From: Gracilimonas sp.
Lineage (GTDB): Bacteria > Bacteroidota > Rhodothermia > Balneolales > Balneolaceae
Assembly (NCBI RefSeq): GCF_017641085.1
Contig: NZ_JAEPPI010000001.1
Coordinates: forward strand, 992,001-1,056,000
Length of the DNA: 64,000 nt
Reading direction: 5' to 3'
Shown here: positions 1 to 64,000 of the stretch, in pieces
Numbering within the stretch: position 1 is the stretch's first letter
Layout: every line of letters begins with the position of its first letter
Program-made: the position numbers and the translations under genes
The notes under the pieces: model-generated
Told to the model about the DNA's origin: nothing
What the model saw: the letters and a program-made list of their open reading frames with translations, nothing else
The model's database searches: none

Positions 1-1041
1 TTCCTGAATAGTGCCTGAGAAAAGATCGCCAAAGAGAGTTAAATCCACATTATAATCGTCTCTTAAGCTATCTTCGCTTAGATATGTATCTCGCACATCA
101 TAGATAAGGGTATTCACACCTGTATTCGCATTCGGAACAACATTAGCCGTAGGAGCGGCACCATCTATGGTTAGTAATTGTACGGTGGGTGCGGTGTTGT
201 CATTAACAGTTGGAGAAACTTGTGCCTGAGTTTCATTACCAGCACCATCTGTAATATCAACATCAATAGTTGGCGATGTAGGTGAAGAAGGGACAAATTC
301 TGTCAAATCAACCAAAAAAGTAAAGGTATAATCTAAAGAGTCATTTCTGGTGGTATCTACGAGAGTACCGGCATTGAAATGATCAGTTATTGATCCAACA
401 GCATTGAATGTTGTATCAACACCATCTAAAACAGACAAGTCAAATACAAAATCATCATTAGAGTACTCAAGAAAATCATCCTGAACCTGTACCCTAAGAG
501 TATCTCCTCCAATTCTTGGTTCATCATCTACCGAATAATTATCTAAAGTGATTGATGCTACAGTCGGAGCATCATCATCTATATAAATATCAACATAGAT
601 CTCTCCGTCAAGAACAGATGCATTATTCGGATCATTATCATCATCTATATAGGCTCTTGCCCGGATGGTATAGAAATTTGTGGCATTGGGAGCGAAAGTA
701 CCTTCATAGGTATTCTCAATCGCCAAACCTGTTGTTGAAAAAGATTCATTTGCAGCAAATGTATCATAGGCACCATCAGCATCAGTACCTTTTTGATATA
801 TCTGAACTGAATTTACTGTATCACCTTGAGCGAATACATCAACTTCGATGTAATCCAGGCTGTCGGTTAAAACGCCCGGATCGATGTCAAATTCAAATAC
901 CGTAGTACTTGTGCCGAGAATGTCAGCAGAATCTGGTGTAACAAATGTATCTTGAAAAACTCCACTTTGAGCATACGCATACTGCGTTCCCAAAAAGAGC
1001 ATAAGAATTGCATACAGAAATGGTAGAAATCTGGATCTCAT
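1..1041 (-). CDS. Large acidic secreted protein, N-terminal part (cut by window edge)
   Basis: The reverse strand is open from an ATG at 1039-1041 to the window edge, giving 347 residues with no stop, so the gene continues outside. It starts with a clear signal peptide: MRSR, a hydrophobic stretch, then AYAQ|SG as the likely cleavage site. The mature part is very rich in Asp, Thr, Asn and Val and very poor in Lys and Arg. It contains Ig/cadherin-like beta-sandwich phrases such as IYVDIYIDDDAPTVASITL and PTIDVDITDGAGNETQAQVS, about 100 residues apart, which suggests repeated extracellular beta domains. I infer a surface or secreted adhesin-like protein, possibly with a C-terminal sorting domain outside the window. 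The exact function is not recognisable. Confidence 0.75.
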   Translation of the reverse strand, partial: MRSRFLPFLYAILMLFLGTQYAYAQSGVFQDTFVTPDSADILGTSTTVFEFDIDPGVLTDSLDYIEVDVFAQGDTVNSVQIYQKGTDADGAYDTFAANESFSTTGLAIENTYEGTFAPNATNFYTIRARAYIDDDNDPNNASVLDGEIYVDIYIDDDAPTVASITLDNYSVDDEPRIGGDTLRVQVQDDFLEYSNDDFVFDLSVLDGVDTTFNAVGSITDHFNAGTLVDTTRNDSLDYTFTFLVDLTEFVPSSPTSPTIDVDITDGAGNETQAQVSPTVNDNTAPTVQLLTIDGAAPTANVVPNANTGVNTLIYDVRDTYLSEDSLRDDYNVDLTLFGDLFSGTIQE

Positions 1042-1433
1042 GATTACCCCTTGTATTATTTATTGTTTGTTTAGTAACCCCTAATCAGTTGAGATAAGCG
1101 TACCCACTTATTTATTCGCTCCCCGTAAAAATGACTAGATGTATTTAGTAAGTACCGAAAAAAAAATTAATTGATCACCGCCTGTTTATGCAGTTTTCAA
1201 TTAAGAATGAGCCTAATGTGTGAATCTTATCTTAATGAGTCAAATTATATTTGTGTTACTGCTACTTCAAGTAATATAAAGCAGGAATCAACTTTGGGAA
1301 CTCATGCATGTTTCTCTTTCTCTTGATTTATTGATGATTTACAGCTTACTTCAAACAACATACCTATGCGGTGTTTCGGGTGCGAAAATCTCGTTATTTC
1401 CTTTACATTTTTAATTTAAATCGGGTAAGCAAT
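1042..1433. other. Intergenic region between divergent genes
   Basis: This 392-base AT-rich stretch separates the leftward secreted-protein gene from the rightward secreted protein/sensor kinase pair. It should hold both promoters. A TAnnTTTG-like -7 box, TATATTTG, lies at 1246-1253 on the plus strand, but I find no TTG at the expected 19-20 bases upstream, so I do not call a promoter. I see no RNA gene, strong hairpin or repeat. Confidence 0.5.
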
Positions 1434-2165
1434 ATGAAAGTAATACAAAAAGCATTTTTTGTGCTATTTATTTTGGGATGGGCATTTATTAATCGAGCTT
1501 CAGCACAATCAGAACCTGAATGTAAACAAGGTGTCAATACATGCATCAATAATAATTTGGATTATGATGTAAACGTATTTGTTGAGATTGATACCACTGC
1601 AAGACAAGGAGCGGGGCGACAACAGAGTCAGAGCAACAGAATTAATCACATTCCTAAAAAATCAAATATCCGATATGACCTTCAGAACCGGTTGCCAAAG
1701 GATGAAATAAAATTTGTGGTTGTACTTGATAGTGTCAAAATGGACAGTTCTAAAGCATTTGGAGTAAAAATAGCATTAGGCAAACCTGGCGATATAACTG
1801 GAACCAGAGGAAATATCAGGTTTAATATCCCACATCATTTTGAGTTTGGAAAATCTTCAGAAAGAGGAAAGTATGAGGCTGTGGTTCACTATAAAAAAAT
1901 ACATTCGGTAAAGCGTAATCAGATTGCTCCACAGCTTGCAGAAATAGCATTTGAGGAAAAATCATGCGAAATGAAAGATGGGGAAAGTTTTACATGTTCG
2001 GGATCAGGAAATAAAAGTCTCAACTTTACATCTAGAGATAGTGAGGACTTTATAGATTTTATTCTTCAAGAATATGATGAAGTGATAAATCATTATATAA
2101 AGTCATATTTCACTGATGTTGATCCGAATATTGAACACCCGGAAACTGATCCTGGAGGGGGATGA
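1434..2165 (+). CDS. Secreted protein of unknown function, coupled to sensor kinase
   Basis: About 243 residues if translation starts at the ATG at 1434, which I prefer to the upstream in-frame ATG at 1371. From 1434 the protein begins with a proper signal peptide (MKVIQKAFFVLFILGWAF, then ASAQ). The mature protein has four cysteines, in a CKQGVNTC motif near the N-terminus and a CEMKDGESFTC motif later, and ends in a Pro/Gly-rich tail. I recognise no domain. The stop codon overlaps the ATG of the downstream sensor kinase (ATGA at 2162-2165), so the two are probably translationally coupled. A periplasmic partner or ligand-binding accessory of the kinase is a reasonable guess. The DNA is AT-rich compared with most of the window. 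Confidence 0.75.
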   Translation: MKVIQKAFFVLFILGWAFINRASAQSEPECKQGVNTCINNNLDYDVNVFVEIDTTARQGAGRQQSQSNRINHIPKKSNIRYDLQNRLPKDEIKFVVVLDSVKMDSSKAFGVKIALGKPGDITGTRGNIRFNIPHHFEFGKSSERGKYEAVVHYKKIHSVKRNQIAPQLAEIAFEEKSCEMKDGESFTCSGSGNKSLNFTSRDSEDFIDFILQEYDEVINHYIKSYFTDVDPNIEHPETDPGGG

Positions 2166-5017
2166 AAATAAGTAAGTTTATTTTTTTTCTTTCTCTAACA
2201 AGTTTGTCAATGTCCGGTTTAGTCCAATCTCAGGGATTACCGGACATTAACTTTTACGGTGTTGAAGACTTTCCGGGAAGCAGGCAAAACTGGGCAATGG
2301 CACAGGATAGTACTGGAACTTTATTTTTTGGAAATAGTTCAGGCATTTTAAGATTCGACGGTATTGAATGGACTTTTATCCATCTTCCGATCAATGATGT
2401 TGTACGCGCATTATTGAAAAGTACCGATGGAGACATCTATTATACTTCTTTAAATGATTTTGGGGTTTTGAAATCAGATTCATTGTCTAATTTTTATGCC
2501 GAAAGTTTTATTTCGAAGTTACCGGAAGATCAACAGACTGGCTTTGGTACTGTTTGGGATGTAAAGGAATATCAAGGCGCTATTTTCTTTCAGGCTGACC
2601 ACCATATTTTTGTATTAGAGGGTGATTCTTTACGAGTAATTGAGTCTGACACTTACCTGAGACGCCTTCATTTTTTTGAAGACAAATTAATCACTACAAA
2701 GAGAGGAACAGGATTAGTCAGTGTAGAGAAAGATACACTATTGCCGATTTTAGAGCCGAATCCTTTTAGTGAAGTATCGCCCTATGTTGTAGAAAAAGTG
2801 GGTGATAATTATTTGTTTCTTAGCAGGGAACAAGGAGTACATTTATATACGGGTGGAGAATTTCGATTATTGAACAGCTCTTTAACAGATTCTCTTATTA
2901 AACATTGGCCATACCGGGCCACCAATATTAATGATAATGAAATAGCTGTTGCCACAGTTTCAGGGGGAGTCTATTTCATTGGTGAGGAGGGTAAAATAAA
3001 TGATGTGTTCACAACTAAAGAAGGGTTGAATACCAATGTTACCTACGATGTTTTTTTAGATGATGAAGAAAATTTATGGGTTACACTAGATAACGGTTTA
3101 TCTCACCTCTTGATAAATAAACCCAATTACAGGATTGATGAAAGAAAAGGTTATCAGGGTTTAAGTACAGGAATTATAGAGTTCCGGGGAAAATTATATG
3201 CGGGTACAACTGAAGGGTTATTTGAAATAGACTTTAACACTGGGGATATAAAAAAGCTCAATACACCTTTCACAAGAGTGATGAGTTTGAAAACAAACGG
3301 AAGTTCTTTGATAGTCAATACAGAGAATGGAATCTATTTTAAAGAAAACGAGAATTTTATAAATACGGGTATATCAGGAGTTCATAGTGTAAGATTAGAT
3401 CCATCAGAAACAGACTTTTTTTACATTTCTCAGGGAAATTTGATATCCAAAGTGTTCTATTCCGGTTTAGAGAGCGAAATTTTTATAGAAGCTGATTCAG
3501 AGTACGATATCGAAGACTTTATTTTCTTTAATAACGAACTCTGGTACACTACAGCTGACAGGCAAATTTTTAGAAACAGAAACTTCAATAAAAAAAATAC
3601 CAAGTATCTTGTGAGATTGGCTGAAAGGGGAGGGTTTGAATTCTTTGAAGTTTTAAAAGACCAATTGACAGTAGGCACCACGAATGGTCTTTTCTACTTT
3701 GACGAATCAGCAGATAAATTTAGAAAAGATTCGACCTTCAATGATATAGAGTTTGTAAGAGATCAAGTAAATGCATTCGAAGTTTGTGGGGCGGACTCGA
3801 TTTGGTTCAGGGTGAATCGAAAAGTAAAACTTGCGACTCGAAAAGATGATAAATGGGAAACTATATCAACTCCATTTCAGTCAATAGGCTTTGAAGAAAC
3901 TGTAAGTCATATTTCTTGCATCAATGATAAGGTTTGGTTTGGTACCTCAAACGGTATTGATATTCTGGAAATTAACTCGAAGAATGCGGTAAGTGCTTTC
4001 AAAACCAATATCACCGGTATTTACATCAACCGAGACTCGCTGATTTATGGAGGCTTCGGCGAACCGCAGCAGCCCATTGTTTTACCTTATGCCAATAACG
4101 AGCTCAGGTTTAGTTATGCAGCTGCCAGTTATGTGGCCCCTGACCGCAACCAGTACCAGGTGAAGCTGGAAGGATTTGATTCAGACTGGAGCACATGGAC
4201 GTCCGAAACCCAGAAAGATTATACCAACATCCCGGAAGGGAAATATATGTTCAGGGTCCGCAGTAAGAATGTGTATGATGTAGCTGGGATTAGTGATGCT
4301 ATCCCGTTTGAAATCCTCCCGCCCTGGTACCGAACCTGGTGGGCCTATTTGTTATACACGTTTACCATTGCCGGGATTTTATACCTGGCTTATAAAATCA
4401 GGATTAACCAGATTCTTCGGGTACAGCGAATACGGAATAATATTGCCAGCGATCTGCACGATGAAGTAAGCGCCACGCTTAGCAGTATCAGTTACTTTGC
4501 AGAGGCTATTAAAAGCGACAAACTGAAAAAAGACAAAAGTCGGTTTGTTAACTTAATTGCCAACAGCGCGGATGACGCCAAAGAAAAAATCACTGACATC
4601 GTGTGGGCTATAAACCCGGAGCATGATGATTGGCTGTCTTTTCTTTCAAAGTGCCGCCGTTTTACCTCAGACCTGCTGGAAAGTAAAGAGATGGATTACA
4701 GCCTCAAGATTGATGAGTTCATTCCCGGTAAGCTGGACATGCAATTACGTCAACATCTGTGGCTGATCTTCAAGGAAATGGTAACCAATGCCGTGCGTCA
4801 TTCCCAAGCTACTCAGCTGGATGTAATCATGAAGTATGAAAACGGCGAGTTAAAACTGGTAGTTCAGGATAATGGAGAAGGTATGGATGTGGATAGCATT
4901 CGAAAAGGGAACGGGCTGGTAAACATCCACAAACGGGCTGAGCAGATAAACGGAGAGATCTCTCTGAAAACATCCGAAGGTTTCGGAACCCGATGGATGT
5001 TAAAAGTTCCTCTTTAA
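2162..5017 (+). CDS. Propeller-type sensor histidine kinase (Reg_prop/Y_Y_Y, HisKA_3)
   Basis: 951-residue membrane sensor. In order: signal peptide (1-24), long periplasmic region with short repeats of the two-component beta-propeller type (about 30-620), a Y_Y_Y-like domain (about 640-715, with YQVKLEGFDSDWSTW), one transmembrane helix (about 722-744, WWAYLLYTFTIAGILYLAY), a HisKA_3 dimerisation domain with the phospho-acceptor His766 in DLHDEVSATLSS, and a HATPase_c domain (N-box near 871, G-box DNGEGMD near 902). It should phosphorylate the NarL-type regulator encoded next. Such sensors often control polysaccharide or outer-membrane functions, but the signal here is unknown. The DNA is AT-rich up to about 4000 and clearly more GC-rich after it, a break that falls between the propeller and the Y_Y_Y/kinase part. 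Confidence 0.9.
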   Translation: MKISKFIFFLSLTSLSMSGLVQSQGLPDINFYGVEDFPGSRQNWAMAQDSTGTLFFGNSSGILRFDGIEWTFIHLPINDVVRALLKSTDGDIYYTSLNDFGVLKSDSLSNFYAESFISKLPEDQQTGFGTVWDVKEYQGAIFFQADHHIFVLEGDSLRVIESDTYLRRLHFFEDKLITTKRGTGLVSVEKDTLLPILEPNPFSEVSPYVVEKVGDNYLFLSREQGVHLYTGGEFRLLNSSLTDSLIKHWPYRATNINDNEIAVATVSGGVYFIGEEGKINDVFTTKEGLNTNVTYDVFLDDEENLWVTLDNGLSHLLINKPNYRIDERKGYQGLSTGIIEFRGKLYAGTTEGLFEIDFNTGDIKKLNTPFTRVMSLKTNGSSLIVNTENGIYFKENENFINTGISGVHSVRLDPSETDFFYISQGNLISKVFYSGLESEIFIEADSEYDIEDFIFFNNELWYTTADRQIFRNRNFNKKNTKYLVRLAERGGFEFFEVLKDQLTVGTTNGLFYFDESADKFRKDSTFNDIEFVRDQVNAFEVCGADSIWFRVNRKVKLATRKDDKWETISTPFQSIGFEETVSHISCINDKVWFGTSNGIDILEINSKNAVSAFKTNITGIYINRDSLIYGGFGEPQQPIVLPYANNELRFSYAAASYVAPDRNQYQVKLEGFDSDWSTWTSETQKDYTNIPEGKYMFRVRSKNVYDVAGISDAIPFEILPPWYRTWWAYLLYTFTIAGILYLAYKIRINQILRVQRIRNNIASDLHDEVSATLSSISYFAEAIKSDKLKKDKSRFVNLIANSADDAKEKITDIVWAINPEHDDWLSFLSKCRRFTSDLLESKEMDYSLKIDEFIPGKLDMQLRQHLWLIFKEMVTNAVRHSQATQLDVIMKYENGELKLVVQDNGEGMDVDSIRKGNGLVNIHKRAEQINGEISLKTSEGFGTRWMLKVPL

Positions 5018-5106
5018 CCAAGACCACATAAGTATGTAGTATGTTTTTCAGTGGAACGGGCTATATTTAAAGCAGTAAACATCTTACAAAGTAACAAGGG
5101 CTTATC

Positions 5107-5745
5107 GTGATAAAAGTTGGTATCGTAGAAGACAATGAGTACATGCGGGAAGGGTGGGAAACCTTCATCGATCATGAAAGGGATTTAACGGTAATTGGAA
5201 GTTTTGGTTCGTGTGAAGAAGCCTTTGAATCAGATGCCATCAATAAAGTGGATTTGATGATTATGGATATTGGTCTGCCGGGAATGACCGGCATTGAAGG
5301 AGTTAAGTACATGAGAGAAAATCATCCCGATGTGAATATCATTATGGCAACGGTTCATGATGATGACGACCACATTTTCGATGCTTTGAAAGCAGGGGCC
5401 GTTGGTTACCTGATGAAAAAAGTTACTCCTGACGAAATGGTTCATGCTATTCGGGATGCTCATGAAGGCGGTTCTCCAATCACCCCAAACATAGCGCGAA
5501 AAGTGATAGCCACCTTTCAAAAGGCAGCCGACCTGGAAGAGGAACTGTCGGATCGGGAAATACAAATCCTCAAAGAACTGGCTACAGGCCGCTCGTATGC
5601 CGCCATAGGGAAAAAGATATTCTTATCGGTGGATGGCGTCCGGCATCATATCCGCAACATTTACCAAAAACTGGAAGTGCATTCCCGTTCCGAAGCCATC
5701 GCCAAAGGTATTACCCGTCATATCATTGACCCTGACAACGACTAA
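5107..5745 (+). CDS. NarL/FixJ-type response regulator
   Basis: 212 residues. The N-terminal receiver domain has the acidic pair E8/D9, the phospho-acceptor Asp54 in MIMDIGLPGMTG, and a conserved Lys near 104 (MKKVTPDEM). The C-terminal LuxR-type helix-turn-helix (about 146-200) reads LSDREIQILKELATGRSYAA and continues with VDGVRHHIRNIYQKL. It starts with GTG at 5107, which gives the canonical short N-terminus MIKVGIVEDNE. It lies 89 bases after the sensor kinase and is its evident partner. It should bind DNA as a phosphorylated dimer. A strong terminator follows. HisKA_3 kinases typically pair with this regulator class, which supports the assignment. Confidence 0.93.
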   Translation: MIKVGIVEDNEYMREGWETFIDHERDLTVIGSFGSCEEAFESDAINKVDLMIMDIGLPGMTGIEGVKYMRENHPDVNIIMATVHDDDDHIFDALKAGAVGYLMKKVTPDEMVHAIRDAHEGGSPITPNIARKVIATFQKAADLEEELSDREIQILKELATGRSYAAIGKKIFLSVDGVRHHIRNIYQKLEVHSRSEAIAKGITRHIIDPDND

Positions 5746-5852
5746 CAGCCCTGTATTCTGTCAGAACCACATTGTCATGCGGTTACATTTAGAGCATCCC
5801 TTTTTAGTTTGGGCGCAGTTAGTCCTTCCAGACTATACTAACCTAATACACT

Positions 5853-5887
5853 AAAGCTCTGTCTTTTGATAAAGACGGGGCTTTTTT
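5853..5887 (+). terminator. Rho-independent terminator after response regulator
   Basis: A 14-bp stem (AAAGCTCTGTCTTT at 5853-5866 with AAAGACGGGGCTTT at 5871-5884, two G-U pairs) with a 4-base loop runs into a T-run ending at 5887. It ends the sensor/regulator transcript about 108 bases after the regulator stop codon. Confidence 0.8.
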
Positions 5888-5957
5888 AATTTCACATGCA
5901 GCGAAAATATCCCGATATTCAGCGCGAATTTCAGATGTACAAACCACGCAGCTTTTT

Positions 5958-7328
5958 ATGAAAGATTTTATTCGCATCGCATCGGGACAAGGCTTTTGGG
6001 GCGATCTGCCCAACGCACCCGTCAATCAGGCAAAAAAAGGGCCCATTGATTACCTGGTGATGGATTACCTGGCGGAAGTAACCATGTCGATCATGCAAAA
6101 ACAACGCATGAGAAATGCTGATTGGGGATATGCCCGCGATTTCGTGAATGTTGTGGAACAGGTTCTTCCTGAAATCAAAAACGATGGAATTAAAGTAATC
6201 AGCAATGCCGGGGGAGTAAATCCCATGGCTTGTAAGGATGAAATCCTGAAAGTAGCCAAAGAAAAAGGCTATACCGGCTTGAAAGTTGCCGTTGTAAACG
6301 GGGATGATATTCTCAGCAATATTGATGAATTGATAGCAGACGGCCATGAGCTGAAAAATATGGACGACGGGCGTCCTATTTCTGAAATAAAGGATGATCT
6401 GCTCAGTGCAAACGTATATTTTGGCTGCCAGCCTATCGTAGAAGCTTTAGAAGCCGGGGCTGATGTGATCATCACCGGAAGAGTAACCGACACCGGACTT
6501 ACGCTCGCGCCCATGATCCATGAATTTGGATGGAAAGCGGACGATTTTGATAAAATGGCGGTAGGAACCATTGCCGGACATATAATAGAATGCGGAGCTC
6601 AGGTTTCGGGCGGTAACTTCACCGATTGGGAAAAGGTGGATGATTTCACAGATATCGGATTCCCCATTATTGAAGCCTATCCGAACGGGGATTTCTTTGT
6701 TACCAAGCATGAAAATACCGGCGGCCTTGTAAGTGAGATGACGGTAAAAGAGCAGTTGTTGTATGAAATCGGAGATCCTTCAGAATATATTACTCCGGAT
6801 GTAATTGCTGATTTTACTTCCGTGAAGGTAGAAGAAACCGGAGCGAACCGGGTTAAAGTGACCGGTATCAAAGGCCGACCCGATACACCCACATACAAAG
6901 TTTCAGCAAGTTATAATGACGGATTTAAACTGTCCTCAACCTTGGTTTACTGCTGGCCGGATGCCCTAAAGAAAGCCATTAAAGGTGCTGAAATCCTAGA
7001 GAAAAGAGCCGAAGTACTTGGTCTCAATTTCGATGAATTCAACAAAGAGTACATTGGCTATAACGGAAACACAGAGGCTCCGGTCACGGAAGAAGCGCTT
7101 AATACGGAGTTCGATGAGATACAGATGCGGGTCTCGGTTTCTGGAAAAAGCAAAAATGATTTAAATCGCTTTGGGATGGAAATAGCACCCCTTATCTTAA
7201 CAGGCCCAAGCGGTGTAACCGGTTTTGCGGGAGGTCGGCCCAAGGCAAGCGATGTGGTAGCTTACTGGCCGGCTTTGTTAGACAAGGATGCTGTGAGTCC
7301 TAAAGTCACCTTATTCGAAATTAAATAA
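5958..7328 (+). CDS. AtuA-like protein (DUF1446, acyclic terpene utilisation family)
   Basis: 456 residues. The opening RIASGQGFWGDLPNAPVNQA, the phrase SNAGGVNPMAC, the ADVIITGRVTDTGLTLAP block and the HIIECGAQVSGGNFTDW block are typical of the DUF1446/AtuA family. AtuA was named from acyclic terpene (citronellol/geraniol) degradation in Pseudomonas, but its reaction is unclear and homologues occur widely outside that pathway. No acyl-CoA carboxylase or acyl-CoA dehydrogenase genes flank it, so a terpene role is not supported here. The ATG at 5958 gives the family's usual N-terminus. It is a free-standing cytoplasmic gene after a terminator; the FAD oxidoreductase follows 60 bases downstream. 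Confidence 0.82.
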   Translation: MKDFIRIASGQGFWGDLPNAPVNQAKKGPIDYLVMDYLAEVTMSIMQKQRMRNADWGYARDFVNVVEQVLPEIKNDGIKVISNAGGVNPMACKDEILKVAKEKGYTGLKVAVVNGDDILSNIDELIADGHELKNMDDGRPISEIKDDLLSANVYFGCQPIVEALEAGADVIITGRVTDTGLTLAPMIHEFGWKADDFDKMAVGTIAGHIIECGAQVSGGNFTDWEKVDDFTDIGFPIIEAYPNGDFFVTKHENTGGLVSEMTVKEQLLYEIGDPSEYITPDVIADFTSVKVEETGANRVKVTGIKGRPDTPTYKVSASYNDGFKLSSTLVYCWPDALKKAIKGAEILEKRAEVLGLNFDEFNKEYIGYNGNTEAPVTEEALNTEFDEIQMRVSVSGKSKNDLNRFGMEIAPLILTGPSGVTGFAGGRPKASDVVAYWPALLDKDAVSPKVTLFEIK

Positions 7329-7343
7329 TTAATCATCATCAAA

Positions 7344-7367
7344 GCGCAAAATCTGACGGTTTTGTGC
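7344..7367 (+). other. Small intergenic hairpin
   Basis: GCGCAAAA (7344-7351) can pair with TTTTGTGC (7360-7367) over 8 bp with one G-U pair and an 8-base loop. No T-run follows, so it is at most a weak or factor-dependent processing signal between the two genes. Confidence 0.25.
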
Positions 7368-7388
7368 AAGAGTTAAAAAAGAAAAATA

Positions 7389-8420
7389 ATGAAGATTGCG
7401 GTTATTGGAGCAGGAATCTCAGGATTAACAGCCGGACGAGAATTGGCAAATGCCGGCCACGAAGTTGTTGTATTTGAAAAGAGCGGAGGCTATGGAGGCA
7501 GGCTGGCTACTCGTTATGCCGGTAAAGATAATGCCCAAAAGCTGGATCACGGAGTATCATTCTTTACAGCTGAGTCTTCGGAATTCAAGAAACTGGTTAC
7601 CGAACTGGCAGCGAAAGATATAATTACAACCTGGGAAGGAAGCTATGCTACCAGAAATGCAAACGGTAAGGTAACTTTTCGGGAGAATAATTCGCCTTAT
7701 TACTACGCGCCCAAAGGAATGAACACCGTAGGCAAATATCTGGGAAGAAATCTCGATATCCGATTAAATGAAAAGGTGGGTGGGCTTACACATATTGGTG
7801 AAAACCGCCGCAAGAAGAAAAGCTGGATGCTGAATTTCCCCACCGCATTAACAGAAAGTGCGGATGCGGTTATCATATCAGCACCGGCCCGCCAGGCTTA
7901 TGCACTCCTTAATACCACCATCGATGAAATCGAAACGCTGAAACTGGTTCGTGAAATTGATGAAGTGGAATACGAGTCTCAGTTTACTTTGATGGCCGGT
8001 TTCGAAGAAGCAGACATGCCTGAATGGAATGCGCTGGATTGTGAAGATGATGTAATTGAATTCATTTCCAATGAAACTACCAAGAGAAATGAGGGAGAGG
8101 TGAAAACACTGGTTGTTCATACTACCTCGGAATTTGCGAAGAAGCATATGCATGGCGACCGTGAAGTGGTTGAAGAGCTGATTACGGATAGACTGACAGA
8201 AATATTAGGAGGCTGGGCAGCCCTTGCTGACTGGAAACAAGTGCATTTTTGGAGATACAGCCGGGCTGTAAATCCGTTGCCGCACGACTTTATGGAAATT
8301 AGAGGAAACGACACTCCATTAGCTTTGGTTGGGGCTTATATGAACGGTAACACCGTTGAATCGGCATACCTTTCAGGTTTGAAACTCGGAAAACACTGGG
8401 TTCAGCAATTCGCCGAATAA
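7389..8420 (+). CDS. FAD-dependent amine oxidoreductase (renalase-like)
   Basis: 343 residues. It starts with a dinucleotide-binding fold (MKIAVIGAGISGLTAGREL, Gly7/Gly9/Gly12) followed by the FAD motif VFEKSGGYGGRLATR. This GGR-A/S-TR form and the overall length fit the renalase-like NAD(P)/FAD-dependent oxidoreductase group rather than large amine oxidases or phytoene desaturases. The C-terminal part contains the FAD-contact phrase LALVGAYMNGNTVESAYLSG. The substrate cannot be told from sequence. The ATG at 7389 puts the Rossmann motif at the expected distance. It is followed by an ABC half-transporter 31 bases downstream. Confidence 0.82.
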   Translation: MKIAVIGAGISGLTAGRELANAGHEVVVFEKSGGYGGRLATRYAGKDNAQKLDHGVSFFTAESSEFKKLVTELAAKDIITTWEGSYATRNANGKVTFRENNSPYYYAPKGMNTVGKYLGRNLDIRLNEKVGGLTHIGENRRKKKSWMLNFPTALTESADAVIISAPARQAYALLNTTIDEIETLKLVREIDEVEYESQFTLMAGFEEADMPEWNALDCEDDVIEFISNETTKRNEGEVKTLVVHTTSEFAKKHMHGDREVVEELITDRLTEILGGWAALADWKQVHFWRYSRAVNPLPHDFMEIRGNDTPLALVGAYMNGNTVESAYLSGLKLGKHWVQQFAE

Positions 8421-8451
8421 TTAAATTTAAAGCCATTAAACCGGATTAGGT

Positions 8452-10245
8452 TTGGGTGCTATAAAACAACTTAACAGGTACCTTAAAAAGTACAAGGGCA
8501 CGATGATACTGGGCGCCCTCTTCCTGACTGCATCTAATGCATTTCTTGTTTGGATACCGGTGCTCATCCGGCAAACCATGGATGAAGTAGAGAGAATAGG
8601 AGCAGAGGGATTTGATGTACCCTCCAGCATTGTGCAAACCCTCTTTACCACCGAAGCGTCCAAGCTGCTAGCAACCAATTCCCTGATTCTTATTGGTGCG
8701 GTTGTGATGTACGGTATTCTGCTATTTGCTACCCGTCAAACCCTCATTGTTACTTCACGAAGGGTGGAGTTCGATATTCGCAACGATATAGTCCAAAAGC
8801 TGATGAAGCTCCCTCAGCGTTATTTTGCGGAGAACTCTTCCGGTGAAACCTATGTGCGGGCAACGGAGGATGTTGGAAAAGTCCGCGATTACTACGGGCC
8901 GGTTATCATGTATAGTATCAACACTATTACACGTGCCGGATTTGTATTGACCATGATGTTTCTGGTGAATCCAACTCTTACATTGTGGGCACTGATCCCG
9001 CTTCCGCTTATTTCAATTTTTGCTTACTGGATTACCGGGTTCATCCACACACATTCAACCATTATTCAGGAGCAGTATTCTTCCTTAGCCGGAAGGGCAA
9101 AGGAAACTTTTTCAGCCATCAGGCTCATAAAAGCGTATAACCGCATTGATAATGAGCAAAAGCTATTTGAGGATGAAAGCGAGAAATACCGGAAGAAAAA
9201 ACTCCGGTTAGATATGATTGAGTCCATGTTTCATCCCGCGCTCAACTTCCTTATCGGGATCTCTTTACTTATTGTGATATGGAAGGGAGGGGAAATGGTG
9301 ATTGCCGGAACAATTACCGTTGGTAATATCGCTGAGTTCTTGATTTATGTGGCCTATCTGATTTGGCCGGTTGCAGCTCTGGGTTATACCACCAATCGTT
9401 TTCAGCGTTCACTGGCATCCTGGAACCGTATTGAAGAGCTCATGAATGAACCGATTGAAATTAAGAGTTCGGACGATCAGATTGATCGTGAAATGGAAGG
9501 ACATATTGAGTTCAAAAACATAGGTTTCAAATATCCGGATACCGATGAAATGGTGCTCAGGAATGTCAGCTTCGAGATTAAACCCGGGGAGAACATTGCC
9601 ATTGTAGGCCGAACCGGTTCAGGTAAAACAAGTTTGGTGCAGCTGATCCCCAGACTTTTCGATCCCGTGGAAGGAGAAATTTTGATCGACGGCGTTAACT
9701 TGAAAAACTGGTCGCTTGGTCGTTTGAGGGAGGCCATTGGTTTTGTTCCTCAGGAAACATTTTTATTTTCGGACACCATCGGAGAAAATATAGCCTTTGG
9801 GGTAGATAACGCTTCGGATGAGCAGATTGAAACGGCTGCAGAAAAAGCGCAGGTTAAAGAGAATATTTTGGATTTTGAGAAAAAATTTAAGACTATGCTT
9901 GGCGAGAGGGGTATCACATTGTCAGGTGGTCAAAAGCAAAGGACAGCAATAGCAAGAGCACTGATTAAAGACCCCAGGATTTTAATTTTTGATGACTCAC
10001 TGAGTGCGGTAGATACAAAAACAGAAGACGCAATATTAAAACACCTCAGGCAAGAGTTAAGCGGACGCACAACCATCATGATTAGTCATCGTATTTCCAC
10101 TATAAAGGATGCCGACAAAATATATTACATAGAGGAAGGACACATTGTAGAGGAAGGCACACACGAAGAATTGTTGGCTAAAGATGGCAGATATACCGCT
10201 ATGTACAACAAACAGATATTAGAACAAGAATTGGCAGAAATATAA
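8452..10245 (+). CDS. ABC exporter half, degenerate-Walker-B subunit of a heterodimer
   Basis: 597 residues: six-helix exporter membrane domain (about 15-310) and an ATPase domain (about 350-590). Walker A GRTGSGKTS is at 386-394 and the signature LSGGQ starts at 490. Walker B is ILIFDDSLSAVD, with Asp515 where a consensus exporter has the catalytic Glu. The H-loop His is present in MISHRISTI. A DD Walker B with an intact signature is the hallmark of one half of heterodimeric exporters (YheI/BmrC type). The other half is probably the gene at 11594. The start is TTG at 8452; the next in-frame ATG (8503) would cut the basic lead-in before the first helix. Likely an inner-membrane multidrug or lipid exporter. 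Confidence 0.9.
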   Translation: MGAIKQLNRYLKKYKGTMILGALFLTASNAFLVWIPVLIRQTMDEVERIGAEGFDVPSSIVQTLFTTEASKLLATNSLILIGAVVMYGILLFATRQTLIVTSRRVEFDIRNDIVQKLMKLPQRYFAENSSGETYVRATEDVGKVRDYYGPVIMYSINTITRAGFVLTMMFLVNPTLTLWALIPLPLISIFAYWITGFIHTHSTIIQEQYSSLAGRAKETFSAIRLIKAYNRIDNEQKLFEDESEKYRKKKLRLDMIESMFHPALNFLIGISLLIVIWKGGEMVIAGTITVGNIAEFLIYVAYLIWPVAALGYTTNRFQRSLASWNRIEELMNEPIEIKSSDDQIDREMEGHIEFKNIGFKYPDTDEMVLRNVSFEIKPGENIAIVGRTGSGKTSLVQLIPRLFDPVEGEILIDGVNLKNWSLGRLREAIGFVPQETFLFSDTIGENIAFGVDNASDEQIETAAEKAQVKENILDFEKKFKTMLGERGITLSGGQKQRTAIARALIKDPRILIFDDSLSAVDTKTEDAILKHLRQELSGRTTIMISHRISTIKDADKIYYIEEGHIVEEGTHEELLAKDGRYTAMYNKQILEQELAEI

Positions 10246-10318
10246 GTTATCAACCGGGGCCAATTGTATGAAAGCAACGCCCCAATAAAGAAAACATACA
10301 TTACGGGAGATCAGAAAA

Positions 10319-11581
10319 ATGATTGTAGTACCTTTAGGAGTAGCTTCAGCAACCCCAACCGCTGTAAGACACTTACCCTCAGTAGCTTTATGGAGAGAAG
10401 GAAGTGTATTCCTTTTCGATTGCGGTGAAAATGCACAAATGCGCATGCTTCAGGCAGGGATAAAGCGTTCAAAAATTGAAGCCATTTTCATTTCACACTT
10501 TGACGTGGATCACTTTTCAGGCTTACTTGGCCTGTTGGCAACCCTTCAGCTTCAACGTCGGGATAAGCCCCTTACCATTGTTGGCCCGAAAGGCATTAAG
10601 GAATATGTGGAATGGAATCTCAAGTTCTCACAAATCGATCCGGTTTATGAAATCAACTTCCATGAAATTGAAGAAGATATTGAAGTGGACCGGGTATTTG
10701 ATGCAGATGAGTACTATGTAGAAGCTCGTCCGTTGAACCATACCAAATTTTGTGTGGGTTTCCGTTTCCAGGAAAAAGATCGTCCCGGAAAGGTTGACGC
10801 CGATAAAGCAGAGAAAATGGGCATCTCCAAAGATGAGCAGTACAAAGCTCTGAAAGCAGGAGAGGATGTAACCCTGGAAGATGGCACTGTGGTGAAGTCT
10901 CATGATATTGTTGGACACCCGCGCCCGGGTGATAGCTTTGCATATGTAACGGATACGGAATACACACCCAATGCCGTGAAGCTGGCAATGAACACCAACA
11001 TTTTATATCACGAAGCGACCTTTGGTAAAGACCTGGACGACAAAGCCCGTGAAACCGGTCACTCGTCAACAGCTGACGCTGCCCGGGTAGCAACAGAAGC
11101 ACAAACCAAGCTTCTGGTAATTGGACACTTCTCTGCCCGATATACAAATGCACACGATTTACTTCAGGAAGCTCGTGACGGATTTTATCCGGCCTGGTTG
11201 GCTAATGAGTTACGTCCGATTTTTACAGATCCAACCCATGAGCGTGGAATTATTACGCCAAAGGTGGAGATCAACGAGCTGAATAAGAAGTCCGGTGGCG
11301 GCGGTAAAAATTACAAAGGCCGCAAGAGCAGCAAAGGCGGTGGGAAGAAGAATTTCCGAAGTCGAAAAGGCGGAAGTTCCAGCCGTGGAAAAAGCAGTTC
11401 GCGTGGGAACCGAAGCAGCAGCTCAAATCGTTCTAATAGCGGAAAAAGCAATTATAAGCGCAAAACGTACGGAAGCAGTACGTACAGCGCGAACATTAAA
11501 GACAAAAAAGACGACTCTGATTCAAGCTCAAGGCGGAAGATCACTCCGAGATCTTCCTATGATGACTTTGACAGATTCTAA
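10319..11581 (+). CDS. rnz: Ribonuclease Z-like MBL-fold protein with basic low-complexity tail
   Basis: 420 residues. Residues 1-320 follow RNase Z, the tRNA 3'-processing endonuclease: LFDCGENAQMRMLQAGIKRS, a PLNHTKFCVGF block, VTDTEYTPNA, and GHFSARYTNAHDLLQEA. The zinc motif usually written HxHxDH here reads H60-F-D62-V-D64-H65, so the second His is replaced by Asp. After about residue 325 there is a tail of roughly 95 residues made mostly of Ser, Gly, Lys and Arg, ending DDFDRF. Such a tail is absent from ordinary RNase Z and suggests RNA binding or a disordered region. The ATG at 10319 follows a GGGAGA purine run at a good distance. It sits between the two ABC half genes. Confidence 0.8.
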   Translation: MIVVPLGVASATPTAVRHLPSVALWREGSVFLFDCGENAQMRMLQAGIKRSKIEAIFISHFDVDHFSGLLGLLATLQLQRRDKPLTIVGPKGIKEYVEWNLKFSQIDPVYEINFHEIEEDIEVDRVFDADEYYVEARPLNHTKFCVGFRFQEKDRPGKVDADKAEKMGISKDEQYKALKAGEDVTLEDGTVVKSHDIVGHPRPGDSFAYVTDTEYTPNAVKLAMNTNILYHEATFGKDLDDKARETGHSSTADAARVATEAQTKLLVIGHFSARYTNAHDLLQEARDGFYPAWLANELRPIFTDPTHERGIITPKVEINELNKKSGGGGKNYKGRKSSKGGGKKNFRSRKGGSSSRGKSSSRGNRSSSSNRSNSGKSNYKRKTYGSSTYSANIKDKKDDSDSSSRRKITPRSSYDDFDRF

Positions 11582-11593
11582 TCAACATAGCTT

Positions 11594-13369
11594 GTGAGCA
11601 ATAAATCAAATTCTGAAGCCGTCGATACCACACTGATTCGGCGGCTTTATTTTTTTCTAAAACCCTACCGTTGGTACGTATTACTCGCCATTGGCCTTAC
11701 GCTTTCGGCTTCCTACCTGGGGACTATCCGGCCCAAACTTACCCAAATAGCCGTTGATGAGTATATTGCTACCGAAGATTTTGAAGGTTTATGGTGGATT
11801 ATCACGCTTCTGGCCGGGGCTTTGCTGGGTGAATTCATCCTTCTGGTTTTTAATACCTACCTGACCAGATGGTTTGGGCAAAATTCACTGTACTCCCTTC
11901 GTAATACGGTGTTCAAAAAAATACAGACGCTCAATGTTCAGTTCTTTGATAAAAATCCCATTGGCCGGCTAATTACCCGAACTACCAGTGATATTGAAGC
12001 CCTCAGTGAACTTCTTTCAGACGGTGTGGTTACCATAATCGGGGATATGTTTCGGATTATCTTCATCCTCTATTTCATGTTTAGCATGAACTGGGAGCTA
12101 ACGCTCGTTACATTAACGGTACTCCCCATACTTTTCTATGCCACCTTTTGGTTCAAGGCCAAAGTCCGGGTTACGTTTCTGGAAGTGCGAGACAAAATCG
12201 CCCAGCTGAATTCTTTTGTCCAGGAACATATCAACGGGATGGATGTAGTTCAGCTTTTTAACCGGGAGGAAAAGCAGCAGGAAAAATTTAGAAAAATCAA
12301 TGCTGGTCACCGGGACGCGTACATTGAAACCATTTTCTACTTTGCCATATTCTGGCCCATTGTTGAAGTAACAGCCAGTTTGGCTATGGCCCTCATTGTA
12401 TGGTATGGTGGTGCGAGGGCGTTAATGGATGGGGTAACCTTTGGTGTGCTGGTAGCTTTCATTCAGTATGCCCGTCAGTTTTTCCGGCCTATTCAGGGAT
12501 TGTCTGAGAAGTTTAATACGCTTCAATCGGCACTGGCTTCATCGGAACGCATATTCAGCGTACTGGATACGGAAACCAAAGTGAAGGAGACCGATAATCC
12601 CAAACAGATTGAGAATCCGCAGGGTAAAATTGAATTTGAAAATGTTTGGTTTAAATACAACGAAGATGAAGAATGGATTCTCAAAGACATTTCGTTTGTG
12701 GCTGAACCCGGAGATGATATTGCCCTTGTTGGCGCCACTGGAGCCGGGAAAACGACCATCATAAACATTCTTATGAGGTTCTATGATATCCAGAAAGGCA
12801 GCATAAAACTGGACGGAGTAGATATCCGAGATCTGACCCTTCATGATCTGAGATCGCATTTTGGGTTAGTGCTTCAGGATAATGCGCTGTTTTCAGGTTC
12901 CATACTGGATAACATCACTTTGGGACATCCGGATATTACCAGAGAGCAAGTAATTGAAGCCGCTCACAAAGTGGAGGCCCACCGCTTCATAGAAAAACTA
13001 CCTGAAACATACGATTATGTACTGCAGGAACGGGGAGCTTCACTTTCAATGGGACAAAGGCAGCTAATTTGCTTTGTTCGTGCTCTGGTGTACGATCCTG
13101 AAATTTTAATTCTGGACGAGGCAACCTCCAGCGTGGATTCAGAAACCGAAGCACTGGTTACCGAATCGAGCCGCTTGATGATGGAAGGGCGAACTTCGAT
13201 TGTTGTGGCCCACCGCCTGTCCACCATACAACATGCCGACCGCATTTTGGTAATGCATAAAGGGGTGATCAGAGAATCCGGCAGTCATCAGGAGCTTATC
13301 CTTCAGGAAAATGGTATCTATAAAAAGCTGTATGAGCTTCAGTATAAAGATCAGTTGGTGACCGGTTAA
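11594..13369 (+). CDS. ABC exporter half, catalytic-Walker-B subunit of a heterodimer
   Basis: 591 residues with exporter membrane domain and ATPase domain. Walker A GATGAGKTT begins at 380. The signature is LSMGQ (484-488) in place of LSGGQ. Walker B ILILDEATSSVD has the catalytic Glu509, and the H-loop is VVAHRLSTI. A degenerate signature with a catalytic Walker B is the complement of the half encoded at 8452, matching YheH/BmrD-type partners. Together they would give one degenerate and one consensus ATP site. The start is GTG at 11594, 12 bases after the rnz stop. Substrate unknown; inner membrane. Confidence 0.9.
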   Translation: MSNKSNSEAVDTTLIRRLYFFLKPYRWYVLLAIGLTLSASYLGTIRPKLTQIAVDEYIATEDFEGLWWIITLLAGALLGEFILLVFNTYLTRWFGQNSLYSLRNTVFKKIQTLNVQFFDKNPIGRLITRTTSDIEALSELLSDGVVTIIGDMFRIIFILYFMFSMNWELTLVTLTVLPILFYATFWFKAKVRVTFLEVRDKIAQLNSFVQEHINGMDVVQLFNREEKQQEKFRKINAGHRDAYIETIFYFAIFWPIVEVTASLAMALIVWYGGARALMDGVTFGVLVAFIQYARQFFRPIQGLSEKFNTLQSALASSERIFSVLDTETKVKETDNPKQIENPQGKIEFENVWFKYNEDEEWILKDISFVAEPGDDIALVGATGAGKTTIINILMRFYDIQKGSIKLDGVDIRDLTLHDLRSHFGLVLQDNALFSGSILDNITLGHPDITREQVIEAAHKVEAHRFIEKLPETYDYVLQERGASLSMGQRQLICFVRALVYDPEILILDEATSSVDSETEALVTESSRLMMEGRTSIVVAHRLSTIQHADRILVMHKGVIRESGSHQELILQENGIYKKLYELQYKDQLVTG

Positions 13370-13495
13370 CGATCCAACGGAACATCAGGTTTTATAAATT
13401 GTTCATAAATATAGGCGGTCGAAATAAGGCCGTAAATCACTCGAAAATTAAGCACGCGAATTTGTATTTTCAGAAAAACCAAAGGAGGTAATATT

Positions 13496-13765
13496 ATGGC
13501 TGCTTCAAAGAAAAATTCTAAGACCAAACGCGATATCGAAGAGACTATTTATGACACTACGGAAGCTCTTCAGAATAAAGCAGAAGAAACATACGACGTT
13601 TTGCTCGATCGTTTAAAGTATGAGCGCGACGGCCTCGAACGAGAATTAAAGCATGAATACCGCAACGCCCGCAGATACGTACGTGCCCACCCGGAGCAAG
13701 GGTTAGGGATCGCATTTGTAGCCGGGTTGCTGGTTGGCGCGCTGCTTACCAGAGGCGGTAAATAA
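13496..13765 (+). CDS. DUF883/YqjD-like small tail-anchored protein
   Basis: 89 residues. The N-terminal two thirds are charged and helical (ETIYDTTEALQNKAEETYDV, then RDGLERELKHEYRN); the C-terminus is a single membrane helix (about 69-86, GLGIAFVAGLLVGALLTRGG) following RAHPEQGLG. This 'HPxxG...VAGxxxG' ending is typical of DUF883/ElaB/YqjD proteins, which in Escherichia coli are inner-membrane proteins reported to bind ribosomes in stationary phase. It has one of the strongest Shine-Dalgarno sequences in the window (AAAGGAGGT, 13480-13488) ahead of the ATG, suggesting high expression. It lies just upstream of prfB. Confidence 0.75.
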   Translation: MAASKKNSKTKRDIEETIYDTTEALQNKAEETYDVLLDRLKYERDGLERELKHEYRNARRYVRAHPEQGLGIAFVAGLLVGALLTRGGK

Positions 13766-13784
13766 AATATATTCAACAACACAG

Positions 13785-14895
13785 ATGGCAATAAATACAG
13801 ATCACCTTAATGAACTCTACGAGCGTGTGGACGCGCTCAGGGGGTATCTTTGACTACGAAAAAAGAAAAGTCCGAATAATAGAACTTACCGAACAAACCC
13901 AGGATTCTAACTTTTGGAACGACCCGGATAAAGCTCAATCTGTAATGAAAGAGCTGAATCATGAAAAAAGCCTGGTGGAAGGCTGGGATAACCTGAATGA
14001 CCTGCGTGAAAGCATTAACGTATATCTCGAATTTCAGGAGATGGGCGAAGAGGTGGAAGATGACCTGCAAGCTGAGTATAAAAAGCTTGAGAAAGCCCTG
14101 GAAGACATGGAGCTTCGCAATATGCTCAGTGGACCTGATGACCATCGTGATGCGATTGTCACATTCAACCCGGGAGCTGGTGGTACGGAAAGTCAGGATT
14201 GGGGTGAAATGCTCTACCGCATGTACACGCGTTGGGCCGACAAAGCCGGATTCAAGGTATCGGTTGTCGATTATCAGGATGGCGATGTAGCCGGACTGAA
14301 AAGTGCCACCATCGAGGTGCAGGGAGATAACGCCTATGGGTTTTTGAAAGCAGAGAGTGGTGTTCATCGCCTGGTACGGGTTTCTCCATTCGACAGCAAT
14401 GCACGCAGGCATACCTCATTTTGCTCCGTTTTTGTAGCTCCACTGATTGATGATACAATCGAGTTAGATATCAACGAAAGTGATGTGGAGTTGCAGCGTT
14501 TCCATTCAAGTGGAGCCGGTGGGCAGAACGTTAATAAAGTAGAAACCGGAGTTCGGCTGATTTGGGAAGGTGAACTTTCAGACGGAAGGACCGAACGGGT
14601 AGTAGCTGAATGTCAGCAAGAGCGGTCTCAGCTTCAGAATCGTGAAAAAGCCATGGTTTTGTTGAAGTCCCGAATCTATGAGCTGGAAAAAGAAATTCAG
14701 GAAGCGGAAAAAGCAAAGCTGGAAGGTTCCAAAAGTAAAAACGAGTGGGGATCACAAATCCGCAGCTATGTTTTTGATGATCAGCGGGTTAAAGATCACC
14801 GTACCAACTACGAAACCAGTGATGTAAGTGGGGTGATGGATGGTGATCTGGATGAATTCATAAAAGCTTATCTCTTACAGGATGCCGAAGTTTAG
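13785..14895 (+). CDS. prfB: Peptide chain release factor 2, with programmed +1 frameshift
   Basis: The first part runs from the ATG at 13785 to an in-frame TGA at 13851-13853 (22 codons, ending LRGYL). The slippery site is AGGGGGTATCTTTGAC (13839-13854): an SD-like AGGGGG, then CTT, then TGA, then C. A +1 shift at CTT continues at GAC (13852), giving a product of about 369 residues, close to the usual RF2 length. RF2 marks are present: the SPF stop-codon tripeptide in [13 protein letters not shown] and the GGQ peptidyl-hydrolysis motif in [15 protein letters not shown]2 terminates at TGA and TAA, so low RF2 promotes the shift and raises its own synthesis. The gene overlaps nadB by 14 bases. 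Confidence 0.96.
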
Positions 14896-16468
14896 CTACG
14901 ATTTCCTGGTGATAGGCAGTGGAATTGCAGGGCTTAGCTTTGCACTGAAGGCTGCTGAACACGGAACCGTAGCCATCATCACAAAAAAAGAGATGATGGA
15001 AGCCAACACGGCTTATGCCCAGGGTGGCATTGCCGGCGTCCTCAACAAGAAAGATTCCTTTGAGAAACATATATCGGATACGCTGGAAGCCGGAGCAGGT
15101 CTGTGCAATCGTGAAGCTGTTGAATTAGTGGTTAAAGAAGGCCCGAGGCTTATTCAGGAACTGATTGATTACGGGGTTCAGTTCACCCATAAGAATGGAG
15201 AGCTTGATTTAGGCAGGGAAGGAGGTCACTCCGAAAACCGCATTGTCCATGCTGCCGATGCGACCGGTTTCGAGATTGCATCGGTCATGGTGAATCAGGC
15301 ACGGAATCATCCGAATATTGAGATTTTTGAGCACCATTTTGCGATGGAGCTGCTGACCGAGCATCACCTGGGTCAAAAGGTGAAGACACTGGATAAAATC
15401 CATTGTTACGGGGCTTACGTGCTGGACGAAAAGGGAGACCAGGTAAAACGGATGCTCTCCAAAGTGACCATTTTGGCTTCCGGGGGTGCCGGTGAAGTGT
15501 ACCTTCATACCACCAATCCACCGGTAGCCACAGGAGATGGAATAGCGATGGCGTACCGGGCAAAAGCACGAATCGAGAATATGGAGTTTGTCCAATTTCA
15601 TCCTACCAGTTTGGCTGTTCCTGAAGCCGGTTCATTTCTTATTTCTGAAGCTGTTCGTGGTTTTGGGGGGATTTTGAGGAATTCGGACGGCGAGGCCTTT
15701 ATGGAAAAGTATGATGACCGAAAGGAATTAGCACCCCGCGATATTGTAGCCCGCGCTATCGATGATCAGCTTAAGAAAAGAGGGGATGATCATGTTTTTC
15801 TGGATGTCACTCATTTGGATTCAGAGTCGCTCAAAGAAGAATTCCCAACTATATATGATACTTGCCTGAAGTATGGTATTGATATCACAAAGGAGCAAAT
15901 TCCCGTGGTTCCTGCCACCCATTACACTTGCGGAGGCGTTGCCACTGATCTTGACGGACAAACTACCATAGAAAGGCTTTTTGCCTGCGGCGAAACAGCC
16001 TGTACGGGATTACACGGGGCTAATCGGCTGGCATCGAACAGTCTGTTAGAGTCACTCGTATTCGCGGACCAGGCATTTAAGCGATCTGTTCAGCTTTTTA
16101 AAGAGCTGGATTTGAACGATGAGATTCCCGAGTGGGATGAAAGCGGTACGGCCAATACCGAAGAGTGGGTGTTGGTTTCTCACAACCGGCAGGAATTGCG
16201 ACAGGTGATGTGGAATTATGTAGGAATTGTTCGCAGCGACTTAAGGCTTGAAAGAGCTGCGCGGAGAACAGAATTACTTTACAAGGAAACGGAAGATTTC
16301 TATCACCGAACCAAGGTAAGTGTACCGCTATGTGAACTCAGAAACCTGGTGTGTGTGGGCTATCTGATTGTCAGATCAGCGATGCAACGCAAAGAAAGCC
16401 GGGGGCTGCATTACACAACCGACTATCCGGGAACCTCTGAACAGAGAATAACAACGGTGATTGATTAG
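14882..16468 (+). CDS. nadB: L-aspartate oxidase
   Basis: 528 residues. FAD-binding N-terminus ([20 protein letters not shown]), the family block [13 protein letters not shown], the His/Arg active-site phrase [17 protein letters not shown], the FVQFHPTSL block, and [11 protein letters not shown] followed by [20 protein letters not shown]. This last block separates NadB from fumarate reductase and succinate dehydrogenase flavoproteins. It oxidises L-aspartate to iminoaspartate in the first step of NAD synthesis; NadA would use the product. No nadA or nadC lies nearby. The ATG at 14882 is inside the end of prfB, which suggests coupled expression. Confidence 0.95.
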
Positions 16469-16496
16469 CTTTTTTACTTGCCCTGAGAGTGAATAA

Positions 16497-17000
16497 ATGT
16501 TTACTTCCGTTATGGATAGAAATAAACTTCTGGCACATCTGAAAAAAAGAGTCCAACAACTCTCTGGTGAGGAGCTAAACCTTGCCTCAATGTTTTTATA
16601 CAATTGGACTAAGGGGCCATGGACTCCGGCTTCCCTGTCTGATGAACAATTATCTGTTCTTAAGAAAAGGGTGAAAGAATTTGAAGATGGTGAAGTTGAG
16701 CCGGTTTCAATGGAAGAAGTCTGGCAAAAGTTTGAAGAGAAGTATGGGTACGTCAGTGAAGGGAAAGAGTCATACGAAGCTGAAAGAGAAAGATATCTGC
16801 TCAATGAACTTACTGAAATGTTAGATCAAATCAGTACCCAAGACCTAACTTGTTTCGACATATTTCTTCGGAGTTATACAAGAAAAGATAATTTACAAAC
16901 TCTTAGACCTGAAGAACGAGCATCTATTGAGAGAGGGTTGGAAGATGCCAAAGCCGGCCGGCTTACAGATGCATTTGAGTTCTTAAGGGCTAATGGCTGA
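16497..17000 (+). CDS. Putative antitoxin with internally duplicated fold
   Basis: 167 residues from the ATG at 16497, which has a GAGAG purine run at suitable spacing; the ATG at 16512 is an alternative. The protein appears to contain two related halves. Residues about 9-85 (LLAHLKKRVQQLSGEELNLA and on to LSDEQLSVLKKRVKEFEDGE) match in pattern residues about 100-165 (LLNELTEMLDQISTQDLTCF and on to LRPEERASIERGLEDAKAGR). The 'L-x-P/D-E-x-x-x-I-x-x-G/R-x-x-D-x-x-A/D-G' ending is common in small antitoxins of RelE/ParE-type modules. It overlaps the downstream toxin by 8 bases, as usual for such pairs. The antitoxin role is inferred from context and pattern. Confidence 0.65.
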   Translation: MFTSVMDRNKLLAHLKKRVQQLSGEELNLASMFLYNWTKGPWTPASLSDEQLSVLKKRVKEFEDGEVEPVSMEEVWQKFEEKYGYVSEGKESYEAERERYLLNELTEMLDQISTQDLTCFDIFLRSYTRKDNLQTLRPEERASIERGLEDAKAGRLTDAFEFLRANG

Positions 17001-17295
17001 TATGACTTTTCTTGTTAAGCTTACCGATGAAGCCAAACAAAATTATACTCAAATAAAATACTATCTAACGCAGGAGTTTGGAGAAAACGTAGTCCGTGAC
17101 TTCGCACAAAGGCTTGAGCACTGTTTTTCTTTGATAGGGAAGAACCCTCATTTATTTCCAATCTTTGATGAAAAGCTTGATATCAGACGAGCTGTGTTAA
17201 GTAAAGAAGTTTCTATCTATTATATCATCAAGGAAAGTGAAGTACATATTTTGAGTATTTTTGACAACAGAAAAGCTCCCAGGAATTTTTCATAA
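16993..17295 (+). CDS. ParE/RelE-type toxin
   Basis: 100 residues: FLVKLTDEAKQNYTQIKYYL, then FGENVVRDFAQRLEHCFSLI and NPHLFPIFDEKLDIRRAVLS, ending YYIIKESEVHILSIFDNRKA. The order helix-helix-strand with 'NP..FP', a basic 'RRAV' strand and a final 'I..I.D.R..P' motif is that of the ParE branch of the RelE/ParE toxins. ParE members usually poison gyrase and RelE members cut mRNA; the target here is not known. It overlaps the antitoxin-like gene, and its TAA overlaps the coaE ATG (17293-17297), so the pair sits inside a housekeeping run. Confidence 0.82.
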   Translation: MADMTFLVKLTDEAKQNYTQIKYYLTQEFGENVVRDFAQRLEHCFSLIGKNPHLFPIFDEKLDIRRAVLSKEVSIYYIIKESEVHILSIFDNRKAPRNFS

Positions 17296-17891
17296 TGATT
17301 AAAGCAGGCATAACCGGAGGCATAGGATCAGGAAAAACTACTTTTTGCAAGGAATGGGAAAAGCTCGGGGCTTTTGTACTGTTTGCGGATGATTTTGCCA
17401 AAAAGCTGATGCAGGAGGATGAGGAACTTCAGCATAAAATAAAGCAGGTTTTTGGGAATGAATCATATGATGCCAACGGAAACTTGAATCGCCCATATCT
17501 TGCTCAGGAATCATTTCAAAAGGGAAGGGTTGAGGAATTGAATAACTTGGTTCACCCTGTATTGTGGGACCGTGCCGCCGTACTGGCCAAAGAAAAAGAG
17601 CGCGAAGGTGTGGAGGTATTTGCCAAAGAAGCGGCTATACTTCTATCCAATGGCCGGCCCAAGGATTTGGATTATGTGATCATCGTAATGGCTGATGAGG
17701 ACGAAAGAATAGAGCGGACTTTGGAGCGTGATCATGCAACGGAGCAGGAGATCAGAAACCGTATGGATAAACAACCTGATTTTGAATCATTGACGCACCT
17801 TGCTGATTTTGTAGTTTTCAATAACGGTTCTGAAGATGAGTTGAAAGATAAGGCGGTACAAATCTTGGAAGAGATTAAATCGGTTGGCTGA
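17295..17891 (+). CDS. coaE: Dephospho-CoA kinase
   Basis: 198 residues. P-loop GGIGSGKTT at 8-16, then VLFADDFAKKLMQ (the CoaE 'D-D/A' substrate region), VHPVLWDR and the lid/adenine region RDHATEQEIRNRM. These are the family marks of CoaE, which phosphorylates dephospho-CoA at the 3'-hydroxyl as the last step of coenzyme A synthesis. The length is typical. The ATG overlaps the stop codon of the toxin gene, so it may be co-transcribed with the toxin-antitoxin pair. Confidence 0.93.
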   Translation: MIKAGITGGIGSGKTTFCKEWEKLGAFVLFADDFAKKLMQEDEELQHKIKQVFGNESYDANGNLNRPYLAQESFQKGRVEELNNLVHPVLWDRAAVLAKEKEREGVEVFAKEAAILLSNGRPKDLDYVIIVMADEDERIERTLERDHATEQEIRNRMDKQPDFESLTHLADFVVFNNGSEDELKDKAVQILEEIKSVG

Positions 17892-17971
17892 TTAGAATTT
17901 CAAAAAACGGGAGATTTTCTCTCATAAACATTCTTATCTTTTAAAAAAGCGCTTCCAACAAGAAAAGAAAT

Positions 17972-18997
17972 ATGGTGAGTACAAAAGAATCCAGACTCGT
18001 AACCTTAGAAGAGTACATTATTCAATCTCAGAACAGGTTTCCGGGTGCAACAGGAGAACTTTCACAATTATTAAGGGATATTGGTCTGGCCGCAAAGATT
18101 ATTTCCCGCGAAGTGAATAAAGCCGGTATTACCAACATCCTTGGCTACGAGGGGTCCACCAATGTTCATGGAGAATCGGTTAAAAAGCTGGATCTTTTTG
18201 CTGACCAACAGCTTATCTCTGCCCTCGATCGCTCACTGATCACGTGCATGGTGATTTCTGAAGAAAATGACGGCGTCGTGAAACTGGGCAGCAAAGGCGG
18301 GAAATACATTGTGTATCTCGATCCCCTCGACGGCTCCTCCAACATCGATGTGAACGTATCGATCGGGAGTATTTTTTCTGTCTATATGCGGGAGCCTCGA
18401 TTTGATCCGGCTGTTCGTGAAGAAGATGCCTTGCAGGCAGGTGTACGTCAGGTAGCGGCCGGTTATGTGCTATACGGTTCCAGTACCATTCTGGCTTATA
18501 CTACAGGACTGGGAGTATCGATTTTTACCTTAGACCCAAGCATCGGTGAATTTATATTGAGTGATCGTGGAATTAAAATGCCGGAACATGGGGCTATTTA
18601 CAGCATCAATGAGGGAAGCTATAATTCCTGGGATGAAGGTCTTAAAAAATACATCAAATATTGCCAGGAGGAAGATTCTGAAACCAATCGCCCGTATTCG
18701 GCCCGATACATCGGCTCTATGGTGGCTGATATCCACCGAACGCTGATAAAGGGCGGGATTTTTATCTATCCTCACAGTAAAAGATACCCTAAGGGTAAAC
18801 TGCGGCTAATGTATGAGTGTAACCCGCTAAGTTTTATTATTGAACAGGCCGGCGGTATGGCCACGGATGGACAAACGCGGATCATGGAATTACAGCCCAA
18901 AGCTATTCATGAGCAAACTCCAATTTACATCGGCTCAAAAAAGAATGTACAAACCGTGATGGAATTCCTGGAAGAGCACGCAACTGTTGAACAGTAG
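17972..18997 (+). CDS. fbp: Fructose-1,6-bisphosphatase, class I
   Basis: 341 residues. The metal-binding signature DPLDGSSNIDVNVSIGS begins at residue 117, preceded by the loop VISEENDG. The C-terminal catalytic block reads KLRLMYECNPLSFIIEQAGG followed by ATDGQ. These define class I FBPase, which hydrolyses fructose-1,6-bisphosphate in gluconeogenesis. The N-terminus (TLEEYIIQSQNRFPGATGEL) is also typical. The gene stands alone, 80 bases after coaE, and is followed by a short terminator-like hairpin. Confidence 0.95.
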   Translation: MVSTKESRLVTLEEYIIQSQNRFPGATGELSQLLRDIGLAAKIISREVNKAGITNILGYEGSTNVHGESVKKLDLFADQQLISALDRSLITCMVISEENDGVVKLGSKGGKYIVYLDPLDGSSNIDVNVSIGSIFSVYMREPRFDPAVREEDALQAGVRQVAAGYVLYGSSTILAYTTGLGVSIFTLDPSIGEFILSDRGIKMPEHGAIYSINEGSYNSWDEGLKKYIKYCQEEDSETNRPYSARYIGSMVADIHRTLIKGGIFIYPHSKRYPKGKLRLMYECNPLSFIIEQAGGMATDGQTRIMELQPKAIHEQTPIYIGSKKNVQTVMEFLEEHATVEQ

Positions 18998-19011
18998 GAG
19001 TTTCTATTTGT

Positions 19012-19029
19012 AAAGGGCTGTACCCTTTT
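19012..19029 (+). terminator. Weak terminator-like hairpin after fbp
   Basis: AAAGGG (19012-19017) pairs with CCCTTT (19023-19028) around a 5-base loop, with a short T-run. The stem is short, so termination may be partial. Confidence 0.4.
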
Positions 19030-19042
19030 ACTCATTAACTCT

Positions 19043-19107
19043 TAACCCTTCCAGAGTTAAACCCATATGCTCGAATCAAACTAATTGCGGTAACTCTGGA
19101 AGGGTTA
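19043..19107. repeat. Perfect 17-bp inverted repeat (REPIN-like)
   Basis: TAACCCTTCCAGAGTTA at 19043-19059 is exactly reversed at 19091-19107 (TAACTCTGGAAGGGTTA) with 31 bases between. Each arm is itself partly palindromic (AAC...GTT around a TGGAA/TTCCA core). A pair of imperfect palindromes in inverted order is the shape of REP doublets mobilised by TnpA_REP-type transposases. A second, diverged element of the same plan lies at 31782-31844. No transposase gene is in the window. Confidence 0.6.
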
Positions 19108-19152
19108 TAGTATAAAAAAGCTTTTTCTATTGGTGGGTTATTTGGAAAAAAG

Positions 19153-19176
19153 TTCGATGTATTCCAGTACGCAAGC
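19153..19176. repeat. Dispersed 24-base repeat, copy 1
   Basis: The 24 bases here differ at one position from 54862-54885. Both copies lie downstream of an AGGGTTATAGT block. On the reverse strand this copy falls in a small reading frame (19247-19035) whose start, GRTILKFTKRDALNDSLAYW, resembles small antitoxin-like proteins; the frame then degenerates, so I read it as a gene remnant and not as a gene. Confidence 0.5.
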
Positions 19177-19265
19177 GAGTCGTTCAGGGCATCACGTTTG
19201 GTAAATTTGAGTATAGTTCTTCCCATATCAGGTACTTTAAAGTTCATTCTTAATTCAGATTAATT

Positions 19266-19559
19266 ATGAGAATCATAGCCATTCAAAAAGAAGCGCAAGG
19301 TCTTTCTAAGAGGGATTTTGTTCCTCATTTAAGGGACGAAGCCCGGCGGGGATGGGAGTTATATAAGGAAGGGGTAATCAGGGAAATGTATTTTCGGGAT
19401 GATAAACCTGAAGCCGTGCTTATCCTGGAATGCAAAGATACTGAAGAAGCTGAAGAAAAACTTTCAACGCTTCCCCTTGTTCAAAAAGGACTGATTTCTT
19501 TTGAGCTGATTCCACTTCGCCCTTATCATGGGTATGAGCGGTTGTTTGAAAAAGAGTAG
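19266..19559 (+). CDS. YciI/muconolactone-isomerase-like small protein
   Basis: 97 residues of dimeric alpha/beta-barrel pattern: MRIIAIQKEAQ strand, HLRDEARRGWELYKEGVIRE helix, MYFRDDKPEAVLILEC strands, TEEAEEKLSTLPLV helix, and a last strand ISFELIPLRPYHGYERLF. The pattern and length match the YCII/muconolactone delta-isomerase-like group. The reaction is unknown; such proteins often act as small isomerases or stress-related monooxygenase relatives. The ATG at 19266 is the only sensible start. It converges with the DUF192 gene, 12 bases away. Confidence 0.65.
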   Translation: MRIIAIQKEAQGLSKRDFVPHLRDEARRGWELYKEGVIREMYFRDDKPEAVLILECKDTEEAEEKLSTLPLVQKGLISFELIPLRPYHGYERLFEKE

Positions 19560-19571
19560 CCTGAAAACCTC

Positions 19572-20063
19572 TTAGAACCGAATTCGCATTCCTTCCTGAA
19601 TATCGTTGGAAACGCAATACCCGCCATTGGTTTCAACCACAAACCTGGCAGGCTTTTCGGAAGGCAGCTGTTCACTGTTGAAAGGGGTGGTGTTATGATG
19701 AATTCTCACAATGGTGCTGTCGGCATTCACAAAAATGATATCGAGCGGTAGAGGAGTGTTAGCCATATAGAAGCTTCGAGGCGCTTCATTGGGGAAAATG
19801 AAAAGCATGCCGGCATCGGGAGCCATTTCGGTGACGTCCATCAGCCCTTGATTTCGCTCTTCAGGTTCATCAGCCAGAGCTACTTTCACCGTAGAAATCG
19901 CTTCACCCTCGGGGGTGAGAAAAGTAACCTCTTCCACTAAATCCAATTGCCTTCCCTGATTAGGAATTTCTTTCTTCTTGTTGGAATCTTTTTGGGAGCA
20001 GGAAAGCACAAATAGCGAGCAAAATATGGTGCAAAACAAGAGAGTTGACAATGAGTACTTCAT
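19572..20063 (-). CDS. DUF192 family lipoprotein
   Basis: 163 residues. A lipoprotein signal peptide ends in VLSC with Cys22 as the lipidation site. The rest is one DUF192 domain: VKVALADEPEERNQGLMDVT, then GMLFIFPNEAPRSFYMANTP, LDIIFVNADSTIV and a closing FVVETNGGYC. The 'R..GLM' and 'F.M.NT..PLD..F' motifs are characteristic. Function is unknown in the family; the structure is a small beta-barrel fold. It should be anchored to the inner or outer membrane. It is convergent with the YciI-like gene and divergent from rimP. Confidence 0.88.
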   Translation of the reverse strand: MKYSLSTLLFCTIFCSLFVLSCSQKDSNKKKEIPNQGRQLDLVEEVTFLTPEGEAISTVKVALADEPEERNQGLMDVTEMAPDAGMLFIFPNEAPRSFYMANTPLPLDIIFVNADSTIVRIHHNTTPFNSEQLPSEKPARFVVETNGGYCVSNDIQEGMRIRF

Positions 20064-20179
20064 GAATAATAATCAGGTTGGTGGATAAACTTGGTATGTG
20101 TCAGTTTTTAAGGCAGTCAGGAAATTAACTCCAAAAACATTGAATCAAAAATGAATCTATCTTCAATCGGTTTGTTTCA

Positions 20180-20210
20180 TTGAAATTTAGACGAAATAGA
20201 GCTACCTTTG
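20180..20210 (+). promoter_or_regulatory. Candidate Bacteroidetes-type promoter of rimP-nusA-infB operon
   Basis: TTG at 20180-20182, a 20-base spacer, and TACCTTTG at 20203-20210, an exact TAnnTTTG box. The Bacteroidetes primary sigma factor is known to use this arrangement. The transcript would start near 20217 and open directly into the leader hairpin. Confidence 0.5.
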
Positions 20211-20213
20211 AAA

Positions 20214-20247
20214 AGCAGTGAGCGTCGCAAGGCACTCGCTTTTTTTT
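20214..20247 (+). promoter_or_regulatory. Leader hairpin with U-run before rimP (attenuator-like)
   Basis: AGCAGTG (20214-20220) can pair with CACT-C-GCT (20233-20240) with one bulged base; a run of seven T follows (20241-20247). An alternative stem AGCG/CGCT overlaps it. The shape is that of an early terminator only some 20 bases before the rimP start. It may be an attenuator or simply a start-site leader. Confidence 0.4.
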
Positions 20248-20266
20248 GTTTCAGAATTTGATAGAA

Positions 20267-20731
20267 ATGCAAATAGATATCACCCAAAATATTATAGACT
20301 TAGCGGCTCCTCTTGCCGAGGAACACGATTTGTTTGTGGTGGATGTGGAATTAAAAACACATTCCGGTCAAACCGAAGTATGGGTTCTTTTGGACACTGA
20401 GAAAGGCGGAGTTAATATAGATCATTGCTCTGAAATTAGCCGCGAACTCGGATTTTTGATTGAAGCTCATGAGCTTTTTGATAAAAAATATCGGTTAAAT
20501 GTTTCATCTCCGGGATTGAGTCGACCACTGAGCGATCTCCGGCAATACAAAAAAAATGAAGGCAGGGTGGCTACTATCAAATTTAAGAATACAGACGGTG
20601 AGTATAAAAAAATAGAAGGAGTCATCACCGGCATTGAAGACCAAGTGGTGGCTATAACGGATGAAGAAGAAGTAGAAACTCAGATCCCGTTCGACAACAT
20701 CGTTGAAACCAAAATAATCCCCGTAATTTAA
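20267..20731 (+). CDS. rimP: Ribosome maturation factor RimP
   Basis: 154 residues from the ATG at 20267; a TTG seven codons earlier (20246) is possible but lies in the T-run. Marks: LAAPLAEEHDLFVVDVELKT, DHCSEISRELGFLIEAHELF and the signature LNVSSPGLSRPLSDLRQYKK, followed by a small C-terminal beta domain. RimP binds the free 30S subunit and assists its maturation. It heads the run nusA-infB-rbfA-truB-ribF, a gene order conserved across bacteria. Confidence 0.93.
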   Translation: MQIDITQNIIDLAAPLAEEHDLFVVDVELKTHSGQTEVWVLLDTEKGGVNIDHCSEISRELGFLIEAHELFDKKYRLNVSSPGLSRPLSDLRQYKKNEGRVATIKFKNTDGEYKKIEGVITGIEDQVVAITDEEEVETQIPFDNIVETKIIPVI

Positions 20732-20743
20732 TAAGCTATACTG

Positions 20744-22000
20744 ATGCAGAACGAATTATCAAAACAGATTATCTCCTCGTTTGCTGAAATTGCACACGAG
20801 AAAGGCATTGAGCGTGATATGCTTCTTTCCATTCTGGAAGATGTTTTCCGTACCATGATTCGCAAGAAATATGAGTCGGATGATTCATTTGAGGTAATCC
20901 TGAATGCTGACCGGGGAGAGATACAGATCTTACACGTACAGGAAGTTGTTCCTGCCGATGAGCTCACCGATGAAGTTGCTGAAATTACCTTGGAAAATGC
21001 CCAAAAAGTAGATCCTGATATTGAGCTATACGACGAACTTGCTCAGGAAATTCAGATTACAGATTTCGGCCGCAGAGCCGTTACGATGGCCCGCCAGCAG
21101 CTGGCGCAGCGAATCCGCGAGATCGAGAAAGATAATATTTATGAAGATTACACCGATCGCGTTGGGGAAATTATTCTTGGTGATGTGTACCAGGTTCGCC
21201 ACAATAAAGACATTCTTGTAAATCACAATGGAGTTGAGCTGCTGCTCCCCAAAAGTGAGCAGATTTATAAAGATCGATACCGCAAAGGTGATACAATCCG
21301 CGCAGTAGTGACGGGTGTTCATATGCGTAATGGTAACCCGACGGTGATTATTTCAAGGACTTCCGAATTATTCCTGGAGCGATTATTTGAAAACGAAATT
21401 CCTGAAGTATTTGACGGCATCATTGAATTGGTGCGAATTGCACGTGCACCGGGCGATCGTTCTAAAGTTGCTGTTCTCTCACATGATGAGCGCGTTGACC
21501 CTGTTGGCGCCTGTGTAGGGATGAAAGGAATTCGTATTCACGCTATTGTGCGTGAATTACAGAACGAAAATATTGACGTGATCAACTTCACCCCGGATAA
21601 GATTGACTTCATAAAACGTGCACTTCAGCCTGCAGAAGTATTGAAGGTTGAACTGAACGAAGAAGCCAAACACGCCAATGTACTGGTTCCGGCCGATGAA
21701 GTATCAAAAGCCATTGGTAAGGGAGGGGTTAACATTCGCCTTGCTTCCAAGCTGGCTGAGGTCGAAATCGATGTATATCGTGAAGTTGAAGCAGAAGATG
21801 ATATCGATATCGACGAGTTTGAAGTTGATTTCGGAGCAGAAGTAATCCAGATGCTTCATGATATTGGCTGCGACACTGCACGCGCAGTTCTGGAGTTAGA
21901 TGCAGATGAATTAGTAAGCAGAACGAACGAAGAAATAGATCCCGAGCTTGCTGAGAAGATTATGAGTGTAATTGCCTACGAATTCGAAGACGAGGCTTAA
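20744..22000 (+). CDS. nusA: Transcription termination/antitermination factor NusA
   Basis: 418 residues. N-terminal polymerase-binding domain (1-130, ELSKQIISSFAEIAHEKGIE), S1 domain (about 135-200, YTDRVGEIILGDVYQV), two KH domains (VGACVGMKGIRIHAIVRELQ in KH1; AIGKGGVNIRLASKL near 324 in KH2), then an acidic C-terminal segment with one helix-hairpin-like unit (IGCDTARAVLELDADELV). It binds RNA polymerase and nascent RNA at pauses. It starts 12 bases after rimP. Confidence 0.95.
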   Translation: MQNELSKQIISSFAEIAHEKGIERDMLLSILEDVFRTMIRKKYESDDSFEVILNADRGEIQILHVQEVVPADELTDEVAEITLENAQKVDPDIELYDELAQEIQITDFGRRAVTMARQQLAQRIREIEKDNIYEDYTDRVGEIILGDVYQVRHNKDILVNHNGVELLLPKSEQIYKDRYRKGDTIRAVVTGVHMRNGNPTVIISRTSELFLERLFENEIPEVFDGIIELVRIARAPGDRSKVAVLSHDERVDPVGACVGMKGIRIHAIVRELQNENIDVINFTPDKIDFIKRALQPAEVLKVELNEEAKHANVLVPADEVSKAIGKGGVNIRLASKLAEVEIDVYREVEAEDDIDIDEFEVDFGAEVIQMLHDIGCDTARAVLELDADELVSRTNEEIDPELAEKIMSVIAYEFEDEA

Positions 22001-22057
22001 GTCGGCAATTCCATTTAAAAATTCTTAGTTTAACAAGCTCACATTCAAATATTCTAT

Positions 22058-24868
22058 ATGTCTAAAAGACCCAAACCATTATTTAAAGTAGCATCAGAGT
22101 TTAATGTATCTACACAAAGTATTGTGGATACCTTAAGTGAAGATGGTTTTGACGTAGCCAATCGTCCTAACTTCAAAATAACGCCTGAAATGTATGAGGC
22201 GCTGGATGAGGTGTATGGCGAAGACCGGGCAAAGAGTGCAGATCACGAAAAAGCCCGCGAAGAATATGAGAGTCGCCGAAGCCAGATGATGAACCAACGC
22301 AACGACAGCGTTACTCTGGACAACGTGTTGGAACCTATTGAAGATGAAGTAGGGTTGGAGCCGGAAGACGACGATACTGAAGACCTTGAGCCACAAGATG
22401 ATGAAAGTGGTGATGAGCTTGATTTAGAGCCTATCGAAGAGGAAGATGAGGCGGATGAGCAAGCCGAAGAAGAAGCTGAAGCTAAGAAGAAAGCTGAAGC
22501 AGAAGCTAAGGCAAAGAAAGAGGAAGAAGAAGCAGAGGCCAAGAAGAAAGAAGAAGCTGAAGCTAAGAAAAAAGCTGAGGCAGAGGCTAAAGCCAAGAAA
22601 GAGGAAGAAGAGGCTGAGAAAGCTGAGAAGAAAGAAGCCGAAGCAGAAGCTAAAGAATCCGAGAAAGTGGAGGGTAAAGACGACGAGGACGACGAGGAAG
22701 ATGAAGACACTGAATCCAAGAAGTCTGAAGATGATGAGGACGAAGAGGATGAAGATGTCATCCGCGGATCTGCCGGTAAACTAAAAGGAACTAAAGTATT
22801 AGGTAAAGCATCTTTCACTACCGAGCGTAAACCTCGTAAGAAGAGAAAGCGTCGTAAAGACCGTAAAGATGATTCTTCAAGCTCAAAATCTGATTCGGAT
22901 AACAAATCCAAAAAGTCTCGCAAGAAGAGAAAGAAGAAGACAGAAATTGACGAGACTGATGTAGATAAGATGATGCGCGAAACCATGAAGAAGATGCAGT
23001 CTTCTAAAACCGTGGGGAGTAAGCGTCAGAAACGTCGTAGAGAGCGTAAAGAAGAACGTGAGGAGGAACTGCAAAAGCAGGCGGAACTCGAGGAGCTCGA
23101 ATCAGATGTTGTCGAGACAACCGAGTTCATTACAGCTAATGAGCTGGCCGATCTGCTTGGTGTAGGTGTAAATGATATTATTTCGGTATGTATGTCTATC
23201 GGGTTGATGATTACCATTAACCAGCGACTGGATGCCGGTACCATCGAATTGGTTGCTGAAGAGTATGGTAAGGAAGTTAAGTTCATCGAAGCAGAAGAGA
23301 TGGATGAAGACCTGACCATCCCTGAAGATGAGGAAGAAGATCTTAAACCACGTGCTCCGATCATTACGGTAATGGGTCACGTTGATCACGGGAAAACATC
23401 ATTGCTTGATTACATCCGTGAAGAGAAAGTAGCAGCCGGTGAGGCCGGGGGTATTACCCAGCACGTTGGTGCGTATCAGGTAGTACATAATGATAACGAA
23501 ATTACCTTCCTGGATACTCCGGGTCACGAGGCCTTTACCGCTATGCGTTCTCGTGGGGCACAAGCTACCGATATTGTAATTCTGGTAGTAGCCGCTGATG
23601 ATTCCGTGATGCCGCAGACTATTGAGGCGATTAATCACGCGAAAGCAGCAGGCGTACCTATTGTTGTAGCTATTAACAAGATTGATAAAGAGGGAGTAAA
23701 TCCCGATAAAATTAAAACGCAGCTTTCTGAGCACGACGTTATTGTTGAAGAATACGGCGGTAAGGTTCAGTATGCTGAAGTTTCGGCTCATACCGGACAG
23801 GGAATTGAAGACCTGCTCGAAAAAGTACTGATTGAAGCCGAACTGCTTGAATTGAAAGCGAATCCTGACCGACGCGCTGATGGTGTTGTACTTGAAGCCC
23901 GTCTGGATAAAGGAAAAGGTATTGTGTCCAACATCCTTGTTCAGGGTGGTACACTTCGGGTTGGAGACCCGTTTGTAGCCGGTCCTTGCTTTGGACGTGT
24001 ACGAGCCATGGAGAATGACCGTGGCCAACGTGTGAAAGAAGCCGGACCATCTACCCCGGTACAGCTCATGGGCTTTGACGAAATGCCGCAAGCCGGTGAT
24101 AAATTGATTGCCGCAGAAGACGAGAAACTGGCTAAAGAAGTAGCTAACGAGCGAATGCAAATCCGCCGTGAGCAAGCCATGCGAACAACCAAGCACATGA
24201 CGCTGGACGATATTTCACGCCGACTTGCCCTTGGGGAGGTTTCCGAGCTGAATATCATTATCAAAGCCGATGTGGACGGTTCTATTGAGGCTCTTTCAGG
24301 TTCACTTCAGAAGTTGAGTACCGATGAAGTAGCGGTTAATATTATTCACACCGGAGCAGGAGCCATTTCTGAATCCGATGTGCTTCTGGCATCTGCATCC
24401 GATGCGATTATTATCGGTTTCCAGGTACGGCCAACTACAAGTGCCCGTAAACTGGCTGAGAATGAAGAGATTGACATCCGACTGTTCAGCGTTATTTATG
24501 ACGCTGTTGATGAAGTTCGGGATGCCCTTGAGGGTCTGTTATCACCTGAGATTAAAGAGCAGATGATGGGTGTTGTTGATGTTCGTGAAACCTTCAAAGT
24601 TTCCAAAGTGGGAACCATTGCCGGTTGTTATGTAACTGAAGGTAAGATTGAGCGAAATAACCCAATCCGACTAGTTCGCGACGGTGTCGTTATTTACGAT
24701 GGCGAAATTGATGCTCTCAAGCGTTTCAAAGATGATGTGAAAGAAGTTACGTCCGGCTATGAATGTGGTATCAGTATCCAGGGATATAACGACATCAAGG
24801 TTGGCGATCAGATTGAGAGTTACAAGATTACTGAGCAGAAACGTACTCTTGAAGATTCTGCCGGATAA
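22058..24868 (+). CDS. infB: Translation initiation factor IF-2
   Basis: 936 residues. A short N-terminal IF2_N helix unit ([20 protein letters not shown]) is followed by about 250 residues of low-complexity acidic, then Glu/Ala/Lys, then Lys/Arg-rich sequence (about 70-340). A second IF2_N-like unit ([17 protein letters not shown]) precedes the GTPase domain: G1 [10 protein letters not shown]3 DTPGHEAF, G4 NKID. Domains II, III and IV follow. It brings fMet-tRNA to the 30S subunit. The Glu/Ala/Lys part contains a near-exact internal repeat ([18 protein letters not shown] twice). The coding strand is almost pure purine there. Confidence 0.96.
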
Positions 24869-24914
24869 TCGATATCTGACGGAATTATAAGTCTAATTTT
24901 TTACTTACCTGATT

Positions 24915-25289
24915 ATGGGTTTCAGACCAGAGCGATTGGCGGCGGTTATTAAGCGTGACCTCGGCCAAATTATACAGCGATCTTACCAGCCTAGCGGAAC
25001 TTTTGTGACCGTAACCAATGTGGTTATGACCGATGATCTTTCCATTGCGAAGGTCTATTTAAGTGTGTTCTCACCCGGTCGCGACGATAAACCGGTATAT
25101 GAATTTATTGACGAGCACATAGATCAGATTCGGTACGACCTGGCTTCCAAAATTAAGAACCAGGTACGTAAGATTCCTGAGCTCCATTTCTACGAAGACG
25201 ATACTGCTGAGTATGTCAACAAAATGGAGCAGCTGCTTAAAAAGGTAGATATACCTGAAGAAGACCCTGACTCACCCTCCGAAGACTAA
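24915..25289 (+). CDS. rbfA: Ribosome-binding factor A
   Basis: 124 residues. MGFRPERLAAVIKRDLGQII is the typical opening; the KH-like core reads VTNVVMTDDLSIAKVYLSVF and KIPELHFYEDDTAEYVNKME. RbfA binds the 30S subunit near the 5' end of 16S rRNA during maturation and cold adaptation. It lies in its usual place between infB and truB, two bases before truB. Confidence 0.93.
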   Translation: MGFRPERLAAVIKRDLGQIIQRSYQPSGTFVTVTNVVMTDDLSIAKVYLSVFSPGRDDKPVYEFIDEHIDQIRYDLASKIKNQVRKIPELHFYEDDTAEYVNKMEQLLKKVDIPEEDPDSPSED

Positions 25290-25291
25290 AA

Positions 25292-26035
25292 ATGGCCCGA
25301 ACTCTTCCTTTGGATGAAATTCCGGTTTTCGGTAAAAATAATTTACCGGATAAGGATACTAATTTATCTGACGGAGCTATTTTCCTGATCGATAAGCCCC
25401 TTGAGTGGTCCAGTTTTGATGTGGTCAAGTTCCTGCGAAAACGCATCCGTGTAAAAAAAGTAGGGCATGCAGGTACGCTGGATCCTCTGGCAACAGGAAT
25501 GCTGATTTTGTGTTGCGGAAAGGCGACCAAATCCATTTCTATGATTCAGGATTTACCTAAAGTATATACAGGTGAAATCACCTTCGGTAAAGCTACAACT
25601 ACCTATGATGCAGAGGGAGAAGTGACCGAAGAAGCTAGCTGGGATCACATCACCAAAGAGAAGATTGTTGCCGTTCTTGATAAAGAATTCACCGGTACGG
25701 TAGAGCAAATTCCGCCGATGTATTCAGCTCTTAAATATGGTGGCAAGAAGCTGTATGAGTTAGCCCGAAAAGGAGAAGAAGTGGTTCGGCTGCCACGGCA
25801 GGTTACTTTTCATGATCATGAGATCCTCAACTTTGAACCGCCCAGGCTTACCTTGAAAATTAAGTGCAGTAAAGGAACTTATATCCGGTCTTTGGCACGA
25901 GATTTGGGAGAAGCTCTTGGCTCAAAAGCATATCTGAGTGGGCTGGAACGAACGGCCATCGGCGATTTTTTAGTGGACGATGCGCTAACGCCTCATGAAA
26001 TGGGAGATCAATTAAAAGAAATATGGCAGAGTTAA
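25292..26035 (+). CDS. truB: tRNA pseudouridine-55 synthase
   Basis: 247 residues. Catalytic motif KVGHAGTLDPLATGML with the active-site Asp, IDKPLEWSSFDVVKFLRK upstream, and QIPPMYSALKYGGKKLYELA with CSKGTYIRSLARDLG downstream, all standard for TruB. It isomerises U55 in the T-loop of tRNAs. About 30 residues precede the usual start of the fold, so a slightly later start cannot be excluded, but no ATG fits better. It overlaps ribF by 13 bases. Confidence 0.94.
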   Translation: MARTLPLDEIPVFGKNNLPDKDTNLSDGAIFLIDKPLEWSSFDVVKFLRKRIRVKKVGHAGTLDPLATGMLILCCGKATKSISMIQDLPKVYTGEITFGKATTTYDAEGEVTEEASWDHITKEKIVAVLDKEFTGTVEQIPPMYSALKYGGKKLYELARKGEEVVRLPRQVTFHDHEILNFEPPRLTLKIKCSKGTYIRSLARDLGEALGSKAYLSGLERTAIGDFLVDDALTPHEMGDQLKEIWQS

Positions 26036-26955
26036 TTGAACTGAAAAATATTACCCGTGATCCCAATACCGTAGTAACCGTCGGTACTTTTGATGGTGTG
26101 CATCAGGGGCACCGGGCACTAATGGAAGCGGTAGTTACCAAAGCCCGTGAACGAAATGCTCGTAGTGTGGTGGTCACGTTTGATCCTCACCCGAGAGAGA
26201 TCATTAATCCGGGAAAAGAAGGAGTCAAGCTTCTTACAACGCTTAAAGAAAGAGCGGAGATTTTGGAAGATCTCGGCGTGGATGTATTACTGGTTATTCC
26301 GTTTGACCGGGATTTTTCCCTTCTATCATCCGAGGAATTTGTACGCGATATTATTTTCAGCAAAGTGGGCGTATCTGAGTTTGTAATTGGCTATGACCAT
26401 CATTTTGGCCGCGACCGGAAAGGTACCATAGAGACTATAGAGAAGCTGGGGGAGGAGTTAGGATTTGATTCTTATGTGGTTTCAAAGCAGGAAATGGGAG
26501 ACGTAACCATCAGCAGTACCGTAATTAGGAATACCCTGGCTGAGGAAGGCGATGTTAAACAAGCCGCTGAATATCTGAACCGTCATTATTTACTAAACGG
26601 AATAGTGATGCACGGGGATGAACGCGGCCGCACCATCGGTTACCCAACGGCCAACCTGAAGCCGGAACATGAGAATAAAGTGATTCCAAAAAACGGGGTC
26701 TATGCTGTCAAAGTTCGGGTGAATAAAAAATGGTATGGCGGAATGATGAACATCGGTGTTCGTCCAACTTTCGGGGAAGACCTGAGAACACTGGAAGTCA
26801 ATATCTTTGATTTTGACCGGGAGATTTATGGAGATACGATACAAGTCCGGTTCATTGATCGCATTCGGGATGAGAAGAAGTTTGATGGGGTGGACGAGTT
26901 AAAAGCCCAATTGGGAGCGGACAAGCATACAGCACTGCAAATTTTATCAGACTGA
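26023..26955 (+). CDS. ribF: Bifunctional riboflavin kinase/FAD synthetase
   Basis: 310 residues. The N-terminal FMN adenylyltransferase domain has VTVGTFDGVHQGHRALM (nucleotidyltransferase HxGH-type motif), VVTFDPHPREI and IGYDHHFGRDRKG. The C-terminal flavokinase domain has HGDERGRTIGYPTANLKPEH and KWYGGMMNIGVRPTFGEDLR. It turns riboflavin into FMN and FAD. It begins inside the end of truB, which suggests coupled translation, and closes the rimP-to-ribF run. No FMN riboswitch is visible. Confidence 0.95.
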   Translation: MAELIELKNITRDPNTVVTVGTFDGVHQGHRALMEAVVTKARERNARSVVVTFDPHPREIINPGKEGVKLLTTLKERAEILEDLGVDVLLVIPFDRDFSLLSSEEFVRDIIFSKVGVSEFVIGYDHHFGRDRKGTIETIEKLGEELGFDSYVVSKQEMGDVTISSTVIRNTLAEEGDVKQAAEYLNRHYLLNGIVMHGDERGRTIGYPTANLKPEHENKVIPKNGVYAVKVRVNKKWYGGMMNIGVRPTFGEDLRTLEVNIFDFDREIYGDTIQVRFIDRIRDEKKFDGVDELKAQLGADKHTALQILSD

Positions 26956-27034
26956 ATCAATTCGGGTATTACTACGTAGGTCTTGGTTAGCCCATTTTCT
27001 TTCAGGCGACTAAACCACAACCAATCCCGAACCC

Positions 27035-27556
27035 ATGCGATTACTGATTACTATTCTTTTCCTTAGCCTTTCCACCACAGCTTTTTCCCAGCAATATATT
27101 GTTGATGAACTTGCCTCAGATATGGAAAGAAGTAAAGCCATGTCTCTTTCCTACATAGAAGCTATGCCTGCTGATAAATACAGTTTCAGACCTAATGAAG
27201 AAGTCCGCACTTTTGCAGAACAATATTTGCACCTTGCCCAAGGTCTTATCGGACTTTCATCAAATGGAACAGGTGCTGCGGGTATCTTTCCAGGAGAGAA
27301 TCTGGAAGCAACCGAAGCTTATCACACCAAAGCCGAAGTTCAACGAATAGTTACTGTGAGTTATGATTTTGCCATAAACAGTATCAAAGAAATGGATGCC
27401 GATAAGTTAACGGAGATCGTACAAAGAGGACAATTTGAAGTAACCAGAAGAGGGTGGATTCACAAAGCACTGGAGCATAACACTCATCACAAAGGGCAAA
27501 CAACTATTTACTTAAGAATGAGTGGGATTACGCCACCACAGTACCAGTTATTTTAA
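27035..27556 (+). CDS. DinB-family protein with signal peptide
   Basis: 173 residues. It has a signal peptide (MRLLITILFLSLSTTAFSQQ), then the DinB/YfiT four-helix fold: AMPADKYSFRPNEEVRTFAE and a C-terminal HKALEHNTHHKGQTTIYLR that supplies the His-x-x-x-His metal ligands; the first ligand is likely His in QYLHLAQGL. DinB-superfamily proteins include metal-dependent thiol transferases. Export to the periplasm is common for the Bacteroidota branch. Function unknown. With the amidohydrolase it separates ribF from rpsO, which are often closer. Confidence 0.8.
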   Translation: MRLLITILFLSLSTTAFSQQYIVDELASDMERSKAMSLSYIEAMPADKYSFRPNEEVRTFAEQYLHLAQGLIGLSSNGTGAAGIFPGENLEATEAYHTKAEVQRIVTVSYDFAINSIKEMDADKLTEIVQRGQFEVTRRGWIHKALEHNTHHKGQTTIYLRMSGITPPQYQLF

Positions 27557-27561
27557 CAGGC

Positions 27562-28917
27562 TTATTGAGTCTTTTTATATTCTTTGCCGTTTTTAAATAC
27601 GGAGACCACGGTTCTGATATTTTCGATGTTTTCTAAGGGGTTACCAGATAGAACAACAAGGTTAGCTGTCTTTCCAATGGCTATAGAGCCGTGAGTATGC
27701 TCAATTCCAATGGCCTTAGCATTATTCAACGTTGCAGCTTTAATTGCATCTATATTTGACAAGCCGGATTTTGTAAGCAGGATGATTTCATCCTGTACCC
27801 ATTTGATACTTAGGCTGAAATCGGTGCCTGCCGCTATTGTAACTCCATTTTGATAGGCTGCTTTTGTAATTCTGTATGCCCAATCGTTCAGAGCTTTCGG
27901 GTCGAGCCTGCCTGCTGCTCCTGACAGATGTTTAGTCGGATTCTCTTTTTGATTTTCTGAACTGATTATAGCCACCTCACTACGTTCTTGCGTTTCCCAG
28001 GCTGAAAGTGTTGGCTCAAAGATCACGTTTCTTGATTTCATTTCTTCAAACAAGGACAAAAACTCTGACGCTGTAGCATCGGTGTTTTTAAAGTCTTGAA
28101 GAGGTACAGATTCAAGAATGGCCTCATTGAAGGAGGCAGGCATATTCTCTTCCAATTCAAAAATCATTCCTACACTATGGGATAATACATCCACTTGAGC
28201 TTTGACAGCATCAGAAGGCCGGCTGGGAAATATGCTGGAATGACTCCACATTTTAAGCCCGTTTTCGCGGGCAATTTCACTTAGCTTTAATAATAATTCA
28301 GGATTAACATTTGAATAGACCTTCACCCCTGTTACCCCGGCTTCCTTGGCACTGATAACTACTCTTGTTAAATCAGTTTCTTCAGTAATCAGCCGCATCC
28401 AGGGAGCTGAACCCGGGTCAAAACCCAGTGCTGCAAATTTGGTTCTGGGATCTTTTAAGAAAGCTGGGCCAAATACATTTGCTGAGTAGTATATATCCGG
28501 ACCCATTAGATTTCCCTTGCTGATTTCCTGATTCAGAGATTGGTACATTCTTGCATCTCCACCCATATCACGCACAGCAGTAACTCCTGAGTAAAGCAAT
28601 TCCGATAAAATGTCATTGCGATTCTTTGGTCTGAAAAGGTGAACATGGGAATCAATTAACCCCGGGATGATGTAGCTTCCATTTACGTCAACTATGCGTT
28701 CAATCCATTCTAAACTCACAGAATCACTATGCAGAATTGATTTAATTATGCCATTCTCAATAAGTATGGTTCTGTTTTCAATTTGTTGAGAACGCTCAAC
28801 ATCAATTATTGTGGCATTCGTTATCGCAAAAGATTCCCCTGAACTTGTTTGAGAAATCACGCCATTAAAAAGAGTAGTAAAAAGTAGAAGTGTTATAGTA
28901 GCTATTGTCTTTTTCAT
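27562..28917 (-). CDS. Secreted amidohydrolase (imidazolonepropionase-like)
   Basis: About 451 residues from the ATG at 28917; an ATG 47 codons upstream would bury the signal peptide (MKKTIATITLLLFTTLFNGV). Metal-dependent hydrolase marks: GLIDSHVHLFRP with the first His-x-His pair, KVYSN with a likely bridging Lys, the single His in KMWSHSS and LSHSVG, and the late Asp in AAGTDFSLS. The end, GKTANLVVLSGNPLENIENI, is typical of the composite beta domain. These exported enzymes act on cyclic amides or peptides such as prolidase-like substrates; the true substrate is unknown. It converges with the DinB-like gene, 5 bases away. AT-rich. Confidence 0.85.
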   Translation of the reverse strand: MKKTIATITLLLFTTLFNGVISQTSSGESFAITNATIIDVERSQQIENRTILIENGIIKSILHSDSVSLEWIERIVDVNGSYIIPGLIDSHVHLFRPKNRNDILSELLYSGVTAVRDMGGDARMYQSLNQEISKGNLMGPDIYYSANVFGPAFLKDPRTKFAALGFDPGSAPWMRLITEETDLTRVVISAKEAGVTGVKVYSNVNPELLLKLSEIARENGLKMWSHSSIFPSRPSDAVKAQVDVLSHSVGMIFELEENMPASFNEAILESVPLQDFKNTDATASEFLSLFEEMKSRNVIFEPTLSAWETQERSEVAIISSENQKENPTKHLSGAAGRLDPKALNDWAYRITKAAYQNGVTIAAGTDFSLSIKWVQDEIILLTKSGLSNIDAIKAATLNNAKAIGIEHTHGSIAIGKTANLVVLSGNPLENIENIRTVVSVFKNGKEYKKTQ

Positions 28918-29121
28918 TGTCCTGCTTTCCCGAATTTTTTTAACAACAGAATAAAATGAAGAAAGCGGATTCAATATCAAAGCAAAAAGATGGGTGCAGT
29001 TATACTTTATATGAACCACATTTTCTCTTCTGAGCAGGAAGTTTTTAAAGTTGCTCAATTATAAAAATAGGGCAGGATGATAATCCCTGCATTCTTAGGT
29101 TAAAAATCATACATCCAAACA

Positions 29122-29152
29122 TTGTCCATTTCAACAAAAACCCCTATCTTTC
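29122..29152 (+). promoter_or_regulatory. Candidate promoter of rpsO
   Basis: TTG at 29122-29124, 20-base spacer, TATCTTTC at 29145-29152, one base off TAnnTTTG. The spacing equals that of the rimP candidate. It lies 44 bases before the rpsO start codon. Confidence 0.4.
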
Positions 29153-29196
29153 AAAACTATAAATCGATTTATATAAGTACTAATTAAACCATTGCA

Positions 29197-29466
29197 ATGA
29201 GCATAACCGCAGAAGAAAAGAAAGAAATCTTTAAGAAGTTTGGAAAAAGTGAAACCGATACGGGTTCCACAGAAGGACAAGTTGCCCTTCTTACCAAAAG
29301 AATTAATGACCTGACTGACCACCTGAAAGATAATCAACTGGATCACGCATCACGACGAGGATTGTTGAAAATGGTAGGTAAAAGAAGAAGGTTGTTGAAC
29401 TACCTCATGAAAAACGATATCGAGAAGTACAGAGAACTTATCAAAGAACTCGGTATCCGTAAGTAA
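29197..29466 (+). CDS. rpsO: 30S ribosomal protein S15
   Basis: 89 residues, the standard S15 length. [60 protein letters not shown] are the conserved helices. It binds the central domain of 16S rRNA early in 30S assembly. A good terminator follows directly and pnp comes 110 bases later, the usual neighbour. Confidence 0.97.
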
Positions 29467-29478
29467 GTTTATTCGTTT

Positions 29479-29502
29479 AAAGGCTCCATTGTGGAGCCTT
29501 TT
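29479..29502 (+). terminator. Terminator between rpsO and pnp
   Basis: AAAGGCTCCA (29479-29488) pairs perfectly with TGGAGCCTTT (29492-29501) around a 3-base loop, ending in a T-run. It may act as a partial terminator that lowers pnp relative to rpsO. Confidence 0.8.
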
Positions 29503-29576
29503 CTAATTTATCCTGCCGCTATTTTCCTATCTGTTATTGGCGGGATTTCGCAAATCAATAAAGACAAAGAAGACAA

Positions 29577-31691
29577 ATGAAAGAAGAAATAAGAAGTGTA
29601 GAATTTGCACCGGGTAAGGTGCTTTCAGTAGAAACAGGCCGGATTGCCAAGCAAGCCGATGGCGCTGTAGTGGTTCGAATGGGTGATACCCAGGTACTTT
29701 GTACCGCCGTAAGTGCTAAAGAACCAAAACCGGGACAGAATTTTTTCCCATTAGTTGTTGACCACAGAGAAAGTTTTTCAGCCGGCGGACGTTTCCCCGG
29801 TGGTTTTATGAAACGTGAAGGACGTCCTTCAGAAAAAGAAATTTTAGCGAGTCGTCTCATTGACCGTAGCTTGCGTCCTTTGTTCCCAAAAGGATACTTA
29901 TGTGAAACCCAAATCATCTCAAGCGTTGTTTCTTCAGACGGAGAAAACGATGGTGATGTTCTGGGTGGATTTGGTGCATCAGCTGCGCTACATATGTCCG
30001 ACGTACCTTTTGACGGACCGATGGCTGAAGTTAGAGTAGGTCGCGTTGATGGCGAGTTTGTTATCAACCCAACCCTGTCTGAACTGGAGAAAAGTGATAT
30101 CGACATGATTGTTGGTGGTACAGCCGACTCAGTATTGATGATGGAAGGAGAGATGGATGAAATCTCTGAAGATGAGATGTTAGGAGCTATTAAAGCTGCC
30201 CACGCTTCTATTATCACATTATGCGAATTTCAGGAAGAACTTCGTGAAGAATATGGACGCGAAAAAAGAGATTTCACTCCGGAATCAAATCCTGAAGAAA
30301 TTGAGAATAAAGTCCGTGAATTAGCTACCGACAAAATTAAAGAAGTAGTTAACATCGGCCTTGGGAAAGAAGAATATTCTGCCAAGCTTCAGGAAGCCAA
30401 AGACAGCGTGATTGCTGAGCTTGAAGAAGAGTTTGAAGAGGAAATGGATGTCGTTAAGGATATTCTGAGTACTGTTGAGAAAGAAGAGCTTCGCAACATG
30501 ATTCTGGAGAAAAAACGCCGAATCGACGGTCGTGCTCCTGAAGACATTCGCGATATCTGGACACAAGCCGGATACCTCGCACGTACACACGGTTCCTCTA
30601 TTTTCACCCGTGGCGAAACACAGGCTCTTGTATCTGTGACCTTAGGTACCAAAAAAGATGCTCAGGCAGTAGATACTCTGTTCGATGAGGAAGAGAAGAA
30701 ATTCTACCTGCATTACAACTTCCCTCCATATTCTGTAGGTGAAGCCGGTTTCCTGAGAGGTCCTGGCCGACGTGAAATTGGTCACGGTCACCTTGCCGAG
30801 CGTGCACTCCGTATGATGATGCCATCCTTTGATGACTTTGGATATGTAATCCGGGTTATTTCTGATATCACGGAATCGAATGGTTCATCTTCCATGGCTT
30901 CCGTTTGCGGTGGTTCTATGGCGCTGATGGATGCCGGTGTGCCTCTGAAAAAACCGGTTGCAGGTATTGCAATGGGTATGATTGTTGGAGAAAACAACTC
31001 TGTTGTTCTTTCTGATATCCGTGGTGAAGAAGATTTCATGGGCGACATGGACTTCAAAACAGCCGGTACCGCAGATGGTATCACGGCTTGCCAAATGGAC
31101 ATGAAAGTTAAGGGCATTTCTTTTGAAGTTATGGAAGAAGCCCTTAAGCAAGCTCATACCGGAAGAATGCACATTCTTGGCAAAATGGCTGAAACCATTT
31201 CAACTCCAAGAGAAAGCTTATCTGAATACGCACCTCAGTTTGTTAATATGACTATTGATGGCGACATGATTGGTGCTGTGATTGGGCCGGGTGGTAAAGT
31301 GATTCAGACTCTTCAGAAAGAAACAGATACTGAAATCTGGATTGAAGAAGATGATGAAACCGGCAAAGGTAAAATCACTATTTCAGCTGACAGCCTCGAC
31401 AAAGCAAAAGATGCTGAAGACAGAATTAAAGCAATTACAGGTCAGCTTGAAGAAGGCGCGACTTATAAAGGTACGGTTAAAACCATCAAAGACTTTGGTG
31501 CTTTCGTAGAGATCGCTCCGGGACGAGATGGGCTCCTACACATTTCTGAAATTGATCACAAACATGTCAAAGATGTAACAAACTACATGAGTGTGGGCGA
31601 TGAGATTGAAGTTAAGCTCCTCAAAATTGAGCCAGGCAATAAGCTTCGATTATCCAGAAAAGCATTGTTGGAAAACGACGAAGAAGAGTAA
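29577..31691 (+). CDS. pnp: Polyribonucleotide nucleotidyltransferase
   Basis: 704 residues. Two RNase PH-type domains (about 1-210 and 310-540) joined by a helical linker; the second holds the active-site phrases FDFM-like ISDIRGEEDFMGDMDFKTAG with the catalytic Asp residues. KH domain with GAVIGPGGKVIQTLQKE, then an S1 domain (YKGTVKTIKDFGAFVEIAPG). PNPase degrades RNA by phosphorolysis in the 3'-5' direction. The start ATG at 29577 gives the usual N-terminus. A strong terminator follows. Confidence 0.96.
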   Translation: MKEEIRSVEFAPGKVLSVETGRIAKQADGAVVVRMGDTQVLCTAVSAKEPKPGQNFFPLVVDHRESFSAGGRFPGGFMKREGRPSEKEILASRLIDRSLRPLFPKGYLCETQIISSVVSSDGENDGDVLGGFGASAALHMSDVPFDGPMAEVRVGRVDGEFVINPTLSELEKSDIDMIVGGTADSVLMMEGEMDEISEDEMLGAIKAAHASIITLCEFQEELREEYGREKRDFTPESNPEEIENKVRELATDKIKEVVNIGLGKEEYSAKLQEAKDSVIAELEEEFEEEMDVVKDILSTVEKEELRNMILEKKRRIDGRAPEDIRDIWTQAGYLARTHGSSIFTRGETQALVSVTLGTKKDAQAVDTLFDEEEKKFYLHYNFPPYSVGEAGFLRGPGRREIGHGHLAERALRMMMPSFDDFGYVIRVISDITESNGSSSMASVCGGSMALMDAGVPLKKPVAGIAMGMIVGENNSVVLSDIRGEEDFMGDMDFKTAGTADGITACQMDMKVKGISFEVMEEALKQAHTGRMHILGKMAETISTPRESLSEYAPQFVNMTIDGDMIGAVIGPGGKVIQTLQKETDTEIWIEEDDETGKGKITISADSLDKAKDAEDRIKAITGQLEEGATYKGTVKTIKDFGAFVEIAPGRDGLLHISEIDHKHVKDVTNYMSVGDEIEVKLLKIEPGNKLRLSRKALLENDEEE

Positions 31692-31719
31692 GTCTTTGCC
31701 AACAAAGCTGTTTATATTA

Positions 31720-31754
31720 GGCGCTCTTTCTTCGCGAAAGAGCGCCATTTTTTT
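31720..31754 (+). terminator. Rho-independent terminator after pnp
   Basis: GGCGCTCTTTC (31720-31730) pairs perfectly with GAAAGAGCGCC (31736-31746) over 11 bp with a 5-base loop, followed by T7 at 31748-31754. Confidence 0.92.
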
Positions 31755-31781
31755 GAGATTAAAATCGTGAATTAGAAGTAG

Positions 31782-31844
31782 AACTTTTCCAAAGTTAAGA
31801 GGATCGAAAAGGATAAACGATATCGTTGTAACATTGGAAAAGTT
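31782..31844. repeat. Inverted repeat, second REPIN-like element
   Basis: AACTTTTCCAA at 31782-31792 is exactly reversed as TTGGAAAAGTT at 31834-31844, with 41 bases between. The left arm extends to a near-palindrome AACTTTTCCAAAGTT. The AAC...GTT frame around a TGGAA/TTCCA core is the same plan as at 19043-19107, though the arms differ in sequence. Confidence 0.5.
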
Positions 31845-31873
31845 ACTATAAAGAAGAGGAAGAGATAAAAGGA

Positions 31874-33121
31874 TTGGAAAACGTGAAAGAAATTGATTTT
31901 GTAAGCAAGAGCACGCTGCCTAACGGACTTCGAATTGTTACCGAAAAGATTGAGTCTGTAAAAAGCGTATCGGTTGGAATTTGGGTAAAAACAGGAGGGA
32001 GACATGAAACAGCTAAACAAGCCGGAATTACTCACTTCCTTGAACACATGCTGTTTAAAGGAACTGATAAGCGTTCTTCTTTTGACATTGCGCTGAGTAT
32101 GGAATCGGTAGGAGGATACCTTAACGCCTTTACTTCATCCGAATATACCTGCTATTACTCACGGTGTTTGAATACCCAATTAGATCGTGCACTGGATGTA
32201 CTTTCCGATATGGTACTTCATCCCGCTTTCCCCGAAGAAGAAATTGAGAAGGAGAAGAAAGTGGTGATAGAAGAGATGAAGATGTACCGTGATTCTCCGG
32301 ATGATTTCCTTTTTGAAGAATTCAATTCTAAGATCTTTAATGGACATGAATTAGGACGGCCGGTTTTGGGATACGAGGAAACGGTATCTGACTTTTCGCG
32401 CCAGGATCTTTACGATTATATGAAAGATCGATATTACCCGGGCAACTTACTGGTTTCAGTTGCCGGAAATGTAGATCACGACAAAGTAGTGCAGCTGGTT
32501 ACTGAGTATTTCGAAAACCTTGAGGCCAAAGACCACGATGAATCGGAGCAACCACTGCCTGAGTTCAAACCGGAAGATGTCACGCTGACCAAAGCCATAG
32601 AACAAACCCATTACATTTATGGCCGCAGAGGGCTGAATTTTGATCACAAGGACAAATACCTGCTCCTTTTGGCGAATACTATTCTGGGTGGAGGAATGAG
32701 TTCCAGGCTGCATCAAAACGTCCGTGAGAAATACGGGTATTGCTACTCCATTCAAACTTTTAACCAGTCGTACACCGACACCGGGTTATGGGGAATTTAT
32801 GTGGGAACCGATAAGGAATATGTTGATCACGTTCGTGAACTGATCAAGAAAGAACTCAAACAAATGCAGGATGAACAGGTTCCTGAAAAAGAGCTGGCCG
32901 AAGCCAAGTCGCAGTTAAAAGGGAAGTTGCTGCTGTCTCAGGAAAGTACCAGTAATCGCATGACCCGATTGGCTAAGAGCGAGCTATATTTTGGCCGATT
33001 TGTAACTTTGGACGAACTCGTTGAAAACATCGATTCGGTAACCGCAGAAGAAATTCAACGCTTCGTAAAAGACTTCTTCACTGAAGAAGATTTCATGGAA
33101 GCAATCCTGTTACCAGAGTAA
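31874..33121 (+). CDS. M16-family zinc metallopeptidase
   Basis: 415 residues. The inverted zinc motif HFLEH lies in AGITHFLEHMLFKGTDKRSS, with the distal Glu in the EEMKMYRDSPDD region. The C-terminal inactive-like domain has ILGGGMSSRLHQNVREK with the Arg/Tyr pair (KYGYCYS). This is the pitrilysin/processing-peptidase family in its short bacterial form, probably cytoplasmic since no signal peptide is seen. The start is uncertain: TTG at 31874 or GTG at 31883; the latter has AAAGGA at better spacing (9 bases). It is followed 55 bases later by asnS. Confidence 0.92.
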   Translation: MENVKEIDFVSKSTLPNGLRIVTEKIESVKSVSVGIWVKTGGRHETAKQAGITHFLEHMLFKGTDKRSSFDIALSMESVGGYLNAFTSSEYTCYYSRCLNTQLDRALDVLSDMVLHPAFPEEEIEKEKKVVIEEMKMYRDSPDDFLFEEFNSKIFNGHELGRPVLGYEETVSDFSRQDLYDYMKDRYYPGNLLVSVAGNVDHDKVVQLVTEYFENLEAKDHDESEQPLPEFKPEDVTLTKAIEQTHYIYGRRGLNFDHKDKYLLLLANTILGGGMSSRLHQNVREKYGYCYSIQTFNQSYTDTGLWGIYVGTDKEYVDHVRELIKKELKQMQDEQVPEKELAEAKSQLKGKLLLSQESTSNRMTRLAKSELYFGRFVTLDELVENIDSVTAEEIQRFVKDFFTEEDFMEAILLPE

Positions 33122-33176
33122 GAATTACCTTTAGAATCACATTTAACATTTAGCATTTAATAATTCAAAATTTCCA

Positions 33177-34670
33177 ATGACCTACATCAAGAAACTCGCA
33201 GATCACGTTGATAAAGAAGTAACCCTGAAAGGGTGGGTATATAATTTCAGAAGCAGCGGAAGTTTAGTTTTTATCGAGATGAGAGACGGAACCGGCATCA
33301 CACAATGTGTGGTAGCTAAAGATGATGTTTCTGAATATGTATGGGAGGCAGCAACCTCTCTCAAACAAGAAAGCTCGCTGGAAGTGGTTGGAACCGTTAA
33401 AGCCGATGAAAGAAGTATTGGCGGCCACGAAATTCATGTATCAAATGTGAAGGTGTATCAGGTGGCGGAGAACTATCCCATCACCCCAAAAGAACACGGC
33501 GTTGAGTTTCTGATGAACAACCGCCACCTGTGGTTGAGAAGCCAGAAGCAGTGGGCGGCTATGCGTGTTCGGAATGAGATTATTTATGCTATCCATACTT
33601 TTTTCCAGAAACGGGATTTTGTGCAGATGGATTCTCCGATTTTTACCGGCAATGCAGCTGAGGGTAGTACAACCCTTTTTGAAACGGACTATTTTGAAGA
33701 TAAAGCCTACCTGGCTCAAACCGGTCAGCTTTATGGCGAGGCCATGGCAATGGCTCACGGTCTGATTTATACTTTTGGCCCAACCTTCCGGGCAGAGAAG
33801 TCCAAAACACGCCGGCATTTAACAGAGTTCTGGATGATTGAGCCGGAAATGGCTTATTACGACCTGGATATGAATATGGATCTGGCCGAGGATATGATCA
33901 AAGCCATCGTATCTACCGTGCTGGAGAAGAGAAAGGATGAGCTGGAGATTCTGGAACGGGATACTTCATCCCTTGAAAAAACGGCCACTGAACCTTTCGA
34001 AAGAATGACTTATGACGAGGCAGTTAAAATCCTTAAGAGCGATGAAACTGCAGACATGCTGGATGAAATGGCTGAGTCGCGCAGACAGGAGCAGGTGGAT
34101 CTCGAGAAAGAGTGGGAAGAAATTAAAAAAGAACACGGATCAGCTAAAAAGTGGCGTAAAGCCCAGATTGATCAGCGCATAAAAGAAATTTCAGCTCGCA
34201 TTGATCAGATTGAAGAAGATCTTCGAAACATCCCAGGCTGGAAAGAATCGGCTCGTAACTTTGAGTGGGGCAATGATCTCGGTGGCAGTGATGAAACCGT
34301 TTTGATGATGCAATACGATGTACCCCTGATTGTAACACATTGGCCGGCTGAAATTAAAGCCTTCTATATGAAGCGAGATGACACCAATAAACTTGCTCTT
34401 GGAATGGATGTTCTGGCTCCTGAAGGATACGGAGAGATTATCGGGGGAAGTCAACGTGAGGACGATCTCGAAGTGATGGAAGAGCGCATCAAAGAAGAAG
34501 GGCTGGATAAAGAAGTATTTGAATGGTACCTCGACCTACGCCGCTTTGGCTCTGTTCCGCATTCCGGTTATGGTCTTGGTTTAGAGCGAACCGTAGCGTG
34601 GCTGTGTGGCTTATCTCACGTGCGTGAGACGATTCCATTCCCGAGAATGATGGGTCGGTTGACGCCTTAA
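33177..34670 (+). CDS. asnS: Asparaginyl-tRNA synthetase
   Basis: 497 residues. N-terminal OB-fold anticodon domain (1-100, [20 protein letters not shown]), then the class II core: [17 protein letters not shown], motif 2 [16 protein letters not shown], and motif 3 [15 protein letters not shown]. The Asn-type 'E-x-A-M-A' and absence of a GAD domain separate it from AspRS. It is about 30 residues longer than usual because of a charged coiled-coil-like insertion (about 285-350, [20 protein letters not shown]). Its TAA shares a TTAA with the stop of the convergent bactofilin gene. Confidence 0.95.
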
Positions 34671-35662
34671 TTTCCTACATAAGAATAAACCCGGGCAGGA
34701 CTGCTCACCAATTCTGCATCTTTCTTTAAAGCCGCTTGCAGCTGTTCGGGTACTATTTCTACGGCAATGCTTTGTACGTCGTCTTCTACCTGCTGAACCA
34801 GGACGATATTTCCCAGGATGACTGCAAACTCATCAAATTGCTTGAAAAACTGAACCAGATTATCTGCTGCGTTTTGCAGTGATGAGTTGGCATCAGTATT
34901 TCCTTTGTTGAGTAACGATGTTTCCAGGCTTTCTTTTCCTTTTATGTACAAATCCCTGATGTTATTTTCCGTGTCAGAGCTTTTTCTTACGTAAGTCAGT
35001 TTTTGGAAGAAGGAATCCAGTACCGGTTCGTCAAAGATTTCGAGTTCAAATCCAAGTTCCTGCATAAAGTTTTCGCAGGTTGACTTAATTTCATCAGCTT
35101 GATTTTTGTCCGTATCAGCAGAAGGAATTCCAATATATACGTTCCCTATAAAACGAGATTGAGGAGCTTTTTTCTCTTCCTGCCCAAAAGGAGAGGTGGT
35201 TTCAGATGCTTCTTTATCTTCACCGTTTGTCTCTGAATCCGAGATGGCTTCTTTTGCTTTCTTAACGGCCTGTTTGATTTCAGGACGCTTTGGCTCTTTG
35301 GTGAGCTTGGCGTTCATTACATCCACATCAGGCCCAACGCTTACAATCCCGATTACCTCAGCATCCTCGTTTACTGAAATTTTCTTGGAAAATATAAATC
35401 CATCAATCACAGCTGTGGATGTCACCTTAATATGATCTTTAATTCGGAGTTCTCCGGTAAAGCGCCCTTCAAGAATAGCTTCCTGTGCAACCACAGTCCC
35501 TGTTATTCGCCCGGTATCGGTTAGAATCAGTTTTCTCTTAGCATTAATATCGCCGTCTACAGTTCCGGCAATACGGATATCTGATTCTGTCTGAATGTTA
35601 GCTGAAACGCTGGTGCCCTTCGTAATATTAGTTACCGATCCCACCTTGTTTTGTTCGTCCAC
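34667..35662 (-). CDS. Bactofilin with extra C-terminal domain
   Basis: 331 residues. Residues 15-120 form a bactofilin (polymer-forming cytoskeletal) domain: [60 protein letters not shown], with the short beta-helix period. After an acidic, disordered linker (about 130-175) a further domain of about 150 residues starts at [21 protein letters not shown] do not recognise it. It is predicted mixed alpha/beta with a hydrophobic stretch [14 protein letters not shown]. Ordinary bactofilins lack such a part. Bactofilins polymerise without nucleotides and anchor cell-shape or envelope enzymes. It follows the smaller bactofilin gene on the same strand. Confidence 0.85.
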
Positions 35663-35752
35663 GAAATACCAATTAGTTAACCTTGATCGAATCCTTAAAA
35701 TATTGAATACAGATCAATTTATTTATATAGAAAACAAAAAAATAAACCGGGT

Positions 35753-36220
35753 CTAAGTATTGGTTTCTTCTTTGTTTTTATCGCCAGCCCCTTCTTTTCT
35801 AACAATTTGTGAATCATTAGCAGGGATTGATACATTCGGGCCAACCTGAAAGGAACCTTTTACCTGTGCACCGTTCTCGATAGTGAGCTTTTGGGTAAAT
35901 ATTTTTCCATCAACAATGGCTGAGGCCCGCAGCACCAATGATTCAGTAGCTTTTACATCTCCGGATACGGAACCGGAAATATCGGCATAAGGGGAATGAA
36001 TACTGCCATTCACTTTACCTGATTCAGTCAGCATCACTTTCTTTTTGGATTCAATCTTACCATCTACGGCGCCGGCAATACGCACGTCATCCTCACAAAA
36101 CATATCGGCCGTTATTTCGGTGGACTTTGTAATGTAGGTGATGGAAGGGGCGGAACCGCTTTTGGAATTAGAGTTATTGTTCGATGTGTTTTTCACGGGG
36201 GTAGATTTTCTCTTAAGCAT
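35753..36220 (-). CDS. Bactofilin, short type
   Basis: About 155 residues from ATG 36220 (MLKRKSTPVK), with a possible earlier ATG at 36238. A short Asn/Ser-rich N-terminal tail is followed by one bactofilin domain (about 30-130): STEITADMFCEDDVRIAGAV, GKVNGSIHSPYADISGSVSG, LRASAIVDGKIFTQKLTIEN, then an acidic tail. It lies 90 bases before the longer bactofilin on the same strand, so the two probably co-polymerise or form a layered scaffold. Likely membrane-associated cytoplasmic filament. Confidence 0.9.
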   Translation of the reverse strand: MLKRKSTPVKNTSNNNSNSKSGSAPSITYITKSTEITADMFCEDDVRIAGAVDGKIESKKKVMLTESGKVNGSIHSPYADISGSVSGDVKATESLVLRASAIVDGKIFTQKLTIENGAQVKGSFQVGPNVSIPANDSQIVRKEGAGDKNKEETNT

Positions 36221-36390
36221 AGTAACTATTCCAACCATACACTAAGGTAAATGTTCCCGCATATCAATTAAGTTTTTGGTGCAATAAACAGACGAACGCG
36301 CAAACCTCTGTTGGTCTCTTGTAGGTTCTTTCTTCAAAAGAAAACACCATTTTGATAGTCATGATTTTGAGCTCAAAACCGAAGAAAAAA

Positions 36391-36432
36391 TCAAAAAAAT
36401 CCACAGTATCCGTTTTATCCGTGTTCCATTAA
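36391..36432. repeat. Dispersed intergenic repeat, copy A
   Basis: The pattern TCAAAAAAATCCACAGTATC followed by CGTTTTATCCGTGTTCCATT recurs, diverged, at 49027-49068 and 49721-49767. It lies between the bactofilin promoter region and holA. The 'ATCC..TATCCGT.T.ATCCGTGTTCCATT' phrase is an intergenic repeat and shows no coding sense. Confidence 0.5.
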
Positions 36433-36517
36433 CTAAAGCCGGAATAAGGAATACAGCACTAAAAAAACTCAAAAACAAAATGGAATTTGGTGCATGTTAT
36501 TTGGAATTTCCACCGCG

Positions 36518-37585
36518 ATGGCACGAAAACCAAACAGTAACCAGATTTATCAACAGGTAGTCGGAGAAATTAACTCCGGTAACCTCAAACCCATCTACTA
36601 TCTATACGGGGAAGAGGATTTTTATCTGGACCAGCTGCTGGAACGGTTCTCGAAAATCATTCCGCCTGAGCAAAAAGATTTTAATTTCGATTTGCTATAC
36701 GGACAGGAAGTGACGCCGGCACAAGCTCTTTCCATTGCCCGCAGCTTCCCAATGATGGCCGAACGAAGAGTCCTTATTATCCGCAACTTCCTGCAATTAA
36801 GTAAGGGCGGGAGTGAAGACGGCTCACCGGCGGGGCACATAAATGATTTTATCCCTTATATAGAACAACCCAATCCCTCCACAATCCTGGTTTGTTTTGA
36901 TACAAAGAAACCGGCAGGAAACACCAACATCGGTAAGGCCCTGAAAAAAGATAAGAAGGTTGGGTTCCATGAATTTGAACGCATGGCCGATTACCTGATC
37001 CCGGATTGGGTGATTGATTGGGTTCGAAGCCATCATTCCAAAGAAATTGAGCCGGCAGCAGCCCAGTTGTTGTCTCAGTTTGTGGGTAATAACCTGCAGT
37101 TACTGTCCACAGAAATAGATAAAGTGTGCACTTTTGTGGACACTTCTGATACCGTTTCAGAGACCGATGTAAAAAAAATAATCGGCTCATATCGCGAATT
37201 TACTGCCATAGAGCTCAAAGAGGCCATTGTTAAGCGAAATCTGGAACAATCCTTATATATCTCGGAACAGATGTTGCAACACACTAAATCAGACACGGGA
37301 GAATTAATTCGTCTCGTGGGGTTCTTTAACAGTGTGTTTGTAAATGTCTGGCAGATTTTGAGGCTCTCCGAAAAGGGGTTTGCTAAAAATCAGATCCAGA
37401 GCGAGTTAGGGATCGGCAGCAGCTGGTACTTTAACAAACTCTGGGAAGATGCCTCAAACTTTCGCTACAGCGATATGCCCCGGATATTTGAAGCCTTGCT
37501 GGATGCAGATCGCTCCATCAAAGGGTTCAGCACTTTAGACTCCACTTCGATTTTATTCTTCCTGGTCAAGCGAATCATCGGGTAG
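36518..37585 (+). CDS. holA: DNA polymerase III subunit delta
   Basis: 355 residues from the ATG at 36518; an ATG eight codons earlier (36494) is less likely. Marks: LKPIYYLYGEEDFYLDQLLE, FNFDLLYGQEVTPAQALSIA, MMAERRVLIIRNF, and the later helical collar region (LLSQFVGNNLQLLSTEIDKV, then LDADRSIKGFST). The delta subunit opens the beta sliding clamp in the clamp-loader complex. Length is typical. It is followed 50 bases later by the ECF sigma gene. Confidence 0.92.
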   Translation: MARKPNSNQIYQQVVGEINSGNLKPIYYLYGEEDFYLDQLLERFSKIIPPEQKDFNFDLLYGQEVTPAQALSIARSFPMMAERRVLIIRNFLQLSKGGSEDGSPAGHINDFIPYIEQPNPSTILVCFDTKKPAGNTNIGKALKKDKKVGFHEFERMADYLIPDWVIDWVRSHHSKEIEPAAAQLLSQFVGNNLQLLSTEIDKVCTFVDTSDTVSETDVKKIIGSYREFTAIELKEAIVKRNLEQSLYISEQMLQHTKSDTGELIRLVGFFNSVFVNVWQILRLSEKGFAKNQIQSELGIGSSWYFNKLWEDASNFRYSDMPRIFEALLDADRSIKGFSTLDSTSILFFLVKRIIG

Positions 37586-37635
37586 TATCGATTCGCTCAT
37601 CATAAGAATCGAAACTAAAATTGTGGAGTTTACTA

Positions 37636-38250
37636 ATGGAAGCGTTTCAAGCGGCATCGGTCAAAAACTATGACGACGAAGATTTAATGGAGTATTTCCA
37701 AAACGGAAAAGAACTGGCTTTTAATGAATTGGTGTACCGGTACCAGGATCGTCTTCACAACTTTTTGTATCGCTATACTCATAACCATCAGGACTGTGAA
37801 GACCTGGTGCAGGAAACGTTCCTGAGAGTTCACAAGAGCAAGCATTCTTACGAGCGTATTGCCAAATTTTCGACCTGGATGTACACCATTGCGCTAAACC
37901 TTGCCAAAAGTTTGTATAAAAAGAAGCAACGAATGTATAAGGTGTCAATTCACAAAGATGAATCTGACCCCGATGATCGAGAGCTTCTCCTGGAGGATGC
38001 TACTATCCTTCAGGACGATGCTCTTCATGAGAAATTATGCATGGAGCAGTTGGAGAAAGCCCTGATGGAACTACCGGAAGATTTCCGCGAAGTAATCATA
38101 CTCAGAGACCTTCAGCAACTTTCCTATGAAGAAATCTCTGATATCACGGACATCCCGATGGGAACCGTGAAATCACGAATTAACCGCGGAAGGGCTCAAA
38201 TCCAGGCTTTAATCAAAGATTATGTGCAGCTGGGAACAAACGCCGCATAA
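37636..38250 (+). CDS. ECF-type RNA polymerase sigma factor
   Basis: About 204 residues from the ATG at 37636, which has GGAG at good spacing; an upstream TTG at 37621 is less likely. Region 2: AFNELVYRYQDRLHNFLYRY and DCEDLVQETFLRVHKSKHSY, then FSTWMYTIALNLAKSLYKKK. Region 4: LPEDFREVIILRDLQQLSYE and IPMGTVKSRINRGRAQIQAL. Region 3 is absent, so it is an ECF-type factor. The small gene after it (44 bases downstream) is probably its anti-sigma partner. Its target promoters are unknown. Confidence 0.93.
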   Translation: MEAFQAASVKNYDDEDLMEYFQNGKELAFNELVYRYQDRLHNFLYRYTHNHQDCEDLVQETFLRVHKSKHSYERIAKFSTWMYTIALNLAKSLYKKKQRMYKVSIHKDESDPDDRELLLEDATILQDDALHEKLCMEQLEKALMELPEDFREVIILRDLQQLSYEEISDITDIPMGTVKSRINRGRAQIQALIKDYVQLGTNAA

Positions 38251-38293
38251 TTGAATTAAAGGGGAGTGAAGACTCATTTAGCAAACTCCCCTT

Positions 38294-38530
38294 ATGGATA
38301 ATTTTTTAGATAAAGAATACCATCCGGTAATAGAAGATTTCATCACCGATTATGTGGACGGTGAAATGGGCTCGGTCGAGAGAGCTACTTTTGAAGAAGT
38401 GCTGGTTCATGATGATGACCTTCGTGAACTGGCATTTTCTGCGAAAGAGGGAAAAAAGCTGCTTTCACAATTCAGGGAAGTGAAAGCCGGAGATGGTTTC
38501 ATGGAAAAGCTGATAAAGAAAATCAGTTAA
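38294..38530 (+). CDS. Small putative anti-sigma protein
   Basis: 78 residues, acidic, no membrane helix, no cysteine. The sequence PVIEDFITDYVDGEMGSVER then FEEVLVHDDDLRELAFSAKE resembles the N-terminal helical domain of anti-sigma factors ('D.VDGEL...E...FE..L..D..LR'), without the zinc-binding Cys/His and without a transmembrane sensor part. Lying directly after an ECF sigma gene, it is a good candidate soluble anti-sigma factor. It abuts the stop codon of a convergent membrane-protein gene. A diverged copy without a start codon lies at 39201-39410. Confidence 0.65.
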   Translation: MDNFLDKEYHPVIEDFITDYVDGEMGSVERATFEEVLVHDDDLRELAFSAKEGKKLLSQFREVKAGDGFMEKLIKKIS

Positions 38531-39145
38531 TCAAAAGCTCAGGGATACACTTATTCCCGGAGCTTTTTGTTTTGGGAAATAAGTGGGAGCGAAGGTGAAA
38601 AAAGGCTTTTCATATTCACCATTGTACTCTCGTACATTCTCAGCTGATTTAAAATAATCGTATACCCAGCTGTAGAGAATAATTCCTGCTCCGCCGATTA
38701 TCAGACTTTTCGGGAAAAAACCGATACTACGGTCTCCATCATCCGAATGAGGGGAAAAGATATATTCAAAAAGTCCTAAATAAGTTCCTACTACCATCAG
38801 TCCAAAGCCACCAGAACGGAGGCTTATTCCCTTAACTACAGATTCAAAGTTTTCGGCATATACGTTTCCTGCTGAAGGGCCAAAGACAATTCCTGTTGTA
38901 ATCATGATAAAGCCGAAGTCTGATTTTCTGAAAACAGAACCAATCAAAATGGCTGTTGATGGAACAGCAACGGTTAACATTTTTGCTGTTTTTTCACTCT
39001 TAGGCTTAAATGATATTAATTCATCCGGATGAGGAGGGGGAATTTGATTAACACTGGGTTTTTCATCAACAAGAGGATTGTATTGTGCAGTTGCTAAAAC
39101 AGGCAGAAGTATTGCAACAAGTAAAGGGATTATAAGTCTCTCCAT
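38531..39145 (-). CDS. Exported membrane protein, paralogue 1
   Basis: 204 residues with a signal peptide (MERLIIPLLVAILLPVLATA|QYNPL) and three or four hydrophobic segments, including one with the sequence GIVFGPSAGNVYAEN that the paralogue at 39411 shares. The end, FTFAPTYFPKQKAPGISVSL, is almost identical in both. I do not recognise the family. The closing Phe and alternating pattern could fit an envelope protein. The 3' end also contains the terminator hairpin that serves the convergent anti-sigma gene. Confidence 0.7.
   Translation of the reverse strand: MERLIIPLLVAILLPVLATAQYNPLVDEKPSVNQIPPPHPDELISFKPKSEKTAKMLTVAVPSTAILIGSVFRKSDFGFIMITTGIVFGPSAGNVYAENFESVVKGISLRSGGFGLMVVGTYLGLFEYIFSPHSDDGDRSIGFFPKSLIIGGAGIILYSWVYDYFKSAENVREYNGEYEKPFFTFAPTYFPKQKAPGISVSLSF
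38533..38568 (+). terminator. Terminator inside the 3' end of the convergent gene
   Basis: AAAAGCTC (38533-38540) pairs with GAGCTTTT (38560-38567), with an inner GGGA/TCCC pair, followed by T. It can end the sigma/anti-sigma transcript and is embedded in the coding sequence of the opposite gene. The same structure recurs at 39413-39448 in the duplicate. Confidence 0.6.
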
Positions 39146-39200
39146 AACATCACCATGTTGTTTAAATCATTACCAAGATATTAATTCACAGAAAAGAATC

Positions 39201-39410
39201 CACCCGGTAATAGAAGATTTCATCAGCGATTATATGGACGATGAAATGGGCTCGGTCGAGAGAGCTACTTTTGAAGAAGTGCTGGTTCACGATGATGACC
39301 TTCGTGAGCTGGCATTTTCTGCGAAAGAAGGAAAAAAACTGCTTTCACAGTTCATGGAAGTGAAGGCCGGAGATGATTTCATGGAAAAGCTGATGAAGAA
39401 AATCAGTTGA
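39201..39410 (+). pseudogene. 5'-truncated copy of the putative anti-sigma gene
   Basis: From the His codon at 39201 the frame is intact to the TGA at 39408-39410 and encodes HPVIEDFISDYMDDEMGSVE onward, nearly identical to residues 10-78 of the gene at 38294. The first nine codons, including the ATG and its upstream context, are missing; they are replaced by sequence from upstream of the membrane-protein gene. The first ATG in frame (39234) would remove a further 11 residues. I regard it as a probable pseudogene, though a 58-residue product is possible. Confidence 0.65.
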
Positions 39411-40049
39411 TCAAAAGCTCAGGGATACACTTATTCCCGGGGCTTTTTCTTTTGGGAAATAAGTGGGAGCGAAGGTAAACTCCACAGGTTGCTTTTCCTC
39501 ATTGTATTTTCTCACATTCGCCATGGAGTTGAATAGATCATAAAAGGTACTGTAAACAAGCAAAGCAGAACCTCCAAAGAATAGTGCAGCAGCAGTAATC
39601 TCGCTAAAGCCATCTAAGTCTTTTCTAACTCCACCATAAGGTTCATTGCCTAACTGATTTAATAAACCCATATAAGCACCAACAGTAATCATTCCTCCAC
39701 TTATAGCTCTTGTTACAATACCTTTACCTACAGCTTTGGGATTTTCGGCGTACATATTTCCTGCGGATGGTCCGATGATAATCCCGCCTACGGCTAAAAC
39801 CGCTCCAGGCATATTACTGTCATTTTTAAGTAAGGCCTGTCCGGCAATAAATGAAACAGTTGGTACCGCCGCTGACAAAAGAAATGCAACTCCTTCTTTT
39901 TTAGGTTTAAACTCCTCCGTGGAAAAGCGGATAAAATTTTTATCAATATTCGTATTGGTAGGTGAGGAAGTTGCTAATGGGTTGTATTGAGCAGCAACCA
40001 CAGTGGGAATGAAAACGATGAGAAGAAAATGAAATGTAAATCTCTTCAT
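39411..40049 (-). CDS. Exported membrane protein, paralogue 2
   Basis: 212 residues. Signal peptide MKRFTFHFLLIVFIPTVVAA|QYNPL, hydrophobic segments as in paralogue 1, shared GIIIGPSAGNMYAEN, and an ending FTFAPTYFPKEKAPGISVSL that differs by one residue over the last stretch. The middle is clearly diverged, with only moderate similarity. Family unknown. Its start region is followed by the 30-base edge repeat of the duplication. Confidence 0.7.
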   Translation of the reverse strand: MKRFTFHFLLIVFIPTVVAAQYNPLATSSPTNTNIDKNFIRFSTEEFKPKKEGVAFLLSAAVPTVSFIAGQALLKNDSNMPGAVLAVGGIIIGPSAGNMYAENPKAVGKGIVTRAISGGMITVGAYMGLLNQLGNEPYGGVRKDLDGFSEITAAALFFGGSALLVYSTFYDLFNSMANVRKYNEEKQPVEFTFAPTYFPKEKAPGISVSLSF

Positions 40050-40189
40050 AATAAGGCCTTACTGATTAAATGTTATTTAAGATATTAATTCACTGAAAAG
40101 AATCCACCAAATCCGGGAAATTATTGGATGGTGAAACTCTGCTTAAAATCACTTTACTTAGAGCCAATCATTAACAAAAAAATATTCCC

Positions 40190-41098
40190 TTGGCCTCAGG
40201 TTCAAAAAAAGTAATTTATGCCGCTCTCATCGGTAACGGACTCATTTCAATCACTAAATTTATCGCTGCTGTAATTACCGGCAGTTCGGCCATGATGTCG
40301 GAAGGGATCCACTCAGTGGTAGATACCGGAAATCAGGTTCTGCTGTTAATGGGATTGAAGAAAGCCGAAAAACCGGCCGACGCCGACTTTCCTTTTGGTC
40401 ATGGTAAGGAAGTCTATTTCTGGAGTTTTGTGGTGGCTATAATGATTTTTGCAGTGGGTTCCGGTATTTCCATTTATGAAGGGATTCACAGCCTGTCCGA
40501 TCCCCATGAAATCACCAACCCTATGGTGAATTACATTGTACTGGGGCTGGCCATGATTTTTGAAGCCTTCGCCTGGTATTTTGCCTGGAAAGAGTTTAAT
40601 AAGACCAAAGGCGACCGAAGTTATTACGAAGCCGTACGCAAAGAAAAAGACCCAACTACTTTTGTGGTTCTCTTTGAAGACTCAGCCGCTATGCTGGGAC
40701 TCATGGTGGCTTTCGTCGGGGTATTTCTTTCACAGTTGACCGGAATCCTCATTTTTGATGGAATTGCGTCTATCGTTATTGGGGTGATTTTAGGCGGAAC
40801 TGCAATCTGGCTGGCCCATGAAACCAAAGGGCTCCTCATTGGTGAGAGTGCCGACCGTGAAATAATTGAAAGCATACAGAAAATGGGGAATACCATGGAG
40901 TCCATCCACATGGTGAAAGAGGTGCTGACGTTACACATGGGGCCTCAGTACATTTTGGTAACGATTAACGCTGATTTTGTATCTGAGTTGAATTCGGATC
41001 AGGTTGAGTGGGGTACGGCAGAACTATCTGCGGAGATTAAGAAAACGTACCCACGTGTGAAGCGGGTTTTTATTGAAGCTGAAGGGGATTCTAAATAA
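40190..41098 (+). CDS. Cation diffusion facilitator (CDF) family transporter
   Basis: 302 residues with six membrane helices. Helix 2 carries the metal motif SEGIHSVVDTGNQVLLL (His and Asp ligands), followed by FPFGHGKEVYFWSFVVAIMI. Helix 5 has FEDSAAMLGLMVAFVG. The C-terminal cytoplasmic domain has a His-rich pattern (SIHMVKEVLTLHMGPQYILV). It exports divalent cations such as zinc, cobalt or iron by proton exchange. The start codon is TTG at 40190, with no later ATG before the first helix. Its 3' end overlaps that of the convergent gene by 8 bases. Confidence 0.9.
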   Translation: MASGSKKVIYAALIGNGLISITKFIAAVITGSSAMMSEGIHSVVDTGNQVLLLMGLKKAEKPADADFPFGHGKEVYFWSFVVAIMIFAVGSGISIYEGIHSLSDPHEITNPMVNYIVLGLAMIFEAFAWYFAWKEFNKTKGDRSYYEAVRKEKDPTTFVVLFEDSAAMLGLMVAFVGVFLSQLTGILIFDGIASIVIGVILGGTAIWLAHETKGLLIGESADREIIESIQKMGNTMESIHMVKEVLTLHMGPQYILVTINADFVSELNSDQVEWGTAELSAEIKKTYPRVKRVFIEAEGDSK

Positions 41099-41573
41099 GT
41101 ACAATAAAGAAAAAGATAATCTGCACACAAAGGGTGTAGAAGGAATAATTATAGTATCGGTATTTCTTGTTGGCTATAGAAGAAATTTCATAAATCTGAT
41201 GGAGCAGGTCGCTTTGCAATTCTTCATCCGAAGCTTCCCGAAAATCAGCTGCATAGGCCGCTCGGTTCGGCCTTGAGATAATATCCTGATGATATACAAG
41301 CCTTGAGGTATCATCACCGCCGTGAGTGGTTTTTCGGGGTTTGATGGTCAGCGAGGCAAAAGCCAAAAAGAGCACAAAAGAACCCATAAACAAAATTTCG
41401 GAAATATTGATGGTTTCCAGCGTTTTGGATTCAGTAAGTATAAAAGTAGCAGCCACACTACTTACCAGGAATAAATACCGGATTTTGTTATCCGCTAATT
41501 TGATGAGCTCTTGTTGGTGAAGGAAAATATTCCAGCTGTAATTGAGTCGGTCAATGCTCTTTGTATTTTCCAT
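41091..41573 (-). CDS. Pycsar-effector-like two-helix membrane protein (DUF5706)
   Basis: About 160 residues from the ATG at 41573; a TTG at 41600 is less likely. The N-terminal part has IKLADNKIRYLFLVSSVAAT and a second hydrophobic helix (ILFMGSFVLFLAFASL) ending in IKPR. The C-terminal part has DEELQSDLLHQIYEISSIAN then KKYRYYNYSFYTL and a third helix. The 'ADxK', 'xxPR', 'DEEL...QIY..S.IA..KY' pattern is that of DUF5706/PycTM, the membrane-disrupting effector of Pycsar anti-phage systems. No nucleotide cyclase lies in the window. It follows the E1 fusion gene by 16 bases and appears to be in its operon. Confidence 0.62.
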   Translation of the reverse strand: MENTKSIDRLNYSWNIFLHQQELIKLADNKIRYLFLVSSVAATFILTESKTLETINISEILFMGSFVLFLAFASLTIKPRKTTHGGDDTSRLVYHQDIISRPNRAAYAADFREASDEELQSDLLHQIYEISSIANKKYRYYNYSFYTLCVQIIFFFIVLI

Positions 41574-41589
41574 AATGTTGGATCCCTGT

Positions 41590-43572
41590 TTAGTATTCAA
41601 TGAGTTTACTAATCAACTTGTCCAGTTTTGAAAGGGCCATGTAGCCGTCTTCAAGTCCTTTATCGTGGGGGATGGGCATGTCTAAGGAAGCACAACGCAT
41701 TACAGGTGCATCCAGCCATTCAAAACATTCCTCAGAAATAATGGCCGAAATTTCACTCAATGGCCCCAGCGTCAGTGAAGGTTCCTGCAACAGTAACACT
41801 TTTCCTGTTTTCTGAACCGATTCCCGAACAGCCTCTTTATCCAGAGGAAGGAGGGTGCGTAAATCAAGCACTTCCAGTGAAATACCTTTTTTGGTATATG
41901 ATTCAGCCACAGAAAGTGCCCATTGAACACCCATTCCATACGTGATGATGGTTGTATCAGAACCCTCATTCCGGACTTTCGCTTTCCCGAGCGGTTCGTA
42001 GTTAGCGGTATCAGGGATGTGTGCCTTTAAGCTTCGGTATAGCTTTTTATGCTCAAAAAACAACACCGGATTCGGGTCGTGAAGGGAGCTGTACATTAAA
42101 TTCATGGCATCTTCCACCGTGCCGGGCACCACAACTTTCAGCCCCGGAATTTGCATGAACCAGCCTTCAACCGATTGAGAATGAAAAGGACCGGCTCCAA
42201 CGCCTCCGCCATGTGGCGCACGAATGGTGATATTTAGCGGTGGAGACCAGCGATAATGTGTTTTTGCGATGTTGTTTACAATTTGATTGAATCCACAGGA
42301 AATGAAATCGGCAAATTGCATTTCTACCACGGGTTTGAAATCTGCCAGCGCCAATCCCAGGGCAGCGCCTAAAGCACCGGATTCAATGATCGGCGTATTT
42401 CTGACTCTCTGATGCCCAAACTGCTCTAAAAAACCTTCCGTAATTTTAAACACGCCACCATACTCGGCAATATCCTGTCCCATGATGACGAACTTACTGT
42501 CTTCTTCAAAAGCTTGACGTAGTGATGCCTGAATAGCATCCACAAAGCGATGTTCGTAGGTAACACCGTCTTTATGCGGAGGGGGATCATCGGGCTGTGG
42601 GGCATACACTCTTTCAAGTTCCCGCTCTTCGTCAAATTCCGGATCAGGTGCTGCCAAAGCTTTGTTAAGATCCTCCTTAAAGGACTCGTCAATTTCTTTG
42701 GTAACCTTTTCAAGCTCGCCCTGGGTGAACAAGCCTTCGGATTCCATATACAGCTCAAACCGATGAATCGGGTCTTTTTCTGCCCAATTTTCAAATAATA
42801 CATCCGGTACATAATGCGTCCCTGAAGCTTCTTCATGTCCACGCATACGAAATGTTTTGGCTTCAATGAGTACCGGTTCACCCTTTAATGCCAATTCCCT
42901 TGCCTTACCAACCGTATCCATGACCTCAAAGATATTGTTGCCATCAATATTGAAACCATGCATGCCATAGCCTTTTGCACGATCAGATAAATGCTCACAG
43001 GCAAATTGTTCGGAAGTCGGAGTTGAAAGTCCGTACCCGTTATTCTCAATAATAAATACCACCGGAAGTTTCCATACGGCTGCTAAGTTCAGGGCTTCAT
43101 GAAAATCACCTTCACTTGTGGCGCCATCCCCACAGAATGAAAATGCAACCGATTTCTCATTCCTCATTTTCATTGCCAGGGCTAGTCCGTCAGCAACGGG
43201 CATCATGGCGGCCAGGTGAGATATCATCCCAATGATTTTGTGGTCGGGAATTCCAAAATGGAAGGAACGATCCCGTCCTTGCGTAAATCCGTCAGCCTTA
43301 CCAAATAACTGGCAGAAAAGAGGGTAGAAGGGCACATTGCGGGCCGTAAAAACTCCCAGGTTTCGGTGCATGGGTAGGATATAGTCATCAGGCTCTGAGG
43401 AGAGTGAAACTCCAACCCCAACCGCTTCCTGTCCAATTCCCGAGAACCACTTGCTGATTTTATTTTGCCGGAGCAGCATCAGCATTCGTTCTTCGATGCG
43501 CCTGGGCAGCATCAGGTTTTTATAGATGTATAAAGCTGTTTCTGCAGAGATCTTTTTGTCAGTAATAGCCAC
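41590..43572 (-). CDS. 2-oxoacid dehydrogenase E1, alpha/beta fusion
   Basis: 660 residues. Alpha half (1-330): GIGQEAVGVGVSLSSEPDD, HRNLGVFTARN, and the thiamine pyrophosphate motif GDGATSEGDFHEALN ending in ENNGYG. Beta half (345-660): GQDIAEYGGVFKITEGFLEQ, NTPIIESGALGAALGLAL and a transketolase C-terminal domain with the phrase ITYGMGVQWALSVAE. This fused E1 form is common in Bacteroidota; the substrate is most likely branched-chain 2-oxoacids, though pyruvate or 2-oxoglutarate-like acids cannot be excluded. E2 and E3 genes are not nearby. It follows the deoxyhypusine-synthase-like gene by 24 bases. Confidence 0.93.
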   Translation of the reverse strand: MAITDKKISAETALYIYKNLMLPRRIEERMLMLLRQNKISKWFSGIGQEAVGVGVSLSSEPDDYILPMHRNLGVFTARNVPFYPLFCQLFGKADGFTQGRDRSFHFGIPDHKIIGMISHLAAMMPVADGLALAMKMRNEKSVAFSFCGDGATSEGDFHEALNLAAVWKLPVVFIIENNGYGLSTPTSEQFACEHLSDRAKGYGMHGFNIDGNNIFEVMDTVGKARELALKGEPVLIEAKTFRMRGHEEASGTHYVPDVLFENWAEKDPIHRFELYMESEGLFTQGELEKVTKEIDESFKEDLNKALAAPDPEFDEERELERVYAPQPDDPPPHKDGVTYEHRFVDAIQASLRQAFEEDSKFVIMGQDIAEYGGVFKITEGFLEQFGHQRVRNTPIIESGALGAALGLALADFKPVVEMQFADFISCGFNQIVNNIAKTHYRWSPPLNITIRAPHGGGVGAGPFHSQSVEGWFMQIPGLKVVVPGTVEDAMNLMYSSLHDPNPVLFFEHKKLYRSLKAHIPDTANYEPLGKAKVRNEGSDTTIITYGMGVQWALSVAESYTKKGISLEVLDLRTLLPLDKEAVRESVQKTGKVLLLQEPSLTLGPLSEISAIISEECFEWLDAPVMRCASLDMPIPHDKGLEDGYMALSKLDKLISKLIEY

Positions 43573-43596
43573 GCAGTAAGATGATTAATTAGCAGG

Positions 43597-44571
43597 TTAC
43601 CAACCCAACAGATAAGCAAAAATAAGCGGAGCTACAATAGTTGCATCAGATTCTATTATGAACTTTGGCGTGTCTATTCCAAGTTTGCCCCAGGTTATTT
43701 TTTCGTTGGGAACGGCTCCTGAGTATGAACCGTAACTGGTGGTGGAATCACTGATCTGGCAAAAGTAGGACCAAAGCGGTACATCTGATTTCCCTAAATC
43801 CTGCTCAATCATAGGTACTACACAAATGGGGAAGTCTCCGGCGATTCCACCTCCGATTTGGAAAAACCCAACCCCGTTGTCCGAATTATTCAGGTACCAA
43901 TCAGACAAATACATCATGTATTCTATGCCTGACTTCATCGCGTTTGGCTTTGTGCGGCCCTCAATACAGTGAGAGGCAAAGAAATTACCGCAGGTGGAAT
44001 CTTCCCAACCGGGAACAATCACAGGGATATTCTTCTCCGCAGCAGCCATAAGCCACGAATCTTTAGGATCAATCTGGTAGGAATCTTCAAGGTCTCCGCT
44101 TAAAAGCAGATCATAAAAATACTCATGGGGAAAGTGCCGGTTTCCTTCTTCTGTTGCCTTTACCCAGCGCTTCACCAAATGCTCTTCAATACGGCGCATA
44201 GCTTCTTCTTCGGGGATGCAGGTATCGGTGACGCGGTTAAAATGTTGATCGAGGAGCTCTTGCTCATCCTGTGGACTCAAATCCCGGTAATTGGGAATGC
44301 GTTTGTAATGATCATGAGCCACCAGATTGAATACATCTTCTTCCAGGTTAGCTCCTGTGCAGGTGATGATATGCACCTTATCTTCCCGAATCATTTCAGC
44401 CAGAGAAAGGCCTAATTCTGCAGAACTCATAGCTCCGGCAAGGGTGATCATCATCTTTGAGCCGGACTGTAGCTGATCTTCATAGGCTTTGGCTGCATCA
44501 ACTACAGAAGCGGAGTTAAAGTGCCGGAAATGATGGGTTAGGAATTCAGAAACGGGTCCTTTGTTACTCAT
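43597..44571 (-). CDS. Deoxyhypusine synthase family protein
   Basis: 324 residues. NAD-binding region MMITLAGAMSSAELGLSLAE, ITCTGANLEEDVFNLVAHDH, FFQIGGGIAGDFPICVVPMI, and the catalytic block ITWGKLGID with Lys296 at the position of the human active-site lysine, followed by ESDATIVAPLIFAYLL. True deoxyhypusine synthase moves an aminobutyl group from spermidine to eIF5A, which bacteria lack. Bacterial relatives are thought to make homospermidine or other polyamines by a similar NAD-dependent transfer. Its ATG overlaps the agmatinase stop codon, tying it to the arginine-agmatine-putrescine route. Confidence 0.9.
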   Translation of the reverse strand: MSNKGPVSEFLTHHFRHFNSASVVDAAKAYEDQLQSGSKMMITLAGAMSSAELGLSLAEMIREDKVHIITCTGANLEEDVFNLVAHDHYKRIPNYRDLSPQDEQELLDQHFNRVTDTCIPEEEAMRRIEEHLVKRWVKATEEGNRHFPHEYFYDLLLSGDLEDSYQIDPKDSWLMAAAEKNIPVIVPGWEDSTCGNFFASHCIEGRTKPNAMKSGIEYMMYLSDWYLNNSDNGVGFFQIGGGIAGDFPICVVPMIEQDLGKSDVPLWSYFCQISDSTTSYGSYSGAVPNEKITWGKLGIDTPKFIIESDATIVAPLIFAYLLGW

Positions 44572-45428
44572 GAGTTAGAAAATTTATAGCTTAGCATTTT
44601 ATAGAAAAGTTTGGCTGCCAAAAACTGCGGTGCTGACAGGCCTTCAATAGGGGCAAGTTCCACAATATCGAAGCCCAGTACATTTTTTTGCTGAAATACT
44701 TTCTTGAGATAACGGATTGTCGTGTTCCAGTCCAGCCCGCCGGGCTCTGGAGTTCCGGTTGCCGGCATGATGGAGGGATCAAATACATCAAGGTCTAAGG
44801 TGATGTACACTTTATCAGTAATTTTGGCAATAGAATCATCCATCCAGTCGGTCTGACCATACATATCTTCAGCAAAATAGCATTTATTGCGATCCAGGTA
44901 TTTAAGTTCTTCCGAATCCATACTTCGGATGCCCACCTGAACCAGGTTTGCATTTTGGGACGCATCATATACTGCACAAGCATGATTATAAGGCGAGCCG
45001 TGAAATTTGGGACGCAGATCGGTATGGGCATCCAGCTGCAGGATGGTGATATCGGGGTGAGCTTCGTAAAAAGCTTTGATGATCCCGATGCTGACCGAAT
45101 GTTCTCCACCGAAGAAGGTGAGAAATTTTTCTTTTGTCAGAAGTTCTTTTGTGCTCTTATAAACGGCTTCAAACATCGCTTCCGGGGAGGAATCCTCCAG
45201 TATAGGGTCGATGATGTGAACGCCTTGCTTATAGACCTCACTATCCGTCTCGATATCATAAATCTCCATGTTCTCTGCGGCATCCAGAAAGGCTTCAAAG
45301 CCCTGATCGGCTCCTTTCCCCCAGGTACTGGTTCCATCGTAAGGGATAGACTGTAAAAGTACGTTGGCCCGATCAAAGGCATTATGATTTCCTTCAATTC
45401 CAGCAAAAATTGGGTTATTCTTAGTCAT
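44568..45428 (-). CDS. speB: Agmatinase-like ureohydrolase
   Basis: 286 residues. Manganese ligands are visible in order: FFGGEHSVSIG, LQLDAHTDLR with H and D ligands, HACAVYD, and LDLDVFDPSIMPATGTPEPG. The last phrase, with 'P.TGTPEPGG', favours agmatinase over arginase. It hydrolyses agmatine to putrescine and urea. The gene overlaps arginine decarboxylase by 8 bases upstream and the DHS-like gene by 4 bases downstream, so the three form a coupled polyamine cassette. Confidence 0.92.
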   Translation of the reverse strand: MTKNNPIFAGIEGNHNAFDRANVLLQSIPYDGTSTWGKGADQGFEAFLDAAENMEIYDIETDSEVYKQGVHIIDPILEDSSPEAMFEAVYKSTKELLTKEKFLTFFGGEHSVSIGIIKAFYEAHPDITILQLDAHTDLRPKFHGSPYNHACAVYDASQNANLVQVGIRSMDSEELKYLDRNKCYFAEDMYGQTDWMDDSIAKITDKVYITLDLDVFDPSIMPATGTPEPGGLDWNTTIRYLKKVFQQKNVLGFDIVELAPIEGLSAPQFLAAKLFYKMLSYKFSNS

Positions 45429-46827
45429 TGTATCCCAGAATGTTAAGCATGTTATCTACCGTTTGTTCATCGCGATACACGTAGTCGAATAAATTTCCGT
45501 CTTCATCAATATCCACCACAATGTGCTTGGGCGAAGGGATGAGGCAGTGTTTGATGCCGCCATATCCGCTTATGGAATCCTGGTAGGCCCCCGTGTGGAA
45601 GAACCCAATGTAAAGCGGTTCGGAGTCATCATCCGAAAAAGTGGGGAGAAGTACCTGCTGGTTCAGCTCCTCAGAATTGTAGTAATCGGAATGATCGCAG
45701 CTGATACCGCCAATATTAATTCGCTTGTATTGGTTTTCCCATTTATTGAGGGGGAGAAGGATGAATTTTTCGTTGATGGACCAGGCGTCTGGTATGGTAT
45801 TCATCAGGCTGTTATCAACCAGGTACCAAAGCTCGGCGTCATTTTGTTGTTTTTGTTCCAGCACCTGGAAGATGACCGCACCGCTTTCTCCAACGGTATA
45901 TTTCCCAAATTCGGTATAGATGTTCGGTTCCTCAACGTTTTCATCCTTGCAGGCTTCCTGAATATTTCGCACAATTTCGCCGGTGATGTATTCATAGTCA
46001 AAATCAAAACTGAGGCTATTCTGGATAGGGAATCCACCCCCGATATTTAAAGCATTTACCGAGGGAGCAATTTTCTTGATTTTTGTGAACTGACTCAAAG
46101 CCTTCTTAAATTCATTCCAGTAATACATATTATCGCTTACGCCGGAATCCACGAAAAAGTGAACCATAACCAGTTCAACCTGGTCGTTGCCAATAATGCG
46201 CTCCTTTACAAAGTCAAGAATTTCACGCTTGTTGATACCCAATCTTGAGGTGTAATAAGCAGCTTTAGGGTCTTCCTCAATCGATATCCGCAATCCAATT
46301 TTGATGGGATGATCAAGGTTAAGCTCCATCAGCTGATCCAGCTCCCGGGCATTATCCAGCACACAAATCGAGTTTTTGAAACCTTCTTTATTGAGCCGGC
46401 CAATTTTTTTGATATAATCGTCGGTTTTATAGCCATTGTGAACAATGGTTTTATCATTTGAGAAAACCCCTTTGTTATACAGGTTTTCAATCAGGTCGAT
46501 ATCAAAAGAAGAAGAGGTTTCCAGGGAAACATTTTCTTTTAGGGCTGTTCTTACTACATGATTGAAGTGACAGCATTTGGTGCAATAACAAAACTCATAG
46601 CTGCCGGTGTAGTTGTTTTCAGCAATGGCTTTATTGAAATATTCCCGGGAGTGCTTAATTTTTTCTCTGATCTTGGGAAGGTAAGCCAGCTTAAAGGGGG
46701 TGCCATATTTCTCAATAAGATAGTGTAGATCTACATTGTTGAAATTCAGCGTGCCATCAACCAGACTAAAGCCGTTTTGTGGGAAGTGATAAGTCTGGTC
46801 AATAAGTTCGTGATAGGTATTTTTCAT
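45421..46827 (-). CDS. speA: Arginine decarboxylase, short PLP fold-III type
   Basis: 468 residues, a fold-III (alanine-racemase-type) PLP decarboxylase. The PLP lysine is probably that in FCYCTKCCHFNHVVRTAL. Further marks are SLETSSSFDIDLIENLYNKG, VDSGVSDNMYY, GGGFPIQNS and the C-terminal FHTGAYQDSISGYGGIKHCL with the Cys/Tyr active-site pair region. It is much shorter than the 650-residue SpeA of enterobacteria and fits the compact form found in Bacteroidota. Arginine rather than ornithine or lysine is assigned from the agmatinase gene that overlaps it. It heads the polyamine operon. The cysteine-rich phrase around the PLP lysine is unusual. Confidence 0.88.
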   Translation of the reverse strand: MKNTYHELIDQTYHFPQNGFSLVDGTLNFNNVDLHYLIEKYGTPFKLAYLPKIREKIKHSREYFNKAIAENNYTGSYEFCYCTKCCHFNHVVRTALKENVSLETSSSFDIDLIENLYNKGVFSNDKTIVHNGYKTDDYIKKIGRLNKEGFKNSICVLDNARELDQLMELNLDHPIKIGLRISIEEDPKAAYYTSRLGINKREILDFVKERIIGNDQVELVMVHFFVDSGVSDNMYYWNEFKKALSQFTKIKKIAPSVNALNIGGGFPIQNSLSFDFDYEYITGEIVRNIQEACKDENVEEPNIYTEFGKYTVGESGAVIFQVLEQKQQNDAELWYLVDNSLMNTIPDAWSINEKFILLPLNKWENQYKRINIGGISCDHSDYYNSEELNQQVLLPTFSDDDSEPLYIGFFHTGAYQDSISGYGGIKHCLIPSPKHIVVDIDEDGNLFDYVYRDEQTVDNMLNILGYND

Positions 46828-47100
46828 TAAATAATGTGGGATTAAGAACGAAAGAAGAAAATAATTGGACGACTAATATAAAATATATTTGACTGTATTT
46901 TTTTAGAACGAAAGCATGCCTTTCCATTCATCAAAGATGAAATTACGACTTTTTCAATGATTACTAAACGAAGAGGTCGTTTAATTTTTATTAAATAGAA
47001 AGTTTTAAAATGGGCTTTGTAAATATGAATTGAGGGATTTCGTGCCTATATCATCCAATCGATTCAATGCACAAGTTTAAAAAAGAGTGTAGATTCAGGC

Positions 47101-48762
47101 ATGTCCTTGAAAACAGGTGTTACCCTTATATTTCTTTTAATCCCGGTTCTGGCGTTTACACAAAACCGATCTGCGGAATTTCGTGTTTACGAAAACGGGG
47201 AAGAAGTTGTCATTCCGGATAGTCTGGATGCGGAACTGGCTAAGAATTCAACTCAAATTGAGCAAAAACTTCTTCGATGGTTTGTCTCGGAGGGATTATT
47301 TGATGCGGCTGTGACATCAACTACCGATTCGACTGCACAGGTGACCAAAGGCTGTAAATATCGGCTCGACAAAATGAACGTGCTTTATTCCGGCCAGATT
47401 GACTCATCCTCAACAATTGAACCTGATAAGTTTTACACAGATCAGAACTTACGCGCAGAAATTGCTGAGCTTATTTATGGGATGGAAGAGGATGGATTTC
47501 CTTTTGCTGAAGCTATTATCAAGTCGATTACCCCCATAAAAGAAGAGTGTTTGGTTGATGTGGAAATTGAAATCCTAACCGGTGATAAAGTGACCCGGCC
47601 GGATATATACTTCTCCGGAGCAAGAACAAACTCACAGGATTACCTGAGAAAGATTTCGAGGTTTAATTCAAACAGACAGGTTTCACCTGATTATCTTCGT
47701 ATTCTTCGCTCGAATTTGAATTCAAGTGGTCTTTTCAACGTCGTTGAACCGGCCCGTATTTATCTTCGTCAGGGGGAGCCGGTTATCGTTTTCAGCGTGG
47801 AGGAGCGGTCGCTGAACCAGTTTGATGGTTTACTCGGTTATGTACCTGATGCTGCCGGAAACGGGCAAATTGCAGGGGATGTGGAGCTGTCGCTATGGAA
47901 TGTACTTACCCAGGGAAACGGCATTGATTTTCGTTATCAACGACTGCGACCGGAAACCAGTCAGCTGAATCTGAAAGCTTCTCAGGATTGGATAGGTGAA
48001 ATTCCGGTGGGCATTTCAGCCGGAATGCAGCTCTACCAGAACGATACCACCTACCAAAGCCGGGATGTTGATCTGGACGGATACTACCTGGTGGGCTCAG
48101 GCGTAAAACTGATAGGAGGAGTGGGTTTCCAAAGTACTACGTCGGGCAGTAATCTGCCTCAGGTTGTGGAGCCGGATGGACAAAAAAGAACCGCCCGTTT
48201 AGGTTTTGAATTCACCAATGTAGATCGGTTCGATGTGCCGACCAAAGGCAGTTCTATTCGACTGATACTTGGTATCGCAAATAAAGATTTAAGCGATGAT
48301 TCCCTCACGTCATTCACGCAAAATTCTCTTGAATTCACTGCCCGTAACTACGTACCTGTGTTTGATAAAAGCGTAATTGCCACTTCTTTACATGGCTTTT
48401 TGCTGGAATCTGATAAAGTAACCACCAACGACTTAATCCGGTTTGGAGGAGCAAATTCCTTTCGCGGCTATGCCGAACAGCAGTTCCGGGCCGGAACCAT
48501 GCTTTGGGGAGATGTGGAGTATCGCTTCTTGTTGAACCGTAGATCGTTTTTGTTTGGTTTTGCTGCTGCGGGAGTTTTCGAACGACCGAAGTTGCTCACC
48601 GAAACAGATAACACCTTCCAAATAACAAAATACCTTTTCTCCACAGGTTTTGGGCTGAGTTACCAAACCCAAATCGGCCGATTGAAATTTACCTATGCTA
48701 TTTCTCCAGAAGAGTCTATAGGCAATGGGAAGGTGCACTTTGGGATAAGGACGGAGTTGTAG
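47101..48762 (+). CDS. Omp85-family outer membrane protein (BamA/TamA-like)
   Basis: 553 residues. Signal peptide (MSLKTGVTLIFLLIPVLAFT|QN), one or two POTRA-like domains (about 60-230, with ISRFNSNRQVSPDYLRILRS then LNSSGLFNVVEPARIYL), and a 16-strand type C-terminal barrel. The barrel carries TNVDRFDVPTKGSSIRLILG and the lid motif GGANSFRGYAEQQFRAGTML (the conserved RGF/Y box), and it ends in a strand with FGIRTEL. It is shorter than BamA, so it is more likely a TamA-like or surface-antigen-type transporter or lipid/protein exporter. Stands alone, divergent from the polyamine operon. Confidence 0.88.
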   Translation: MSLKTGVTLIFLLIPVLAFTQNRSAEFRVYENGEEVVIPDSLDAELAKNSTQIEQKLLRWFVSEGLFDAAVTSTTDSTAQVTKGCKYRLDKMNVLYSGQIDSSSTIEPDKFYTDQNLRAEIAELIYGMEEDGFPFAEAIIKSITPIKEECLVDVEIEILTGDKVTRPDIYFSGARTNSQDYLRKISRFNSNRQVSPDYLRILRSNLNSSGLFNVVEPARIYLRQGEPVIVFSVEERSLNQFDGLLGYVPDAAGNGQIAGDVELSLWNVLTQGNGIDFRYQRLRPETSQLNLKASQDWIGEIPVGISAGMQLYQNDTTYQSRDVDLDGYYLVGSGVKLIGGVGFQSTTSGSNLPQVVEPDGQKRTARLGFEFTNVDRFDVPTKGSSIRLILGIANKDLSDDSLTSFTQNSLEFTARNYVPVFDKSVIATSLHGFLLESDKVTTNDLIRFGGANSFRGYAEQQFRAGTMLWGDVEYRFLLNRRSFLFGFAAAGVFERPKLLTETDNTFQITKYLFSTGFGLSYQTQIGRLKFTYAISPEESIGNGKVHFGIRTEL

Positions 48763-49155
48763 ATTATTATTAGCGAACGGTTTGGAGGTATTTCAAAAAT
48801 AATTTCAGGCCCTTAGGCTTACTGGCTATTATGGTAATCCTGAAATTATGCTAATCAAGTTTTCATAATTCTGAACCTTGATTTATGGGATTGAAGAATT
48901 TGCTTGATTAAATAATAAGTATAGCATTTTGAGGAAGAGCTATCCCATAAATAATTGGTCCACATTTACCGATAAAAATTCTTCCTTCCGGTAAGCGTTG
49001 TTCTCTGAATAAGACCATTCTCTTCTGCGAAAATCCATTCTATCCGTCTCATCAGTGTTCGGCTATTGTTTGATTTTAAATTTCCGATAAACCAAAAAAT
49101 CTATATCTATTCACTCATTTTTATTACTTTAAAGTGTCCATATAATCTGAGTGAT
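48763..49155. other. Intergenic region with nested inverted repeats
   Basis: This 393-base AT-rich stretch holds several perfect inverted repeats: ATAATTTCAGG/CCTGAAATTAT (48799-48809 with 48839-48849), ATTTATGGGA/TCCCATAAAT (48881-48890 with 48943-48952), and AATCAAG/CTTGATT (48853-48859 with 48903-48909). Dispersed repeat copy B lies at 49027-49068. No T-run follows the stems. I see no gene; the first hairpin may help end the upstream transcript. Confidence 0.5.
49027..49068. repeat. Dispersed intergenic repeat, copy B
   Basis: GCGAAAATCCATTCTATCCG followed by TCTCATCAGTGTTCGGCTAT; same family as 36391-36432 and 49721-49767. It precedes the toxin-antitoxin module. Confidence 0.5.
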
Positions 49156-49374
49156 ATGAATAAAAAAGTAAAAGAAGTCACAGAAAAGTTAGAGGAACTT
49201 CCAAAAGAGGAGCGGGAGTCATTTGCTGCTTTCGTATTGGAGGAACTTGAAAGTGAAGAGAGATGGTCGCAATTATTTAAGAAGTCTGAATCGGTTCTTA
49301 CTAATTTAGCCAACGAAGCTATCGAGGAATATCAAGCCGGTAAAACAAAGAAACTGGATCAAGACAAGTTATGA
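49156..49374 (+). CDS. Putative antitoxin of RelE-type module
   Basis: 72 residues from the ATG at 49156; a longer frame upstream begins in AT-rich non-coding sequence and I reject it. MNKKVKEVTEKLEELPKEER, FAAFVLEELESEERW, then NEAIEEYQAGKTKKLDQDKL. Highly charged and helical, with the ending 'A..E...GKT..L' typical of small antitoxins of this type. It overlaps the toxin gene by four bases (ATGA). No DNA-binding domain is evident, so regulation may depend on the complex. Confidence 0.75.
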   Translation: MNKKVKEVTEKLEELPKEERESFAAFVLEELESEERWSQLFKKSESVLTNLANEAIEEYQAGKTKKLDQDKL

Positions 49375-49640
49375 TTTCCAGAACAACTAATAAGTTTTGG
49401 AAATGTTACGATCAACTTCCTCACAGTATTAAAGAAAAGGCGCAAAAAGCGTACCGATTCTTTGAAGAGAACCCCGCTCACCCCAGCTTAAGGTTCAAAA
49501 AAATCAATGAGGATCCTAAAGTATACTCTGTAAGGATAACAATAGATTATCGTGCACTCGGAGTAATGGAAAAAGATAAGATTATTTGGTTTTGGATTGG
49601 GTCTCACGATGATTATGAGGCACTTATAAATCAATTATAA
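49371..49640 (+). CDS. RelE/HigB-type toxin
   Basis: 89 residues. FWKCYDQLPHSIKEKAQKAY, FFEENPAHPSLRFKKIN, YSVRITIDYRALGV and IIWFWIGSHDDYEALI are the known blocks of a compact RelE-superfamily toxin ('NP.HPSL..K', 'R....YRA', 'W.WIGSHD.Y'). These usually act as ribosome-dependent or independent mRNA interferases; the catalytic residues are not certain here. Coupled to the antitoxin gene upstream. Confidence 0.87.
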   Translation: MISRTTNKFWKCYDQLPHSIKEKAQKAYRFFEENPAHPSLRFKKINEDPKVYSVRITIDYRALGVMEKDKIIWFWIGSHDDYEALINQL

Positions 49641-49720
49641 TTAGTAATTCAGATTCGGTTAATATCTAATCAAACTATCAGGCTTTTAAATTTATCCTCT
49701 CTTTGCCTGCAGTCAGCCCA

Positions 49721-49767
49721 TTCAAAAAACCATCCTATTCTATCCTTGTCATCCGTGTCCCATTCTT
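49721..49767. repeat. Dispersed intergenic repeat, copy C
   Basis: TTCAAAAAACCATCCTATTC followed by TATCCTTGTCATCCGTGTCC and CATTCTT. Same family as copies A and B; it ends just before the metH promoter candidate. Confidence 0.5.
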
Positions 49768-49772
49768 ATAAG

Positions 49773-49803
49773 TTGCTCAGCGGCTCAACAACCATTATAT
49801 TCA
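49773..49803 (+). promoter_or_regulatory. Candidate promoter of the metH transcript
   Basis: TTG at 49773-49775, 20-base spacer, TATATTCA at 49796-49803 (two bases off TAnnTTTG). The spacing equals that of the rimP and rpsO candidates, and the start point would fall just ahead of the riboswitch. Confidence 0.35.
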
Positions 49804-49820
49804 TTTCGAATTTATTGAAT

Positions 49821-49937
49821 GCTTATAAAGAAAGACCGAGGGATGGGCCCGATGACGTCTTGGCAACCACTACTGAAAAGGGGCAGGTGCCAAATCCCAC
49901 TAAGCACATAACTCGTTATGTGCTTAGAAAGATAAGC
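49821..49937 (+). promoter_or_regulatory. SAM-I (S-box) riboswitch
   Basis: P1 forms between GCTTAT (49821-49826) and ATAAGC (49932-49937). Conserved S-box core elements appear in order: AAAGACCGAGGGATGGGCCC, GATGACGTCTTGGCAACC and GGTGCCAAATCC, then a P4 hairpin AAGCACATAACTCGTTATGT near 49903-49922. S-adenosylmethionine binding should switch the downstream methionine-synthesis genes off. The output is probably translational: TCTTTC (49955-49960) can pair with GAAAGA at 49982-49987, next to the GTG start, or alternatively with GAAAGA at 49927-49932, which shares its last base with P1. Confidence 0.93.
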
Positions 49938-49987
49938 GAGCTAATCACTCACGCTCTTTCTGTATAAGCTAACCCAACATCGAAAGA

Positions 49988-51010
49988 GTGAATATAGAAC
50001 AAGCATTACAAGACCGAATCCTGATTCTTGACGGAGCCATGGGTACCATGATTCAGCGCTATAAGCTGACAGAAGAGGATTTCCGGGGCGAGCAGTTCAA
50101 AGATCATGCAGACGACCTGAAAGGGAATAACGATTTATTAAGCCTTACCCGTCCGGATATTATTCAGGCCATCCATGAAGAGTACCTGGAAGCGGGAGCG
50201 GATATCGTGGAAACCAACACTTTCAGCGGAACCACCATCGCTCAGGCTGATTACAACCTGGAGCACATCGTGTATGAACTGAACCGGAAGTCGGCTGAAA
50301 TAGCGAAGAAAGCCACAGGCAAATTCACCAGGCAAAACCCTGATAAACCACGATTTGTTGCCGGTTCGATGGGGCCAACCAATAAAACGGCTTCTATTTC
50401 GCCTGAAGTCACCGATCCCGGCTATCGCGCTGTTACTTTCGATGAACTGGCGGAAGCTTACAAAGAACAAGCCAAAGGACTTATGGATGGCGGTGCGGAT
50501 TTACTACTTATAGAAACTGTTTTCGACACACTGAATGCCAAGGCAGCTCTCTTTGCGATACAGGAATTATTTGATGAACGGGGAGATAAGTTACCCATCA
50601 TGGTTTCAGGAACTATTACCGATGCTTCTGGACGAACGCTATCCGGGCAAACGGTAGAAGCGTTTTTGATCTCTGTTTCACACGCTCCAATTCTTAGTGT
50701 TGGATTCAATTGCGCCCTGGGGGCAAAGCAACTACAGCCTTACCTCCAAAATTTGGCTGATAAATCAGATTTTTATGTTAGTGCCTACCCGAATGCGGGG
50801 CTTCCGAATGAGTTCGGGGAATATGATCAGGGGCCGGAACTAATGGGGCAGGAAGTGGAGAAATATTTGGAAGATAACCTGGTGAATATACTCGGCGGTT
50901 GTTGTGGAACGACTCCCGCACATATCTCAAAGATGGCTGAACTTGCCCGGAATTTTGAACCCAGAATTGTTAATCGCAAAAGCGCAAAGTTCGCAAAGGA
51001 TATCAATTAA
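49988..51010 (+). CDS. metH: Methionine synthase, homocysteine-binding module (split MetH)
   Basis: 340 residues corresponding to the first domain of cobalamin-dependent Met[35 protein letters not shown], and the zinc-binding cysteines in [10 protein letters not shown] and [12 protein letters not shown]. It activates homocysteine for methyl transfer. The remaining domains are in the next gene, so the two proteins must work together. The start is GTG at 49988, set by the riboswitch platform. The last dozen residues ([12 protein letters not shown]) come from a CGCAAA-rich repeat-like sequence and are not part of the domain. Confidence 0.93.
50971..51003. repeat. CGCAAA-rich repeat at the end of the first metH gene
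   Basis: The run CGCAAAAGCGCAAAGTTCGC followed by AAAGG is a short reiterated phrase (CGCAAAA, CGCAAAG, CGCAAAG) that supplies the final codons of the gene. A partly reversed counterpart, CCTTTAATCTTTGTGC, lies in the following gap at 51076-51091. Confidence 0.45.
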
Positions 51011-51116
51011 ACATGGAGAATTCAGGCAGAAATATACACCTAACATACCAACCGGTAAGTAATCTTTTCGTTAATCCTTTAATCTTTGTGCAAGGCAGCG
51101 CGCTCTGCGATTAATT

Positions 51117-53816
51117 ATGCAATCATTACCTCTAAAGTTAAGCGGACTTGAACCTCTGATCATAACAAAAAACTCCAATTTTGTAAATGTAGGAGAGCGT
51201 ACAAATGTAACGGGTTCAAGAACTTTTCTTAATTACATAAAAAATAATGAATATGATAATGCGCTGAAGGTAGCCCTTGATCAGGTGCAGGGCGGGGCAC
51301 AGATCCTGGACGTCAATGTGGATGAAGGAATGCTGGATAGTGCACAGGAAATGACTCACTTTCTGAACCTGATTGCCTCCGATCCGGATATTGCCCGAAT
51401 TCCGATTATGGTGGATTCCTCAAAGTGGGAAGTAATCCTGGCCGGACTCAAATGCCTGCAGGGGAAAGGTGTCGTAAATTCTATCAGCCTTAAGGATGGT
51501 GAAGAGGAGTTCCTTCGCAGGGCAAAAATTATTCGCCGTTTTGGAGCGGCTGTAATTTGTATGGCTTTTGATGAAGAGGGGCAGGCCGATACTTTACCCA
51601 GACGTAAGGAGATCTGTGGGCGTGCATATAAATTACTGACGGAAGAAGTAGGATTTGATCAGTCAGACATTATTCTTGATCCGAACATCTTTCCTGTTGC
51701 AACAGGAATGGATGAGCATCGCCGGAATGCCATTGACTTTTTTCTGGCTGCCAAATGGATTCGTGAAAACCTCCCCGGAGCTCATGTAATAGGTGGGGTC
51801 AGCAATGTATCGTTCTCTTTCCGAGGGAATAACCGGGTTCGTGAAGCTATTCACTCCGCTTTTCTGTATCACGGCATTCAGCACGGTATGGACATGGGAA
51901 TTGTGAATCCGACTCAGCTTGAAGTATATGATGATATTCCGAAAGAGTTGCTTGAACGAGTGGAAGACGTGCTCTTTGACAGAAGAGATGATGCCACCGA
52001 GCGCCTGCTTGAAATTGCCGAAGAATACAAAGGTGAATCTACCTCAACCCAAAAGAAAACCAGTGATGAATGGCGAAATAAGCCGGTTGAAGAGCGTCTG
52101 AGTCATTCACTGGTAAAAGGGATTAATGAATATGTGGAAGAGGATGCAGAGGAAGCTCGTGTGAAATATGGGAGTCCGCTGGAAGTAATCGAAGGCCCGC
52201 TTATGGATGGTATGAATGTAGTGGGCGATCTGTTTGGTTCCGGTAAAATGTTTCTCCCGCAGGTTGTGAAAAGTGCCCGGGTGATGAAGCAGGCCGTTGC
52301 CTATCTGACGCCATACCTGGAAGAGGAAAAGGCTAAAAATAAAGACACCAGTGAGCAACCCAAGATTCTTTTAGCCACGGTTAAGGGAGATGTGCATGAC
52401 ATTGGTAAGAATATCGTAAGCGTGGTTTTGGCGTGTAATAACTACAATGTGGTGGACCTTGGGGTTATGGTTCCGGCTGACAAGATTCTTGATGAAGCCG
52501 AGAAACATAATGTTGATGCCATTGGTCTAAGTGGATTGATCACGCCTTCGCTGGATGAAATGATCCATGTAGCCCGGGAGATGAAGAAAAGAAAGATGGA
52601 TCTGCCCTTGCTCATTGGCGGAGCGACGACCTCACGACTCCATACGGCTGTTAAGATTGATCCAGAGTATGATGGCTCCATTATTCACGTACTGGATGCT
52701 TCAAGAGCGGTTTCGATTGCCGGAGACGTGATCAGTAAAAAACGTAGGAATGGCGTTCGGTTGGAGGTGAAGAAAGAGTATGAGGAACTTCGGAAACAGC
52801 ATGAAAGCCGGCAGAACCGAAAAGAACTGCTCAGCTATGAAGAAGCTAAAGCCAACAAGGTTGATATTGACTGGGACGGTTATAAGCCTCCAAAACCCTC
52901 ATTCTTGGGTACTAAGACATTTGAGGATTACCCGATTTCAGAGTTAAGGAATTACATTGACTGGTCTCCCTTTTTTAGGACGTGGATGCTTACCGGAAAA
53001 TATCCGGATATCCTTAAAGATGAAGAAGTGGGAGAACAGGCACAGTCTCTTTTTGATGATGCTCAAGTACTCATCGATCGCATTGTGGAAGAAGATTTAT
53101 TACAAGCAAAAGCTGTTATAGGCTTCTATCCTGCAAATAGTTACGGAGATGATATAAAGCTGTATGAAGATGAGAATCGATCTAAGCAGAAAAGCGCATT
53201 CCACTTTTTAAGGCAGCAAAGCAAGAAGAGAACGGGGCAATCCAATTCTTGTCTTTCGGATTTTATCGTACCGGAACAAACAGGAATCCCTGACTACATT
53301 GGGTTCTTTGCTGTTACGGCCGGGCTGGGTATTGAAGCCATCATCGATGAATACAAAAAAGTGAATGATGATTACAATGTGATCTTGGTTAAAGCTGTCG
53401 CTGATCGACTCGCTGAAGCATTCGCCGAACGGATGCATGAACGAGTCCGAAAAGAATTTTGGGGCTATTCAGACGAAGAGAACTTCAGTAATGAGGAACT
53501 AATCGCTGAATCGTATTCTGGAATTCGACCTGCGCCCGGGTATCCCGCCTGTCCTGATCACACCGAAAAACGCATTTTATTTGATTTGCTGGAGGTAGAA
53601 AAAAATGCAGAAATCGAACTCACCGAATCATTTGCTATGTATCCGGCATCCTCGGTAAGCGGTATTTACTTCTCTCATCCTGATTCCCGGTATTTCCGTG
53701 TGGGAAACATTGGTGAAGACCAGGTTATTGATTACGCTGAACGAAAATCATCTACAAAAGAGGAAGTCGAAAAGTGGCTTTCTCCAATTTTAGACTACGA
53801 GCCTACGAAAGAATGA
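51117..53816 (+). CDS. metH: Methionine synthase, folate-, B12- and activation-domain protein (split MetH)
   Basis: 899 residues. Pterin-binding domain (about 15-290): [45 protein letters not shown]. Cobalamin cap and binding domains follow (about 330-560), with the axial ligand His427 in [11 protein letters not shown] and GLSGLITPS. The C-terminal SAM-dependent reactivation domain (about 600-890) has [16 protein letters not shown]. It transfers the methyl group of methyltetrahydrofolate to homocysteine held by the partner protein. The stop overlaps the metF start (ATGA at 53813-53816). Confidence 0.94.
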
Positions 53817-54769
53817 AAGTAACTGAACACATTGAAAAAGCGAACGGTGATACGCTGTTCTCATTTGAAGTTTTACCGCCACTGAAGGGGCAAAATATCC
53901 GGTCCTTATTTGATCATATGGATCCGTTGATGGAGTTTAATCCACCTTTTGTGGATGTAACCTACCACCGCGAAGAGTTTGTGTACAAGAAGCGGGAAAA
54001 CGGGCTTCTAGAGCGAAAAACAGTTCGTAAACGTCCTGGTACTGTAGGGATTTGTGCTGCCATTCAAAATCATTATAAGGTGGATGCCGTGCCGCATATC
54101 ATCTGTGGTGGCTTCACTAAAGAAGATACCGAGAACGCACTGATAGACCTGAATTTTCTGGGAATAGATAATGTGCTGCTTATTCAGGGTGATACCCGCA
54201 AGCCGGAAAGGGAGTTCAAACCGGAGCCGGGCGGACATGCCTACGCATCAGAATTGATAGAGCAGGTAGTGGATTTGAATAACGGGGTTTACCTGGATGA
54301 AGAGCTGGAAAACGCCAAGCCCTCGGATTTCTGTATCGGGGTTGCCGGCTATCCGGAAAAACATTTTGCGGCTCCAAACATGCAAACAGATTTAAAATAC
54401 CTGAAGCTGAAACAGGATATCGGGGGAGATTACATTGTTACCCAAATGTTCTTCGATAACAAGTGCTATTTCGACTTTGTGGAAAAATGCAGGGAAGCCG
54501 GTATCACCTTACCAATTATCCCGGGGCTAAAGCCTATTACTTCCAAAAAGCAGCTCACCATCTTACCTCAGCTCTTTCATGTGGATTTACCCATGGAGCT
54601 TTCCAAAGCCATTGAAGAGTGTAAAACTAAAGAAGAGGTTGTTCAGGTTGGGATTGAGTGGACCATTCAGCAGTCCAGGGAATTGATGGCGTTTGGTGTT
54701 CCCAGTCTCCACTACTATTCCATGGGGAAATCAACTTCGGTGTATGAGGTGGCTAAAGAGTTGTTTTGA
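53813..54769 (+). CDS. metF: 5,10-methylenetetrahydrofolate reductase
   Basis: 318 residues from the ATG at 53813, which overlaps the metH stop. Marks: [81 protein letters not shown], and [16 protein letters not shown]. It reduces methylenetetrahydrofolate to methyltetrahydrofolate with an FAD cofactor, supplying MetH, so riboswitch, metH parts and metF form one unit. The last 18 codons are repeated 195 bases downstream (54911-54964). Confidence 0.95.
54716..54769 (+). repeat. Direct repeat at metF 3' end, copy 1
   Basis: 54 bases from TATTCCATGGGG through the metF stop TGA. They match 54911-54964 with two mismatches (T/A at 54723 and G/A at 54768). This copy is the one translated as the end of MetF. 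Confidence 0.9.
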
Positions 54770-54910
54770 GTACAGATTCAGGGATCGTGAGATTTCACAG
54801 ATTTCTTTTATTCTTTTCTTATGGATCAGAACCAATTCCTGAGGGTTATAGTGATTATAGCTTCGATGTATTCCAGTACACAAGCATGGGTTTCAACCCT
54901 AGCGCTAAAA
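54770..54910. mobile_element. 141-bp inserted segment after metF
   Basis: The segment lies between two copies of the metF 3' end, so the whole added unit is 195 bp. It contains the 24-base dispersed repeat copy 2 (54862-54885), a small GGGTT-TC-AACCC hairpin, and no open frame of note. No transposase or integrase is present. I read it as a small non-autonomous insertion, or as an internal deletion of a larger one. Confidence 0.5.
54862..54885. repeat. Dispersed 24-base repeat, copy 2
   Basis: Differs by one base from 19153-19176. It lies in the inserted segment downstream of metF. Confidence 0.55.
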
Positions 54911-54964
54911 TATTCCAAGGGGAAATCAACTTCGGTGTATGAGGTGGCTAAAGAGTTGTTTTAA
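54911..54964 (+). repeat. Direct repeat of metF 3' end, copy 2
   Basis: Displaced copy of the last 18 codons of metF with a TAA stop at 54962-54964, one base before the stop of the convergent gene. This tight spacing suggests that it is the ancestral metF end. Confidence 0.9.
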
Positions 54965-54965
54965 A

Positions 54966-55475
54966 CTAATCTGCTTCAATCTTCTGCTCCAGGCACTCTT
55001 CGATAAACCGATGAATGTTACCCATCTGCTTATGTCCCAGCTTTTGCCCGAAATAAGCAACCAGGTACAAGCTTAAAAACAACAGAAGTAAAACCGGAAA
55101 CAGCCACAGAATGGTAGCCGGATTCCCCAAACTCCACAACGAAAGGCCTGCCATCAAAATAATCATAGTGGCAAAACCGATTACCGAGTAAAAGAAAACA
55201 AACATGGTCCACACCGATGGTTTAGGGCCGTATAATCCCCTCACCAAATTACCGTCTTCGTTTTCTTCCACGGTGATGGTGAGCTGTGGTGACCAAAAAT
55301 GCTGGTCTTTATGAGGGGGATAAATAGTGGCAAAACCTTTGGTCGTTTGCCCTTCGCAGGCAGCATTATCGGAATTTAATTGGGCTCTGATTCGTCTATG
55401 GATGTCCTCGGAACTCAAGGCGGTTTTTACACGGATGCGGGGCCGAATTCTACGAAAATGTATCTGCTCATCCAT
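54966..55475 (-). CDS. Two-helix membrane protein of unknown function
   Basis: 169 residues. A soluble N-terminal half with IRVKTALSSEDIHRRIRAQL and FATIYPPHKDQHFWSPQLTI, then two membrane helices (about 92-113, MFVFFYSVIGFATMIILMAG, and about 120-142, ILWLFPVLLLLFLSLYLVAY), and a short helical tail ending in FIEECLEQKIEAD. I do not recognise the family. It ends the LacI-purC-cupin run on the minus strand, 15 bases after the cupin gene, so it may be co-expressed. Confidence 0.7.
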   Translation of the reverse strand: MDEQIHFRRIRPRIRVKTALSSEDIHRRIRAQLNSDNAACEGQTTKGFATIYPPHKDQHFWSPQLTITVEENEDGNLVRGLYGPKPSVWTMFVFFYSVIGFATMIILMAGLSLWSLGNPATILWLFPVLLLLFLSLYLVAYFGQKLGHKQMGNIHRFIEECLEQKIEAD

Positions 55476-55490
55476 GACCGGTCGGGTAGC

Positions 55491-55862
55491 TTAAATCCAC
55501 TCTTGATCTTCTACAGCTACCGAACCTTCTGCCTTGGTTGAACCGGTGTGCAAAGTTGATTTAGATTCAATCAACATCACCCAGCATTCTTGTTCGGCAA
55601 CAGGGAAGTGCTCAACCCCGGCCGGTACAATGTACAATTCACCTTCTTTGAGAATGACTTCTTTATTGTCTCTGAATTTAAGCTTGAGCTGTCCCTTAAC
55701 GATATAGAATAACTCGTCTTCATGGTCATGGCTGTGCCACACAAATTCGCCTTTCAGCTTAGCCAGTTTGATATATTGATCATTCAACTCTCCGACAATC
55801 TTGGGTGTCCAGTACTCATCAAATAGCTTGAACTTATCAGTAAGGTTTACAGGTAGTTTCAT
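55491..55862 (-). CDS. Cupin-domain protein
   Basis: 123 residues, one cupin_2 domain. Motif 1: FVWHSHDHEDELFYIVKG with the His-x-His and Glu metal ligands. Motif 2: ELYIVPAGVEHFPVAEQECW with the last His ligand. A metal ion, probably Mn, Fe or Ni, would be bound. Such proteins include isomerases, dioxygenases and sensors; the substrate is unknown. The start overlaps the purC stop codon (ATGA at 55859-55862). Confidence 0.85.
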   Translation of the reverse strand: MKLPVNLTDKFKLFDEYWTPKIVGELNDQYIKLAKLKGEFVWHSHDHEDELFYIVKGQLKLKFRDNKEVILKEGELYIVPAGVEHFPVAEQECWVMLIESKSTLHTGSTKAEGSVAVEDQEWI

Positions 55863-56812
55863 TTCAGAATCTCAGCTAAAGTGCGGTTGAAGTTTTTTTC
55901 CAGTAGCGGTTCAAATTTGCTACCCGTCAGCATTTCGAACAGCTCGGCATACCGATGATAAACTTCCATACGGAATTCATCAGGGAGGTCGGGGAGGGTT
56001 TGTCCATCCAGTCCCTGAAAATCATGTTCCATCAACCATTCGCGTAAAAATTCTTTAGATAACTGTTTTTGCGGTTCGCCGTTAGCCTGTCGCTCCTCAT
56101 ACCCGTCTTTATAAAAATACCGGGAGGAGTCGGTGGTATGCACCTCGTCAATCAATGTCAGTTCGCCGTTATACAGGCCAAATTCATATTTGGTGTCTAC
56201 AAGAATAAGCCCCTGTTCGGCTGCTACTTGGGTTCCGCGCTCAAACAGTCGGAATGCTGCTTCCTTGATTTCATTCCAAAGATCAGGTTCAACAATTTTG
56301 CGCGAAAGGATTTCATCTTCAGAAATATCCTCATCATGGCCTTCCTGTGCTTTGGTGGCCGGAGTTAGGATGGGGGCAGGGAATTTGTCGTGCTCTTTCA
56401 GTCCGTCGGGCATTTCTACTCCACAAAGGCTTCGCTCACCGGCTTTATACACTCGCCATGCATGTCCTGTCAAGTAACCGCGGACGACCACTTCTATGGG
56501 AACCGTTTCGCATTTTTTGGCGATGGTCACATTAGGGTGTGGAACGTCAATGATATGAGTGGCTACAATATCCTTTACCTTCTCAAAAGAAAAAGCCGCA
56601 AGTTGGTTTAGAATCTGTCCTTTAAAAGGAATAGCCTGCTTCATGATGTAATCAAAAGCTGAAATTCGGTCGGTAACCACAATTCCAAGCCTGTCATTTC
56701 CTAAAGGATACACTTCACGAACTTTGCCTTTGTATGGTTCGGGAAGTTCAGGTACTTCTGTTTGGGTGATGCAATGGTCCAGGGCTTCCCGGGTAGTAAA
56801 ATCAGAACTCAA
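55859..56812 (-). CDS. purC: SAICAR synthase
   Basis: 317 residues. Marks: YKGKVREVYPLGNDRLGIVV (nucleotide loop), TDRISAFDYIMKQAIPFKGQ, VEVVVRGYLTGHAWRVYKAG, EDEILSRK and IDEVHTTDSSRYFYKDGYEE. This is phosphoribosylaminoimidazole-succinocarboxamide synthase, which joins aspartate to CAIR in purine synthesis. The form is the longer, yeast-like type. It lies one base after a LacI-family gene, so the pair is one transcript. Confidence 0.94.
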   Translation of the reverse strand: MSSDFTTREALDHCITQTEVPELPEPYKGKVREVYPLGNDRLGIVVTDRISAFDYIMKQAIPFKGQILNQLAAFSFEKVKDIVATHIIDVPHPNVTIAKKCETVPIEVVVRGYLTGHAWRVYKAGERSLCGVEMPDGLKEHDKFPAPILTPATKAQEGHDEDISEDEILSRKIVEPDLWNEIKEAAFRLFERGTQVAAEQGLILVDTKYEFGLYNGELTLIDEVHTTDSSRYFYKDGYEERQANGEPQKQLSKEFLREWLMEHDFQGLDGQTLPDLPDEFRMEVYHRYAELFEMLTGSKFEPLLEKNFNRTLAEILK

Positions 56813-56813
56813 C

Positions 56814-57833
56814 TTATTTTGCCTTTTTATTTTCTGTTGAACCTCGCGTAACCAGCACCGGATTTATAGTAGTTTGATATAACTCATCACCCGGCTTCTT
56901 GATGATCTCTGCCAACCGCTTGGTCGCCTGAACACCAATGGTATACATTTTCTGGTCAATGGTCGTCAGCTCAAGGTATTTACTTAGTTTGATGTTATCA
57001 TACCCCATAATAGCCACGTCATCCGGAACTTTCATCCCAAGTTTTGATAGGGCATAAATAGCACCCACGGCCTGCGTATCATTCGAGCAGAAAATAGCAT
57101 CCGGAAACTTACCCTGTTTATCAAATTTGTAGATGGCTTCGAAACCGGATTCTTCGGTAAATCCACCATGCTTGGTTGAATCTCCGCTCTTGAACAGGGA
57201 TTTGTCAATCTTCATCTTATAATTTTTCAGGGCATCTTTAAAACCTTGAATACGTTGTAAGGATGCTCTCGACTCAACCACGCTGGTAATCATGCCTAAT
57301 TTCTCAAAGCCTTGCTTCACCAGATGTTCTCCGGCCAGGTATCCACCCTTGTAGTCATTTAGCATAAAATAATCGTAGGAGGGATGGGAGGCATTCACCA
57401 ACACAGCCGGGGTTCGGGTAGCCTGAATGAGTTTATGTACCTTATCGCTCACATCAATAGATAAAAGAATTACAGCATCAGCGGTACCCCGGTCAAAAAA
57501 GTTTTGAACGGCTTCTTCAGGCTCTTTCGACCCGGTGTTATACATAATGATATCAAGATCCATTTTCTTGATCTCATCTTTAACGCCTTTCAATACCTCA
57601 TTAAAGTATGGTGTTGTAAAAGAGGGAACCGCAATAGCAAGCATCTGGGGCTCTTTACTGGCAAGCTTCCGGGCATTAACCTGCGGGCGAAAATTGAGGT
57701 CTTCAATGGCTTTTTCAACTTTCTCTTTCGTTACTTTCGATACATTCTCCGAACCGTTAAGTACCCTCGAAACGGTAGAAATCGCAACCTCCGCACGTTT
57801 GGCAACCTCATAAATTGTAACTTTTTTATTCAT
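56814..57833 (-). CDS. LacI-family transcriptional regulator
   Basis: 339 residues. N-terminal helix-turn-helix (VTIYEVAKRAEVAISTVSRV then LNGSENVSKVTKEKVEKAIE) with the hinge helix ARKLASK, followed by a periplasmic-binding-protein-like effector domain (about 60-335, with FFDRGTADAVILLS, PDAIFCSNDTQAVGAIYALS and DVAIMGYDNIKLSKYLELTT). It should repress transcription as a dimer or tetramer. It lies directly upstream of purC. In enterobacteria the purine repressor PurR also belongs to this family, but sugar regulators are the majority, so the effector is open. Confidence 0.92.
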   Translation of the reverse strand: MNKKVTIYEVAKRAEVAISTVSRVLNGSENVSKVTKEKVEKAIEDLNFRPQVNARKLASKEPQMLAIAVPSFTTPYFNEVLKGVKDEIKKMDLDIIMYNTGSKEPEEAVQNFFDRGTADAVILLSIDVSDKVHKLIQATRTPAVLVNASHPSYDYFMLNDYKGGYLAGEHLVKQGFEKLGMITSVVESRASLQRIQGFKDALKNYKMKIDKSLFKSGDSTKHGGFTEESGFEAIYKFDKQGKFPDAIFCSNDTQAVGAIYALSKLGMKVPDDVAIMGYDNIKLSKYLELTTIDQKMYTIGVQATKRLAEIIKKPGDELYQTTINPVLVTRGSTENKKAK

Positions 57834-58033
57834 TGCATCTCAATTATTTAGCAGTATAAACTCGTATAGCTTAAAAGATAATAGAATAGAATTAACCCAA
57901 TATAAACAAATAGAAGCCTGAAGTATAAACATCTTCTTTTGAAAATGTCATAATGGCTAAAAGATAAATATTTAATTACGGCGGGAACTTTTTCAGATTA
58001 ATTAAAGCTTTAGCAGAAGAGAAAGAAATTATT

Positions 58034-59011
58034 ATGATTACCAATATCTTCCGCATACCATATTATGTAATACGCCCGCTGTACGAGCGAACTTCATTCC
58101 ACAAGTCTGTGATTGAAGATCTGCAAGACGATCAGCTAAAGGGAGCTTACTCCCATTGCAGGCGTATCACAAAAAAGCATGCCAAGACTTTTTATATGGC
58201 TACACGCTTTCTGCCAAATGAGAAGCAGCGGGGAATTTTTGCCATCTATGGCTTATGCCGGTATCTCGATGATTTGGTTGATGAAGCTGAAGATCTGATT
58301 CACAACCAAAGGATTACAGTAGATCAGGTGGATGAAAAGCTGGAGATGTTTAAACAACGCCTGATCGATGTGTATGAAGGAAGGATTGTGGACGACCCGA
58401 TTCTTACCGCTTTTTCTGACACGCTCAAGAAATATCAAATTTCAATGGATCTCCCTTTTCTGCTGATGGACGGGGTGAAGACAGATTTAGTAAAAAGCCG
58501 ATTCAAGGATTTTGAGGAAGTATATGATTACTCCTACAAAGTAGCCTCCGTAGTTGGATTGATGACCAGCGAGGTTTTCGGATATGTGGACGACAAAGCT
58601 TTGGATTATGCGGTTGATCTTGGTATTGCCATGCAGCTGACCAATATTTTACGTGACATTGGGGAAGATTTACGTCGCGGCCGCATATACATCCCGCAAA
58701 ATGAGCTTGAGGAATATGGGATAAAGGAAGATGACCTGTTCTCTTATTCGCTCGATAAAAAATTCAAAAGCCTGATGGAATTCCAGATTAAGAGGGCACG
58801 GGAATATTATGCTAAGGCCGACAAAGGAATTGCACTGCTCTCAAGCGACAGCCGGTTGCCGGTATATCTCGCCCGTCACAACTATGGCCGCATCCTCGAC
58901 AAAATTGAGCAGAACGATTACAATGTGTTTGATCATCGCGCCTTCCTCAATTACACCGAAAAACTCTCCATTTTACCCAAGGCTTTCATTGATTTGAATA
59001 CAGCCGGTTAA
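58034..59011 (+). CDS. Phytoene/squalene synthase family protein
   Basis: 325 residues. First Asp-rich motif YLDDLVDEAEDL, second motif region MQLTNILRDIGEDLRRGRIY, plus HAKTFYMATRFLPNEKQRGI upstream. It should condense two geranylgeranyl or farnesyl diphosphates head-to-head. Carotenoid (phytoene synthase) or squalene/hopanoid use cannot be settled: no desaturase or cyclase is adjacent. It could be crtB. The start ATG at 58034 follows an AGAGAAAG purine run. Confidence 0.9.
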   Translation: MITNIFRIPYYVIRPLYERTSFHKSVIEDLQDDQLKGAYSHCRRITKKHAKTFYMATRFLPNEKQRGIFAIYGLCRYLDDLVDEAEDLIHNQRITVDQVDEKLEMFKQRLIDVYEGRIVDDPILTAFSDTLKKYQISMDLPFLLMDGVKTDLVKSRFKDFEEVYDYSYKVASVVGLMTSEVFGYVDDKALDYAVDLGIAMQLTNILRDIGEDLRRGRIYIPQNELEEYGIKEDDLFSYSLDKKFKSLMEFQIKRAREYYAKADKGIALLSSDSRLPVYLARHNYGRILDKIEQNDYNVFDHRAFLNYTEKLSILPKAFIDLNTAG

Positions 59012-59079
59012 AATCTGCTTTTTGCTTGGAGAATCTTTCCGTAAAGTCCTATCATTAGGCAAAAAGTAAACAGGATTTT

Positions 59080-60579
59080 ATGGCGGATATAAAAAAAGTA
59101 CTGATAGCTAATCGTGGAGAAATTGCACTTCGGGTAATTCACACCTGTAAAGAACTTGGAATAAAAACGGTGGCGGTCTATTCTCGCCCCGATGCCCATT
59201 CGCCACATGTGCTTCACGCAGACGAAGCGGTATTTATCGGGGAAGCTGCTTCCTCGGAAAGTTACCTGGTGATCGACAAGATTATTGATGCTGTAAAGCA
59301 GACCGGTGCCGACGCGGTGCATCCCGGGTATGGATTTTTGAGTGAAAACGCAGCTTTTGCAGAACGCTGTAAAAAAGAAAACATCATTTTTATAGGTCCT
59401 GAGCCCAAAGCAATCCGCCTGATGGGCGACAAAACCGAAGCCCGGGAATTGGTTACCCAAGCCGGAATTCCTACGCCTCCGGGACTTAAAAGTGAATTGA
59501 AGGATATTGAGGAAGCCCGAAGCGTAGCCGACGACATCGGCTACCCGATCCTGGTTAAAGCTGCCGCCGGTGGTGGTGGAAAAGGGATGCGCATCGTTCA
59601 TAAGAAAGAAGAGTTTGAAGCGAGCATCAAAGCTGCAAAATCAGAAGCCCGAAATGCTTTTGGTGACGACCGTATCTACATAGAGAAATATCTCGAGGAA
59701 CCTCGTCATGTTGAGTTCCAGATTATGGCCGACACTCACGGAAACGTGCTCCATGTGTACGACCGAGAATGCTCGGTTCAGCGTCGTCACCAAAAGGTAA
59801 TAGAAGAAGCTCCATGTGCGCTATTGACTGATGAACTTAGGGCTGATATGGCCGAAGCTGCCATTGGCGCCGCCAAAGCCGTGGATTATGTGGGAGCCGG
59901 AACCATTGAATTCCTGGTAGATAAGCACCTCAATTTCTACTTCCTTGAAATGAATACGCGCCTTCAGGTAGAGCATCCGGTTACGGAAATGATTACAGGA
60001 GTAGATTTAGTTGCCCTTCAAATATTGGTAGCTGAAGGAAAAGAGCTTCCGATCAAACAGGAAGATTTAGCTATAAACGGGCATGCTATTGAGTGCAGGA
60101 TTTACGCGGAAGATCCCACCGAAAACTTCCTGCCAAGTACCGGCCTTCTAAAGAAACACCGGGTACCTACCGGCTCAGGCATTCGCGTGGATGCCGGAGT
60201 GGAAGAGGGGCAGCAAATTACCATTAACTATGACCCTATGATTTCCAAGTTGAGTGTACACGGACCGGACAGGGAAATAGCCAGAAAAAGAATGCTCCGC
60301 GCGCTGGATGAATACGAGATTGCGGGATGCAGAACCACCATTCCGTTCTGTGAATTTACCCTTAAGCATCCGGCCTTCATTGAGGCAAAATATGATACAC
60401 ATTTTGTGCAGGATCACTTTAAGCCGGAAAACATGCAGGAAGATCAGCCTGCAGAGGATGTAGCCCTTGCCGCATCATTACTGAAATTCAAAAACCAATC
60501 AGAACCGGAGAGCGAAGCTTTGTTGGAGAACGGAACGGGAGAGTCGGCCCTTTGGTGGAAAAACAGAAAAGGAAACTAA
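59080..60579 (+). CDS. accC: Acetyl-CoA carboxylase, biotin carboxylase subunit
   Basis: 499 residues. KKVLIANRGEIALRVIHTCK, the ATP-grasp loop AAAGGGGKGMRIVHKKEEFE, ERDCSV-like YDRECSVQRRHQKVIEEAP, NTRLQVEHPVTEMITGVDLV and ECRIYAEDPTENFLPSTG. It carboxylates biotin on a carrier protein. It is about 50 residues longer than Escherichia coli AccC at the C-terminus. accB is not next to it, so the subunit of a propionyl- or methylcrotonyl-CoA carboxylase is possible, though no biotinyl domain follows. Confidence 0.9.
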   Translation: MADIKKVLIANRGEIALRVIHTCKELGIKTVAVYSRPDAHSPHVLHADEAVFIGEAASSESYLVIDKIIDAVKQTGADAVHPGYGFLSENAAFAERCKKENIIFIGPEPKAIRLMGDKTEARELVTQAGIPTPPGLKSELKDIEEARSVADDIGYPILVKAAAGGGGKGMRIVHKKEEFEASIKAAKSEARNAFGDDRIYIEKYLEEPRHVEFQIMADTHGNVLHVYDRECSVQRRHQKVIEEAPCALLTDELRADMAEAAIGAAKAVDYVGAGTIEFLVDKHLNFYFLEMNTRLQVEHPVTEMITGVDLVALQILVAEGKELPIKQEDLAINGHAIECRIYAEDPTENFLPSTGLLKKHRVPTGSGIRVDAGVEEGQQITINYDPMISKLSVHGPDREIARKRMLRALDEYEIAGCRTTIPFCEFTLKHPAFIEAKYDTHFVQDHFKPENMQEDQPAEDVALAASLLKFKNQSEPESEALLENGTGESALWWKNRKGN

Positions 60580-60583
60580 GACA

Positions 60584-61522
60584 TTGAATTCTACAGAAGA
60601 GAAGAAAAAGCTATTCAAGAAACTCGAAAACTTAGCTACAGAGAAGAGAAATTCGTCAACACTAGAAATTGACTTGGCTTCAGCCGGCGAAATTGCCCGA
60701 TTGATAAATGCTGAAGACCAGAAAGTGGCCCTTCAGGTCGAAAAAAAGCTGGATGTAATTGCTGATGTCATAGAGTTGGTTAGCGATGCATTCCAGATGG
60801 GAGGGCGTTTGCTTTATTTCGGAGCCGGCACCAGTGGAAGGCTGGGAGTGCTTGATGCAGCTGAATGTCCGCCTACTTTTGGTACACCGCCTGAGCAGGT
60901 TGAAGGGTTTATAGCCGGGGGAGAAGCCGCTATGTTTGTAGCTCAGGAGGGTGCGGAAGATTCAGAGGAGATCGGAGCTGAAGCTGTTGAAGAGGCCAAA
61001 GTTGCTCCACCTGATGTAATTTGTGGTCTGGCGGCCAGTGGCCGCACTCCCTATGTACACGGAGCCATTAAAGAAGCAGCGAAGCGCGGATGTAAAACTA
61101 TTTTGGTGACCACCGTGCCGGCCGAACAAATTGATCTTGATGTAGATTATCTGATTGACGTACCGGTTGGACCTGAAGTGATTATGGGAAGCACCCGTAT
61201 GAAAAGCGGAACGGCTCAAAAGATGGTGCTTAATATGATTACAACCGGGGCGATGATCAGACAGGGGAAAATTTATGAGAACGTGATGGTTGATCTTATG
61301 CTTTCCAATAAGAAATTGGAAGAGCGTGCAAAACGCATCTTAATGATTTTCTCGGAAGTTGATTACGAAACCGCTGAAGCGCTTTTGAATGAGGCAGATG
61401 GGCATGTAAAAACGGCCTTATTGATGGCTTTGGGTAACCTTAATGCGGAGGATGCCAAAAAGCTGCTAAAACAAAACGACGGATTTGTTAGAAAAGCACT
61501 TTTAGGTATCAGTGAAGGATGA
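60584..61522 (+). CDS. murQ: N-acetylmuramic acid 6-phosphate etherase
   Basis: 312 residues from a TTG at 60584, four bases after accC. Marks: LDLASAGEIARLINAEDQKV, LLYFGAGTSGRLGVLDAAEC, PPTFGTPPEQVEGFIAGGEA, IMGSTRMKSGTAQKMVLNMI. It is the SIS-type lyase that splits the lactyl ether of MurNAc-6-phosphate in cell-wall recycling. No MurNAc kinase or PTS gene is beside it. A UBA-like C-terminal end (EALLNEADGHVKTALLMALG) is usual in the family. Confidence 0.93.
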   Translation: MNSTEEKKKLFKKLENLATEKRNSSTLEIDLASAGEIARLINAEDQKVALQVEKKLDVIADVIELVSDAFQMGGRLLYFGAGTSGRLGVLDAAECPPTFGTPPEQVEGFIAGGEAAMFVAQEGAEDSEEIGAEAVEEAKVAPPDVICGLAASGRTPYVHGAIKEAAKRGCKTILVTTVPAEQIDLDVDYLIDVPVGPEVIMGSTRMKSGTAQKMVLNMITTGAMIRQGKIYENVMVDLMLSNKKLEERAKRILMIFSEVDYETAEALLNEADGHVKTALLMALGNLNAEDAKKLLKQNDGFVRKALLGISEG

Positions 61523-62247
61523 TGAGACGGTTATTCAGCATCTGGGTATTCAGTTATTTTACGCTGCTTTTCCTTGTTTTTTTTGTCATCATTCTGGCTG
61601 TTTTTATCATCACATTTCCATTCGATAAATACAGGAAAGCCCCGAACTTCACCCTTTCGTTAATGGCCAGATGCATGATGAAAGCCAGCCCGGCCTGGAA
61701 AATGGAGTTTGAGGGAACCGAAAAATACGATCCGTCCGAGCCGACTATTTTTGTTTCCAACCACCAGAGCTTTCTGGATATGGCCTTTATCTATCATTTG
61801 CCCTGGAAAATGAAATGGGTTTCCAAAAAAAGTCTCACCTATATTCCCGTCATGGGCTGGCTGGTTTGGCTTACGGGACACCTCACGATCAACCGTTCAA
61901 GCAAAACCGCCCTGAAGAAACTTGATAATTTGGTTGAGCCACTGAAAGACCTGATACCGGTGATGATATTTCCGGAAGGAACCCGCACAATGGATGGGGA
62001 ACTTAAACCGTTCAAGAACGGGCCGTTTCTTCTTGCAAAAGAATATGGTTTCAAATTACAGCCCATGGTAATTGATGGTGGTTTCGAGGCTATGCCATCC
62101 GGTTCAAAACATTTAAAACCAAATGTTCGGTTTAAACTTAGAGTACTGGATGCCCTTGATCCTTCTGATTTTGAAGATATGAGGGAACTAAAAGACCACA
62201 TCAGATTGCTTATGCAACAACAGTTAACAGAACTCAAACCTACTTGA
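61519..62247 (+). CDS. 1-acylglycerol-3-phosphate acyltransferase-like (PlsC family)
   Basis: 242 residues. N-terminal membrane helix (FSYFTLLFLVFFVIILAVFI), acyltransferase block I NHQSFLDMAFIY (NHxxxxD), block III FPEGTRTMDGELKPFKNGPF, and a last motif LQPMVIDGGFEAM. It transfers acyl groups to lysophosphatidate or a related lipid at the inner membrane. The ATG overlaps the murQ stop and its own TGA overlaps the TonB-like start (TTGA), so the three genes are a run. Confidence 0.88.
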   Translation: MMRRLFSIWVFSYFTLLFLVFFVIILAVFIITFPFDKYRKAPNFTLSLMARCMMKASPAWKMEFEGTEKYDPSEPTIFVSNHQSFLDMAFIYHLPWKMKWVSKKSLTYIPVMGWLVWLTGHLTINRSSKTALKKLDNLVEPLKDLIPVMIFPEGTRTMDGELKPFKNGPFLLAKEYGFKLQPMVIDGGFEAMPSGSKHLKPNVRFKLRVLDALDPSDFEDMRELKDHIRLLMQQQLTELKPT

Positions 62248-62924
62248 TCGACAAATTTCGCGACATCTATTATGGTGAGCTTGAGCATGAACACCGTTTC
62301 ATGTTATCACTGATATGTGCGGAATTACTGATTATCTGCTTGTTAAAGTTTTGGCCCATCCCGGAAGGTCCGCCTAAAGAATATGTAGACACCTTCACCG
62401 ATGAAGTCATTTACGTGGAGAATTCAATTATCACTAAACAGACTTCAGCACCGGCTGCCCCCCCAAGACCGCGCGTTCCTGTTCCTGTACCAAACGATGA
62501 AGTGATAGAGGAAGAAATCGATTTTCCTGACTTCGAAGATCTGCTCTCAAAATATGAAGCGGACGGAGAGGAGGGATTTTCTGACGCTCAGGGTGAGGGG
62601 GAGTTTGTGGGCAGCCCCGAACAGCCAGCCGGTTTGGTTCGGATTGTAGAGCCTACCGTTCCGGAAGCTGCACAGAGAGCGAATATCAAAGCCCGTGTTA
62701 AGGTTACTTTTTTGGTAGGCACAAAAGGGCAGGTGGAAGACTATTATATCTCAGAAATACGAGTGTATGATAGAGAAGGAAATTATGAAGTGGTAAACCA
62801 AATAGGGTATGGGATAATGGAAGCCGTACTGCAGGCGGCAGCCAAGTGGCGTTTTACGCCGGCTAAAGACGATGGAAGGCCCGTTAAAACCTATGTTGAA
62901 AATAGTTTTAATATTGGCTTCTAA
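62244..62924 (+). CDS. TonB-like energy transducer
   Basis: 226 residues. One membrane helix near the N-terminus (FMLSLICAELLIICLLKFWP), a short Pro-rich stretch (APAAPPRPRVPVPVPNDEVI), an acidic linker, and a C-terminal TonB domain (VRIVEPTVPEAAQRANIKAR with VKVTFLVGTKGQVEDYYISE and AAAKWRFTPAKDDGRPVKTY). TonB passes proton-motive energy to outer membrane receptors. The Pro-rich part is short. The start is TTG at 62244. ExbB/ExbD are not in the window. Confidence 0.88.
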   Translation: MIDKFRDIYYGELEHEHRFMLSLICAELLIICLLKFWPIPEGPPKEYVDTFTDEVIYVENSIITKQTSAPAAPPRPRVPVPVPNDEVIEEEIDFPDFEDLLSKYEADGEEGFSDAQGEGEFVGSPEQPAGLVRIVEPTVPEAAQRANIKARVKVTFLVGTKGQVEDYYISEIRVYDREGNYEVVNQIGYGIMEAVLQAAAKWRFTPAKDDGRPVKTYVENSFNIGF

Positions 62925-62996
62925 ATACGTTGATATAGGGTATAAATACTTCTATCTTAGGCGCCCTTCGATAAGGCTTTTCATCTATTTTCAAAC

Positions 62997-63085
62997 GGAG
63001 AGGTGCCAGAGCGGTCGAACGGGCTCGCCTGGAAAGCGAGTGTGCCCCTTCCGGGGTACCGAGGGTTCGAATCCCTCCCTCTCCG
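62997..63085 (+). tRNA. tRNA-Ser (anticodon GGA)
   Basis: 89 bases without encoded CCA. Acceptor arm GGAGAGG (62997-63003) pairs with CCTCTCC (63078-63084), discriminator G at 63085. The anticodon loop CTGGAAA between TCGC and GCGA gives GGA, reading UCC/UCU. A long variable arm (TGTGCCCCTTCCGGGGTACC) marks a class II tRNA. T-arm GAGGG-TTCGAAT-CCCTC (63061-63077). Confidence 0.96.
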
Positions 63086-63203
63086 CATTAAGTACTATAC
63101 AAACTGCTAGCCATTCACCCAGCGTTATTTTAATAAAGAAGAGGGATGAGAAGCCTGTCCCGCTTTTAACCCGGATTTAGAAAACGGAAACAGTCCTGCG
63201 GGA

Positions 63204-63220
63204 AATCCCTCCCTCTCCGC
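63204..63220 (+). repeat. Duplicated 3' end of tRNA-Ser
   Basis: AATCCCTCCCTCTCCGC repeats 63070-63086 exactly, 134 bases downstream. It lacks the rest of the tRNA. The layout is like an attachment-site pair left by an element integrated in the tRNA 3' end, but no integrase is present and the interval is very short. Confidence 0.7.
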
Positions 63221-63286
63221 CATTTTTTCCCATCTGAACTCTTCTAAGCATAGTCTCCTTCCTCTAAAAATTCTTATACTTGCTTC

Positions 63287-63925
63287 ATGAAAAGATTAGA
63301 GACGAAACACATCGATTTTTGGCCCGATGATGTACTACTCGGGGAAGCTGAAATTGGCGCTTCGGATTCCACAAACATCCTTAGTAAGGAAGAGTTGGAA
63401 GAGTATCAGGGGTTTGCCAGTGCCAACAGGAAAGCTGAATATCTGGCGGCTCGTCACCTGTTCAGACATCTGCTTCATAGTTTAAACATTGCACCGGACG
63501 AAGTTGACCTGGTAAAAGAAGAAATGGGGAAGCCATATGCCCAACATCACAACGAACTTATCTATGTGAGCTTTTCACACTCACCCCAAAAAGTGTACTG
63601 TGCTCTTTCACTCTCAATAAATATTGGCCTGGATGTTGAACTTGCAGATCGGAAAATCAATCCGGCAGTAGTAAAAAGAATATTGAACGATGAAGAGCAG
63701 GGGACATTGGCTTCAGAAGAACCGGTGAAATTATGGACCGTAAAAGAAGCCGCCGTTAAATGCCTGGGCACCGGGTTGAGAACCAATCTGAACGACCTCA
63801 CTATATTAAAGAATCAAAAAAACCGCTTTTCTGTAAGATTTAACAATGATAAATTATTTGAAATTTGTAGTTTCAGGCTAACAAATCATCAGATAGCATT
63901 AGCTTATCAAAGCAAACATATTTGA
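63287..63925 (+). CDS. 4'-phosphopantetheinyl transferase superfamily protein
   Basis: 212 residues. RKAEYLAARHLFRHLLHSL, VDLVKEEMGKPYAQHHNELI, then the substrate and metal motifs SFSHSPQKVYCALSLS, NIGLDVELADRK and LWTVKEAAVKCLGTG. Two-domain length fits the Sfp/AcpT class rather than the short AcpS. It moves phosphopantetheine from CoA to a carrier-protein serine. No polyketide or non-ribosomal peptide genes are near, so the general acyl carrier protein is a reasonable target. A strong terminator follows. Confidence 0.9.
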   Translation: MKRLETKHIDFWPDDVLLGEAEIGASDSTNILSKEELEEYQGFASANRKAEYLAARHLFRHLLHSLNIAPDEVDLVKEEMGKPYAQHHNELIYVSFSHSPQKVYCALSLSINIGLDVELADRKINPAVVKRILNDEEQGTLASEEPVKLWTVKEAAVKCLGTGLRTNLNDLTILKNQKNRFSVRFNNDKLFEICSFRLTNHQIALAYQSKHI

Positions 63926-63927
63926 CT

Positions 63928-63984
63928 AAAAGCTCGGAAATATCATTTCTCCCGGTAAGAGGGAAGGTATCTCCGGGCTTTTTT
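63928..63984 (+). terminator. Rho-independent terminator after phosphopantetheinyl transferase
   Basis: AAAAGCTCGGA (63928-63938) pairs with TCCGGGCTTTT (63972-63982), 11 bp including one G-U pair, closing a 33-base loop that has its own small stem, followed by T. Confidence 0.7.
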
Positions 63985-64000
63985 GTTTATACAAACGAAA

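Follow-up and report, generated by a model that had tools for sequence, protein, structure and literature searches.

Two adjacent copies of a segment with an anti-sigma gene and a convergent membrane protein gene (mem) lie beside an ECF sigma factor gene in the window, that is, the whole 64,000-nucleotide stretch of Gracilimonas sp. DNA analysed here. The most economical reading, and in our view a rather probable one, is that the tandem is young and carries a captured, older mem allele, since the second membrane gene (mem2) predates the split from the relative G005, the second anti-sigma copy (asig2) seems to date from near the split from the closest relative G001, and the joint of the two units is G001-like.

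Organization of the locus

The host genome (3.49 Mb) was assembled in 7 contigs and is 98% complete, and the locus lies inside a long contig. A DNA polymerase III delta gene (36494-37585) is followed by the ECF sigma factor gene (37636-38250, + strand, 204 aa), which the preliminary description had placed beside the repeat and which is recognized by its Sigma70_r2 (1.3e-18) and r4_2 (2.1e-16) domain matches. Unit 1 then includes anti-sigma copy 1 (asig1; 38294-38530, + strand, 78 aa) and mem1 (38531-39145, - strand), coding for an exported, hydrophobic protein of 204 aa. The two genes are convergent and exactly abutting, with stop codons at 38528-38530 and 38531-38533. Unit 2 includes the start-less asig2 (39205-39410, + strand), which is free of internal stops, and mem2 (39411-40049, - strand), a 212-aa paralogue of mem1; to its right lies a cation efflux protein gene (40190-41098). 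At every Balneolaceae locus checked, the sigma gene adjoins the DNA polymerase III delta gene and the anti-sigma gene sits beside its ECF sigma gene. Among named records, the nearest orthologues of the sigma gene carry Gracilimonas and Balneola labels (89-97%), and the constraint on the sigma gene is very strong (dN 0 against G001, and 0.015 against G005 at high dS). Elsewhere in the window, 1-4033 and 48772-49738 are poorly matched or unmatched in the syntenic G001 region and are likely to be strain-specific insertions or losses.

Hydropathy analysis of the mem proteins shows a signal-like segment at the N-terminus as well as several hydrophobic stretches, and the proteins share a conserved GPSxGxxYAE-type motif; they may act in the membrane or envelope. 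They matched no Pfam or NCBIfam family, a mem profile had no match among the PDB sequences, and a structure prediction from the two sequences was unusable (pLDDT 39). Tandem pairs of this family were also observed in distant Bacteroidota (L136 730-1365 and 1492-2142; G160, G141 and G347).

Mosaic identity of the two units

The two direct copies form units of 880-904 bp. The repeat finder returned a 300-nt ungapped match of 91% at a spacing of 880 (38297-38596 and 39177-39476), and at the far end an 86-nt match of 74% at a spacing of 904. After gapped alignment, the best two-break model divided the units into three blocks: the anti-sigma body and terminator (94.2% over 275 columns, ending at 38596/39476), the membrane gene (50.3% over 569 columns), and the last 29 columns (96.6%, from 39175/40079). 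The log-likelihood gain of a single break was already 86.9, compared with at most 14.3 in 1000 shuffles. The mosaic described earlier is therefore real and its breaks are sharp; identity plotted along the units changes abruptly and does not fall off smoothly. The near-identity of the first 270 bases or so was likewise borne out, although it is not limited to that part, as a third short block lies at the far end.

The divergent cassette (39477-40079, - strand) comprises mem2 without its last ~21 codons, together with about 30 bp upstream, and the two-break fit places its edges at the terminator and at a conserved element upstream of mem2 (AGATATTAATTCACTGAAAAGAATCCACC, 40080-40108). This element is identical in G001 and has one difference from its counterpart before mem1 (39176-39204); from its position it is a candidate promoter.

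Silent sites showed the same division as overall identity. Between the anti-sigma copies all fourfold sites match (24/24) and dS is 0.19; the comparison of mem1 with mem2, leaving out the final 21 codons, gives 10 matches at 31 such sites, close to the chance level, and several indels also separate these genes. Within the last 21 codons, 10 of 11 fourfold sites match. Since synonymous sites are split in this way, selection at the protein level is ruled out as the cause, and the earlier claim that one age cannot fit both parts holds. The anti-sigma gene itself is not frozen, because its dS (NG86) exceeds 1 against G005, G006 and G004.

The terminator-type hairpin of unit 1 (38533-38567) lies within the mem1 3' end and has a T-rich tail on the + strand; that of unit 2 is at 39413-39447 (-15.2 kcal/mol, z -2.1 on the + strand). 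The unit 1 hairpin was absent from the list of a simple consensus terminator scan. Its folding is better than that of shuffles (z -3.1 on the + strand, -4.4 on the - strand), and this, together with the T-rich tail, suggests that it probably ends the sigma operon while lying within the mem coding 3' end. The last mem codons (KAPGISVSLSF) fit a loosely conserved C-terminus of the family. The preliminary description had offered strong selection on this segment as one explanation of its near-identity. Slow evolution is indeed present, as the last 21 codons of mem1 are 87% identical to G005 and the remainder of mem is 67% identical; however, it is insufficient, because the units are 97% identical to each other over these codons. 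In G001 the hairpin is weaker owing to one G to T change (L118 2210-2245; -8.9 versus -16.4 kcal/mol on the + strand).

Comparison with relatives and ages of the parts

None of the nine other Gracilimonas genomes has more than one unit, which answers the question of unit number raised earlier. Exactly one anti-sigma match was found in eight of them, and the ninth, an incomplete genome, has none. The mem gene is present only in G001 and G005, as a single copy in each; the remaining genomes with an anti-sigma gene are without it. The space that separates the anti-sigma gene from the cation efflux gene is a variable slot across Gracilimonas. For example, G006 (L120) has an unrelated 578-aa exported glycosidase-like gene there, the slot of G007 is empty, and other genes follow in G002 and G004.

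The single unit of G001 is orthologous to unit 1. Across the bulk of the window, identity to G001 is about 95-96% (mostly 91-99% by 500-bp stretch), which makes G001 a time marker; the 95% identity of asig2 to G001 equals the background divergence. The preliminary description had considered the anti-sigma segment to be homogenized by gene conversion, and the sharp identity breaks along the two units do resemble those of tandem paralogues treated in this way. However, over 70 codons asig1 and asig2 are 92.9% identical, and each is closer to G001 (96.7% and 95.2%, respectively). As the copies within the genome are no more alike than either is to the orthologue, conversion after the G001 split is not seen. 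The polarized anti-sigma sites are divided 4, 2 and 1, with at most one uniting asig1 and asig2 against G001. Phylogenetic analysis placed asig2 just outside the pair of asig1 and G001 with support of only 65-72%, and it thus probably split off around or slightly before the G001 split, at a date that is loose because of this support. An introgression tract towards the cation efflux gene was also considered and rejected; the sequence right of unit 2 is ~95% identical to G001, which is within the background of the window.

The mem genes point to a different age. The mem1 protein is 97% identical to its G001 orthologue and 57-62% identical to G005 mem; mem2 is about 41-43% identical to mem1 and 44-48% identical to G005 mem. 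Because mem1 is closer to G005 mem (57%) than to mem2, mem2 branched off before the G005 split. No relative of mem2 closer than G005 mem (48%) was found in the genus, order or phylum samples, and these samples, with one genome per species, hold no single unit with a mem2-type gene. The two membrane genes had been described as products of the present duplication that diverged later. This does not agree with their saturated silent sites in a tandem that looks young, and for the same reason mem2 is probably older than the tandem.

Joint of the two units

The joint (AAAGAATCCACCCGGTA, 39193-39209) is identical to the G001 sequence upstream of its mem gene, and enters the anti-sigma gene near codon 11. 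Its partner motif in unit 1 is AAAGAATACCATCCGGTA at 38312-38329; the hexamer CCGGTA is common to both, within an imperfect 17/18-bp match. Upstream of mem, G001 reads AAAGAATCCACCCGGTACGGG, and the start of the anti-sigma gene, alike in unit 1 and G001, reads AAAGAATACCATCCGGTAATAG. The window joint AAAGAATCCACCCGGTAATAG is exactly the former running into the latter, with CCGGTA in common. Therefore, the single-unit state of G001 is sufficient to give the tandem by one unequal exchange. The tandem arrangement reported earlier is thus real, with adjacent direct copies and a joint that is predicted from a single-copy relative. Taken by itself, the joint could also fit an older tandem from which G001 later dropped a unit. 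Beyond its right end, unit 2 is followed by sequence matching G001 except at 40109-40113 (AAATC versus CGGTA in G001).

Origin of the tandem

The most likely sequence of events is as follows. The ancestor would have had one unit like that of G001, with sigma gene, anti-sigma gene and a convergent mem gene bearing the terminator hairpin in its 3' end. A second anti-sigma/mem segment was then probably added in tandem by unequal recombination in the present lineage, through joining at the short match shared by the sequence ahead of mem1 and the anti-sigma start on one side, and through ordinary homologous sequence towards the cation efflux gene on the other. The older allele could have arrived with the added DNA, if this came from a sibling strain already bearing mem2, which would resemble homology-facilitated additive recombination. 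Alternatively, mem2 might have replaced the cassette of unit 2 soon after, with crossovers in the conserved terminator and the upstream element. By either route, the cell would have gained two diverged membrane proteins, and asig2 would be a carried-along flank. The process behind the tandem is ordinary recombination. Additive integration that relies on homology at one end and on an illegitimate junction at the opposite end has been described (PMC3240628). In homology-facilitated illegitimate recombination (PMC3240628), the added DNA is likewise joined through homology on a single side only; the present case differs in that only 6 bp are exact within the imperfect match, and it is inferred from one genome pair.

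Some observations speak against allele capture. The genomes compared include no single-unit mem2 donor, with G005 mem as the nearest gene; the loose tree position of asig2 makes the date of the copy loose; and the 5-bp block beside unit 2 is unaccounted for. The main rival is an older tandem, formed before the G005 split, in which mem1 and mem2 diverged, gene conversion copied the anti-sigma/terminator part of unit 1 over that of unit 2 shortly before the G001 split, and both G001 and G005 afterwards lost unit 2. It explains the mosaic and the age gap with no donor, tandem pairs of the mem family do exist in other Bacteroidota genomes, and recombination between the upstream repeats could readily delete a unit, with a locus like that of G001 as the outcome. 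We regard it as unlikely, though still deserving of weight, because it calls for one conversion and two or more independent losses, conversion has left no signal after the G001 split (at most one polarized site joins the copies against G001), and no relative keeps two units.

The other explanations have much less in their favour. A chimeric assembly of mixed strains might set two alleles of one locus in tandem, but the exact match at the joint (6 bp) is too short for an assembler overlap and the joint lies within a long contig, so an artefact is very improbable. A recent plain duplication followed by fast divergence of mem2 towards a new function would put the units side by side in a single event; positive selection on a protein does not saturate silent sites, however, and the chance-level fourfold matches and indels of mem against the low dS of the anti-sigma copies refute this, unless silent sites mutate at a far higher rate in one gene than in the adjacent one. 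We give it almost no credence. Hardly more credible is a uniform old age with strong selection keeping just the anti-sigma/terminator segment alike: the terminator and mem 3' end do evolve slowly (87% to G005, compared with 67% elsewhere in mem), but the anti-sigma dS above 1 (NG86) against G005, G006 and G004 requires asig2 to be recent, and selection at the protein level is unlikely on a copy with no start codon. A wider and more doubtful suggestion may be made. The variable slot next to the anti-sigma gene, which is empty or holds other genes in other Gracilimonas, could be an allelic cassette site, where divergent mem alleles are swapped between the fixed terminator and upstream element and the tandem stores two of them.

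The anti-sigma gene and its leader hairpin

The AlphaFold model of anti-sigma copy 1 (pLDDT 83) has helices at 11-21, 27-39 and 41-77, the layout expected for a class I anti-sigma domain. In the PDB fold search its top 11 matches were all anti-sigma domains, with TM scores of about 0.5 and individually weak E-values of at least 0.3, which agrees with the role first proposed for this gene. The protein has no zinc ligands and no transmembrane segment. It matched no curated family above cut-off, the zf-HC2 match being 15.4 bits (E 0.02) under a cut-off of 22.2; there was no NCBIfam match, and its profile gave only chance matches among PDB sequences. A literature search on Gracilimonas sigma factors returned nothing useful. 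The protein probably works like a minimal class I anti-sigma factor (ASDI), and is classed by this likeness and not as a proven member because of the lack of a curated family match. Class I ASDI proteins (RslA, RsiW, RskA and ChrR) also have a helical anti-sigma domain encoded directly behind the ECF sigma gene; whereas the present protein has only 78 aa and is without the Hx3Cx2C zinc motif and a transmembrane or sensor domain. Non-zinc class I anti-sigma domains are common (about 44%; PMC7406223). Homologous sigma genes in Neomarinimicrobiota (L042-L059) are followed by an anti-sigma-like protein with an HLxxCxxC (CxxC) motif. The zinc ligands of that version are absent from the Balneolaceae form, and might have been lost in the Balneolaceae lineage.

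A leader hairpin with a 9-bp stem and a 17-nt loop (38259-38293, + strand) follows the sigma stop codon and directly abuts the anti-sigma ATG (z -3.1 against shuffles). Compensatory changes preserve it in most of the Balneolaceae examined (L022-L041, G001, G005-G007), and it had no family match in Rfam. The stem is well paired in 16 of the 18 hairpins tabulated, with poor pairing in L033 and L035; its sequence varies by clade (GGGGAGT/ACTCCCC, AAGGTAATG/CATTACCTT and GAGGGTAATAGATG/CATTTATTACCCTC), and single G-C to A-T stem swaps occur within the genus in L023 and L024. At some loci the folding energy is no better than that of shuffles. The sigma stop codon is close to the stem (8 nt before it in the present genome), and thus a ribosome finishing sigma could open the stem and let anti-sigma translation start.

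The hairpin stands before copy 1 only. The loss of the copy 2 start codon noted earlier is confirmed: the ATG and the first 8-9 codons are gone at the joint, the leader hairpin is absent, and the first in-frame ATG is at 39234. No promoter for this copy is evident, and it is probably silent.

These results indicate that a locus with the look of duplication plus divergence can be a young repeat that carries an older allele, and that silent sites together with one close relative can tell the two apart. Moreover, the conserved and previously undescribed hairpin at the anti-sigma start codon is a candidate means by which Balneolaceae would adjust the ratio of sigma to anti-sigma.
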